This document shows positions 1 to 64,000 of a DNA stretch of 64,000 nucleotides, one piece after another. Under the pieces are notes generated by a model that saw only the letters and a list, made by a program, of their open reading frames with translations, was not told where the DNA came from and made no database searches. The stretch is from NCBI GenBank assembly GCA_023333565.1, contig JAJKFH010003463.1, forward strand, positions 1 through 64,000, written 5' to 3'. The DNA is from Puffinus mauretanicus (lineage: Eukaryota > Chordata > Aves > Procellariiformes > Procellariidae). Position 1 is the first letter of the stretch; every line of letters begins with the position of its first letter. A program made the translations under genes and the position numbers.

Positions 1-962
1 AGCTCACCCAGAGATAGGGATCGGGTGGTCACCATCTCATTTACGGGTTCTGCCTCCTCCTCCTCCTGTTCTCGTGATGGCCCTGGTTCATCTTCATCCC
101 TTACTAGATGAGCTGATTTTCTTGTGCATTTTCTTTTTTGTATAGGGGCGACTGATACCGGCACAGGTTGGGTCTCTGTCGCAGGGGGCGGAGTAGCTGC
201 CGTGCCTGCCCTGGGGGGTGAGGGAGCCGCTGTGCTTGCTGTGGGGGGAGGAGTAGCCACAGGGCCTGTTGCTTTGTCATCAGCTGCAGAGACGTTTCCT
301 TCCCCTTGGGGGTTCTGAGTGGTGTTAAACAGGGCTCGGTAGGCGTGGGCCAGGCCCCAGCACATTGCAGTGATTTGCGTCTCCCTAGAATGGCCAGGGT
401 GACAGCATACTTCTTCCAAATATTCTACTAATTTTTCAGGGTTCTGCACTTGTTCAGGGGTAAAGTTCCAGAACACTGGGGATACCCATCGTCCTAAGCA
501 TTTGCCCATGCTTTCCCACTCGCCCTGCCACTCATAACTATCCAGCCTTGGGGCAGATCTCTGGATGACATTCTTAAATTGCTTACTAACCTTGGATGAA
601 ACCACAACAATATTCCCAAGGAGTACCAATAGATGTATCTTAACTACCCAGGGATGTTCAAGGTACTGGCAAGTTATTTTAACAAAGGAGATGACATCAT
701 AGAGAAAAGTAGCAAGGGTGCCATTCTCTATTTCCTCCATAAAAAATCTCTCGGAGGAAAAGGTATAATTGCTAATGGTCTCCATGAGGTGGTACCCGAA
801 ATGCAGAAACGGCTTCATTACGAATCCCAAATACCACATAACCCCCAATGCCAGCGTTTTAGTAACAAATCTCCCAGGCAAAACATCATTAATCATGGCA
901 GAGCACAACAGACTACAAAACCCAACTCCAATTTTTAACAGGTACAGTAAAAACAAGAGCAT
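1..962 (-). CDS. ERVL-type gag-like protein, N-terminal 320 codons (runs off window)
   Basis: Reading down from an ATG at 962, the minus strand stays open for 320 codons to the window edge. It is the first frame after a retroviral primer site (1044-1061) and LTR (1070-1577), so its position is that of gag. The first ~100 residues are rich in hydrophobic stretches (a run of Leu/Phe right after the start, and another around residues 110-120), more like a membrane-anchored leader than a usual matrix protein. A middle part with several Trp and Cys follows. Then comes a low-complexity Ala/Pro/Thr linker, a basic patch (QKRKCTRKSAHLVRDE) and an acidic run of glutamates. I place it with the ERVL-like elements common in bird genomes because of the LTR type; the gag assignment rests on position. 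No stop or frameshift is visible in this part. Whether the rest is intact cannot be seen. Confidence 0.6.
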   Translation of the reverse strand, partial: MLLFLLYLLKIGVGFCSLLCSAMINDVLPGRFVTKTLALGVMWYLGFVMKPFLHFGYHLMETISNYTFSSERFFMEEIENGTLATFLYDVISFVKITCQYLEHPWVVKIHLLVLLGNIVVVSSKVSKQFKNVIQRSAPRLDSYEWQGEWESMGKCLGRWVSPVFWNFTPEQVQNPEKLVEYLEEVCCHPGHSRETQITAMCWGLAHAYRALFNTTQNPQGEGNVSAADDKATGPVATPPPTASTAAPSPPRAGTAATPPPATETQPVPVSVAPIQKRKCTRKSAHLVRDEDEPGPSREQEEEEAEPVNEMVTTRSLSLGE

Positions 963-1043
963 GGTGCAGAACAAATTAATATGTTACCAGATATAAATTC
1001 CTCAATATGCTCTAAATAATCTGTCGTTATCTCAACCCTCCGT

Positions 1044-1061
1044 GCCACACGTTGGGCGCCA
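1044..1061 (-). other. Retroviral primer binding site, tRNA-Lys type
   Basis: The minus strand reads TGGCGCCCAACGTGTGGC, which fits the tRNA-Lys(1,2) primer site with one mismatch. It lies 8 bases after the LTR end at 1070, with spacer GTCCTTTT. The ERVL-type element at 25956 has the same spacer and a related but decayed site. Confidence 0.85.
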
Positions 1062-1069
1062 AAAAGGAC

Positions 1070-1577
1070 TGTCGTGGTTTAAACCCAGCCAGCAAAAATA
1101 AACGCCACACAGCCGCTCTATCACCCCCCCCGCCCCGGTGGGATGGGGGAGAGAATCGGGAGGGCACAAGTAGGAAAGCTCCCGGGTTGAGATAAAAACA
1201 GTTTAATAATTGAAATAAAATGAAGTAGAACAGTAATAATAACAATGAGAACAACAACAATAACAGAATACACAAAACAGGCAATGCACGACACAACCGC
1301 TCACCGACCGCCGACCGCGTGTCACGAACGGGGGGCGAGCCCCCCCACACACCTGGTTTTTATACTGAGCATGATGTCACATGGTATAGAATACCCCATT
1401 GGCCAGCTGGATCCACCACCCCGGCTGTGCTCCCCCCTCCCGGTGCAAGCATCCCCCAGCAACAGCCAAAGCATCAATGGGCCATCAATGCGCTCTTTTC
1501 ACACCAAACCCAAAACACAGCACACCCCCCAAGCTACTGGGAAGAAAGTTAACCTTGTCCCAGCTGGAACCAGGACA
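1070..1577 (-). mobile_element. 5' LTR of the ERVL-type provirus (508 bp)
   Basis: On the minus strand this starts TGTCCTGGTTCC and ends CCACGACA, so it has the TG...CA termini of an LTR. Inside are a TATA box (CAGTATAAAAACC), an AT-rich part with ATTAAA-type signals, and a G/C-rich end. It is very similar along its full length to the solo LTR at 52975-53480 (506 bp), so both belong to one family. The primer site and gag-like frame follow it, so it is the 5' LTR of a provirus whose body continues left of the window. Confidence 0.9.
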
Positions 1578-2688
1578 GAGTGGCAACAAGATACCTTGGG
1601 AAAGGGAACTAAAACAGGTATGGACAAATCTGAGCCATACTATATGTTTGACAGTGGCTAGGGATGCTGCTTGCCTACTGAAGAGGTGGAGCTCAGCATA
1701 CATCCCTGCCATCTCCAGCATCTGTGCCTGGGAAACACAGAAATAATAGCTATAGCCACAGATCTTGAGATCTGTGCTAGGTAAGACTTGGACCGTTTTA
1801 CATGAGCTTATTCAGAAGTGAAATGAGGAAGGCAAAAACTGGGCACCCCATTCCTCAGCCCTTGTCTGTGAAGATACCACTGTGTCTGTATATTCTCCTA
1901 GATTCAGTTATATACTAAATAGGGCCAAGTGTGTGAAGGTGTGAATTTTATTTTGCCAATAAGCAAATAAGTTCCAATAAGGAGCTCTGGGACTCAGCAT
2001 TAGAAGTCAACAGGCAGAAGAAAGCAGGGCTGAAATGTGCCTCCTCCTGGGCTTAATTCATGATCAGTTAAGAAGACGCCATGAGGCATGATCATGGTGA
2101 TCAATGCATGGAGTAGCTGCTCTTTATGGATTGGCTGAAATGATGCATGTCATCCAGTTCCCTGCTCTGCTCTTGGACTGCTGCTCAGAGAGGCTCCAGA
2201 CTGAAGGTACTGTGGCCTATGGATAAGTTCAGACTGGAGCAAGGGGAGGAGTTGATTGCAATGTTAAAACCTAAAGCACCAGGGGTCAAGATGGTAATGG
2301 ATATACCTTTAAATAGTTGTAACCCGTGATTAGAGGAACATGTTATAGCAAGTACTATAGCAGGAACAACGGGAGGTGATGGAGGACAAGCCTCACAAGA
2401 AGCAGTGCAAGTGCAGCAGTAACCTGACCTGAGCTGGCTTTGGTGCCCCAATAATTCCACACAACACACCATCTCCCCTGTCCTGAACGAGCATTACAAC
2501 AAATGGAGCCCAAAGTGTGGATTACATTAATTTAATGGGCATTTTATGGACATTTTACAGAGGTGGCTGATAGACTAAGGGAATGATACCTGTGTATATA
2601 TGAAAGGACAGGAAGAGGGTGGTTAATGAGGATTGGGTATTGTGGGACTTGAGCATGGTGTAAATGATATGGAATAAGGGATGCAGAT
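1578..2688. other. No gene; possible ERV 3' internal remnant in 2150-2688
   Basis: I see no host gene. The stretch from about 2150 up to the LTR at 2689 has short broken frames and a G-rich, purine-rich end (around 2610-2680) of the sort found just before a 3' LTR. It could be decayed internal sequence of that element, but I cannot identify a domain. Confidence 0.3.
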
Positions 2689-3279
2689 TGTATTGAGTCT
2701 GGCTGGGAGAGACTCAGTTTTCTTCATACTGGGGCTTATAGTGCCATGTTTTGGATTTGTGATAAAAACAGTGTTGATAACCAGTAATATTTTAGCTACT
2801 GCTGAACAGCATTTACACAGTGTCAAGGCCTTTCTGTTTCTCACACTGCTCCGCCAGCAAGTAGGCTGGGGGTGTGCAAGAAGTTGGGAGGGGATACAGC
2901 CAGGACAGCTGACCCCAGCTGACCAAAGGGATATCCCATTCATATGGTGTCACGCTCAGCAATAAAAGCTGGGGGAAGACGAAGGAAGAGAGGATGTTCA
3001 TAGTTATGGCATTTGTCTTCCCAAGTAGCCATTACGAATGATGAAGCCCTGCTTTCCTGGAAATGGCTAAACATCTGCTTGCAAATGGGAAGCAGTGAAT
3101 TGATTCCTTTTTTTGCTTTGCTTGCATGCACAGCTTTGGCTTTACCTATGAAACTGTCTTTATCTCAACCCTCAAGTTTTCACACTTTTACCCTCCTGAT
3201 TCTCTTCCCCATTCCACTGCGGGGGAGTAAGAGAGTGGCTCTGTGGGGCTCAGGTGTCTACTGGGATTAAATCATGATA
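2689..3279 (+). mobile_element. ERVL-type LTR, decayed (591 bp)
   Basis: It aligns end to end with the LTR at 5313-5908 (opposite strand) and the first LTR of the element at 25318. Shared blocks include the TGT..GAGTCTGGCTGGGA start, the CAGCAATAAAAGCTGGG polyadenylation/TATA region, the CCCTGCTTTCCTGGA block and the CTTTATCTCAA..C tail. The end has decayed to CATGATA where the relative at 5313 has CGTGACA. The flanking pentamers (2684-2688 and 3280-3284) match at only 3 of 5 bases. It is either an old solo LTR or a 3' LTR. Confidence 0.75.
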
Positions 3280-5307
3280 CTGGTGAAACATGTCTCTGGG
3301 AAAAAGCTATGGTTTGGCTGCTTTATTTTGTGAGAGTGTACTTGCTGCAGTGTGGCCTTACCCATGGGCCACAGTCCTTTTCAGCCTGCTGCGGTGTGGA
3401 CTTGTCCATGGCCACAGACGCATCAGAAAACATCTTTCCGTGTCCTGTTGCTGCTGCCCCTTCTTTCCCCAATAAGGGAAAAATTTTGTGGGAATATTTC
3501 TTCTTAAAACCAAATTTGTCATCAGTCAATCCTAAGCAAAGCGCACCTTCATAACAGACAGGATTCTATTTTTACTATTATGAAATCTCTACTTCAAAAT
3601 GTATTTGACCAAATATACAGCTTCACTTCTGGAAGCAAGAGCTCTGCAGTACATGATTAGGGTACAAAAAGTTGCAGGCACTTGCATAATTTTTAGTCAC
3701 ATGAATGCAAAATTTGCAGCATTTTTGTAACACATCTGCTCAGAAAAATATCGCAAACATGTTCATAACAAGAAATAATCTCTTTTGACTATGGCATGGT
3801 GTCTTCTTTCAAAAGGTATACAAACTTCAAATTAACAATGTAGGAAACTAGAAGGAAAATCAGATGATCGGAAACAGTGCTTAGATGATAAGGCAGCAGC
3901 ATTGTAAGAGTTTCATAGGTGGATGGTCAGAATGGCAGAACTTTTTAGGTATTTTGCCATCTGCTAAATCACAGTTCCTACTGACAATGAGCCTCAGTAT
4001 TCTCTTCCATACAAAACACAACTGTCTTCACAAGGAATTCACAATTTTCGGATGTGCCACAGATATCAGGCACATTACCAGGAGGTGATGGTCCTCTGCA
4101 GAGGGTTCTGGTCTCATGAGATGCCAATGCTAAGACTTCAGTCTGTCAGGGAGCCAATGTATCTAATGAGGTAGTTGCAGCAGCACAGTCTCTAGATATC
4201 ATTAACACAGAGGAACAGGCTTGAAGCAGGCATTCCAAGAATGTCCTCTTTCATTTCTAAAAGTTCCAGTTCTCTGAATTGTTAGAAGTCAGCTGTAAAG
4301 TTCCATCTGTGTATGGGGGAACAAGCACTTCATTATTAACCCAATAATCTTCTAGTCATCAAGACTTTTGAATGATATCTGAAATGATAGCACATGCTAT
4401 GGAAACAGAACTTCCACTCAGTTTGCATACATCATCCATGTGGTTTAAAAGCAAGGCCTTCTACTGCAGCAGTGGTAAAAACAATCTGCCTGTCACATTT
4501 CTCCTGCTGGCCTATTCATTCAACTCAAATGATTTCATTCTGAAACCAGTGTTTCCTGTGCTTTTCTAAAACTTATTCCTGCACAATTTTGGTTAAAACC
4601 GGGAGCCAGGCTTTTTCAAAGATGTGCATTTCATCACACTGCAGTGCAATAGTAGTTGAAATGGCTAACTGCAGTTCTGAGATCACACATGTATAATGGG
4701 ATGTGGGAGGGAAGGAATATTCTCAGTTAGAAATCAGGAAAAAGGCTGATCTGAATTTTTGTAGACCTAACTTTTAGCTTGCAGGTAATTAATGCTTGTA
4801 AACACTCTACTGTCTAGTTTCAGTAAAATGAATAGGTAACTTTTGCTATTATATTCAGTGATGGTGAGAATAATTTATCCTTGTCTGATGGACATTCTTC
4901 AAGGATGGTATAAGCAGGGCTGAGGCCATAGTCAACACTGACATGAACACAACAATAAAAACCATCCAACACAACGCAATTCAACTCCAAATGCCTGCTA
5001 GACACACTATTCCAAATACATGCATCCAATCTTGTATGCAACAAGAGCTTTATGGTTATCTGTTACATAAAAAAATTATCTCCAAATCACTGGCTCCTAA
5101 AAGTGTTGTGAGCTGGGCTGGCTTGTCATGAAAAACCCTGGTAAGGTAGAAGGCTCTTAAAGTTCGTTTGTTACCAGAACTTTTCTGCTACATCTCATGT
5201 TTCTTACCCTTGTGTTTACCAGCAAACAGTGTCCCAGAAGAGTATCTAACTCTAATTTTAATTTCAGTTCAGTGATGATGATATCAGCACATGTAAATTG
5301 AATCCTT
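3280..5307. other. No recognisable gene or repeat
   Basis: AT-rich non-coding DNA with only short chance frames. No splice-consistent exon, RNA gene or repeat was recognised. Confidence 0.5.
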
Positions 5308-5312
5308 CACCC

Positions 5313-5908
5313 TGTCACGGTTTAGCCCCAGCTGGCAACTAAGCACCACACAGTTGCTCGCTTATTCCCACCCAGCAGGATGGGGGAGAGAATCAGAAGA
5401 GTAAAAGTGATAAAACTCGTGGATTGACATAAAGACAATTTAATAAATAAAGCAAAAGCCCCGCACGCAAGCAAAACAAAACAAGAAATTAATTCACTAC
5501 ATCCCATCGGCAGGCAGGTGTTCAGCCATCTCCAGGAAAGCAGGGCTCCATCATGCATAAGGGTTACTTGGGAAGACAAACCCCCTAGCTCTTAACGTCC
5601 CTCTTCCTTCTTCTTCTCCCAGCTTTTTATTGCTGAGCATGACATCATATGGCATGGAATATCCCTTTGGTCAATTGGGGCCAACTGTCCCAGCTGTGTC
5701 CCCTCCCAACTTCTTGTGCACCCCCACACAAGACTCGCTGGTGGGGTGGTATGAGAAGCAGAAAAGGCCTTGACTCTGTGTAAGCACTGCTCAGCAATAA
5801 CGAAAACATGCCTGTATTATCAACACTGTTTTCAGCACAAATCCAAAACATAGCCCCATACTAGCTACTATGAAGAGAATTAACTCTATCCCAGCCAAAA
5901 CCAGCACA
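5313..5908 (-). mobile_element. Solo ERVL-type LTR with 5-bp target duplication
   Basis: On the minus strand it runs from TGTGCTGGTTTTGGC to CCGTGACA (596 bp). The pentamer CACCC (plus strand) stands on both sides, at 5308-5312 and 5909-5913, an exact 5-bp target-site duplication as expected for ERVL. The minus strand has AATAAAAAGCTGGGAG in the middle and a T-rich, then C-rich 3' part. No internal viral sequence adjoins it, so it is a solo LTR left by recombination between two LTRs. Confidence 0.92.
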
Positions 5909-5913
5909 CACCC

Positions 5914-8900
5914 CAAGCTTTTTTTTTGAGTATGGCTTACTATCGGTATTATGATTATACCCAAAAAAGTCTGTTGTTACTAGTGTTGCCTACTACCAGG
6001 AATAAGATTTCCTACTAAACCTTCCAAAATCCACTTCAATTCAAAGTGAAATTCCAATTCATTTTGTGAATCATATTTTTCAAATAAATGTTGATGAATG
6101 TCTTGCTGTAACACTAGTGACTTTGGACCTATAATGAATAACATCACCTGTAGATTTGACCAAACCAAATGAAAAGAAGAGAAGCATGTAATAGTGTGGC
6201 ATTGTTTGTTAGGTTCAGGTTTTCAAAGCACAGTGGACACTTTGCAAACCTGTTATCTGAAACATCTAGGCTATGCTTGATTCAGTAATGATCCTGGAAT
6301 ATTTTTGGCTTAATTTAAAACTGGACTTTTGCTCTTGATCTTGATTGCTGAAAAATACAATGCTGGATGTTGCTGGAAAGAAAAAACAAGCACCTTCAAA
6401 TAGCACAATCCTGGCAGTCTCTGACAAAATTCACACCAGCAATTTTTTTGTGGCCAAATATTAGTAAATCATTTTTTAATGTATTCAGCATGTTTTAACT
6501 GAAGTAGAACATGTAGTAGTAGCCTACTAGACTAAACATTATGATATTAGACTAAATTCTTTAAATGAGACCTATATTCCTGTGGTCTTCTACGCCAAAA
6601 TAGTCCCAATAATTAAGATATTTAGTTTGCATGTCAAAGAGGGTGTTACTGAAGCTTATGTTTACTCTGATTTCTCCTGTGACTGAAAGTTCAGCTGAGT
6701 TTAGTTTCTAATTTTCTGTTTACCTTGCTAAAGCTGCTATAGCGCTTTGGGTAAGCTTAGTTTTCTCCAGTTATTTATGGTAAGTAGAATTTGATGAAGT
6801 TTTAAAGATGACAGCACTGCAGATCCGGTTTGAATACGAAATTTTATAGCACATCTCTGTATTTTAATTATCCATGCCTCCTGAAAGGAGTTTCCTTTTG
6901 TTCCTTTCCTCTGTGGTCTTTCTGATGAATTTGCTATCTTGATTTTTCTTTTTAAAGGAACAGGTTGTGCAGCTTCTCACTTGTCCGTGTTACTAAGTTT
7001 TTAACCTTGCAGTATGAAAAAGAGAAGAAAAACCATAAAAGACTCTTCCAAAATTAAATAATATTTACTGTAGATTAAAAATATTCCATGACAAGTAAAT
7101 TCTAATTTACAAATTGATGTTTTAATCAGCTGAAATGACACTGAAATCTCTGAAAACTGCTGCCTTTCCCAGTGTATTGAACTTCTATGTAGAAATTTTT
7201 TTAGAACTCTTCTTTAGGTATTTGCAATGGACAATTGCTCATGGAGGTACAACAGAGTCCACATGCTTCCAGCCAGTTGGCTGCCACAGAGGATGTGAGT
7301 GAGATTTTCTAATTAAATTTGTGTTTTTTTCAAGGGCCCGTGGATGTCCACAATTACAGGCTCAGAGATTGAGGAGTACAGAGCTGACAAAAATAGACAT
7401 CTACATACATTAAAGACAGCTGACTGTATTAGCATGAAAATCAAACTGACACTTAGTTGCATGCATATCTAAACTATTCCTAAAGAATTATAAGCCTCTA
7501 ACTTATAATGAAACTCAATCAGCAGATAGATTTCATAGCAGTTTAGCTAAATTGGTGTATTATGCTTTACACGCTGGCAGCTATAGTATTTATGTTTGTA
7601 GCAATAAAAATATAATCTTATGCCATAGATATGGGGATCTCTATTTAACTAATGCTGAATTCCACTGCCCTTAATTTTATACCTGGATCTGAGTTTATTA
7701 GTATAGGAGTATATCCATCGAAAGCAACAAATCTGGGCCTGCATTTCCTCATGTTCTGACCATCAAGGAGAACACAGTGTTATAGGCTCCTTTTGATCTT
7801 ACCTTGTAAATTTCTACACTGGGTTTTTTTTTATTGTCTTCTCACTGTGCCACCTAATCCAGTGTAGTAAATTACATGATACATAGATATAACACACTGG
7901 AACACCAATCAATCTGAATTTATATATATAAAACAGACTAACCTTAATTAAGGCAAGTAAAGTACTTCCGTAATAATGTGGCATCATTACTCTGAAATTA
8001 TTTCTTTCAAAATAAACAATGGATTTGTAACATGTAATATAGATTTGAAAAAAGTTTTAATCAAGTTTTAAAATTTCCAATTACTATATTTTTGCTATAG
8101 ATGTCACTGTGAATAAGTAGCTGCATCCTTTCATTACATGGAATAAACTCTTCCATTTCTGACTTACTCGCTAGTACAAGCTTTCCAAGCATGGGTCACT
8201 GTCTAAAGAATCATTCCCACATTTTACTGGAATATTTTATACAATCAATTCCCAGAACAATTCGATTTGGATACGAATGGAAAACATTTTTAAGGGGCTT
8301 GATATTCTTCTGGAAATTTACATATTGATACATCTTAAAGAAAGAGACAATTGCATTGACAACTCTTACACAACTGAACTTACAAAATAGATGTTTGGGG
8401 TTTTTTCCTTTTGTATTGTTGATTTGATGTGTTAGAATGAAGAAATTAACTAATTAATCTGACTATGAGAGAGAAGAGGAACAAAAAAATGAACAAAAGA
8501 TACTGCCATTAAGACAGAATTCTGGAATTCAAGAGCTTTCAGCTCATCAGAAGTCTGTAACATCCTGATTGTGTGATAGCAGGACAAGACTTTTACACTT
8601 TTGACGTCTCATTTCCCTACACATAAAATGTGCTGGAAAATGGGATTCTGACCTGACAGGGATACTGGAAAGCTCCAAATTAATGATTCCAAACTGTACA
8701 GATGTTATTCTGGTGGTAGATACTGAAAGATCTGGAAATACAAACTGTGCATTCCTTCCAATCACAGCACTAGGGAGTAACTGCTACGTTTCATTCTCCC
8801 CAAAAGAACAACAAAAAAGAAGAACATCTAATATAAGCATTGTTGATGTGACAAGTTCTGGATTTCATCTTACCACAACTTGGACTGTGAAGTTATATGA

Positions 8901-9906
8901 CCTCCTGCAATACATATATTTTTCATTTTGTCAGCTAACTCAACAAAATTTCTATCTATCTGCTGAAAAATACATTCTTGACAATTATAAAAGAGAGAAC
9001 ATCCGATTTCTCTTGAAAATAGAACATAAAAATGAAGACATTTGTCTTTTCATAAAGAAAGGCAACTTTTATCGTCTAAGGTAAATCACAGTCTTTCAGT
9101 TTGGAATATTTTCTTCTTCATTCTATGTTCTTCAAATCAATTCACAGCATCATAAATCTTCCCTAATGTTATGACATTCCCTCCAATATTTTCCTCACTC
9201 AGCTGACCAAATTCCATTTAAGTTAATAACAGTTCAAAACAAATCAAGTAAAGTAGTTTTTTCATACTACATGTGATTACACTATGGGACTTACTCAGGA
9301 GATCATTGAATGCAATAAAATACAAAATTTTAGAAAGAATTTAGTATTTTTATGGGAAATAAGAAAACCCAGATTTAGTGATGTTCATGAAAATAAACAT
9401 TTTTTCAATGTTCAACTGTTTTTCTAGCTCTAGGTCCAGAATAAGTGTTTCTTTGCAGTATGCTTGCACATTGATCTTAATATATCCAGTACGAACTGCT
9501 TCTGCTGGCAGGGTTTTAAAAAGGCTCATCTTACAGATCTTGCATGCCCAAAGTTAGACACACAACAGCTACTAGCCCCATTATGCCACACATGGAGTTT
9601 GACTGCTCTAGGCACAGAGCATCAGGGCCCTGAGGGCACCAACAGCTTTACCTGTCCCTGTCCACCCCCCTCCCCCCACTGCCCTCGGCCAAGGACCCCA
9701 TGCCAGCCCCCAGGGCCATAAACCCCTGCCCCAGTGACCCTGCAGCAGGGCTCATCTCCAGCTCCCCGCAGCCCTGCCCTGCCCAGCCATGGGCCCTGCC
9801 AACCTGGGCCCACATGTGGGCCCACCCGTGAGCCAACGTCTTGTCCAGCATTGGCGCGTCCCCATCCCCAGGGAGGTGCCCGATGCCTGGGGCTGCTCCC
9901 GGTGGT
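5914..9906. other. AT-rich intergenic DNA, GC-rich at the right end
   Basis: About 3.6 kb of AT-rich sequence without a credible exon. The 133-codon frame at 8683-9084 has no recognisable domain or splice context and is probably chance. From about 9560 the sequence becomes C-rich (many CCC/GGGCCC runs). This GC-rich block resumes at 11557-11690, so it is one ancestral segment that received the composite element. Confidence 0.5.
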
Positions 9907-9912
9907 CCCTGT
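9907..9912. repeat. Target-site duplication, left copy (CCCTGT)
   Basis: CCCTGT directly before the 3' LTR is repeated exactly at 11551-11556 after the 5' LTR. Confidence 0.9.
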
Positions 9913-10091
9913 TGTTGGAGTGACCCATGGGTCGGAGTGGGAGTGCGAACCCAGAGTAATGATGAATCCCAATATGGGCATGGTCATTCTCCTTTTAGTC
10001 AAACAAATATTCATCTTAACTATCTTCTTTTATCATATAACGTTACAATCTACAGAAGTTATTTACACTACAACACAAAGATCTCTCCACA
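9913..10091 (-). mobile_element. 3' LTR of the composite element (179 bp)
   Basis: On the minus strand it starts TGTGGAGAGATC and ends GGGTCACTCCAACA. Apart from a few changes it is identical to the 5' LTR at 11373-11550, so the outer pair dates the insertion. The last ~70 bases resemble the R-U5 end of the young provirus LTRs, while the U3 is shorter and different. Confidence 0.88.
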
Positions 10092-10120
10092 TTTCCCCCT
10101 TTTTTTCTCTTTTTTTGTTG
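10092..10120 (-). other. Polypurine tract next to the 3' LTR
   Basis: The minus strand reads a run of A/G ending AAAAAGGGGGAAA directly before TGTGGAGAG, the place where plus-strand priming occurs in retroviruses. Confidence 0.75.
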
Positions 10121-10147
10121 TTTCAATTCTACATGCATACAAACTTC

Positions 10148-10345
10148 CTTACAGAAGGGACAACTAAGCCAGGTGTTCAGGTCTTTTCAATTCTACATGC
10201 ATACAAACTTAGCATTTCTAATACAAAGCTTAACTTAACACTTCTAATACAAATCTTAACTTACTAAACCTATTTTCTTTTATACAAACTTAACACTTCT
10301 AATACAGAGATACAATCTTAACACTTCTAATACAAAGACCTTTCC
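10148..10345 (-). repeat. U3 fragment and AT-rich tandem repeats
   Basis: 10148-10188 repeats the first ~45 bases of the middle LTR U3 (AAAAGACCTGAACACCTGG on the minus strand). Next to it, units of TTTGTATTAGAAGTGTTAAG recur about four times up to 10345. The same unit occurs before the 3' LTR of the young provirus (16980-17350), so it is a shared 3' internal feature. Confidence 0.7.
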
Positions 10346-10373
10346 TGTTGTCCATTACAGAGTTTGCTTTCCT

Positions 10374-10448
10374 TCAAAACCTTGTTACTTTCAAAATACG
10401 TTGAAACATAAGTTGAAGCTTCTGTGACTGAGATGCCAACTGTCCCAT
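10374..10448 (-). pseudogene. Truncated gag start (24 codons) of the Lys-primed element
   Basis: After the Lys-type primer site at 10587-10604 the first good ATG (10448) begins MGQLASQSQK, with Gly at position 2 and Ser at 6 as in a myristoylation signal at a betaretrovirus-like gag start. The frame stops after 24 codons at 10374, and repeats follow. This looks like the 5' end of a gag gene joined to unrelated 3' sequence by deletion. It is short, so the call rests on position and the N-terminal motif. Confidence 0.5.
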
Positions 10449-10586
10449 AACTAATGTATAAAGTTCATATAACTTCCCTGTGGCTGCTCACCTGAATTGT
10501 CCTCCATTCAGCTCAACAGGGGTACACCACTGGATATTTCTATTTCCTTTCTTCAAGACCTTCTTTCTTCAGGCTTTCCTCTTTCA

Positions 10587-10604
10587 GCCCCATGTTGGGC
10601 GCCA
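10587..10604 (-). other. Primer binding site, tRNA-Lys type, inside the composite element
   Basis: The minus strand reads TGGCGCCCAACATGGGGC, the tRNA-Lys(1,2) site with one change. It follows the middle LTR by 2 bases (10605-10606). Confidence 0.88.
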
Positions 10605-10606
10605 TT

Positions 10607-10994
10607 TGTGGTGTAAGATAGCACAGACCCTCACTAATATATATGCGCAGCAATACTGGAGCCTCCATCATAACAGGGCAGTCCCACAGTCTCTCTCTCC
10701 ATTGCCTCACCCTTCTGTCTCTCTCTGTTGCTTCACCACCACTGTCTCTCTCCGTTGCCTCTCTCAAATCTTTCTTCCAGCAACGATCACATCTCTGCTC
10801 ACAATTCCCTTCACCTGTTTTGGCTCTTGAATCAACTGGTACTCATTGGCTCTTGAATCAGCTGGTACTCATTAGGCCACACCTCAGGGTAACCGTAAGC
10901 AGCATTCCTAACTGAGAGCTTTTTCATTTTGATGTTTACAGTTTCCTTACAGGAGGGACAACTAAGCCAGGTGTTCAGGTCTTTTCTCTCCACA
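10607..10994 (-). mobile_element. Middle LTR (388 bp) with PPT upstream and PBS downstream
   Basis: On the minus strand it starts TGTGGAGAGAAAAGACC and ends TTACACCACA. A polypurine tract (plus strand 10995-11012, C then T run) lies upstream, as before a 3' LTR. A Lys-type primer site lies downstream, as after a 5' LTR. The LTR contains a near-exact tandem duplication (GAGTACCAGCTGATTCAAGA-like, about 10823-10874) and purine-rich GAGAGAGAC repeats. One LTR shared by two internal regions is the signature of recombination between elements. Confidence 0.82.
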
Positions 10995-11032
10995 TTTCCC
11001 CCCTTTTTTTTTTGTTTTACAAAAGCAACAAC

Positions 11033-11161
11033 TCAGAAAATGTCTTTAAAATATCTACTTCTCCACATTTTAAAAAGCTTAATAAGCTGTTTCACCATTG
11101 TCTTGATCCCTCTCTCAGAGAGTAAACCAGCGAGCAACGTAGCTGCTGCCTCATTCTCCAT
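11033..11161 (-). pseudogene. gag N-terminal fragment, relative of the young provirus
   Basis: From the ATG at 11161 the frame gives 33 residues (MENEAAATLLAGLL...) nearly identical to the start of the gag at 22818. It then diverges and stops at 11033 just before the purine tract. The upstream 5' untranslated sequence is also nearly identical to that at 22819-23027. Everything from there to the end of pol has been deleted. Confidence 0.85.
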
Positions 11162-11310
11162 GATAGCAGCGCACCCTCTGGGAGGCAGTTGGCCAGACTG
11201 CACCGTTATCCATTCTATCCATTTGGACACTAGAATAGTACAACTCCCAGTCGCTTGTTTCCCACTCCCCTTCTCTCGCTGCGCTTACCGCAGTCTCGAA
11301 GAATTGCAGT

Positions 11311-11370
11311 CTCTGCTACCAGACCCCTGGGCTACGAGCCCAGCATGTTTCCAACCATCCTCTGCTACCA
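11311..11370 (-). other. Initiator-Met primer site and tRNA-like leader
   Basis: 11353-11370 reads TGGTAGCAGAGGATGGTT on the minus strand, a perfect 18-base complement of the 3' end of vertebrate initiator tRNA-Met, 2 bases after the LTR. The next 31 bases (11322-11352) match the sense strand of the same tRNA from the D-arm end through the anticodon arm and variable loop at 25 of 31 positions. They include a perfect CTGGG/CCCAG stem around the loop CTCGTAG. 11311-11321 then repeats TGGTAGCAGAG. The tRNA comparison is from my knowledge of the tRNA sequence. Confidence 0.85.
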
Positions 11371-11372
11371 GA

Positions 11373-11550
11373 TGTCGGAGTGACTCGGGGTCCGAGTGGG
11401 AGTGCGAACCCAGAGTAATGACGAATCCCAATATGGGCATGGTCATTCTCCTTTTAGTCAAACAAATATTCATCTTAACTATCTTCTTTTATCATATAAC
11501 GTTACAATCTACAGAAGTTATTTACACTACAACACAAAGATCTCTCCATA
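11373..11550 (-). mobile_element. 5' LTR of the composite element (178 bp)
   Basis: Pairs with 9913-10091. Its first bases have decayed to TATGGAGAG on the minus strand instead of TGTGGAGAG. It ends GACTCCGACA two bases before the primer site. Confidence 0.88.
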
Positions 11551-11556
11551 CCCTGT
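11551..11556. repeat. Target-site duplication, right copy (CCCTGT)
   Basis: Exact partner of 9907-9912. Confidence 0.9.
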
Positions 11557-12169
11557 CCTGCACTGCTCCTGGCTGGGGCAGTGGAGGGGCCTGGGCTGGC
11601 AGGACGGCCCCTCCCTGCCACCCCTGGGGAATCGCACACCGCTCCCCACCCCAGGCAGGCCCTGCCTCTAACATAGCTATACCCCTTGACAGTTCTTGGT
11701 TCTCCAAGCATTTTTGCAGGAGCTAAAGCTTACAACAGTTTTACAGCTCCAGGATGAACAATGTCTTCCTTTAGACTATGCATACATGTTGGATGCACAT
11801 CACAGACCAGAAGCTAAACTTATTCTTACTTTTATGCCAAGCTCGGAAATAGCTTGGAATAGCAATGACTGTGAAAATAACTTAAGAAAACACAGCAGCA
11901 AACTGTCTGAAAACAACAATTGCCTAAGTGATGTTATCAGCCTGGCAACAGACTTGCTTTACTGCACAGTAGCACAGGATGGAGGAAGGAATTGTGAAAG
12001 GCAATACAACTTGCTTGGAACATGACCTGGGACCATGAGCTTTTACCTCAGGGTCGATGTGACCTGAAGACCCAATGTAAGCCAGCTCTTACTGGCTCAG
12101 GATGCCCCATACTAACGATAAAACAATAGAAGATTTACCTTTCAAAAAACCCCAGGCATATAACTACAG
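11557..12169. other. No recognised gene; GC-rich then mixed sequence
   Basis: The first ~130 bases continue the C-rich target block of 9560-9906. A 109-codon frame at 11696-12025 has no domain I recognise. It lies just upstream of an LTR-like block and could be decayed viral sequence, but I cannot show this. Confidence 0.35.
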
Positions 12170-12548
12170 CCAGAAGAGCAATCAACCAGAATCCAGCATG
12201 ACACCTCCCCCCCCCCAGCATAAACACCTGCACAGGACATCAGTTTAGAGCAACGAAGATTAACACACCACTGACCATACGTCCACACCACCTGCACGGG
12301 ACAAGTGTGTACTGATCCTGCATGGGACAAGTACATACTGATTAGGTGAGCAATAGTATCTGATTAGCCCACCCCTTAACATGAGTAATTTGATTGGTTT
12401 ACACAAACTGTATTATAACATAAATAAACCCTGCTTTCCTCTGTATCAGGGTCCTCCATGCATTAGGCGCACCACTATGCGCATTGCTAAAATGAGAGAA
12501 TAAATTCCCTTGGTAATTCTATGCTAAGCATCCTTGTCTCACTCCTCA
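12170..12548 (+). mobile_element. LTR-like block (promoter and poly(A) part of an ERV LTR)
   Basis: A TATA-like TATTATAACATAAATAAA at about 12411, a GGGTCCTCCATGCATTAGGC start-site region, AATAAA at 12499-12504 and the ending CTTGTCTCACTCCTCA at 12533-12548 follow in the order seen in U3-R-U5 of gamma-type retroviral LTRs. The left edge is uncertain. It has the same orientation as the ERV remnant at 14780-24022 and could be its 5' LTR. Confidence 0.5.
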
Positions 12549-14779
12549 GCTGGCAAAGAACTGACTTTTACAGAATCAGCTGGGAGACTACTTCATACTT
12601 CTCACATTTCAAGAAGAATATGCACTACCTCATCCATGTTGTTTTGCACCTTAATTTTTCTCCTTTTACTTCCCTCTGGATTTGTACCACACATTTGAAA
12701 TGAAATTATATTGTACAGGTTATGTATGCCATTTTTCCACTCTGATTGATTCTGGCTCTCTGTTCATGATTAAAACAAGGTTATTTCTCAGTCACTGTAC
12801 AATATGCAAATACACATATTTTGGCTCATTGGCAGTCCTCCCTAGCCAGTGATCATGCAAGACTCTTCTCAATAACCGTTCTGTTATTTCCTCTATGAGC
12901 CTATAAATATGCAAAATTAGGAAAGAGCAGTTCATCCACAGTAACAATGTATCCTTTTATGCAGTGACTACTCTCCCATATTAGATTCCTTTACAAAATA
13001 GCTTATATCTGCTATGACTGTATGTAAATCCTAGTATTATTGTCTTAAATCAAAGTTTGTATCAACAGAAAGCTGAACCGCTGGCATTCTTTCTCTCCAA
13101 CTGATGTAGAAATAAACCATTTCTGCCTGCCTTGAATCCCCAAAATAGACTACATGTTCATTCATGACAGCACAGAATCTCAGATTTTAATGTCAGAGTG
13201 GAATATGGTGCAGTAGAGGCTAACTTTCTGAAGACAATTACAGATGTCTTGCTAGAGAGGTTCTGGTTTTGAAGTGACAAAATATATAGAGCTCTTGGTG
13301 CCTTCAGACAACGTGTCAAGCCTGGATAAGCCTATCATGGAATTCCATGGAAGGTAGTCCTCATTCCCTAAAGGTACTGTTAGGGACTGATTCAAAAATC
13401 CATTACATCAATAAGAAATTATTTGCATGAGATATAGGTGATTATATGACTCTGGCTTTCTTCAGTCCTATTAAATATAAGTTTGTATAATAAACTCCTG
13501 TCTTGTCCTGGCCAAAACTTCCCCTTCCAAACAGAATTTTGATAGGAAACACCAATTTCACAGAAAGCATCAACTTTCTGACTGAATTTTGTTTAAACAA
13601 AAATTCTCAGCCAAAATTTTTTCAAGAGTTTTGAAGAGCAATCTAAGGAGAAACATTATCTTCTGAAGAGATTAAGACATGAGGCACATTTTGATGTCTT
13701 GAGATGCAGCAAGCACAGCATTTGAGGTGAAAATAAATTACTTTCAACTACCCCACCAACAGTATGCTTAGGTTGCTGCAGCACAATGCACTTTCTCTCT
13801 GTCCTGTTCACGCTGATACCATCAGCCAGATATAGGCCCACAGACCCACACCACATTCCTTTGATGCACAGGAAAGGAACAAGAGGATCTGAGTGCTCCT
13901 ATGGCTAAAGAAACTCTGCTAGATGGGATTTTTCAAAAGGCCTCACCCTTTCTCTTTTCCATGACTGATCCTGTCACATATATTGACGTACACAGAGGTT
14001 CACACTTGGAAGGAAAATAAATTTGAGAGTTCTTCTGATACAATTAAAGGGAACTGCTGGTAAAAATGTACTGCTGGAGCATGCTCTTACTTCCACATAT
14101 ACACACATTCCTCCACCTTTTTCCTTTCACCCCTGAGTGTTGCAAGACCCACCTTCATATTGTTTTCCAGACGTATTTGCAATCTAACTCTGCATCTTCC
14201 TCCCCCATAAAAAGCAACAGGCTGCTTGGTAGTGTAATACTCTTATTCCATGAACACCCACAGAAAAGAGATACTTTGGAGATACTATTGGAGCAGTTTG
14301 CCAGACTACAGAAAGCTAAGTGACATGCAGTGCATATTAAAAACCCTACTTATACCTCACTCTACCAGATTTAGTGGTTAAAGATGACATTGGCTGCAGG
14401 AACTTAAACATTGATTCTTGGTAGGACTACCTTCAGATCCCTTCAGTGTGACTTCGGATCAGCTCTGAAAAATGAGCAATGCACAGGAACAGCAATGTAG
14501 CATTGATTTACCATGATAAATCTTACTTTATGAAATACATAGTGACTCTCAACTTCTCATCATGTCACTTCCAGCACTTTCTGTGCAGGTTATGTGTAAG
14601 AAACTATAGGCAAAATAAACAACAAAAAAATTCTGGAAATATTAGCAGTTAGATAGTAACATGATTTCATTCCTAAAATAACAAGTTGAGAAAAATAAAA
14701 AGATTCATTTTTACTGGCATATGTGGCTAAGTGATGATAAGAAGTGTTGATGAGTAAGGGTAGTATAGTTTGCGGTGAC
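12549..14779. other. No recognisable gene
   Basis: AT-rich DNA with only short frames. If the block at 12170-12548 is the 5' LTR of the element at 14780, gag and most of pol should lie here, but I recognise no gag, protease or RT motif. Confidence 0.4.
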
Positions 14780-15900
14780 AATTGTGAAGCTGCAGCTGAC
14801 AACACTTTATACTGACTCCTATGCTGTATGGGTTGGAGGAATGCAGTGGCTTGGAAAACTGGCAACGACAAGACCGGCAAGTAGGGAAAAGAGAAATTTC
14901 AGGGTGCCTATATTGGGAAAAACTATAAAAATTAGCTTTATACTATTCCCTTCGAGTAGGACATGTAGCTAAAAAGCTAACCAAAACTCAATGCTAAAGC
15001 TGACTGGCTAGCTTGAATTAATACTGTTATAGAACCTGATTCCACTAAATGGAACTGGTTAGCTCACTGGCTGCTTGCCTCATTAGAACATACTGGTACA
15101 GATTATTTACTTAGGCATATATGAGGGGGTGGCCACTAACCACTTGATGAGCATGTGCCTTGACATCCAGCTGACAAATATGTGCAGAAACCAGAAAACA
15201 TTGCAAGGAAAGTCAAACCTTCGCTAACCTCAGAGATAGTAAAATTCCCTGGTCCACTTGGCAAACTGAGTGAGTTGAACCTCTCCCTCGAATATCCAAA
15301 GGGTGGCACTATCTCCTTACTGGATTTGAAATGGTATTGGGCTTGGGGAAGGCTTTGCACTGCTGAAGAGCAGATGGTCTTGCCATGGTGGCAGGGCTTA
15401 ATCGATGGTTTGCTGATACTCCTATGCCCTCTGCCATGCAATATGACAATGGCATGCACTGTAAAAATAAAACTGTCCAAGGACGGTGTGAATGCTGTGG
15501 AGTCACCTGGGTATTCCAACTGCCCTATAGACCTCATAGTAATGGTATGGTCAAGAGGTGGAATGGTCTTTTAAAACAAGATCTAAGACAAAATTTATAT
15601 ATAGGAAAATGAGGCAAAGTCTTACCTGAGGCCACGCAATGCCTAAATAACCAACAAACACCCAGTGAAACAAGATCATTTTCCAACTACCCAACCCCAC
15701 AAAACCTCCAGACACCCCACTGTCAACTCACTATTTTTCTCAGGGTGACACTGTTCTTACTGACCACTCTTCAATGGGTAAAATGTCTGTAACTTTACTC
15801 TCTCCTCAAGTAAAAGTCATATGGATAGCAGTTTCCAAATGGGGACTCTCTTTCACTATCACTGAGGCTTGGCTAATCTCCAAAACCAGATAATCTCTTA
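14780..15900 (+). pseudogene. Old ERV pol remnant: RNase H end and integrase
   Basis: Near 14805 the translation has YTDSYAVWVGG, the RNase H block with its catalytic Asp. At about 15385-15610 one frame carries an integrase core: the second catalytic Asp in QYDNGMHC, then WVFQLPYRPHSNGMVKRW. The third acidic residue expected in the last block is replaced by Lys, so the enzyme would be dead even without the other damage. Stops and frameshifts separate the pieces. The adjoining sequence to 15900 continues as the decayed integrase C-terminus. Orientation and order (RNase H, integrase, env) fit a plus-strand provirus. The class cannot be settled by eye. Confidence 0.7.
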
Positions 15901-15918
15901 TCTCTTTCAGTTAACAAA

Positions 15919-16452
15919 TTGTGTCTAGATGGTTTCTTTGGCCTGGACAAGACTACAGTACACACAGGAAATCATAACCTTAAGATGACCATGACATCTG
16001 TGGTATTGTGCTTATCCTTATTTGTATCTTGTTTTTCCTTATGCCAAGAATGGACCAATAATCCTATCATTCAATTTATAAATACAGTTTCTCAAATAGG
16101 TAAAGGACCAGATTGTTTGCATTGCCTACACCACCCTCAGTCTTTTTTTTATTGAGTGGTTAGCTGTTTCTGAAACATCTTGGTATAAACCTAATTTGGC
16201 GCACTTACTCCCCAACACTCCAAATTATCAACACCAATCTTTTAAGGTACATTCTTATGATAGAGCCCCATGGTGCATTAGAATGCCCTAGAGCACAAAC
16301 TCAACCTGGGTTGGAAAAGCAAGCAATGGTGATCACAGTCTGTATGACAATCAAACCCAAACACAGTTTAATTTAAGTGTAACACAGTATAAGGTTGTAT
16401 TGGTTCTGACCTGAAATCCTCAGGGACCTGCAACAAGAAGTCAGCAATAACA
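15919..16452 (+). pseudogene. Old ERV env remnant, 5' part (surface subunit)
   Basis: After the integrase, a frame from about 15985 has a signal-peptide-like start (MTMTSVVLCLSLFVSCFSLC), then WTNNPIIQFINTVSQIGKGP and a CLHCL cysteine pair, and stops at 16155. Downstream frames are broken. At 16453 the reading is cut by the target duplication and LTR of the young provirus and resumes at 23429. The envelope would have been the receptor-binding surface glycoprotein. Multiple stops make it non-functional. Confidence 0.6.
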
Positions 16453-16458
16453 AATGAT
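16453..16458. repeat. Target-site duplication of the young provirus, left copy (AATGAT)
   Basis: AATGAT precedes the LTR at 16459 and is repeated exactly at 23423-23428. Six bases is the class II ERV size. Confidence 0.95.
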
Positions 16459-16855
16459 TGTCGGAGTGACCCGTGGGTCGGAGTGGGAGCGCGCTCTTGG
16501 AGGAATAATGAATCTCAATATGAGTATGGTTATTCCCCGTTTATTTCGCAATATCATGCTGCTTTTATACACCAAGCACATTAACATGTACACTCACAAA
16601 TCCTCTATTGGTTAGTATAAGCAAGCATACGAGTCCCAACAGACACAGATTGGCCAAGAGCAGGTGTCCACGCGAACGCTTCCTGCACCTGCATTCCGTT
16701 ATATAATTTACTGATAACCGCATTCCCCAATCTGTTTTTCCCTACTCCACTATCACCTCAGGGACTCGAAAACTACAACTGCTCTCCGGCTTGCCTTATA
16801 CTATAACCAACAAATCTTCAGTGCTTGGAATGTTCACAGAAAAAATCCTTCCACA
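16459..16855 (-). mobile_element. 3' LTR of the young provirus (397 bp)
   Basis: On the minus strand it runs from TGTGGAAGG to CACTCCGACA. It has TATAAAA and AATAAA (16540-16545 on the plus strand as TTTATT) only ~18 bases apart, so R is short. Near the U5 end is an inverted repeat GACCC-GT-GGGTC (plus strand 16468-16479). The other LTR lacks the two central bases there, the only length difference. Confidence 0.95.
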
Positions 16856-16880
16856 AATTCCCCTTTTTGTTTTTGAACAA
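16856..16880 (-). other. Polypurine tract of the young provirus
   Basis: The minus strand reads AAAAACAAAAAGGGGAATT directly before the TG of the 3' LTR, the plus-strand primer position. Confidence 0.85.
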
Positions 16881-17460
16881 TCCAAGCCTGAATACTTTCC
16901 AACAAAAAAGCAGCAGAAAGTTTAGTAACATTCAGAAAATTAAATAGAATCATCTTCAAACCAACAGTTTTTCAACAATGTGTAAGCTTACAAATATTAA
17001 TCTTAATTAAACACTTCTAATATAAAGACAAACTTAACACTTCTAATACAAAGGCCTATTTCTTTTTTTTTTTTTTTTTTTTACCCAGACAAATATTAAC
17101 CTTAACTTACTAAATCTATCTTCTTTTATACAAACTTACAAGTATTATCTTAACTTACTAAACCTATCTTTGTATACAAACTTACAAATATTAATCTTAA
17201 CTTACTTATCTTTGTATACAAACTTACCAATATTAATCTTAACTTACTTAACACAATCTTACCACTTAGCCAGACAAATATTAATCTTAACTTGCTAAAC
17301 CTATTTTCTTTTATAGATTTTATACAAACTTAACACTTTTAATACAAAGATATTGGTGACAGTCTTTGCATCTGATTTTGCTTTTTTCTATTTCATAAGG
17401 AGAGTTCATAACAACATACAGTCTCAGTCGTTACAATTCCTTTGATACGACTTCCTCTTC
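16881..17460 (-). repeat. AT-rich tandem-repeat tract in the place of env
   Basis: Variants of a unit such as AATCTTAACTTACTAAACC, TATACAAACTTACAAATATT and AACACTTCTAATACAAAG (plus strand) recur over most of the region, with a long T run at about 17058-17082 (poly-A on the viral strand). There is no frame of useful length and no envelope motif. Related units stand before the 3' LTR of the composite element (10190-10345). It could be spacer DNA, an RNA export or packaging element, or the scar of a lost env. Confidence 0.75.
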
Positions 17461-20118
17461 TTATGAGAGTGCAGACTTCACTGCTCGGCTAGGCACCCAT
17501 ATTGGTCCCTTATCTATGGAAACACACATGTATCCCCTCCCATTAAATATTACCGAAACTGGGCCCAGCCACATGCCAGTGATTGGGTCTCGATACATTA
17601 CTTTTAATTTCGGAAGCGTTGTATGAGAGTTAAACTTAAGGTTTTGGTGATGTATTATAATCGATGGCTCTTCTCTGTCTCCCATCAGACACAAATAATT
17701 TAGAGTAAATAGGACTTTATGCAGTCTCATCTGCGGGTCCTTTTCTCCCTCCTTTTGCTTTGCTAGATAGTCCTTCAATACCTGATGCGTACGTTCTACT
17801 AGGCTTTGCCCTGTCGGTGAGTTTGGGATGCCTGTAATATGCTTGACCCCCCATCTCATCAGAAAAGTTCTCAACTTCTGACTGGTGTAAGCAGGGCCAT
17901 TGTCTGTTTTCAGTTGTTCTGGCACACCCAACACTGCGAAGCAAGCAAGGAGGTGCTTACACACATGATGAGCTTTCTCACCCGATAAAGCCGTGGCCCA
18001 TATTACTTTAGAGAAGGTATCTATGGTGACATGTACATATTTGAGCTGCCCAAATTCAGCAATATGAGTTACATCAGTCTGCCAGAGCTCTAAAGCCTTG
18101 AGACCTTTTGGATTAACGCCCAGCCCTATTCCAGGTCCATGATTTCCACACTTGGGACAGGCCTGTATAATAGAGCGAGCTTCATTTTCTGATAACCCAT
18201 ATTGCCTTCTTAAACCCTTTGAGTTTTGATGAAATATTTCGTGACCCTGCCTAGCTTGCAAAAATTTATCTACAGGTGGTACATGACACGCTGGACTGAC
18301 AAGATTGTCCGCTATCTGATTACCTTGTCCTAAACCCAACTCCCATTGATGGCTACGGATATGAATAACACAACACGGAGCCGCTCGCTGAGAGATGGTC
18401 GATCTTAATTGAATAAACAGTTTCCCTAGCTGAGGATTATTTGTTTCCCTAATCAGTGCGTCTTGAATTCTTGGTATAAGCCCAGCTACATATAGAGAAT
18501 CAGTCACCACATTCAAAGGATGATTAGGCCAGTTCCCTAATGCCCATACCACCGCCATTAATTCTAAAGTCTGTAAGGTATCTCCAGCTTGCCCTTGCAA
18601 AATCTTTTTACACCATTGATCTGTTTCCCACCATACGCATGCAGCTTGTCTAGAACGTTTTCCCGCATCTGTATATACCGTCAACCCCTCGAGAATCGGG
18701 CTACCAACCACTTTAGGTTTTTCTAGCCACTGATTTCGTTTTAGAATTTGCCACAATTTCCCTTGAGGTTGCTGAGAGTGCACCTTTCCACTAAATCCTA
18801 ACAGAGATTCTTGAATGGTCAGCACGTGGCGTATCCACCACTCTAAATCTACAGCATTAACAGGAATACTGATGTCTGCTGGTTCCTGTCCTGTTAGCTC
18901 TATAATTCGCGTTCTCCCTTTTCGGATTAATTCCCCTACGGCTTCAGGACGAGTTTGTATACTAAAACGTGGTTGTACCCGTAAGAAAACCCATTCCAAA
19001 ATTTGAAAAAAGGAGGAATTTGGCAAATTATCATTATTCTTGTTGTCAATGGCAGTCACGGAGTTCATTCCCTGTTGTCCCTTCATCTCCCCCTTCTTGT
19101 TTTGCCATTGACATATAACAGCAAAAGGTGATTCTTCGGTGTTACAGATAAGCAAAGAAAGTGGCAGTTCAAGGATTCTTCTTGCGGTCCAGGCTATAGT
19201 AAGTTTGTTTATAATGTGCTGTAAAGCTACGTGATGTTTATCCGTTATATGAATTTCAGCTGCAGGCTGAGTGCCACGCAGTAATTCAATTAGTGGTTTA
19301 ATGTCTGCATTGGTAATGCCAGCGCAATTGCGAACCCATTGGATGTCGCCTAAGACCGTTTGCACATCAGCCAATGTTTTAAGTGGAGTTTTTAATGCTA
19401 TTTTTTGAGGACGAATTTTTGCCTGTTCAATAGTCCACCCTAGGTATTTCCAAGGTGGAGACCTCTGGATCTTTTCTGGTGCAATTACAAGTCCCTTGTC
19501 TGCTAACATGGTTGTTAATTGTTGTATATGATGCGCTTCAAAAGGAATTTGTTGACAACACAAAATATCATCCATATAATGATAGATGATAGTTTCAGGC
19601 CATTTTTCTCTTATTGGTTGCAGCGCCCAGGCGACATATAATTGACACAATGTAGGAGAGTTTTTCATCCCTTGTGGAAGTACCACCCACTCATACCGTT
19701 CTGCTGGTGCTGCTTTATTTATCGAGGGTATGGAAAAGGCAAATCTCTGAGTGTCCTGAGGGTGCAGTGGGATTGTAAAAAAGCAGTCCTTTAAATCAAC
19801 TATAAGTATGTGCCAATTTTCAGGTAACATATTAGGTGATGGCATTCCAGGTTGTAAAGCTCCCATAGGCAACATTTGAGCATTTATTTTCCTCAAATCA
19901 TGTAATAAACGCCACTTCCCACTTTTCTTAGGGATGACAAAAATAGGAGTATTCCATGGACTGACAGATGGTTTGATATGCCCCTCTATAAGTTGTTCGA
20001 ATACCAGTTGTTTAATTATTTGCAATCGCTCTTCAGTCATGGGCCACTGGTCAACCCAAACAGGATCATTGGAGATCCATGTTAACGGTGGGTTGGGCGA
20101 TTGCTCGCCAGTGCCCAT
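17461..20118 (-). CDS. pol: Pol polyprotein: reverse transcriptase, RNase H, integrase (885 aa)
   Basis: Uninterrupted. Reverse transcriptase: first catalytic Asp at 108 (VDLKDCFF) and YMDD at 181-184. RNase H: the four acidic residues at D484 (VYTDAG), E519, D540 (VVTDS) and D604. Integrase: zinc finger H626, H630, C654, C657, then D682 (LWQTDVTH), D739 (KTDNGPAY) and E775 (SLVERTH), with exactly 35 residues between the last two; a C-terminal domain ends the protein. All catalytic positions I can check are present, so the enzymes may work. It would be made by frameshift from pro, and the ATG at 20118 is just the first Met after the junction. Pol shares the gag phase and overlaps nothing else. 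The protein copies the element RNA into DNA and inserts it in the genome. Confidence 0.95.
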   Translation of the reverse strand: MGTGEQSPNPPLTWISNDPVWVDQWPMTEERLQIIKQLVFEQLIEGHIKPSVSPWNTPIFVIPKKSGKWRLLHDLRKINAQMLPMGALQPGMPSPNMLPENWHILIVDLKDCFFTIPLHPQDTQRFAFSIPSINKAAPAERYEWVVLPQGMKNSPTLCQLYVAWALQPIREKWPETIIYHYMDDILCCQQIPFEAHHIQQLTTMLADKGLVIAPEKIQRSPPWKYLGWTIEQAKIRPQKIALKTPLKTLADVQTVLGDIQWVRNCAGITNADIKPLIELLRGTQPAAEIHITDKHHVALQHIINKLTIAWTARRILELPLSLLICNTEESPFAVICQWQNKKGEMKGQQGMNSVTAIDNKNNDNLPNSSFFQILEWVFLRVQPRFSIQTRPEAVGELIRKGRTRIIELTGQEPADISIPVNAVDLEWWIRHVLTIQESLLGFSGKVHSQQPQGKLWQILKRNQWLEKPKVVGSPILEGLTVYTDAGKRSRQAACVWWETDQWCKKILQGQAGDTLQTLELMAVVWALGNWPNHPLNVVTDSLYVAGLIPRIQDALIRETNNPQLGKLFIQLRSTISQRAAPCCVIHIRSHQWELGLGQGNQIADNLVSPACHVPPVDKFLQARQGHEIFHQNSKGLRRQYGLSENEARSIIQACPKCGNHGPGIGLGVNPKGLKALELWQTDVTHIAEFGQLKYVHVTIDTFSKVIWATALSGEKAHHVCKHLLACFAVLGVPEQLKTDNGPAYTSQKLRTFLMRWGVKHITGIPNSPTGQSLVERTHQVLKDYLAKQKEGEKDPQMRLHKVLFTLNYLCLMGDREEPSIIIHHQNLKFNSHTTLPKLKVMYRDPITGMWLGPVSVIFNGRGYMCVSIDKGPIWVPSRAVKSALS

Positions 20119-20120
20119 AA

Positions 20121-20130
20121 CTAAAAAAGC
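20121..20130 (-). promoter_or_regulatory. Candidate pro-pol frameshift site (U6 at the pro stop)
   Basis: On the minus strand GCTTTTTTAG spans the last pro codons and the stop. The T run at 20128-20123 lets a ribosome slip back one base to enter pol, which is open through this point. It is not a textbook X XXY YYZ heptamer in the pro frame. Confidence 0.5.
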
Positions 20131-20768
20131 TTTGTAGTCAGTATTGCCCCGATCTGACCGAGAACATCACGTCCAATTAACGCTTCCAATCCTCCAGGAA
20201 GCGACAAAACATGGACCTTCAGTGTTGCCCTCTGGCCTTCTGGGAAACTCACTTGAACCGGTTTACTACTTATATATGGGGCCGAGTTTCCTCCTACTCC
20301 TGCAATCAATGCCTTTGGGGTTTCTATTTCCCACTGCAACGGCCAATTTGCTCGATTTATAATAGTTATGTCAGCCCCAGTGTCCAACATTGCATTTATT
20401 CTTATTGAAAGGTTCTCCTGACTCAAAGTCACAGTTTCGAGTGGGCGATGATCTAATTTTGTAGTGAAACATACAGCAGGCCCAGTAGAACCAAATCCTT
20501 TACACCCACGTTCTTCCCAATCTTGGTTTGATTGACTTAAAGGATTTTTAAAAGCTAATATCTGGGCTATCCGACTGCCTTTTGGGATGAAGAGAGGAGG
20601 ACTTATTGTATAGGCCATAATATAAATTCGACCGGTATAGTCTGCATCAATGACTCCAGGAATTACAATCAATCCTTTTATTCCTGCAGAAGATCGACCT
20701 AAAAGGATTCCACCTATCCTATTACTATCAGCTACTAAAGGCCCTACTGCATTGCTAGGATTTTGCAC
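20121..20768 (-). CDS. pro: dUTPase-protease (pro) of the young provirus, 215 aa or longer
   Basis: Counting from the GTG at 20768 (no ATG is available), residues 24-27 GRSS, 37-48 PGVIDADYTGRI, 66-73 RIAQILAF and 91-96 GFGSTG are the later conserved motifs of a trimeric dUTPase, the domain betaretroviruses carry in pro. The aspartic protease follows: active site DTG at 129-131, then IAGVGG as the flap and LIGRDVL as the helix before the C-terminus. The frame is open upstream of 20768 well into the 3' end of gag, so translation would enter by frameshifting, not at 20768. Relative to gag it is in the +1 (or -2) phase. It ends at a TAG inside a run of six U, where a -1 shift would lead into pol. 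The protease cuts the polyproteins; the dUTPase keeps uracil out of viral DNA. Confidence 0.93.
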   Translation of the reverse strand: MQNPSNAVGPLVADSNRIGGILLGRSSAGIKGLIVIPGVIDADYTGRIYIMAYTISPPLFIPKGSRIAQILAFKNPLSQSNQDWEERGCKGFGSTGPAVCFTTKLDHRPLETVTLSQENLSIRINAMLDTGADITIINRANWPLQWEIETPKALIAGVGGNSAPYISSKPVQVSFPEGQRATLKVHVLSLPGGLEALIGRDVLGQIGAILTTKLF

Positions 20769-20793
20769 ACTTCTGTATTGGTTAAAGTGAAAT

Positions 20794-22818
20794 CTATTGT
20801 TGTTTCCAGGTCGACCCCCAAACTTCCTTTGGTGGCAGCCGAGTGTTTTTGTAAAAACCCTGATTGCTGCTGTCGTTTTGAGGGGGCATTTGTGTCTGCG
20901 CGCGGCCTCTCCCCGCGCTCAGTTTGAAGTTTCCCGAACAGACCTTAGTAGCATGGGTATTGTTTTGACACTTATCACACCATACGGGAGCACGACAATT
21001 TCGCCTGCTATGCCCCTGTTCCCCACAACGAAAGCAGATGCCTTTAAAGGGCTGGACTATTCCTGGAGAATGTTTTTGCCTAACAACAGCTGCCAATGGT
21101 TGTACTAGTTCTTGGACAGCACTTTGCACCGCTGCTGCCATCAACTCATTTTGTTTTTGAACCCCTGCTCTTTCCACCCGAGAAAGCATTTCTTCCACTC
21201 CTGCCCCTTTGGGCAGACTGGCTAGAATGGCCCTGGTAGTTTTATTGGCGTTATCAAAGGCCAAAATTCTAAACATTTGTTGTTTATTGTCATCTCCCAA
21301 ATCTGGGTGGTTCATTACTACATCCCAAAGCCTATCAATAAAGTTGCTATACTTCTCAGTTGCACCTTGCGTCACCGAACTGAAAGAAGGAGCTGATGCT
21401 CCTGGTAAGCTAAGAAATGCATCTAAAGCAAGCTTAGAAGATAACTGTAACATATTAACAGGAAAAGTTAGTTGGACATTTATATCCGCATAACGACCCC
21501 CACCAATGAGCATTTCTGCTGTGACCCCATATAATGGATCCCCTCGTTGTTGATGCTGGGCAGCAGCATTCACTGCCCTCTGAGACCATGATGATCCCCA
21601 TAACAAAAACTGTGTAGGTGTCAACAGAAGCCTCATCAGACTTTGACAATCATAAGGACACATCAAATCAGCAGAAAAAATCCAAATAACGATCTGTCGT
21701 GAGGCTTCCGATTTAACACCATACTGCGATATAGTATTTTTAGCTTGTTGTAGAATCTTCCAATCATGCGGTTCCCATTTTCCTCGACCGTTGTCCTGTA
21801 CCACCGGAAAAGCCATGGGGCCAATGTTGGATGCAACCCCCCACTGTCCTTCCAAAATAGCATCTCGAACAATTCCTCTCCATCGGCCGGGATGGGTAGG
21901 TGCAGTAGGTCCGGAGAAACAGGGTGACAAGTCGTCTCTCGAACCGGCGGTTGACCAAGGTTCTCTTTTTTGCTGAGTCTGTGTAGTTAATTCCGTCAGT
22001 TGTTGTACAACATCTTTTAACAGCCGATTAATACTTTCTGTGGAATGTTTCCCTCTTCCGCTAGATGGCGGTGTGGCAGCGCCGCAGGAATCATTGCAGC
22101 GTGGCAAGGGGGGGTGGAGAGGGGGGGCGGTGGGAGGAGGGCGGTACATTTCCTCGCCTTGAATCGGGGGGGTGGGTGGAGCCGGCCACTCCTCCCCCTT
22201 CACGCCCCGCGGTTGCTCTTCCGCTTTTGCCTCACACTGCTGCTGTGCTACAGCCCCGGCAACTTCCGGCTGCTGTGGCGCAGATGATATTATCGGGGAA
22301 GATGGCGAACATAGACTGTCGGGCGCCTTTAAATCGTGCTCAACTCTATCGCGCAATTCGGCAACAGTCTTACAGGTGGACCCCGTCATACCCTTCACAG
22401 CAGACAGCCCAAAAAATCGCGCAAGCAGTCCCGCCTTGGATCCCATGCTCTGAGACTTTTCCGGTATGGGGTCCGGAGCCAGCATCTGAACAGCCGCACA
22501 CGCCACCTCCCGTTCAGCTTTCATAGCTTTTAAAGTGTCCAGTACGTCTCCCCACAAGTCTATCACAGACTCAATCTCCTTTTCCAATTTCTGAGAGTCA
22601 ATCTCCTTCTGTAATTTTTCATCACGTTCAATAAGCTTCTGCAACATTAGTTCACCCAGCTCCCGCCATTCAGGCACAGAAAACAACGTATGAGTGTCCT
22701 TAAACAGTCCCAAACATTGTCCTAACTCAAATAGCTTAATAAGCTGTTTCACCGTTGTCTCGATCCCTCTCTTAGAGAGTAAACCAGCGAGCAACGTAGC
22801 AGCTGCCTCACGTTCCAT
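20794..22818 (-). CDS. gag: Gag polyprotein of the young provirus (674 aa)
   Basis: Uninterrupted from ATG at 22818. An N-terminal helical matrix-like part (MEREAAATLLAGLL...) leads to a Pro-rich linker with two PTAP late-domain motifs, at residues 229-232 and 304-307, used by retroviruses to recruit the ESCRT budding machinery. A capsid region begins near residue 335 (FPVV, then HDWKILQQAK). The major homology region is at about 484-501 (QGATEKYSNFIDRLWDVV). Nucleocapsid has two zinc knuckles of CX2CX4HX4C form, C595-C608 and C614-C627. Gag builds the particle and packages the RNA. The first 33 residues are almost the same as in the fragment at 11033-11161. There is no Gly at position 2, so N-terminal myristoylation is not expected. 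Intact late domains without an env gene are notable. Confidence 0.95.
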   Translation of the reverse strand: MEREAAATLLAGLLSKRGIETTVKQLIKLFELGQCLGLFKDTHTLFSVPEWRELGELMLQKLIERDEKLQKEIDSQKLEKEIESVIDLWGDVLDTLKAMKAEREVACAAVQMLAPDPIPEKSQSMGSKAGLLARFFGLSAVKGMTGSTCKTVAELRDRVEHDLKAPDSLCSPSSPIISSAPQQPEVAGAVAQQQCEAKAEEQPRGVKGEEWPAPPTPPIQGEEMYRPPPTAPPLHPPLPRCNDSCGAATPPSSGRGKHSTESINRLLKDVVQQLTELTTQTQQKREPWSTAGSRDDLSPCFSGPTAPTHPGRWRGIVRDAILEGQWGVASNIGPMAFPVVQDNGRGKWEPHDWKILQQAKNTISQYGVKSEASRQIVIWIFSADLMCPYDCQSLMRLLLTPTQFLLWGSSWSQRAVNAAAQHQQRGDPLYGVTAEMLIGGGRYADINVQLTFPVNMLQLSSKLALDAFLSLPGASAPSFSSVTQGATEKYSNFIDRLWDVVMNHPDLGDDNKQQMFRILAFDNANKTTRAILASLPKGAGVEEMLSRVERAGVQKQNELMAAAVQSAVQELVQPLAAVVRQKHSPGIVQPFKGICFRCGEQGHSRRNCRAPVWCDKCQNNTHATKVCSGNFKLSAGRGRAQTQMPPQNDSSNQGFYKNTRLPPKEVWGSTWKQQ

Positions 22819-22967
22819 GATAGCAGCTCACCCTCTGGGAGGCAGTTGGCCAGACTGCACCGTTATCTATTCTATCCGTTTGGACACTAGAATAGTACAA
22901 CTCCCAGTCGCTTGTTTCCCACTCCCCTTCTCTCGCTGCGCTTACCGCAGTCTCGAAGAATTGTAGT

Positions 22968-23025
22968 CTCTGCTACCAGACCCCTGGGCTACGAGCCCAG
23001 CATGTTTCCGCATCCTCTGCTACCA
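22968..23025 (-). other. Initiator-Met primer site and tRNA-like leader of the young provirus
   Basis: Two bases after the 5' LTR the minus strand reads TGGTAGCAGAGGATG (23011-23025), 15 bases complementary to the 3' end of initiator tRNA-Met. The full 18 are seen in the relative at 11353-11370. The bases at 22979-23009 form the anticodon-arm-like hairpin (CTGGG, loop CTCGTAG, CCCAG) plus GGGGTC. Read together with AGCAGAG of the primer site they follow the sense 5' half of the tRNA. 22968-22978 repeats TGGTAGCAGAG. Confidence 0.85.
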
Positions 23026-23027
23026 GA

Positions 23028-23422
23028 TGTCGGAGTGACCCGGGTCGGAGTGGGAGCGCGCTCTTGGAGGAATAATGAATCTCAATATGAGTATGGTTAT
23101 TCCCCGTTTATTTCGCAATATCATGCTGCTTTTATACACCAAGCACATTAACATGTACACTCACAAATCCTCTATTGGTTAGTATAAGCAAGCATACGAG
23201 TCCCAACAGACACAGATTGGCTAAGAGCAGGTGTCCACGCGAACGCTTCCTGCACCTGCATTCCGTTATATAATTTACTGATAACCGCATTCCCCAATCT
23301 GTTTTTCCCTACTCCACTATCACCTCAGGGACTCGAAAACTACAACTGCTCTCCGGCTTGCCTTATACTATAACCAACAAATCTTCAGTGCTTGGAATGT
23401 TCACAGAAAAAATCCTTCCACA
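23028..23422 (-). mobile_element. 5' LTR of the young provirus (395 bp)
   Basis: Identical to the 3' LTR except for one C/T substitution (in ATTGGCTAAGAG) and the 2-bp difference in the palindrome GACCCGGGTC at 23037-23046. TATA box TATAAAA on the minus strand at 23136-23130 and AATAAA at 23112-23107. Confidence 0.95.
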
Positions 23423-23428
23423 AATGAT
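23423..23428. repeat. Target-site duplication of the young provirus, right copy (AATGAT)
   Basis: Exact partner of 16453-16458. Confidence 0.95.
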
Positions 23429-24022
23429 CATGGTTTTGGTCGTCTAAAACTCTGGAATCTTACATAAACAATAAAAATTGTGACAGATTCTACAATTTCG
23501 GTGGTCCTAATTATACGTGTGATCCAGGTGGCACATCTGGCTGTTCAGGTCACTACCCCTTTTGGATAAAGCTATTAAGCCAAACATGCTTAATGAAATT
23601 TGATTGTCCTTCCTATCCACGGTGCTTAATTTGCTGATATCGCAAAAACTGCTGGCAAAACTGGTGTCCTACCATTTTGACAACTGGCTTTGTGGCACAA
23701 GTGCCTTTAAAGGTCTGCCACTGCAATGGGCAGGTACTTGTCTTGCTCCCTATGTATTTCAATTAAAAAATTTAACTTTTACCTTTTTTCACAACCATTA
23801 TCCTGTATGCAATAAGTGTTACGTGATTAATCCCTTGGTAGAATTCCAAACCAAATTCCACCAATTTATACATGCATTGTTTCTAACTTTAGGTACTGCT
23901 GAAATTGAAAGAGCTATTGTAAATATTTCTGCTATGCTTGAAGTTATCCAGAATGGTACTGTAAAGGCTTTAAAAGATTTACAATCTGAAATTGACTCAT
24001 TTTATATAATAATAAAGCTCTA
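23429..24022 (+). pseudogene. Old ERV env remnant, 3' part (surface and transmembrane pieces)
   Basis: This continues the env interrupted at 16452. One frame has YNFGGPNYTCDPGGTSGCSG and more Cys-containing surface-protein sequence up to about 23630. Another frame, 23604-24023, ends with LGTAEIERAIVNISAMLEVI and KALKDLQSEIDS, the heptad-repeat region of a retroviral transmembrane subunit with N-linked glycosylation sites (NIS, NGT). It stops before any disulfide loop or membrane span. Frame changes and stops show it is dead. Confidence 0.65.
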
Positions 24023-25317
24023 ATTATAACTACAACCTTGTGGCCAGTTCTCTTTCCACAAAGGATCCTTAGAAGAACCTTTCTCCATTGCATTGCGTAG
24101 TATTGGGTGACACACACCACAGAGTGAGATGCGCAACCAGCAGCCCCAGGATTGGGAGATGCTTCTTCCTGGGGCAGAAAGAGCTGTCACTCTTTCCTTC
24201 TAAGCAGAAGTGGAACTGTGAGGTGGTTGGGGGAGGTGGTGTTGACACCAAGGCTCAGGGGTGCCTGTTGGGATCCAAGCCCTGCATCCACAGCTCATCC
24301 AGGGCTGGACTGCAGGTAAGCCACAGCTTTGGAAGGCCTGACTAGCTCTGTGGGGCCTCAAAAAAGCTGGGAAGTGGCCCAGGTCAAAGAGGATTGCCAG
24401 ATATGTTGGGCTCACAGCATGCTCCTATGGTAATGCTGCCCTGCACAAGCCTGGTGGTAAAGTCCCTGAGAGAACAGGGAATGGAGACAGAAGCCTACAG
24501 AGGCAGGGCTAAGATCTTAGCTTCAGGGTAGGGCCTGGCTGAAAGCACTGACCTGTGCCCAGGCTTCCCTCAGAGGAAGCCCAAGGCTGCAGGGCAGTCC
24601 CTGGCACTGGGAAAAGGCAGATGCAGGTTGCCAGAGTGGAAGCTTTGTCAAGGTAGAGATGGCCAGAAGCTGACTCAGGCAGGTAATCCACTCTCCATAC
24701 AGCTGCTGGCTGTAACTCAGTGAAGGGCAACAGGACCTGGGAAGAGAAAAGCTACTGCTCTGCAACCTGACAGCTGCTCCAAGAGGCAGCTCTGCTACGG
24801 GCCTGACCAAGTTTACACTTAGTCTCCCTTTGGAGCAGGAGCAAAGCCTGTAACCCAATTCTCACCTCCAGAGTTGCCGGCAGCCACGAGAAAAATACCT
24901 CAGACTGACCTGCTGTGGCCAGGCAGAGAGCCAGATCCCATCCCTGCTGTAATCTCTGCTCCTTTCCAAAAATGGCCCAGGGCCAGAAGATTCTGGGGCA
25001 AGCACACCCCTCATGCCCATTAGAAAGACAGGACAAAGCTTCAGGGCTGCGACAGGCAGGTCCCAGTGGGTTGCTGCCCTGCTCAGGCCTGGAGAGGAAA
25101 GCACAGTGGAGAGTGGCCAGCAGTGCCAACTGCCAGCTGTGTGGGGCCAAGGAAGGAGGTTCCAATGCCTCCCCTCCTTTCATGCAAGGGAAGGATTTAG
25201 TTGACTGTCAGCCTTGAGTGGTAGAGACAAGGCTTTCCCCTTACACTGCAGGGGTAGGGAGGAGGGGGATGGGACTCTAGCTGGAGCTGGGAGACATTCA
25301 CAGGTGAGTATGGTAGG
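24023..25317. other. GC-richer DNA without a recognised gene
   Basis: Moderately GC-rich sequence with overlapping chance frames on both strands (for example 24752-25183 minus). No domain, splice pattern or repeat was recognised, and no 3' LTR for the old ERV is visible directly after 24022. Confidence 0.4.
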
Positions 25318-25955
25318 TGTACAGAGTCTGGCTGGGATGGGGTTAACTTTTCCCATAGCAGCCATTATAGAGCTGTGCTTTGTATTTGTAGCTAGAATGG
25401 TGTTGATAACACACCAGTGTTTTGGTTATGGCTGAACAGGGCTCGCACAGCATCAAGGCTGTCTATCCAAACCCACCAAAAGGCCAAGGTGGTGTGACAG
25501 TGTGCTGCTTGTCTCTTACAAGTGAAGTGCATCTCTTTCACTCCATCCGTGACAGGTGGGCAAGAGTTTGGGAGGGGACATAGCCAGGACAGCTGACCCA
25601 AACTGAACAAAGGGAAATTCTATGCCATATGAAGTTGTGCTTAGCAATAAAATAAAAGCTAAGGGCAGGGGGAGGGATTTGTTATTAAGGCGTTTGTCTT
25701 CCAAAGCAACCACTATGTATACTGAGGCCCTACTTCCCAGGAAGTGGCTGGACATCACCTGCTGATGAGAAATAGAGAATAAATCTTTTTGCTTTGCTTT
25801 GCTTCCATGCATGGCCTTTGCTTTTCTTCATTAAACTGCCCTTATCTTGATCCACAAGCGTTTTCATCTTATTTTCTTCCCCGTCCTGTTGAGGAGGGGA
25901 AGTGATAAAGATGCTTGGTGGGCACCTGGCAGCCAGCCAAGGTTGACCCATCACA
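25318..25955 (+). mobile_element. 5' LTR of an ERVL-type element (638 bp)
   Basis: Starts TGTACAGAGTCTGGCTGGGA and ends GACCCATCACA, followed by the GTCCTTTT spacer and a decayed primer site. Shares blocks with the LTRs at 2689-3279 and 5313-5908, but has an extra stretch (about 25470-25540). Confidence 0.85.
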
Positions 25956-25963
25956 GTCCTTTT

Positions 25964-25981
25964 TGGTGCCCAATATATGGC
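25964..25981 (+). other. Decayed primer binding site, Lys-like
   Basis: TGGTGCCCAATATATGGC aligns with the Lys-type site of the element at 1044-1061 with several changes, and the spacer before it is identical. Confidence 0.65.
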
Positions 25982-27025
25982 TTAAGACAATGGGAACTTT
26001 TAATTGAGCATGTTATAGCTTTAGCAATTATTAATTGGCAGGCTCCTGTGTCTGTGGAGTTTGCTTGCGGCACTGGAGACCTCTTTATTTTGCTGAGCTT
26101 GGGAACATGTTAATACAAACAATGGCCATGTGCTTGGCCCTGGCACTGGTGCATGCACTTTGCTGGGGGAGCTATCTTGTGGAGAGGATGAAAGAAGACA
26201 CCTCCCTCTGAGGTTGATGTGGGTGGCTTTATTGCACAAGCTCCTGAGGTCCTTGTTCACCCTTATGTAAGCTGTTTAATACTACTAACATTGTTGGCTT
26301 ATTGTTGGGTTTGTGGCAAAAACAGCCTATTGTGGCCAGTGCTGGAGGCCCCATGTATCCTTGGCATAGACTACCTGAGGATAAGCATACTTCAAGGACC
26401 CAAAGGGGTACCAATGAGATTTTGGCATAGCCACCATGAATTCAGAGAAGATTAAACACCTGTCTAGCTTGCCTGGCCTCTCAGAAGATCCCTCAGTTAG
26501 GGTTACTGTGGGTTGATGAACAGGTGCCGATTGCTACCATGACAGTGCTCCAGCAGTAATATTGAGACTCCCTGGTTCCCATCCATGAGCTGATTCACCC
26601 ACTGGAGAGACAAAGAGTGATCAGCAAGACTCAGTCATCTTTTAAATGTCTGATATGGCCAGTGCAAAAGTCTGATGAAGGGTGGAAGTTAACAGTGGGC
26701 TGTTGTGGCCTGAACGAAGTCACACCACTGCTTAATGCTGCTGTACTTGATGTGCTAGAACTCCAATATAAACTGGAGTCAAAGGCAAACAAGTGGTACG
26801 CTACAACTGATGTGTTTTTTTCAATTCCTTTGCCAGCAGAGTGCAACAGTTTGCTTTCTTGTGAAGGGGTGTTCAATACACCTAGAATCCACTGCCCCAG
26901 CTGTGGAATCACAGTCCTACCATTTGTCATGACTAATCCAAGCTGCACTGGAACAAGGTGATCCCCCTGAACATCTACCATACATCGACGACATCATTAT
27001 GTGGGGCAACAAAGCAGTGCTTGTT
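25982..27025 (+). pseudogene. Truncated ERVL-type internal region: protease end and reverse transcriptase
   Basis: About 300 bases of leader-like sequence run directly into late protease sequence (ILGIDYLR at about 26368), so gag is deleted. From about 26600 the RT follows: WPVQKSDEGWKLTV, then CGLNEVTPLLNAAV, YATTDVFFSIPL (catalytic Asp of the first motif) and, in another frame, LEQGDPPEHLPYIDDIIMWG with the YIDD active site at about 26979. The viral similarity ends about 30 bases later, so the rest of pol is absent and no 3' LTR is seen. Stops and shifts make it a pseudogene. Confidence 0.8.
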
Positions 27026-30000
27026 GGGCAGCAGGGTCTAGGGGTGAGAGTCTGGGATTTTATGTCTAAGGAATTGAGTAGCAGGGTCTCTAGGGGCTGG
27101 TGAAGAAGTCAAGACACTTGGGTTCTTTTGATGTTAAGAAAATAATTGGGGCTAGCAATTAGAGCAGAGCAGGGGTAGTGAGCAGCAGGATCTAGTGCTT
27201 CTTTCCCCAGCCTCTCCTCTCACAAGATGGGGATGTCCTCCCAGTCATACCTGTGCTGATGGTCAAGGGTTGTGTCGACCGGTGCTGCAGGTAGTTTTGC
27301 ATCTAAGTCCCATCACTCAGCTGAATCTGGAGCCTCAAACGGCCCTGCTGAACACTGCCCCATGGGGGAGCTGTGTCCCCATGACAAAGAGATTCTGAGT
27401 GAGGTGATCCCCCAGTATATCAGCCCTAGAGACCTGGAATGGGGCTGGGCTAAAGTCTCCCTACCCTCTTCCTGCACTCCCTGCCCAGGGGGTGTCCCTA
27501 CATAGCCCCCAGTTGTGCCACATAGAGACATAGGGGCAGGGAACATGAGGGCTGTGGGGGACAGCACAGGGGCACTTGTCAATAGGGAGAGGCTGTGGGA
27601 GGGGCTCCACCCCTGAAAGGGTTTCCTCATGCTCTGTCCCTATATCAAACAGGGCCCCACCACAGGCCAAGTTGCGGGGGGGGAGTTCAGTCCTCACAAG
27701 GTCGGGAAAGACTGGGTTCTCTCCAGCCCCTTCCCCTGCAGCCCAGCAGGCAGACTGTGAGCAGTTCTGGGCAGAGCATGCAGCCCTACCACTTCAGCCC
27801 CTCCAGAGTCCTGGGGGCTGCACTGCATGACTGGCCCCATCAAGACCAAATGGCTGGGAGTGACCACACCAGGCCGGTCTGGAGAAGATGAAATAAATTA
27901 AAAGACAACATTTTCATTCTTGCATCAAAACATGTATCTTTTTTTAATTTTCCAAAACTGAAACCAAATTATTTGGCATTTAGATTTGAGCTTTTCCAGT
28001 TGGTGGCAAAAGGAGGAGGAAAGGGAAATTAAGATAAAGGAAGGAAAGGAGAAAGGCAGCTGGAGAGACAAACTGAAATGACCATTTCAGGCAGGCTGAA
28101 CACAGTGTCTGTTTTTCTTGTTGCTATTGTTGAAATAACCAAAATGTGAGGATTCAATAACAAGAAAACTCAATACGAAGAAAAAACTGGAATATGATGA
28201 ACATTAAGTTAACATTAAGTTTAAATTAAAAAAAAAAAAAAAATCGCAATAGTCCCCGCTATAATTGCTCTGGGCTTGGTTAATATGTCGCTTCTTTAAA
28301 AGCAGGAAAACTTTGTTTTGCACATCAACCAGCCTCCTTCAGCCGCTGGGTGGCACATGGCTGTACGTCGAAGAAATGCAAACCGTGAAGGAAGGACGCA
28401 CACATGAGCAACCAGCGGCTCCATGTTGAAAAAACACAGCGGCTCCACAGCTTTCGTGATCCCAGAATGATGTCACAACATGTGTTTTCAGGAAGGCTTT
28501 GGGCTTTGCAGAATGTTGAGAAAATGAAGGTAACTGGAGCTGCGTCTAAGAACTTCACGAGCCAGTTTGCAGCGTGCCTGATGGTGCAGAGAAGGGCTCT
28601 GTCCTGCAGCTGACTTGGTGATCGATGTGTGTTGGTTGTTCTGTGTGTTCCAGCTCTCTGATAACGCCTTCAGTGCTACATAGTTCTGAAAACAGCAACA
28701 ATCGAACAAAAAAAACACTCAGAAGAAACAACGCAAAAAGCAGTCGACCCTAATTTGCATGATTTCAGTTCAGTTCACATTTTTAAAATAACCAAAGGTA
28801 TGATTCCACTCTCATTTGCACAGAGTTGAATCAGGAGAAATGGAAGCTAATGCAATGAAATGATGAAGGACAAGCACAACTCAACAGGGACTCAACAGAC
28901 ACGAAAAGAGCCGAAGTTCAAGTTTCAAGGTCAACAGTTTTGTGTTGAGCCTCTCATCTGCTGAATGCTTTCTTCTGCATTTGGAATTTGATCTGAAACA
29001 ACCGCCATGTACAAACAGACACTGACAGAATATAGTTAGCCATTTGATGTAATTGCACAGGGAAGCTGTCTTTAAACACGCAAACAAACAAGCAAGCAAA
29101 CAAAACTCAACCAACTAACCAAAACAACTTTAATCATTGTAATTCTTTTTCTGAATCTCGTAAAATTAAACTTAGGAAATATTATAACAGGAACAGTAAC
29201 ACTGCACATAGTCCCTCTCGAGCAGAATTTCTCTCTGCCTAGTTTTCCACCTCCCCAGAATCAGCAATGTTAAGAAAAAAAAAAAAAGTCAAAGAGATCA
29301 AAGACTCCAGTTTACTAGAATTGTTCTAGGCTAACTGAGGACACACAAAAATATTGTTTCTGCTGCCACCGGAAAATTTACAGTAGTTTTCATCAAACCT
29401 TACCTACAAACAGCAAGGAAGAAGAAGGCAAAGTTGGAAGGATGCTTCTACCTCCAGCTGCACGTTAAAGGGCTACTTCAAATAAGTGTATTATTTGTCA
29501 CTGAAAAGCAATCACACATCCAGGAAAAGCACCTCTACAAGTGACCTTGTTCAGTCCCGTAAATGAGAAGTGAGTTTCTAAGTTGGTGAAGTTGAACTGG
29601 ATCCAACTCTAGAATTACAAGTTACAGCACAGTAGATTCTGTGAGTGTGGATGGGCTCAAACCATTGAAAACAGAGAACAAAAATAGCTGGCAGGAAAAA
29701 AAGGAAAATAAAACAGAGAACCGCTGAACCAGGTAAATGGTAATGAGGGCTGCCTGAATACCTCTTTCCTGCTCAGCAGAGTGTGCTCACTGCAATCTAG
29801 GGTTCCAATAGCATGTTGAAACTTATGACATGTTTTTCCTGCTCCCACAGATGCCTTTTCAGATGAGATTTCCTGTTTTCATGGCTGAGGGCAGCCCTGC
29901 TACCCCACCATGGCAGAGGTTTGCAGTGACCGAGATGGAGAACATGCACAGGCCTGTCGTTTCTCTTGCTCTTTCACACCACTCTTTCTTCCACCTCTGC

Positions 30001-33000
30001 TACAGCAGCACATGATGTGTGTCACATGTCACACTGCTCTGACAAGCAGCAAACCCAGGTGCCTTTTAATGCACTGTCTTGACACTGTTTCCTTCAGCTT
30101 CTCTCCGCCCTTCTGACTCTGGTCCTGGTTTCATTGTCCAGGACCAATACCTGGTTCAATTCAAGCAAGTATAATAAACACAGACTGTGCCAACTATGCC
30201 AAATTATTCCTTTCTGACTGCACAAAAAGAATAAGGATTAAGAACCAGAGCAATCGGGAGGGCTACAGTGCTGAAATCTTCTTTGTCGGTGCACAAACAA
30301 CCCTTTGTTGAACATGGATGGAAGACAGGGCAGTGTGTGGAATTAACAATGAGATTTTCCACCAGAGTTCCTTTCTCTTATGGCTAGTCAACTCTTCAAG
30401 CGGTACCAGGAAAAAGGTGTGGGAAGCACTATGGCAAAATTAGCGTCTTTTCGATTTAGAGTAAGAAAGACAATCTCCTTGTCTTGTTCTCAGGTAACAC
30501 ATCCTTCAATACAGCCAAAATCCAGAAGTTGCTTTGGACTGGATGGGTGTTTGCTTCTCAGTTCAGCCAAACAGGATCCTTTTTCTGGTACTCAAACCTG
30601 AGGTTCTTCTGCCTCTGGAGTTTGTCTCAGCTGCTCTGGAGCTGTATTTTCATTTATGGGAAGGGGCTGCTGCAACCTAATGAGGCCTTTGGAAGAACAG
30701 GACTCTGCTTGTCATAAAGTGTCTGATGTCAGATTGTTCTTCCTCCTGAAAACTTCCAAGCAGCCATAATCTGCAGCAGAGGGTGACTGGCGGGAATGCT
30801 GATAGGAGCTCTGTGGCGGTCCAAGTGCTGACAAGCTCAAGAAGAGAGAATGAGTTCCAGCAACTCCACTGGAAATGGTGGTTGGGCTCTTGGCTACCTA
30901 CCATGTCCCACTTGGCACATGGGCAACTCTCTCTCCCACTGCTGGTCTCTGGTGCTGCAGCTCCCTGTTGTGGAGAAGATCCCACAGGTGCGGCACAGCC
31001 TTCCTCCTCAAACACCTCCTGAGCAGCTAGATCTCCATCATAAAGGCCAAGACTCTGATTCTCCTCTCCACAGAAAGAACTTGGTCCTTCTCCCCACCCC
31101 TTCATGCTACTTAGGTAACACTGCTTTGAGAGAGAACTTGGCAATGCAAGATGCAGCCAAAGGAGATGGCAGAGGTGGGTCTACCACCATGTGCAGCAGA
31201 GTGGATATGCCATATCATAGCTTCTCCCTGGGCCTGGATAGGAATGATACCTAGCTGACTCCACTCTTACCAGAGAGGTGACTGCCAGATCACAGTAGCA
31301 TAGCTCCTCACACGGCCACTCAGGATGTAGGGGGGTGTCTGGATCTGAGCTGTCTTTGTTGTTCAGAATAAATTATGTCTTCCATGGGATTTTACTGCAA
31401 TGCCTGGCTGATGAAAGGGAGGTTCCTTCAATCCAGACAAATAGGAAGGGTTTATCCCTGACTATTTGGGTCTCAGAGGACATTCCACCCATCCTACCCT
31501 AACTCCTATGAGGATGCTAATTGCCTTTTGGAAAGCAGGCTCTTTCTTTAGAACTCATAATTGCAGTTCAAAAGATTTTTTCTTTTTTTTTAAAGTGAAA
31601 GTTTTCCCAAAATATTTAGCTAGGGCTTTGCCTTTTCCAAGTGTAGGGTAGTTTTTGTTTTCCTACCAAAACATTCCTTGGTGGAAGAGTTTCGATGCCC
31701 CTTTTGCCCTTCCTCATGTCCCCTTCTCATACGTCTCAGTGGAAAATCTGCATGTATCCAAACATGAGCGTTATTTCAGCAACCTCCTCCCTAGACTATT
31801 TGTAACTTCCAGGCTCTGTGAGGATGGGCCCTGAAGAGACTACACCTCCCATAATGGTCTCCTGGAGCTTAGCAAGGCAAGGATGTAGCTCCATATTTCA
31901 GCATTTCTCTTCCCTAGGACTTGGCCAAATGCAGGTCTCCCACCTACAGCATGTTGAGTATGGAGGCAAGGCTGGCCTGACACATTGTTCCAGAGTTGTG
32001 ACACAATTTATGCTTCCAGAAAGGGGTGTGCCTAGCTGTGAGCTCAAGGATACTCCATCTCATAAGGTGTCACAGCTCAGCACTTCACAGCTTTTCTTTC
32101 ACTGCTATCATTGGAGAAGGTCTTCCAGCTCACACTTTTCCCACATGGGTGGTAGAAAGAGTGGCGAAGAAATGGAAATCAAGTTATATCTCTAGCAAAA
32201 CAGGCCCAATTGTACCAGGGAAGCCCATGACACAAGTAAGAACGTCCCAAACATCTGCCCTGTTAAGGTAGAACTAAGGTCTCTGCCTGGGACAGGAGAT
32301 AAAAAATACTCAGACCCAAGGCTGCTTAGATGTCAGTGCTCACCTGTCACACTGTCACCCCACCCCAGGAGAGCAGGGGCTTTCAGCAGGTGCTTCTTAG
32401 CTGTGCAGCTCTTTCCTAGACTGCCTGAGCACCAGATCCCAAAGTCCCTTAATGCAGGCAGCTGCCAGAGAAAGGCAAATGGGCTCTGCCCTGCCTCTGT
32501 GGAAGAGGTCCCCCTGCCCATGTCACTCCTTCCAGCAGGGCGCAGTGCAGGAATAATTCTGTCTCTTGCTCCTTCATCTGGTGGGGGTCAAGAAGACAGC
32601 ACTTCTGGGATGGGGCCTAGCTCTTGCTCTTACAATTTCCGTGTCTTGAAGGCACCCTCCTCCTGCCAGGGTTAGCTGATTAGTTCTTTCCTTCATCCAT
32701 GTCTCCCCAAGGGATTTTTTTTTTGGATGCTCAAGATGTGGTGTTGAGCACTCAAGTAGTGCTAACAACATGCTTTACAATGCAGTCATGAAGTGAAGGT
32801 CACTGTGCTCAGTGTGGTGAACATGCTTAGGGCCACCCTTTATGTGAAGTATGGAAAACAACCAGAGGAGTGGTGAGCAGCCATGTCTGGTACAAAGCAG
32901 CTACACTATCATCTCCCAGGCCATAAGAATGGCCAGTAAAACTTGAGTCCTCTCCCAAGAAAGGACACCATTGCTGACAAGCTCCAATCCCAACATTTTT

Positions 33001-33439
33001 ACATGACCTCTACAGAAACAGAGCCAATGGCTGAAACAGGATGCAGGTTGTTCTTTTCCTTTTTTTCAGGCATGATTCTGAGTCAGCAATTCAGTCTCAG
33101 TCCACTGTAAAATAGCAGGTCCATAGCGACATGGCAGGCCTGAAGTTAAGCCAGGAAGCCAAGGCAAGAGGTCAGGATTACAGTCAGAATCAAGGAGGTA
33201 CAAGGCAAGGAGGTACATAGGTGTAGATACTACAAAGCTGATATGTAGCACAGGTGGAGGCCAGCAGTAAAGTCTCAGCTTAAAAGAATCTTCCAAGTGA
33301 AGGAGGTGCACGGTCTCACTTTTAGCTTTCTCACAACAGCTCCTATCAATGAAAGACCAGACCCTGGACTCTGCAAGTCAAACTCAGCCTGTACTCAGCA
33401 CCTTGAAATCAGAATAATTCAGGCAGTGATGTGGTAACA
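27026..33439. other. Intergenic DNA, no gene recognised
   Basis: 6.4 kb with mixed composition: GC-rich to about 27890, then AT-rich with A runs (28227-28243, 29274-29286), then mixed. Frames of up to 155 codons occur (30677-31144 minus) but show no domain, conserved motif or splice context. No tRNA, CRISPR or tandem array was seen. Confidence 0.45.
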
Positions 33440-35610
33440 GCATAAAAGACAAGTAAGGGAAGGGGCTGCTTAATTTGTTTTACAGAGGTGAAGAAGAACC
33501 TTAATAGCAGCAAAACTGGTGCAACTCATGGTTGGAGGATGTCTGGGGCATAGCAATCATGAAATGATAGACTTCTCGATTCTTGGAGAAATAAGGAACG
33601 TGGTTAGTAGAACTGCTACCTTGGACTTTTGAAGGCCAGACTTTGGCCTCGTTGACAGAGTCCCTCGGGAGACAGTCCTGAAGGGCAAAGGAGTCCAGGA
33701 AGGCTGGACATTCTTCAAGAATGAAATCTTAAAGGCGCAGGAGCAGGCCGTCCCCATGTGCCAAAAGACAAGCTGGTGGGGAAGAAGACCGGCCTGGCTG
33801 AACAGACTGCTTTGGCTGGAACTCAGGGGAAAAAAAGAGAGTTCGTGGTCTTCGGAAGAAGTGGCAGGCAACTCAGGAGGACTACAAAGATGTTGTGAGG
33901 TTGTATGGGGAGAAAATTAGAAGGGCCAAAGCCCAGCTAGAACTTAATTTGACTACTGCAGTAAAAGACAATAAAAAATGTTTCTATAAATACATCTGCT
34001 GAGCTGGAACACAGAGATGGGGAGCAAAATGACACCCTCATAATCCAACAGGAAAAGGTTAGCGACCTGCTACACCACTTAGACACACACAAGTCTATGG
34101 GGCTGGATGGGATCCACCTGAGGGTACTGAGGGGTGCTCACTAAGCCACTTTCAATAATTTACCAGCAGTCCTGGCTAACCTGGGAAGTCCCAGTCGACT
34201 GGAGGTTAGCAAATGTGACGCTCATCTACAAGAAGGGTCAGAAGAAGAATCCGGGGAACTACAGGCCTGTCAGTCCGACCTCGGTGCCGGGGAAGGTTAT
34301 GGAGCAGATCCTCTTGAGTGCCATCACATGGAATGTACAGGACAACCAGGTGATCAGGCCTAGTCAGCATGCGTTTATGAAAGGCAGGTCCCGCTTGACT
34401 AACCTGATCTTCTATTGACAAGATGACCTGCTTAGTGGATGAGGAAAAAGCTGTGGATGTTGTGTTGTTTACCTGGAGTTTAGTAAAGCCTTTGACACCC
34501 CTTCCCACAACATTGTCCTGGAGAAACTGGCTGCTCATGGCTTGGATGACTGTACTGTTTGCTGGGTAAAAAAGTGACTGGATTGCTGGGCCCAAAGAGT
34601 TGTGCTGAATGGAGTTAAATCCAGTTGACATCTGGTCACAAGTGGTGTTCCCCAGGGGCCAGTTTTGTTTAATATCTTTATCAATGGTCTGGATGAGGGG
34701 ATCGAGTGCACCCTCAGTCAGTTTGCAGATTGGAGTTGGGTGGGAGTTTTGATCTGCTTGAGGGTAGGAAGGCTCTACAGAGGGGTCTGGACAGGCTGGG
34801 TCAATGGGCTGAGGCCAATTGTGTGAGATTCAACAAGGCTAAGTGCTGGGTCCTGCACTTGGGTCACAACAACCCCATGCAACACTGTAGGCTTGGGGAA
34901 GGGTGGCTGGAAAGGTGTCCAGCAGAAAAGGACCTGGGGATATTTTGTTTGACGGCTGGCTGAATATGAGCCAACAGTGTGCCCAGATGGCCCAGAAAGC
35001 CAAGAGCATCCCAGCTTGTATCAGAAACATTGTGGCCAGCAGGACTAGGGAAGTGATCGGTCCCCTGTACTCGGCACTGGTGAGACCGCACCTCGAATAC
35101 TATGTTCAGTTTTGGGCTCCTTACTACAAGAAAGATATTAAGGTGCTAAAGCGCATCCAAAGAAGAGCAACAAAGCTGGTGAAGTGTCTGGGGAACAAGT
35201 CTTATGAGGAGTGGCTGAGGGAACTGGGGTTGTTTAGTCTGCAGAAAAGGAAGCTGAGGGGAGACCTTATCACTCTCTACAACTACCTGGAAGGAGGTTG
35301 TAGCGAGGTGGGTGTCGGTCTCTTCTCCCAAGTAGCAAGTGATAGGTCAAGAGGAAATGGCCTCAAGTTGCACCAAAGATGGTTTAGATTGGATATTATG
35401 AAAAATTTTTTCACCAAAAGGGTTGTCAAACATTGGAACAGGCTGCCCAGGAAAGTGATTGAGTCACCGTCCCTGGAGGTATTTAAAAGATGTATAGACA
35501 TGACACTTAGGGTCATGGTTTAACGGTGGACTCGGTAGGGTTAGGTTAATGTCTGGACTCCATGATCTTAAGGGTCTTTTCCAACCTAAATGATTCTATG
35601 GTTCTATGAA
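33440..35610 (+). mobile_element. CR1 LINE, 5'-truncated (~2.2 kb)
   Basis: Contains decayed CR1 ORF2: the linker after the endonuclease (about 33560-34100), reverse transcriptase motifs at 34134-34418 (WRLANVTLIYKKG, NYRPVSPTSVPGKVMEQIL, SQHAFMKGRS), and the C-terminal part at 34903-35523 ([50 protein letters not shown]). The 3' end has the CR1 tail TCTATGGTTCTATG. Stops and frameshifts (near 34418 and 34580) show it is inactive. CR1 normally copies itself by target-primed reverse transcription and is often cut short at the 5' end, as here. Confidence 0.93.
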
Positions 35611-36796
35611 AACAAGAATATTTTCCATGTGTGGACAAAACAGACAGATGGCAAAATCTTACAGGCCATTCTCTCCATTAATGGAATCTAATTAATGGAG
35701 CTAACTAATAAGATGATTTCAGAGCAAAGTTTACTTTACTTGTGTTGAAAAGACGTTATGAATGAACAGCAAAAATCAAAGACCTTGTTTAAATGGCCGT
35801 TACTTTCACAGAATTGATGATATACAGGTTGAAAACATGGAGGCAGCAGAACAGGTAGCTTCTTCCAGGGCTTCAACTCTGAGTCCATCCTGGCCATATG
35901 AAGTCACTATCCAGAATCCTTTTTATTATAATGATTTAATACAATTATATCACGTACATTTATATTTGGAAATAATTAGCAACAATTAACAGTAATTAAT
36001 TAATAAGGAACAGGGAGCTCAGGGCTGGTTGTTGCAGTTTAAGACCAAATTGAAAGTGCAGAGACTAAATGGAGTCAGATACCAAAACACTCTAGTCATG
36101 GATATGTGTGATGTTAACGATGAGTAACATGATTTCGCTGTTCCGCAGGACAGATTGTGGCAGGAGAGTCCAGGAGAGAAGTTGAGTTGGTCACTGTAGC
36201 GGTTCCTGATATAACTTCCTTGCCCTGTGTGGGAGACCACATGGTCTGGGAGTGAAGTCAGGTGGGTCAGTGTAGCCATTCCAACCCTGCTGTGTGTAGT
36301 CTGGGTGTAAGGATGTGGGGTCCCCTCTGTATCTCCCATGGTATTCATATAACCTCCCCATTTTCTCTCCAGGGTTTTGCTTGAGCTCTCTTCTGAGTTT
36401 CTCTGGATTCTCCCCGGATTCTCCCCAAGTTTCTCTAGTTTCTATCTCTCTGGGCTCTCTCTTGGAAGTCTCTTCCAGGTCTCTTTTGAGTGACTCTGGA
36501 CAATACCAGTTATAGACTGGTAGAGAATGCCCAATTCCTGATTGGGTCATCCAAATTCTCTGAGAGTCTCACACTTGGCTCTTGCCTCACTGGCATTCAC
36601 AGTCTGCCCTTTCTAAAAGTATCTCCACACTCTGCCCATGACACATTTGCAACTTTCATAGCAATTAACAGGTTGTTTATTCTTAAATTGTTCCCTTACT
36701 CTTTATTCATTTATAGCTAAATTTCAGCCAGGCCCAACCCATAACAATCTAGCCCTTATTCTATTCACAGTCCTGTAACTCTTCCTACAGATTAAC
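35611..36796. other. Unassigned; could hold the 3' end of the neighbouring ERVL remnant
   Basis: AT-rich to about 36000, then a segment with TCTC-rich runs (36360-36490). It lies where the 3' end and LTR of the minus-strand ERVL remnant would be expected, but I could not match it to the other LTRs in the window. Confidence 0.35.
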
Positions 36797-38960
36797 TCAT
36801 GTAATCATCAGCATGCTCCAGTCATTCCCATAGCTTGTGCAACTAAGTAGGTTTCCAACCATCCTGTCGATATTTCTACCATGGCTAGGATCATTGTTCC
36901 TTGGAGGCAGACTTGGGGAGTGGATTAATATGGTCAACTTGCCAACAACCTTCATCAAATTTCCACATATTCTTTCAGGTATAGGCAACAGGTAATTTTC
37001 TCTGTGAGGCTTCCTTTACTGCAGCACATACTTCACAGTCCCGAATGACCTAGGTAGTCATTGCTAGTGGAAGATCTGTCCCTCATTCTCTGGCCTGGTG
37101 ACAGGTATCATCTTGGCCTCTACGGGGCCACGATGGATTCTCCTTTGTGTTGCCAGTCTATGTTCGTTGTTGCAACCAAGGCTGTGATGTCGCACTTTGT
37201 ACATTGGTTGGCTTTAGTGTTTTGGCACCCTTCTGTGGCCCAGTTGTTTGGGATGTGTACACTCACTTGATGTATGAATACTCATTTTTGATGCAGACAA
37301 TTTGTTGCCATACCTTGGTGGTCCAAATGGGTTTAACTCAACCTTCCCATCCTTGTTTTTCCTCTGGTTCTATCCATCCTTACTCAGCATTGGCCATCAA
37401 CAAAGACTCGGTGTAAACAGACATTGTGGGACACTTTTCCTGTTAGGTATTCCTAGGGCTAATTGCATAACCTTGGCTTCTGAAAACTGACTGGATTGTG
37501 CTGTTGTACTCTATACAGCCACATAATGGGTGAGGGTACGCCATATCTTTCTGTGCAGGGTGTTCTTGATTTCCCAAATGTGTTCACTGGGTCATCAGGG
37601 CAGTCCACTTGTTCCAAATATGGGCAGTAGCATGATGGATGGGTGCTATATCCAGTGCAGTACAGGCAACTAGAGCACCCCTCTAAATGGTTGTTTTGTT
37701 CCTGGTATTTCAGATGCTGCTTGGACTCTTTCATAGGTGGAAAGGGTCTTATTCTGTTGAGGTGTGTAATTAGCTTCTGACCCCTGGTGGCTGCAGCTCC
37801 AAAATCATAGAAACATAGAATCATAGCCTCAGCCTCCTCTTCTCCAGGCTAAACAACCCCAGTTCCCTCAGCTGCTCCTCATAAGACTTCTGCTCCAGAC
37901 CCTTCACCTTCGTTGCCCTTCTCTGGACACACTCCAGCACCTCAATGTCCTTCTTGTAGTGAGGGGCCCAAAACTGAACACAGTATTCAAGGTGCAGTCT
38001 CACCAGTGCCGAGTACAGGTGCATGATCACTTCCCTACTCCTGCTGGCCACACTATTTCTGATAAAGGCCAGGATGCCATTGGCCTTCTTGGCCACCTGG
38101 GCACACTGCCAGCTCATGTTCAGGTGGCTGTCAATCAGCACCCCCAGGTCCTTTTCCTCTGGGCAGCTTTCCAACCGTCAGCCTTGGGTTCCTTTGCCAC
38201 ACACTCCAGGAGATTACAACATCTCCTGAAGTGATATATAGGGTATCTTGCACCTATCACCAGTTTGAATAGGGCCCAGGGCTATTTCCTGTGCCACTTC
38301 GAGCTTCACTTGTTGGAAGGCTTGCTGTTGCTTGATCCCCACATAAACGAGTCTTGCATACACCACCGTTTATAGTGGTTTCACTAGTTGACTATATCCA
38401 GGAATGTGCATTTGTCAGAATCCTACCATTCCAAGGGAATTCTTGAGCTTCCTTTTTGTTGGCAGCTTTGGGAAACACACTAATCTTTTCTACAACTTCA
38501 CTGGATATGACATCTTCCATCCATCCAATTTACCCTTAGTAATTGTACTTCTGTGTTGGACTTCAGATTTCTTGATAGCACACCTTGCCTTCAGCAGGAC
38601 TTTAATGACAGCTTAACCTTTCTCAAATATTTCAATTTTTGTTTGTCCCCAGAATATGATGTCTGAACACCCCAGTACTGCTAGTGTTCAAGGGCACTGC
38701 CCAGCTATAAGGTTTCCTGAATCAGTCCACAGCAAATGGTGAGACTGTGCTTTCACCCCTGGAGTAATCGATTCTAGGTGCACTGGATTCCTTGCCAGGT
38801 GAAAGCAAACTGAAACTTCCATTATGGGAATAGAAAAGAACATGTTGGCTATGTCAGTGCTGGCATACCATTTTACTACTTTTGCCTCCAACTCTTACTG
38901 CAGCAGGAGCATGTCTCTTAAACTAAACCCTTAAATTAGTCCCCTATTCTTGTCTACTTC
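36797..38960 (-). pseudogene. ERVL-type pol remnant: reverse transcriptase, RNase H, integrase start
   Basis: On the minus strand, 38891-38690 has WYASTDIANMFFSIPI, the first RT catalytic motif. About 38600-38390 continues with KARCAIKKSEVQ and, later, LPTKRKLKNSLGM and MHIPGYSQLVKP, thumb and connection sequence. After an inserted CR1 fragment (37800-38225), about 37420-37395 has SVYTESLLMANAE, where RNase H normally has a TDS block (the Asp is now Glu). Further decayed RNase H and integrase N-terminal sequence reaches about 37030. Many stops. It is a different copy from the element at 25318. Confidence 0.75.
37800..38225 (-). mobile_element. CR1 LINE 3' fragment inserted in the ERVL remnant
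   Basis: On the minus strand, ORF2 C-terminal sequence ([60 protein letters not shown]) ends at the CR1 tail near 37800-37825 (CTATGATTCTATGTTTCTAT). Its end lacks the usual sequence between the last codons shown and the tail, so it has an internal deletion. It splits the pol remnant and is therefore younger than it. Confidence 0.9.
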
Positions 38961-39535
38961 CCTGTAACTAAAGTTTAGCCAAGTCCAACCCAGGTCAACT
39001 GCCACACCGGCCAAAAACCGAAAGCTTGTTTTCAAACCTGCATTGTGGCTGAGTCTGTGTAGTGTTCCACATGCCCCCCAATGCTAAATGCAATGCCTTG
39101 CTCCAAAGCCCACTTTGACAGACTGTTCTCTGCTGCTGCTTCAAACCAAATGGTAGTGATGAAGATGGGGAAGATGCTGGTGCTAGAAGAGGCCTAAGCA
39201 AACTCCCACCCTCTATCAGATTGACTGGCAGCAGAAAGGCTCTGCTAAAATCCCTACCATCCAATCCCCCATCTGAGCTTGCAGCATCGGAACACCATCA
39301 GTGGGCCCCAGTGATACCTCCCAGAGTTCCCGTGGGGAAACCAGAGAGCAATACAGGAGGGAGAGCTCAAGCCGTCAGCAGCCTGAGGTGATGCAAAGCA
39401 CCGGATTAGAAGTAGCAGCAACATTCCTCTCCTTGTAGGACAGGTACCCAGGCCCTGGGGTACACCCTTTTGCCTTGTCTTCTTCCACCTAAACCAGCGT
39501 GATTCCCACTGCCAGTCGTCATACATTATGTGTTC
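38961..39535. other. No gene; unassigned sequence
   Basis: Two overlapping minus-strand frames (38995-39264, 39254-39538) show no known domain. Upstream of the ERVL remnant in its direction, this could be decayed gag or protease, but I cannot support it. Confidence 0.35.
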
Positions 39536-39539
39536 CAAC

Positions 39540-39960
39540 CCCCAGACAATCCTAGAGGCCCTGCTCTAGGCTTGTTTCAGTTTGTTGACATCTCTCCTTA
39601 TACTTGGAGGCACCTAAACCAGACACAGTATCCAGATGCAGCCTCACCAGTGCTCTGTAGAAGAAATAATCACTTCCTTCCACCTGCTGGCTACCCTTCC
39701 ACTACACAGTCCTGACTGCAGTAGATCTTCATGACTGCAAAGGCAGACTGCTGACTTCTGTTCAGCTCCTTGTTACTCTTCTCCCACCGGTGACCCTCCA
39801 GTCTGTCCTTTTGCAAAGGGTCAGTGCATCCCAATGCAGGACTGCCTTTATGGACTCCAGGAAGTTCATGCTGGCCCATTCCTTGTGCCAGTCAAGCTCC
39901 CTCTGAATAGCTCCCTCTGAATTTCCCTCTAGTTTATCAACAGCTGACAGTCATCTCCAA
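39540..39960 (-). mobile_element. CR1 LINE fragment, diverged
   Basis: The minus strand contains CACTGGTGAGGCTGCATCTG followed by a diverged CR1 ORF2 end (GAGCAGGGCC) near 39545-39650. The part to 39960 looks like upstream CR1 sequence with deletions. No tail is present. Confidence 0.65.
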
Positions 39961-41065
39961 AATATAGACTGCCAGATGGGGCCAGTCCAGGATGTCTGAG
40001 ACACAGACATAGCGGAGTCATTGAATAAACTCTTGGTCTACAAGCCTCGTACACTTTGACCTTTAGCTGACAGCTATACAGTCCCTTTCTGGTGGCAAAA
40101 TGGCTTGACTCAAAACAGGGGGGATGCTGATATCAGTCCCCCAAAGCTACTTCTCTGAGTGGTGTGGCTGGCAGGAGGAACCTTGAGATTTTTCTGTGGC
40201 TTGATAGTGGTGTAGTCTGTGCTGTAGTAATTGCACAGACCCCAGAAATAGAAATCAATTTCTATTGGCACATCAGCTTTGCTTATAGATGGGCATTGAG
40301 GGCCCTGTGTGCCACTCGGGCAATACCAGGACCAAGGAAGGCTCTGACAGTCTGGCATAGAATGAAACATTTCGTTTTTCCTATGCTGCTACTGCAGGTA
40401 TCAACACTTAACTGTTACCTGTATCCAATACAATTTCACACTAATCACCAAACCAAGCTTAGAAAGAAAATTGAGCCCTGCAAAGCTGCAATTAAGCTTC
40501 TGTATTGGTGTCTTGGAACTGTCAGCAGCAATAAATGCAATCCAGGGACCCTGAAAGACAATTGAGAAAGCAAGGGCAATGTTTTGATTGATCTTGTCAC
40601 TGAACTAACTACAAGGTCTAGAGCACTGAGGTCAACAGCGACTCTGAATTGTGGGTACATGGTTCTCAGAGTAAGCTCAAGGTCTGAGACCAGAAATAAC
40701 ATGCTACAGAAAATGGGATTGTACATGGTTATCCCTTGCAATCTATGAACAGCCTTTTTCAGTAGGAATTCTATTTCAGACCAACAACTTTGTTCAGCTG
40801 CTGCCATTTCCTTCCTTCCTTCCCTTCTTCTTCCCTTCTCACTGGGGACTCCATCAAGAAGGAATAAAAGGAAGCAATTTGCAGTGTTTTATGTGGGATC
40901 AGTGCAGATCATTAAAAGGAAAGAATGTACAAAAACCAATTGACTCTCCACTGTTCATTCCCTTCTCCCCTTGCTCAGAACAGGAGTGCAGACAGGTCTG
41001 TTTCATTTCTGTTCTGTTTTTCCCTCCTCTCCAAGGAGCTAGTGCAGCAGTGTGTTGGGTGTGTT

Positions 41066-41096
<31 letters not shown>

Positions 41097-42230
41097 TGTA
41101 AACAGGTGTTAAGGCCCTGCTTGTTCTGCTCAGGCACTACCCTAAGTACAATCTGAGGACAGCATGAATAACTAACAGCAGCAGAGGACCAACTGAGTAG
41201 CCCAGAGTGTAGCTTAGCAGTGCAGCAGTGTAAATATGGAATCAGAACCTAGATGAAAGATGGCATTTGCAGCCTCCACCAACATTGCCACACAGTATTT
41301 GTTTTGCCAACTTGAGGCATGACAGCAAGAAAAAAAGGGCAAATCCTGAACCTCATTGTGATGGCAAGGAGCAGCACATAAATGTGTCATCCTCCATGCA
41401 GCAACTGGTTTTCCTCAGAGAATAGACTCAGGTCATGTTCTTTGAGAAGGTGGAAGTGTGTGTTTTGTACCTTTGCACTTAAGAGACCCCTGGACTTTGC
41501 ATCCTGGCTCTAGAGACTTAACTTCAGAGTCAGAGAATAAACTATTATCAAGTACAACCCATGGTGATGACTGTACTTCCACAAAACTTAACGATTTTTC
41601 CAATTATGGAAGGAGCTGTGAGATGCAATCTTGGCCACTAAAACTCTCCTACACATCATACATAGCTTGGGGGCTTTCATCATGCTGTGAAATGCTCATC
41701 AAAATTGAAATCTAATTAACACCTCTTATAAGTCTGCAAAAAGTGATTCACCAGTGTTATGCTGTAAACAGCAATAACTGGATTCCTTGAGCACCTCAAG
41801 CAATGTCATTCACATACACACCTGTGTTGTGTTGGCACAGCCCTTGCAAAGGTGCACATTGTCAGGACAGAACTGAGCCATATGATTTTCCAGACTCCAA
41901 ACCAGATTATAGCCTAATGATTACTTTCACTACACAGTTAAGACACACAAACACAAGTTGTTCCAAAAGTTGTTCGCTCAGCTATTAGCTGTTCAAGACA
42001 ATATGAGTACACATTGACAATTAAAGGAAGAAAAGGGAGAGGGTTATAATTTTTTTAAAATAAACTTTTAATGTGCTATGTAGGCATGATCGCTATGAGA
42101 TCTTCCACTTATACGCAATACTACACACTGCAACACACCATATTTTCACTGTACATTAAAAAGTCTGGGAAGAGTATTCCTTCACTGGAAAAATATCATA
42201 CAATCACTTAAATAAACAAAGACAACATTA
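39961..42230. other. Intergenic DNA 3' of SHB; nothing recognised but a microsatellite
   Basis: AT-rich, short chance frames only. A (TTTA)n microsatellite stands at 41065-41098. Confidence 0.45.
41065..41098. repeat. (TTTA)n microsatellite
   Basis: About eight perfect TTTA units in a row. Confidence 0.95.
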
Positions 42231-44816
42231 CAGTGCAAACAAAATCCTGGTTTTATTTATTCTGTAATTACTGAATACTTTCAAAAGTCTTTCTAAAAAA
42301 TAATCAAAAAAACCTTCCTACAGACAACAAACATTTTCTGAGATGCCTTCCTCTAGCTGAACCAAGAATCCTGATCTGATCCTTGAAGCTGTAATAAACT
42401 GTATACGAATGTGTATGATGCATATTGACCTGATTTGTATTAAGCAAGGGATGCCAAACGAAAATCTGCAGACAGCAATAAAGTGGCACCTGCTGGCTTC
42501 AGCTGACTTTCGATCAGGCCCATGACAAGAAAGATTTGGTACAAAAGTCATCTCCATGAGCTAAAGACAATGTGCTTAAGGAAGCCTTGCAAGGCCTTGG
42601 TTAACGATAATGTTGGTTTCTACTGCTAATTCTTGTTAGGGAGAGTAAGGGCTTACTTTTCCATTACAAAAGAAGAAAAAACAGGTCATAGAACAGCAAC
42701 AATGCTGGATTCTCAAAAATGCACTTCAACATGCAAAAGAAGAAATATGACATATTTCTGTCCCAAGGGGTATGACGGAGTTGCCAGAGCCTGCACAGGC
42801 AAAGGCTCAGACAGCAGCAGATACAATCTGATTCGTAACCTTTGTGAGCCACCCTCATGAACTCCTACCCTGGTGAGTGAATATCTTAGCATATCTTAGA
42901 ATAACCTAAAAATGCCTATATGCTGTCATCAACTGGGTGATGTTAAGAGGAGAACGATGAGTTCTGCAAAGACTTTAGGAAAATAAAAGGCGCATGTAGG
43001 TGCGTAGATGAAAAAGGGGATGTTTCGTTTCACTTGGAGAGGAATGTTGTCTCTTTCTACTCCATTGTGCCATCCTTCTCTCAGAAAAACAGTAAGAACC
43101 TAGTCCAATGCAGCTTCAAATTCTGGGTGAGATAGGGACAGCTTGACCCACTACTGTTGCTGCACAGAATGATACTGGGCTCCTCATATATGTGTGATCC
43201 ACTCCTGTTCAAACTGTGTTGGATGTCATATAAAGCAGGCTTAAAAGGAAGCAGAACATTCATCACTGATGACATTATATGGGACATCCTTGAGGTTCTT
43301 ATCAGATTAGACAATACAATGAAGCACTACTTTTACAGGCAGTAAGTGGTTATTCCATTACAATTTTCAGATTTGCACTTCTTTCTAAGCATACATAAAA
43401 GGGACTAGTAGGTAAGAAAGCTGAATTAAATAACACACAATTTCACAGTCCTATTGCATTCTGTAAAATACATAAACTGCATATAACCAGTTTCCTACTA
43501 CAACAGCTGATGGGTTAATGCACAACATTCTAGACGTAGGTGGGAGATGGCACAAAGTGAGGACTACCAGGCTATTGATTACTCAGTTCCAATTTCTGCA
43601 CAATTGTATTTTTTTCATTTATCCCATTCAACAAGCACACAGAGCACGTAGAAAATATCTCTCAAGTGGATGGGCACTGAGTTGGCAGGACTAAGGTACA
43701 GAACAGCTTCTGCAGTGCTTCTGGCTGACAGTGACTGAAATATATCAGGCTTCTGCTCATGGTGAAAACAAACAAGCCAGAAGGTATGTGTCAAGGGACC
43801 ATGTTTTAAGAATGCCTTGGTACACCAGAAAAACAAATTCTGCTCTGCTGCATACCACAGTTCTCATTTACACAGCCATGTGTAAAGCCGTCTTATGGAA
43901 AGGCAGTGTGACACACACTTGTTAGTCTGCTACCTCAGTGGGACAACCATTTGATCCGGATGAATGAGCAAGTGAAGATTTTGCCTACTAAAGCTTTATA
44001 AAAGCCTTTGACCACCCTATGCATAAATAGTAACCCACATATTAAATGACTCATTCTCAATTACTTAAAACATTACACTATAGCGCCTCGAACAGAATTA
44101 GCTGACTGCATCTATGAATGAAACTTGCAAATGAAGACAGTAATACTTAAGAGATTATTGTACCAAAAAGGATAAAAATATATAACAAACTATTTTTTAA
44201 TTACATTCCCCATTCATAAATAATTGACCATGATTTGCTCTCACAGAACGATTTTAAGATTGTGTGCCTAATAGGAGTTCAACATTTGACTACCCCAAGA
44301 AACTGCATTAAAAAACCAAACCCACCAAGCTAAGTGACCACAGCCACAGGGGCTTCCCCGCTAAGCAGCTCCTTCTCAGGTCCACCAAGAACATCCTAGG
44401 GTCCCTCAAAGTCAGGTTACTCTTTCAAATGGACAAGTTTCTCAGGGTACCAAGAGAATAAAAGTTGCTGGTGTTTTACTGCTGAGAAGAACTTGTTGAT
44501 TCTGCTCAAAACATGGAGGAAGAACTTTCATTGTGAAGTACTTCCATTCACAGAGAAGCTCTGGGAAGGTTATCTGTTTTCCTTGCACTAAAATAAGATT
44601 TCTTTCTCTTATGTAGAAGCACAGTTCTAGAGGCATGCTGCAGCATAAAAGTACCATACACACAGTCCCATACACAAGCCTGCAGGGTGCCCACGTTCCC
44701 AAGATTAAAGGCTGCCACTCTCCATCACAGACTCAAGACTGAATTCCTGCTATGAATTCTGTGCAGCCCAGCTTACCTCTCACCTCCCATCCACAGGAAG
44801 GGGTGAGACTAGGTTA
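42231..44816 (-). other. SHB: Probable SHB 3' untranslated region, end uncertain
   Basis: This follows the SHB stop codon on the minus strand and has no coding frame of note. Two overlapping AATAAA signals (minus strand, 42261-42252) are followed by T/G-rich sequence, a reasonable poly(A) site, which would give a 3' UTR of about 2.6 kb. The end is an inference from this motif alone. Confidence 0.4.
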
Positions 44817-46929
<2,113 letters not shown>

Positions 46930-47668
46930 TATGGATAGCAGCCTAAAGGAATTGAACCAAGGCATATAAAAGGCTTCTGCCTTGGGATGGAATAAACCCA
47001 GGCAGCAGTACAAGCTGGGGCATCACTGGCCAGAAAAGGAACTATGGTGGACAGGGGACAGAACATAATGAAACAGTTTGCCCATGAAGGCCTACTGCAA
47101 CCTGGGCTGTGTTGCAAAAGTGTAGCCAGCTGCTGGAAGAAAGTGACTACTTCCTCTACAGAGCACTGGTGAGGCTGTATCTGTATCTGTAACTGTAACT
47201 GGCGTAAGGGCCTCCCATAAAAAGGAGAAGCCAACACTGGAGCAAGTCCAGAGCAGGGCCACTAAACATGGTCTGGGGGTGGGAGCACATGATGTACGAG
47301 GATGGGCGGGAACTGTATCTGTTTAGTCTGGAAAAGAAAAGGTGAGATGAAGAGTGTCAGGTTGCAGTCATCCATTGCCTAAACGGGAGAGTTACAGAGA
47401 AGATGGTGCTACACAGTGAGTCAACAAGCACAAGCCGCAACAAAGAGAATTCCCCCTGGATATAGGGAAAAGCTTCTTCCTCATGAGAGTGCTGCAGCCC
47501 TGGGACCAGGGTCAGACAGATCAGGAGGTCTCCATCCTCACAAGGTTTCCAAATTTGCCTGTACAAAGCACTCAGCAACCTGATGGGTGTGTCTTGCTTG
47601 GAGCAGGGGGTTGGGCTAGACACCTCCGGATGTCCTTCCCAACTAGATCTCCCTAGGAGTCTATGATT
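46930..47668 (+). mobile_element. CR1 LINE fragment in the SHB intron
   Basis: ORF2-end sequence such as GAGCACTGGTGAGGCTGTAT (47160) and CAGAGCAGGGCCACTAAACATG (47252) leads to GGGGGTTGGGCTAGACACCT (47606) and the tail TCTATGATT at 47660-47668. Heavily diverged. Its orientation is opposite to SHB. Confidence 0.85.
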
Positions 47669-50600
47669 AATCTTTACCATTTGTATATTTTCAGAAACCA
47701 CTAAGTAGAGCTTCTAGTTCAATAACAATTTTGATTTGAAACATTTGTAAAAATCTACTATTAAAGAAAAAAGATCAAAAAAGAATCAAAGAAACCTGTG
47801 AAATAAATTTCAAGACTCCTAGGTAAAACTTTCCTGAAATTGAAAATGTTGGGTTTTGTGCAATTATTTCACAAGAAAGCACAATACAATCCACCTCCGT
47901 TCCAAGCTAGGCACAAAACACTATTAAGGGGAAGACCTGCAAAGGGGACAAGTTTTGATACCTGAAAGGTTCAAGAAAGTGAGAAGTCAATCCAATGTGA
48001 TGGCAGAGACTACAAGGTGCAGGCTGCATGGCAGATTGCTCACCTCCTGCTGTTTGGGTTTGCCCTTCGCCAACCAGCCGGCAGGGATGACATCACCTTG
48101 CAATTGTCTGTAGAGAAATCTTGCAGTTAAGGGGATGAGACTGTAGACAAGCTATTGTCCTGCACGCAGGTCTATCCTAGTCTGACACAAACGCTGAGGA
48201 GCCAGTTATCCTAAACCGGGCAGAAGAGCAACTACTGACTCCTGGAAGCAGGGAACATGGTACTTTCCCTACGGACTCCTGGAAGCAGGGAACATGGTAC
48301 TTTCCTGTGCAGTTGTGCATTTTAGAATAATAAAGTCTTTTTTTTATTATTTATTTTATTGGTGCCATCTGCAAATTGTCAGCTCAGACCTGGGAAAGCA
48401 AAATCTGATTGTATGAAGAAAAGCTGAAAACACTTTAGCATAATGAGTTTGCCAGACAAATACAGTGGAGACCATCAATAAGCTAAAGCCACGGCCAGCT
48501 GAGAGCCAGCTCCTTTGGGGTAAGTAACCTCTCTTCTCCTCTCTTCTGTTTTCTCCAGCTCCTTTTGGACCAGTGTTATGGCAGTCAGAGCTTCAGAGCG
48601 TTTGCTTACAAACAAAGGGATATTTCTGCTGCTGTTTTTTCCCTTCACTGCAAAGCAGCTGAAGCATGGCATGAACTAATAGTTCTGTGATAGTATTGTT
48701 TCACCAAAGCACTGTCTATGGCTCATAGTGATGCTGCACAAGGCAGCTCCAGCAGCCCTACTTCTTATCAAAAGAAGAATCTTGTCAATTTATCTTCCTT
48801 TGATAAAACATGTTTGAAAAGCAAGCTGCACTCACAGAGAACTCCCAAGCAGGTAACATATCTCATTAATGTATGCAATCTTTAATGCAATTCACACTAA
48901 TGCTGGATATCACTTCACTCATTATCATAACAAAAAGAAATTTTTGATCAAGAACACTACAAAATTCTGCTAATGGAATTGACAAAATCACCCACTTCTA
49001 AAAAGCAAGATATTTAATAATACGTTATGTAATTTTGACGCTGCTGGTGCATATTGCTGGCAGCTAATATGTACCTCTTACACCTCTTACTTTTCCTGGT
49101 AATTGCTCAACGAATTTTTCATGAAGAATATAGGGCAACACTTATACCAAATCAATTCCTTTCATGATAGAGGATTTGCATACAAAACTGCAGGGAGAAG
49201 GGTTACTCTCATCTCTCATAAACAGTAGTATGCAATCCACGTACAGTTTGCATTTCAAGGACCAAAACTCCATCACTGTTTTCTGAGATTTCTATCTTAT
49301 TTCACGGCAATGGGATGTCAGCCCACATCCCTTCTTTTCAGGAAGTTTGCATCACAATTTTTAAGGGGCGTAGTCCTGCAATGTTAAAATCAATAGCAAA
49401 GCAAACTGACTTGTGGGGTAGAAGGATTAAGCTCAATGAATGAAGGTCCTATTCCTGAATTCACCGAACCACCACTTTATCATCACAGCCCTTTGTGACA
49501 TTTGGCTCAGTTAGCCTTTGAAAGCTAACTCCTTAAGACTAACAAACCTGGGGATTTTATTTGCACATAGCTTTTCTGTTAAAACCAACTGCTAACCAGG
49601 ATCTTTATGGAACATCCCAGATGATTCAACTGTCAACTGGCCATGTGCAGATGAAAACCTGTGAGGTTATCTTCATTCAGTTATCAGTAATCTTCAGTCA
49701 TCTTCATTCTCAGCTATCTCCTCTGATTACTCAGTAACATCTCCAACAGTCCTCAAGCATTAACTCTCATTTTCTTTTCAAGGCAGTACATTGGAAAACT
49801 GTGAGGAAATTGATGGCCATCTAACCTAGCATTTTGACTGTTGAAAAGCAGTTATTTCCCACCTCCATACTATCTCATGTCCTACCTCCTTTGTATCTTC
49901 TCCTCTTCAGCAAATGTGGTGTTTCTTCAGCTTTTAGAGTTAGAGCAGGTCAAAACCCAGAGTTTCCCTTTTGCAGGCCTTCCCCTTAATAGTGTTTTGT
50001 GGATGGTTTGAAATGAAGGTGGATTTTATGGTTGTTTCTTGTGAAATAATTCCACAAAAATCACATTCCAATCTATTTCTTCCCATGTATTTCTATGTTT
50101 TCTTGGTTCTCCTAAAAAAAACCCCACAATTACTTTCATTAAGTAAAAGCCAGTCTGAATGGAAAGCCCTCAGAAATGGATTTCAATGTCATTTTGTGTG
50201 AAGACTGAGAAAGAGTAGAGGTGACAACAGGGAGCTGTGTGAAATTCACCTCAAAGCTTTGCAATGCCAAGCATGCAGATTTTCTGTTCATGAAGGAGAA
50301 GAATTGAGAGGCAAGAACATTCAGTCAATGAACTGATTTTACTGATTGCTAGTGTTTGCAGCCAATAGTTATCACCATGTTGTTAATGACGGGCTGAGTT
50401 CTAATTTCTGTACTGGCTACTTTTCTGGCTGTCCAGAACTCTTTAAATTGAGCATTATTCCAGGCTTACTGGTGGATGAAAGCAAAAATTATGTTTTCAA
50501 ATACTTTCCTCCTTCATTCCTTTCCTGCCTCCTTTCAGTTTCCAAAAATTACATTGTGAACCTGTTATCTGCCTTCCTTGTTCCAAGTAAACCAACTGAG

Positions 50601-52969
50601 CTGTCACTAGTTGCAGGTAGAAATATCAAACCAGACATTTCTCATCTTCCAGAATGAAAAACAAATTAAGTTGGAAGAAAGTCAGCTTAGCACCTGGAAG
50701 CCATGCCCTTGAATTAAGCACTTCCAGGTGTATAGGATTTGAAACTGTTCATATCTACAGTAAGGATCCTTCTGTGCTGACTCTCTTTCCTCATTTGTTC
50801 TTGAAGTCTGTCTTACAGACTGCCCTGTTCTGGTATACCTCTACTCATAAAAAATCCATCCTACTAATAACTGGCAAGGGCAGCATGCATCCACACTTGT
50901 TTAACAGCACTATTGCTGCTAGACCAGTGACTAGGATTATAGGGACACTGTTCAGAAAGGAACCTGGAAGTTATACTCCTCTCTCTTTCTGTCCTCCAAA
51001 CTCTTTTGATCTAAACTCTGATTTTAGTATGCAGAGAGATTACTGAAATTGCAGGTAGCGATGAGGAAAAAACCTCGTGGTTGAACTGGTTGTAAATCAG
51101 TTTCTGCTTAGTTTTCTAAGCACTATTGGAGTCTACCTGTACAAGTACAAGCAGAACCTGTGCCTTATAGTGAGTAGTCCTGGTTTTGGAATACAGATTT
51201 CTCAGCTCTTTCAACAGCAATAACTATTAGAACCTGCCAGGCCCATGGTTTTCAAAGAGCAGAATCTAAATGGCAATCCCAAATTCACATATGTGAACAC
51301 TGATGAAAGCCAGTGCCTTGAAGAGATGAGACATACACATTTTGCAAGAGAAGATGCTGGGACCTGACCTAAGTCATGTGATATTTTTACTATGTGAATT
51401 CTGAATGTCACTATGGTTTCTCAAATGTTGCAATAATTCTTTCCCAAGTTTTTGTTCAACTGAGGGAAAACAGTGACAAAACAGTGCCACTATAGACAAT
51501 ATTCACGCCTTCCTTTACTTACTGCAACTGTTCCCATGAGTTTCAAATACAGAACAGGAGAATTCCTACTTGCTAATCCCTGCAACAAATTGCTTTATAA
51601 CTCTCAAGCACAGATGTTTACACAAACACAACACTTGATATATGAGTAATAGTCACACCTTGTTTAAAATCTTTTGCAACACAACCATAAAACCAAGTAA
51701 CTTTGAATTACAGCTTTCTCACACATTTTCCTTCAGTTTTCAAAACCCATGGGATTTTGAAAAGGATGGGAAAGGAATTGTGCAGACAGCTCATCAGACA
51801 GTGCTTTTTTTGATCTTATGCCTGAAGTGTGATACAAGAATGTTCAAGAAATATTAATTAGATACTAAACCTAGTATTTTTTTTCCAGAAAATGTTAATG
51901 GCTTTGAAACATCATTCATGTTCACAATCAGAAAAATTAGGCAAGCCTTCTGAACACTGTTCTTGCTGAAGAAAGTGCTGTTTTGTCAGAACAGATTTTC
52001 TGCATTCATTTTGATGAAATGTCACTTGGACAAGGAAAAAAGCAGCAACTTTGCAGTAACATCAGAAAAAAATATTCTAGCAATGCAGGAAACGTGTTGT
52101 TTTGAAATTCTGAAATGCCTTTCAATTTCACAATTGTATTTTATATTATATGCTGTCACCTTGAGCAAAACCTATAATATTCCTATAATATTTCAAGCAA
52201 CAAAGAAACAAATTAAAATCTCCTCTGAAAAAGAAAAACTCATGTTTTTCCCCCAGATGAGTGATTACTTCAAAAAATCCTTTACTGGACACATTCAGAG
52301 GCTGACCTGTCCACTACTTTTCCTGTCTCAGCTCTCTTTTTCAAGCACAGAATACACAACACTTTCATTCCTTATCTGACAGCCACTTTTTCCATGGTAC
52401 AATAAACAATTATCTCTTCCCCTACTAGCATGGGCTAGCAGTGTCCATTACAACAGCATCCAACATGTGTGAAGACCACTCTATTGAGCCTAGGCTTCAT
52501 TCTCTATAACCAATTCCCATCTGCGGCTTTGAAGGTAGTAAGGATGTTTAGCTTGTTGGAGTTCTGTAGAAGTGACAGAATTCTTGCTGTCTGCTAACAG
52601 CCAGGTCCCTATCATTACTGTTTAGGCCAACAGCAGACTAGTAATACACTTTTAAATACTTTTATTCAAGTACTGATTTAGAGAGCCGTCAAAAATCCCA
52701 CTACCTCTTTATAAATTATATTGACAGGAAGAAACTTGTATTTTTTTACAACATCACAACAGTTACTTTCCAAGAATATATTATGTGTTTTAAATCAACT
52801 AAAAGGTACCAAGTCCGGCATTAACCCAAAACCCAGAACCTACCCAAAGTCTACATTCTCAACTTTGGAAAACAGGACCTCTTCTACAGATCAATCCTGC
52901 ATTTTCATGATGACAAAAAACTTTGCTTGCAGTCCCCTTTGCTATTTGAAAACCATATGACAGTTTGTG
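47669..52969 (-). other. SHB intron, unique AT-rich DNA
   Basis: 5.3 kb of AT-rich intron without a recognised exon. Frames of up to 138 codons (51963-52379) lack any domain. It contains a short tandem duplication at 48237-48305, next to an AATAAA (48330) and a T-rich run, possibly the end of an unidentified LTR or retrotransposed sequence at about 47990-48360. Confidence 0.45.
48237..48305. repeat. Tandem duplication, 37-bp unit
   Basis: GACTCCTGGAAGCAGGGAAC and the following 12 bases occur twice, at 48237-48268 and 48274-48305, with no mismatch in 32 bases. Confidence 0.9.
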
Positions 52970-52974
52970 AGTCC

Positions 52975-53480
52975 TGTCCTGGTTCCGGCTGGGACAGAGT
53001 TAACTTTCTTCCCAGTAGCTTGGGGGAGTGCTGTGTTTTGGGTTTAGTGTGAAAGGAGCATTGATGGCCCATTGATGCTTTGGTTGTTGCTGGGTGATGC
53101 TTGCACCGGAAGGGGGGAGCACAGCCGGGGTGGTGGACCCAGCTGGCCAATGGGGTATTGTATACCATGTGACATCATGCTCAGTCTAAAAACCAGGTGG
53201 GGGGGGGGAGGCTCGCCCCCCGTTCGTGACACGCGGTTGGCGGTAGGTGAGCAGTTGCATTGTGCATCGCCTGCTTTGTGTATTCTGTTATTGTTGTTGT
53301 TCTCATTGTTATTATTACTGTTCTACTTCGTTTTATTTCAATTATTAAACTGTTTTTATCTCAACCCGGCAGCTTTCCTACTTGTGCCCTCCCGATTCTC
53401 TCCCCCATCCCACCGGAGGGGGGTGGTGATCGAGCGGCTGCGTGCGGGTTATTTTTGCTGGCTGGGGTTAAACCACGACA
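52975..53480 (+). mobile_element. Solo ERVL-type LTR in the SHB intron, with 5-bp target duplication
   Basis: Runs from TGTCCTGGTTCC to AACCACGACA (506 bp). AGTCC stands at 52970-52974 and 53481-53485, an exact duplication. It is nearly identical over its length to the provirus LTR at 1070-1577. Inside are CAGTCTAAAAACC (where the relative has the TATA box CAGTATAAAAACC), a G run near 53200 and a CGCCCCCCGTTCGTGACACG block. Its direction is opposite to SHB transcription, the orientation most tolerated in introns. Confidence 0.95.
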
Positions 53481-53485
53481 AGTCC

Positions 53486-55890
53486 ACAGGATCAGGATGT
53501 CATCCTCTCTGAATTCAGTTCTGTTCTCCCTCCGGTAGCAATGATTGTGCAGAAATTATCTGACAGAACAGAAAGCAAAGCCCATTACTGTTTTTACTCA
53601 CAGTTTGCATATTTAGCTGACTTATGAAGATTAGCTAAAATCGAGAATAGCCACATTTCCCAAAATTGAAATGTGAGTCAGGAAATGAAGTGGTGCAGAC
53701 ATGGTGCACACTGCTGCAAAGAGCCTCGGGAAGGGGAAATCCTGACTGAAAGAATTAGCTATTAGAGCCCAGCCAGTAGCTGGTTTTCATTGAGCAAGAT
53801 TGAAACATAATACCCTATTCTGAAATATTGTTCTGTTGTTACATTAGGAAGGCACCTCTATGAGCTTGATGTGCAGTGAAGTCATTGATAAACACCTGAA
53901 ACACATTTGTGAGAGAGAGATCGCTCTCTTCTTCCCTTTGCACATCTACTACTGCTTGCTAGTAAAGAATGGAGCTTACCACTAGGCATTTCAATGGCAG
54001 CCAGAGACTGGGAGCCCTCGTCACAACACAGTTACCAGTATGGATCTTCAGTTTTTACCCAACCTTATGCAATTAAAACTGGGTTTAAGGAAAGAGTGGG
54101 AGAGTATGAGTGAGCCAAATACCTACAACCCTGAAGGAATACAGAGAAGAAGAAACACAAAGAACAATGCACGGCTGCTGGAGGAGGTCAAAAGAACGCC
54201 TAGCTGCCCCTCAAGCCTTTGGGATCATTTTGTTCAGGGAAGGTAGACCATATTTCTTCCCTCTTCTGCTATAGAGAATTTAAACAATGTTGACAAGGAG
54301 GCCCAGCTCTCTGGATCACAATCCATAGAAAGATGCTTTTTGCCTCAAACACTTGTCATCAACAACAACAATTCCTTGTTTATAGCTGAGATGAGCAACA
54401 CATGAACCTGTACATCATAAAGACCTTCTTTGAGGCCCCTAAAGGTAGCCAATTCACATGTAATTAATTTTCCCTAGGTAAACTGTGGTATCTCAAAATA
54501 CCAGACATTGACATGAGCAACTTAAACTATCCTGATGAATGTTTTTCCTACAAATGCATTTTAATTTGGTAATGAAGCAACTTTGATGCTTGTTTCATAT
54601 ATTTTGAACAGTCATTTTTTGAATTTGAATCAGGCAAAAAACTCGTGTAAATTCCCCATGCCAGTTGAATCTGTCTGGCCCTCTCAAAGTCCACAGAACA
54701 CAGAAAACTTTCCTGCTATTGGAAAAGATGGTCTTCAGAGATGCCTCTATTGCGCAATATTCAGTTATATTAAATTAAATTGAGCAAGTGCTACCATCTT
54801 TTAACTTTTCAAATACAGGTAATATTTGTGTAGATTCTCATTGCCAGACATTGCTGTGTTTTGGGAAACCTGAAGTTAGTCTTTTGTTACTAGAGAAAAG
54901 TCTTTTGTTACTAGAGAAAAAAAAACTAGACTAAGAGGGTTTTTTTTTTAAAAAAAAAAGCTTGCCACATGAAGCTAAAGAATAGACTTTAAATCGCTGT
55001 CACTTAATCTCAATACAAAATCAGGATGTCATTCTTCCTTCTTCCCTGAATCAGAAATATATGACATTTAACTGAAAATAATGCTGACTCACTCATGCTG
55101 GTGAAGGTCCCCAAGAAGCAGAAACACATCTAAAAGACAGTGGTGAATATGAATGCCTGGAGGATGGATGCAACATTTAGACAGGAGTAGATGCTGCAAT
55201 TTTTGCCCAAGAATGATCTTAGAGACACAGAGCTACACAATTACTAGCGCTTACCTCACCCCACAAAGCAATTCCACATCCAACTGACCTATAGATCAGC
55301 TACTTTCCCATTTCTATGACTAAGTAGAATCATTCTGGCCTAAACAACAATAATAATAAAGAAAACACAGGGTCATCGATCAAGCAATGCAACCACAGAT
55401 GACAAAAGTAACTCACTGGATTTCAGTATCAACCCAATCAGATATCAGAACCCTTGCTTTAATGAACCAAAATGGAAAAAGGTAGTGCTCCTACATATTG
55501 AAACACAGGTGTCTTTGGCTCCTGTAGTACTCAGGTAGGCTTGGAACTGCATTTTAGAAAAGTCAGTTTCACCTGTCTAATTTTGTCCAATTGTAGCCAG
55601 CATTCTGTCAGTCTTTTGACAACCTATTTCCACAGGGTGATTTTTTTTTTGAACCTAAATTAAATCCCTATCTTTCTACTCTTTAATGTGATTGATTTAC
55701 GCAATTACACAACAAAGATCATTTTATTATTTGTCCCAAAATTTGCCAACAATTTTTACACATTTTGCAGTGAAAGCACTAGTAGTACAGAGCCAGAAAC
55801 TTAATATTGGAGTTCACTGCCTTTTTCCAGTCAACCTTCATGTATATATAAACATACAAATCATCCACATTCACAGCAGAGTTTGCTCTC
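53486..55890 (-). other. SHB intron, unique AT-rich DNA
   Basis: No exon or repeat family recognised. It contains a 21-bp tandem duplication (54878-54919) and a perfect T10A10 inverted repeat (54940-54959). Confidence 0.5.
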
Positions 55891-55894
55891 AATA

Positions 55895-56368
55895 CAGAAT
55901 AAAGACATGGACCTGTTGGAGTGGGTCCAGAGGAGGGCCACAAAAAAAATCAGAGGGTTGAAACACCTCTCCTATGAGGAAAGTTGGGGTTATTCAGCCT
56001 GGAGAAGAGAAGGCTTCGGGGAGATCTTATTTCAGCCTTTCAGTACTTAAAGGGGGCTTACAAGAAAGATGAGGACAGACCTTTTATCAGGGTCTGTTGC
56101 GTCAGGACAAGGGGAATGGTTTTAAACTAAAAGATTAGATTTAGACTAGATATAAGGAAGACATTTTTTACAGTGAGGGTAGTGAAACACTGGAACAGGT
56201 TGCCCAGACAGGTGGTAGATGCCCCATCCCTGGAAACATTCAAGGTCAGGTTGGATTGGGCTCTGAGCAATCTGATTTTGTTGAAGATGTCCTTGCCCAT
56301 GGCAGGAGGGTTGGACTAGATGACCATTAAAGGTCCCCTCCAATTCAAATTATTCTAGGTTCTATGAT
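55895..56368 (+). mobile_element. CR1 LINE 3' end in the SHB intron
   Basis: ACATGGACCTGTTGGAGTGG and GTCCAGAGGAGGGCCAC at the left, AAACACTGGAACAGGTTGCC near 56188, TTGGACTAGATGACC near 56310 and the tail ATTCTAGGTTCTATGAT at 56352-56368 are the classical CR1 3' end. About 470 bp, 5'-truncated, same subfamily type as the copy at 60929-62985. Confidence 0.93.
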
Positions 56369-59300
56369 AATTTGCCAAGACATGACAATTTACAGTCAAG
56401 TGCTCCTCACAAAACACGGGGCAATTGTGAGTTCATTCCTGTGTATATGTGGGTGTTTGTGTAAATTCAACTTTTGCACAATATTTTCCCTAAATGTCAT
56501 CTCTTCCTCAGAGATACTTCAATACGTGTGCCCCTTTATTTCATGTAGTCACTCATGTGTGTATACAGATATTCTGCCTGCCCCTTACCTATCCCTATGA
56601 CAGGCTGAGATATATCTGTTAACTATCCCATTTGCTGTAAAAGCCAGCTGGAGACTAACTATCTTTTCATATTTCATGGATCATGGATCATCCATAAAAA
56701 CATCCTATTTCTTCTGCTCCTGTTGCTGATCCAGAGAGGTCATTACCTCTCTGCCCTCATGCTCCTGCTCATACAACATACCTGAGCAACTTCTGGCTTC
56801 TGGAGCTCTCCTGTTGGGCCTGCTTACATATCATGATAGTAAAGATGCAAAAGCATCAGTCCAAACATACAATAGAAACAGCAGGCTTCATAAGTATAGG
56901 GGGAAGGGAGAGAGAGCAGACCCCACGCCCCAAAAAAACCACCAAACAGGGGGCTTGCACTCACTAGAGTTTTCCCACCTGTGAGTTTAGCATGTCCCCT
57001 GCTCACTAATTGCTGTGAAAAGCTCATATGCTGCACAAGACACTGGCCTGCCATACTTCTGACAGCTAAACTCATGTAAAAAAGCAAAAAAAACTACAGC
57101 CAGGATGCACAGCCTCATGGGAGTACGCAGGCTACAGACAGCCGAGTGCTTTTCAGAACATATTAATTAACACGTGAAAGGTGACTGTAATAATTTGAAA
57201 GTATTTCACTAACGCTTCTGCAGCCAGTCATAATTTTTAATTGATGTGTCTAAACAGTGAAGCAATCTCTCCTCAAATTTATTACACTTAAAGAAAGTGA
57301 CAGCAAGACATTACACTTGATTAGATACCCAAGAACAAATTCAATAATCACTTTAGGACTCCGGTTCAATACACTGTCAGAGCAAGCCTGGATGGCTCAT
57401 CTCTGTAGCCTCACAGTTTAATCTTCAGCACTGCTTTCCCCTCTTCAAAGTACGGTCACAGCAGAGACCCATATCCATTGCTTTAGGGCTCTGTGCTGCC
57501 TGAATTTCCATTTCAACATAGCCGAATTGGGAATCAGGCACCCAGAAGCAGCTCTAGTGTTCCTGAAGAAAATACCCAATCAAGCTGGACTCTGAGAGAT
57601 GCAAATCTAGCATATATCCTAGTTCTTCTGTTGTAACATGAACCTCTTTAGTTTGGCTGGTGAACATTTGCCTTACACTGACAGGTTTTGCTTGGTTTAC
57701 TGTGCCCAGCTGTGGGGTAGTACTCCCTTCTCTCCTATAGCTCAGAGGGTCTTTTGGACTCTCATATGGAGGGTCCTAGCTCAAGACAATTCCACCAGCT
57801 TTTACAAGTTTGACAACATTCTTTTTTGGGGAAGTTGGTTTTTAACACAACCAACATACCTAAAGGCCTTAAGGTCCCATTCAGTGTGCCATGAGACCAA
57901 ACAGCTGATAGAGGACTTGGTGCTCTACCCTGGCAATTCCCCTACCTAATGAGTAGGGGGAATGTTCTTAGGAACAACATAGGAAGAAAAGCAGAAAGTC
58001 ACAAGGAGATTTGACAGAGGTGGGAAAGCTGAGAGACGTTATGGTTGAAATCCAGTAAATCTTTTTATTTCAGATGTTCTTAGGAAGCCTTTGTTCTCCT
58101 CCTCCCTCTTGCTTCTGGCAAGGAATGCAGCCAAGGATGTGCTCTGGTGAATCACAGGTAACTTACTATTTGAACAGACACATCAGCTCAAGCACATACA
58201 ACAGCAGCAGTGGTCCCAAACCCCAGCCCCCCCTTTGATTGTTCTGGAAGAACAATCCAGATTCCAATAGGCCCACAGAAGGAGCTATGTGCTTTAATGG
58301 AAATCAAACAGAACCCAAATGAGTTTGTCCCAGGCAAAGGGTTTTAGGACAACCTTGCTCCATAGGGCTTTCATAGCACTGTGCAACAGCCCATGGGGAA
58401 CACACTGCCTCTAGTTTCCATTGCACCAGCATACCTCCTGGCACTGACAGAAAGCACAATGCATGCAGATGCAAGGGCAAGACAGGCTTCAAGTAGAGAG
58501 GGAACTGGAAATAGCTAAGGATAGTAGCCCTTCAGTTCTGTCAGAGAATAAAAGCCCCTGATGCTCTTATGCTTCTCCAGACTACTTAATATCTGCTGTG
58601 TGGCACACAGTGGTCTTTGGCTAAGTAAAGTGGAGAGCCTGAAGAGAGGCATGCGTCGGCCTACTATCATTTGGAGTGGATCAGGCTGCTCAGCACTTGA
58701 TCAAGAGACCTTCAGGGTCCCATGGGATAACAGGCAGCCTTGAGGCATTGCTGAGATCATTCTGGCATTTCAATTCACAAGGTCAGAGCTCAGTCACAGC
58801 CTGCCTATGTTAAATGATTCTAATGGTTTTTGAATCAACGCATTGAAGAGGCGGGATTAAACTACGAGATGAAGGCATAAAGGAAGTGTCCAAATATGCA
58901 AAGCCTGCGGGGGTAGACTTACAGGGCACAAGGGTAGCCATGGGGCACAAGGAGCATAGTGGTTGTGATAAGTACCTGTTATGCCTGTGGACGTAGCAGC
59001 AAGCCAAACTGAGATTCACTGATCCATTCTGGGATCCATTCCCATAGCTAGCAATAAAGGTCCCAGTCCTTGCTGCAAAACATACCACCGTGGGGCTGGC
59101 AATCAGGACACCCCTTAATTTTCAATGTAAGAAAAATGGACTGACAGGAAGAGAGAATAAATAGTAAGGTGTGGAGAGTAATATGTTATCCAGCAAGCAG
59201 CTTATGCATAAAAAAAATCAAATGGAAGTTACTGTAATTGTACCAGAAGCCTGGAAACTCGCAGTTTTTGGGAAACAGGAGCAGTATACCTCTAATCAAA

Positions 59301-60928
59301 AGGCCTCTAAGAAACAGGTATCAAACACCTGGCAGCCACTCGCACAGGACACAATGACTAGAACAGAGTCATGAAATGTGGGGCTTGAGGCCATTGCGTA
59401 TATTCCCTACAACCTCTTATTATCAACTTCAATTTGCATAGCAATGAATTTGATGAAATCATGGCAAGAAAAAGTTGAAAATATAGTCAGCTTCAAAGTC
59501 AGTAGTTGCATATTAGCATATGCCTACACTCTCTAACATTAGTGTCACAGACTGCCTTCTGAGATGTCATTCCATGGAAACTGAGGCCATACAGTGTGTG
59601 CTAAGCAGGGACACTGTACAGACCATATCAGAGCAGGACGTAGGTCAAGGACCTAGGGCAAGTTTCAGCAGAAGGGAGACGCAGAGTCCAACCAGCATGG
59701 ACGTGCAGGAATTACTCACAGAGAAGATCTGCTCATTTTTTCCATTGTAACATCTACCAAACTCCATGGCTAGGATTCAAGAACCATATCCTAATACAGT
59801 TATTGTAGGTTAATGAAACAACTGACAAGGTTGCAAGTTTATAACAAGAGTAAATTACACATGGCTGGTCAGACTTAATTTTATGCTACAGCTTTATTAA
59901 CAATTATCCCCCATAAGCACCATGTGTCTTTATAGTATCTACCAGATGCTCTGCAACTAGTGCTTTTCATTTCACACATCATAAATGCACCAGCAAAATA
60001 AAACAGAAGTGTGATGCTGAAAGAGTCTGTCCTGAACATCATTTGACTATGCACATTCAACAGCAACATTCAAAAACCTCCATCTTTTGTAGGTATCACA
60101 GCTACAGAAGACCTCAAGTACCCCAAGCCTGCATGTTAAAGGAAAAGTGAGCGAAGCCTGTTTTTATACCATCTTGTGATGCTAATCTTGATGCTAGCCC
60201 CAAGTTGCAAGGGGTGCACTGGATTGGTACGGCAACACGTGGTCAGGTTCTGTGCAGCAGTTGTAGGACAAGTGCACTATTACAAAAAGTCTCTTATTCA
60301 GTTGGCATTATCAAAAATGCTGCAATGAGACACCTATACACAACCCCAACCATGCTCATGCCAGCAGCCCAAGGCCTGCAGCTCCTTTATGATTTTTTTA
60401 AAAGTGAAGTCCAGTTGCACATCCTACTCATATCCTAGTGATCATAATGGAAATTAACTGCCTGCCAGTGACATCAGCCAGCAACTTAAGTCTACAATTG
60501 AATGTTTCAGAGGCTCTTTTCTGTTAACAGAAGTAATTTTACTTCCAGCAGTGGGATCACCACCATGAACTAGGCTATACACATCCTAGGTACAATCTGA
60601 GGAGGGGATGGCTGGTTGCCATTGTGTCTATGGTTAACTCCACCAACTACACCATGCACACCTTCTTTAAGCACTTCTATACAAGCCATACATCTGTCCT
60701 GGTGAAAATGGGAGGTGAAACAGAGTGTCTTATATAAATGTCACCAAAAGACGAAGCACTAGGAAGAGTACAAAGTCACCTGAACACTGGCTGCACCACT
60801 GGTAGACTTCTTAGCCCATTCACTGAAGTCAACAAAACTGTGAAAGAACACAGAGGCTTGAAATCTCTCTTACCATCACACAGGATAGAAGCCCATTGGG
60901 GCACAAAGTACATCAGGAATAGAATCCC
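56369..60928 (-). other. SHB intron, no gene or repeat recognised
   Basis: 4.6 kb of AT-rich intron with short chance frames only. Confidence 0.45.
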
Positions 60929-62985
60929 GTGTTTCACCACCTTCATCGTAAAAAACTTCTTCCTTATATCTAGTCTGAATCTCTCTTTTTAGAGAGTCTG
61001 AAACTCTCTTTCAGTTTAAAACCATTACCCCTTGTCCTATTGCTACAGGCCTTACCGAAAAGTCTGTCTCTATCTTTTTTATAAGTTCCTTTTAAGGATT
61101 GAAAGGCTACAATAACGTCTCCCCAGAGCCTTCTCTTCTCCACGCTGAAAAACCCCAACACTTTCAGCCTTTCCTCATAGGAGAGGTGTTCTAGCCCTCT
61201 GATCATTTTTGTGGCCCTCCTCTGGACCCGCTCCAACAGGTCCATGTCTTTCCTGTACTAAGGACTCCGGAGCTGGATGCAGTACTCCAGGTGGTGTCTC
61301 ACCAGAGTGGCAGAATCACCTCCCTCAACGTGCTGGCCACGCTTCTTTTTGTGCAGCCCAGGATATGGTTGGTTTTCTAGGCTGCAAGCGCACATTGCTG
61401 GCTCACGTCCAGCTTTTCATCCACCAATCCTTCTCCACAGGGTTGCTTTCAATCCCTTCATCCCCCAGCCTGTATTGATACCAGGGGTTGTTGCCCCAAC
61501 CCAGGTGCAGGACCTTGCACTTGGCCTTGTTGAACCTCATGAGGTTCACACAGGCCCACTTCTTGAGCTTGTCCAGGTCGCTCTGGATGGCATCCCATCC
61601 CTCAGGTGTGTCAACTGTACCACTCAGCTTGGTGTTGTCTGCAAACTTGCTGACGGTGCACTTGATCCCACTCTCTATGTCATTGATGAAGGTATTAAAC
61701 AGTACTAGTCCCAATATGGACGCCTGAGGGACACCAGTCATCATTGATTTCCATCCAGACATTGAGCTGCTGACCACTACTCTCTGGACGTGACCATCCA
61801 GCCAATTCCTTATCCATTGAACAGTCCATCCATCAAATCCATATCTCTAGTTTTGAGAGAAAGATGTGGGGGACCGAGTCAAAGGCCTTACAGAAGTCCA
61901 GATAGATGACATCCATAGCCCTTCCCATGTCTACTGATATAGTCACTCCATCATAGAAGTCCACTATGTTGGTCAGGCAAGACTTGCCCTTGGTGAAGCC
62001 ATGCTGGCTGTCTCTAATAACCTCCCTGTCCTCCATGCGCCTTCGCATAGCTTCTAGGAGAACCTGTTCCATAATCTTCCCAGGCACAGAGGTGAGGCTG
62101 ACAGGTCGGTAGTTCCCAGGGTATTCCTTTCTACTCTTTATAAAAATGGATGTAATGTTTCCCTTTTTCCAGTCGCCAGGGACTTCACCTGACTGCCATG
62201 ACTTTTCAAATATCATGGTGAGCATCTTGGCAACTACATCAGCCAATTCCCTCAGGACTGTGGGATGCATCTCATCAGGTCCCACAGACTAACATATGTT
62301 CAGATTCCTCAGGTGGTCATGAACCTGGCCTTTTCTTACAGTGGGAGGGACTTTGGTTCCCCAGTCCTGCCTTGAGGTCCATATACTCCAGAAGTGTGGG
62401 AAGAGGTTGCCAGTGAAGACTGAGGCAAAAAGCCTTCTCCTTGTCCGTTGTTACCAGTTTGCCACTTGTGTTCATCAGGGACCTTCCTTTGACCTTCCTT
62501 TTCTAGGTGACATACCTATAGAAGCCCTTCTTATTATTCTTTGCATCCTTTGCCAAGTTCAGCTCCAGCTGTGCCTTGGCCTTCCTGACACCATCCCTAC
62601 ACAATCGGGCAGTTCCCAATACTCTTCCCAGGATACCTGTCCCTGCTTCCACTGCCTGTGCATTTCCTTCTTGCTCTTTAGTTTGACCAGCAGGTCTTGA
62701 CTCATTCATGCCAGTCTCTTGCCTTCCTTTCCTGATTTCTTACACCTGGGTATCGAGAGCTCTTGCCCTCTATGGAAAGTGTCCTTAAAGATCTGTCAGC
62801 TCTGTTTTGTTCCCTTGTCCCTGAGGGCAGTTTCCCATGGGGTCCTATTGACTAACTGGAATAGCTGGAAGTTTGCTTTCCTAAAATTCAGGGTCCTGAC
62901 TTACTCTTCGCCTGACCCATATCCCTCAAGACTGTGAACTCCACCAGTGCATGATCACTGCAGCCCAGGCTGCCTGCAATCTTGA
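60929..62985 (-). mobile_element. CR1 LINE (~2.06 kb), lacking its 3' tail
   Basis: On the minus strand the order is late endonuclease/linker (62985-62500), reverse transcriptase at 62285-61833 ([54 protein letters not shown] with the catalytic Asp), 61777-61403 ([20 protein letters not shown]), and the ORF2 end at 61245-60970 ([20 protein letters not shown]). The similarity stops near 60929 at GTGAAACAC, before the usual last ~200 bases, so the 3' end is missing. Stops and shifts are present. It has the same orientation as SHB. Confidence 0.92.

Positions 62986-64000
<1,015 letters not shown>

Follow-up and report, generated by a model that had tools for sequence, protein, structure and literature searches.

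Initiator tRNA-Met (tRNAiMet) is the primer used by copia. Extra contacts with the primer tRNA, or its cleavage, have been described for several elements, Ty1 and Ty3 having bipartite primer sites and copia and Ty5 half-tRNA primers (PMC5371799). In HIV-1 a tRNA-like element is found near the primer site (PBS), a hairpin that is similar to the anticodon arm of the viral primer tRNA and binds LysRS, the described resemblance lying in the U-rich loop to which LysRS binds (PMC11181671). Packaged host RNAs (7SL and others) have been described to enter proviruses by 'patch' insertion or template switching (PMC4997597). Finally, the Helenus TRIMs possess a tRNA-like sequence inside their LTRs, which according to the author shows no complementarity to the PBS (PMC10886601). 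The HIV-1 element is the nearest functional analogue of the leader described here and the capture of packaged RNA by reverse transcriptase (RT) is the nearest mechanism.

The leader in question belongs to a family of endogenous retroviruses of Puffinus mauretanicus and, in our assessment, quite probably holds a true sense piece of its own primer, the cytosolic initiator tRNA-Met, which would have been copied in, probably once, when RT switched templates, and multiplied as the family expanded. Like the HIV-1 element, it has a hairpin by the PBS, here predicted only, that resembles the anticodon arm of the primer tRNA (PMC11181671). Unlike in HIV-1, the identity is continuous from the D loop to the variable loop (and into the T stem in the copy L053) and the anticodon has been lost in most copies, the loop reading CTCGTAG in 74 of 95 leader contexts and retaining CAU in 10. 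As in 7SL-type capture, reverse transcription would have brought a non-viral RNA into a provirus (PMC4997597), but in this case the captured RNA is the primer tRNA, the proposed junctions lie within PBS/tRNA identities and the product is present in 96 leader contexts of one genome. The iMet primer is common to Ty1, Ty3 and Ty5, with their extra tRNA contacts or cleavage (PMC5371799), and also to copia; the sites in those elements are antisense and pair with the tRNA, whereas the piece found here is a sense copy. As in Helenus, a tRNA-derived sequence resides in an LTR element (PMC10886601), yet here it is not in the LTR but follows the PBS, and the tRNA it matches is the element's own primer; moreover, gag, pro and pol ORFs are present, in contrast to the non-coding Helenus TRIM. 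A virus that had captured the middle of its primer tRNA in sense orientation was not encountered among the papers listed by searches of the open PubMed Central set.

The window, i.e. the whole stretch of 64,000 nucleotides that was analysed, contains on its minus strand a provirus (Table 1) that appears, by similarity, to be a young class II (beta-like) endogenous retrovirus. Using Pfam and solved chains, the class II markers Gag p24, dUTPase-protease, class II RT and integrase were identified. The best solved-structure match of Gag was 8c9m, with HERV-K capsids next, and the best solved chains for pol were 7sr6 ('Polymerase') for the RT and 3jca for the integrase. No env domain was recovered in the eight ORFs scanned out of the nine listed window ORFs of at least 150 amino acids, and the gap between pol and the 3' LTR is around 600 bases. 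The LTRs are of the TG...CA type (TGTGG...CCGACA) and, aligned over 397 columns, show a single mismatch and two gap positions, while a 6-bp target duplication (ATCATT) flanks the provirus on either side. Given these nearly identical LTRs, the class II provirus seems to have been active recently. A second RT fragment (RVT_1, E 1.9e-10) was found on the minus strand at 61833-62285.

Table 1. Features of the provirus and of the second leader copy in the window.
Feature	Position	Strand	Details
5' LTR (TGTGGAAGG...CCGACA)	23028..23422	-	followed by TC, then the PBS
PBS1 (TGGTAGCAGAGGATG)	23011..23025	-	15 nt that pair with the tRNAiMet 3' end; comparison with the presumed tRNA end
Captured sense tRNAiMet segment	22979..23010	-	tRNA positions 16-48, 26/32 identical
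Former anticodon arm (CTGGG / CTCGTAG / CCCAG)	22984..23000	-	folding: predicted 7-bp stem, CGU triloop
PBS2 (second TGGTAGCAGAG)	22968..22978	-	absent in L052/L053
gag ORF	20794..22818	-	674 aa, Gag_p24
dUTPase-protease ORF	20121..20768	-	215 aa
pol ORF	17461..20118	-	885 aa: RT, RNase H, integrase
3' LTR	16459..16855	-	99.2% identity to the 5' LTR
Second copy, whole PBS1-insert-PBS2 stretch	11311-11370	-	
PBS1 of second copy (TGGTAGCAGAGGATGGTT)	11353..11370	-	full 18 nt
Captured tRNA segment, second copy	11322..11352	-	tRNA positions 18-48
PBS2 of second copy	11311..11321	-	

In the leader, the U5 end (…CCGACATC) precedes an iMet PBS (PBS1), which is followed by 32-33 bases of sense tRNAiMet and by a second TGGTAGCAGAG (PBS2). 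The original prediction, made from the sequence of the window, had pointed out the iMet primer site by the LTR, the primer-site-like repeat behind the insert and a perfect CTGGG/CCCAG stem, all of which were read at the places given in Table 1. PBS1 comprises 15 nt in the provirus, where CGG follows base 15 instead of the expected GTT, and 18 nt in the second copy. The insert of the provirus reads CGGAAACATG CTGGG CTCGTAG CCCAG GGGTC. The iMet PBS itself can be written as TGGT, AGCAGAG and GATGGTT, in which AGCAGAG equals the 5' acceptor strand of the tRNA, as had been noticed before, and GATGG the 5' strand of the T-stem. The PBS equals these strands because it is complementary to their stem partners.

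Local alignment of the insert with tRNAiMet was gapless, with 27 of 33 positions identical, and over tRNA positions 18-48 reproduced the 25 of 31 identities reported originally. The six differences (G22A, G24A, C33T, A35G, A38G and A44G, in tRNA numbering) are all transitions. The reference tRNAiMet, which we presume to be correct, is backed by the genome with bases 1-53 at 100% (L049) and bases 12-71 at 98% (L048), although a full-length tRNAiMet gene was not returned by the genome search. The alignment score of 20 compares to a maximum of 14 and a mean of 6.4 in 5000 dinucleotide shuffles. The best of 12 other vertebrate tRNAs scored 11, which for these tRNAs answers the concern raised beforehand that unrelated tRNAs might align as well. 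A degenerate pattern that, at each of the six differences, takes either the tRNA base or that of the virus, and thus matches both leader copies by construction, was recovered with at most three mismatches only at these two places in the window (expected 0.00). Rfam called no tRNA at the leader, even at E values up to 10, and with ARAGORN (bacterial mode) neither the window nor L048-L052 yielded a tRNA gene.

The genome (1.21 Gb in 2370 contigs) was searched with the leader of the window, scoring the best 40 of 175 candidates, and with that of L052, scoring the best 40 of 166. Exact TGGTAGCAGAGGATG 15-mers occurred 161 times, against 0 for the reversed control. We compiled 98 leader contexts, each a different 240-nt string and not a locus, of which 96 possess the insert. 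Many of them were fetched by insert-containing queries, which favours insert-bearing copies. The two contexts without insert are L157 and L162. By hand count, the 80 PBS places read, taken from 100 listed of the 161, comprised 76 with the insert, L157 and L162 without it and two outside the family (L104 and L139), so 76 of 78 family places carried it. Copies lacking the insert and with it the hairpin, anticipated as an argument against the original prediction, do exist (two of 98); the other 96 carry the insert. No relatives were found in other collections, neither among viral contigs (pattern and pol) nor among genome contigs (pattern). Two family leader copies lie around 970 bases apart on the same strand (G000:C493:289861 and 290830).

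Of the 96 insert-bearing contexts, 93 preserve the CTGGG/CCCAG stem exactly; two others form a G-U pair, and in one (L036) the stem is broken. The loop was counted in 95 contexts, leaving out L157 and L162 (insertless) and L052 (insert-bearing, without ATG before the stem), and besides the dominant CTCGTAG we found CTCATAG in 10, CTCGTAA in seven, CTTGTAG in two and two singletons; L052 adds one more CTCGTAA. The CGU that was expected to be read in place of CAU was indeed seen in 83 of the 96 insert-bearing contexts, and CAU was absent from 86. CTCATAG and CTTGTAG depart from the dominant loop at its CpG and may hence represent methylation decay and not retained anticodons. GTT follows base 15 of PBS1 in 59 of 95 contexts and is absent in 36, whereas an extension of PBS2 (or its one-base variant) to 18 nt was seen in none of the 95 contexts having PBS2.

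The copies can be arranged in a graded series. The most tRNA-like one, L052/L053 (one locus), shares 35 of 38 bases with the tRNA and reaches position 53; it retains G24, A38 and A44, extends across GATGG (49-53) and lacks a second TGGTAGCAGAG. L058 shows three differences and keeps G22, the L059/L060/L061/L064 and L054/L056/L062 types show four, and the main family, likewise the L055/L057 type, six. Such a series would look like decay away from a tRNA ancestor: as closer copies exist, the piece appears to descend from the tRNA and to drift away from it, in agreement with the idea that a tRNA half was captured. The order in L053 is TGGT-AGCAGAG-GATG-C-[tRNA 18-48]-GATGGTT-ACAAG, which places the middle of the tRNA after PBS base 11 and before base 12; PBS 12-18 are intact beyond it. 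Considering that this GATGGTT is both tRNA 49-53 plus TT and PBS 12-18, both junctions can fall in tRNA/PBS identity. Comparison of the LTRs gave no match for L053, 83.8% for L058 (perhaps another element) and 98.8% over 416 for L054, the L053 and L058 comparisons being set aside for dating.

The capture may have proceeded as follows. Minus-strand synthesis arriving from gag would first have copied GATGGTT, which forms the 3' part of the PBS. At the T-stem strand GATGG (49-53), identical in both, it would then have changed template to a packaged tRNAiMet and continued 5'-ward via the anticodon and D arms up to AGCAGAG. The latter equals PBS bases 5-11 and would therefore have been usable for second-strand transfer. 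In later priming rounds the D-arm side would have been rewritten as PBS sequence, either GATG or, in the 18-nt form, GATGGTT, and in the expanded lineages the rest of the old PBS would have been replaced by the second TGGTAGCAGAG. The ratio of 59 contexts with GTT to 36 without fits an edge rewritten by tRNA copying, and the 15-nt and 18-nt forms of the PBS seem to be alternative results of renewed copying of the tRNA 3' end. Two other sense tRNAiMet copies with CCA (L048, near a Lys-type primer site, and L050) imply that tRNAiMet does get copied in this genome. The right junction (GATGG) is seen at the single locus L052/L053, a copy that recombination could have built; the left junction would be AGCAGAG, but the D side has been rewritten. 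A putative derivation of PBS2 from GATGGTTACAAG is not accounted for by these steps, which counts against the scheme. If true, the leader represents a natural record of RT using its primer tRNA as an internal sense template, and the rule that the PBS equals an acceptor strand plus a T-stem strand suggests where inserts should occur in other retroviruses. The series would likewise be a natural one from tRNA arm to viral hairpin, along which tRNA mimics of the HIV-1 type could arise.

The most likely reading of the insert at present is that of a small RNA hairpin between two primer-site copies which is tolerated or of modest structural use. The 7-base loop of the original prediction holds as a sequence (CTCGTAG) and not as a predicted fold of the main form. 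C33T is predicted to make a U33-A37 pair and A38G a C32-G38 pair, so that the main form would adopt a 7-bp stem with a CGU triloop, and the predicted energy of the hairpin changes from -7.2 to -11.8 kcal/mol with the two substitutions. The whole 250-nt leader folds better than shuffled sequences (z -3.4), whereas a 69-nt piece alone reaches a z of -1.8, with 11 of 200 shuffles as good. In context, the predicted probability of the hairpin is high for both copies of the window, intermediate in L058/L059, around 0.2 in L053 and at most 0.03 in L054, L055 and L062. L058, alone among the folded copies, is predicted to combine a PBS1/PBS2 stem, an AUGC-GGAA-GCAU hairpin and the anticodon arm into a three-way shape. 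PBS2 of L058/L059 reads TCTGCTAGCAGA, a perfect 12-base palindrome that could serve as a dimer contact or in the stem with PBS1.

Parsimony over the 96 contexts yielded 3 changes at 10 sites for the stem, 11 at 7 for the loop, 107 at 102 for the rest of the leader, 162 at 78 for U5 and 1 at 15 for the PBS, for which the copies were partly selected. With CpG sites included, the insert (19 changes at 31 sites) was more conserved than the rest of the leader (P 0.016; P 0.008 with 55 copies) and so was the stem (P 0.009, 96 contexts). After removal of CpG sites, the difference persisted for the insert (12/28 versus 69/90, P 0.035) but was not significant for the stem (3/10 versus 69/90, P 0.06). 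In the remaining leader, 38 of 81 windows of ten sites matched the stem in conservation. The contrast between stem and loop (P 0.005) changed similarly (P 0.17 without CpG sites), as the excess of changes in the loop is mostly at CpG, at positions 34-35. The stem did stay below U5 without CpG sites (P 0.0008). The compensatory changes that had been put forward as a check were not encountered, there being no double-sided change of the stem in nine aligned rows.

Given these data, it is possible, though we hold it only tentatively, that the captured piece has been remodelled into a stable stem that just spaces or presents the PBS. The two added pairs with their gain in predicted energy argue for this, as do the low number of changes in the stem relative to loop and U5 and the TGCTAGCAGAG of L058/L059, which removes one G-G mismatch of the PBS1/PBS2 stem. 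Against it, the substitutions that create the two pairs are common transitions, the hairpin is disfavoured by L054, L055 and L062 in context (and L053 hardly favours it), and neither the comparison with the loop nor that with the remaining leader is significant once CpG sites are removed.

A different order of events, in which L157 and L162 represent the state before capture and the tRNA was joined via GCGGAA in the leader instead of via PBS identities, seems rather unlikely to us. Both read PBS15-CGGAAAC-AATTC, and when the tree is rooted at L162 the order from insertless to L053 to the form with PBS2 takes few steps. If they were pre-capture copies, CGGAAAC would belong to the old leader instead of the tRNA, and GCGGAA, in place of AGCAGAG, would form the left junction. 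However, CGGAAAC agrees in register with tRNA bases 16-23 at six of seven positions, one deletion between two AC dinucleotides would derive L157/L162 from an L053-like copy, and the GATGGTT of L053 would be left unexplained. No outgroup was found and the rooting is provisional. In a midpoint-rooted tree (95 of the 98 contexts) L052, L157 and L162 group together (support 0.98) inside the A44 clade, a misfit with L053 as the ancestral form unless the root is moved. The empty site expected from capture via the PBS identities, consisting of the 18-nt PBS followed by ACAAGCTACAATTC, was not found in a search with the last 19 bases and at most two mismatches; this search returned 12 places (two for the reversed control), and only the L053 place followed a PBS.

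Capture by template switching is likely on the basis of the sequences; a function as tRNA mimic is unproven. An extended proposal, that a PBS made up of acceptor and T-stem strands lets RT splice the middle of its primer tRNA (8-48) precisely into the primer site and that the resulting mini-tRNA leader, clearest in L058, has been kept and remodelled for priming, is unlikely in our estimate. Quite improbable is the suggestion that the arm near the PBS is a tRNA-like element under selection that binds MetRS, eIF2 or the primer tRNA, the role envisaged in the original prediction. In its favour are the presence of the insert in nearly all contexts and family PBS places (in a sample partly obtained with insert-containing queries), the near-invariable stem, the three-way fold of L058, the z-score of the 250-nt leader and the conservation of the insert relative to the remaining leader, also without CpG sites. 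On the other hand, CGU mostly replaces CAU and the loop of the main family is predicted to be paired shut, two of the 98 contexts do without the insert, double-sided changes are lacking in the nine rows, the stem as such misses significance without CpG sites with nearly half of the windows equally conserved, the 69-nt piece folds scarcely better than shuffles and the hairpin is practically absent from the predicted folds of L054, L055 and L062.

That a hairpin near the iMet PBS merely resembles the tRNA by convergence, as had been offered as an alternative, or by chance is hardly credible, since the match of AGCAGAG with the tRNA 5' end is automatic by complementarity alone but that of the 32-38 bases past the PBS is not, their score exceeds the maximum of the shuffles and other copies of the leader match the tRNA better. 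Three further candidates were rejected. Read-through of the primer tRNA past m1A58 would give an antisense and not a sense copy. In the case of a SINE insertion, inspection by eye alone revealed neither a SINE body nor a target duplication around it. Use of PBS2 as an active primer site should regenerate 18 nt, which none of the 95 PBS2-bearing contexts shows; its 11 bp can pair with the tRNA at -20.0 kcal/mol, versus -28.5 and -34.0 kcal/mol for PBS1.

Several other tRNAiMet copies were recovered from the genome. L048 (1501-1592; G000:C998:13948) contains the sense copy of bases 12-71 and ends in GCCA; it is located around 10 bases before TGGCGCCCAACGTGGGGC, a primer-site-like sequence of another element that we take to be of the Lys1,2 type. 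This may perhaps be a second, separate capture of mature tRNA. L049 (1501-1553; G000:C54:3256162-3256214) is an isolated perfect match to tRNAiMet 1-53, which ends near the end point of the L053 insert and looks like a retroposed 5' tRNA fragment. Finally, L050 (87%) and L051 (80%) are tRNAiMet-like retrosequences, the former of which, given its CCA, was probably made from mature tRNA.
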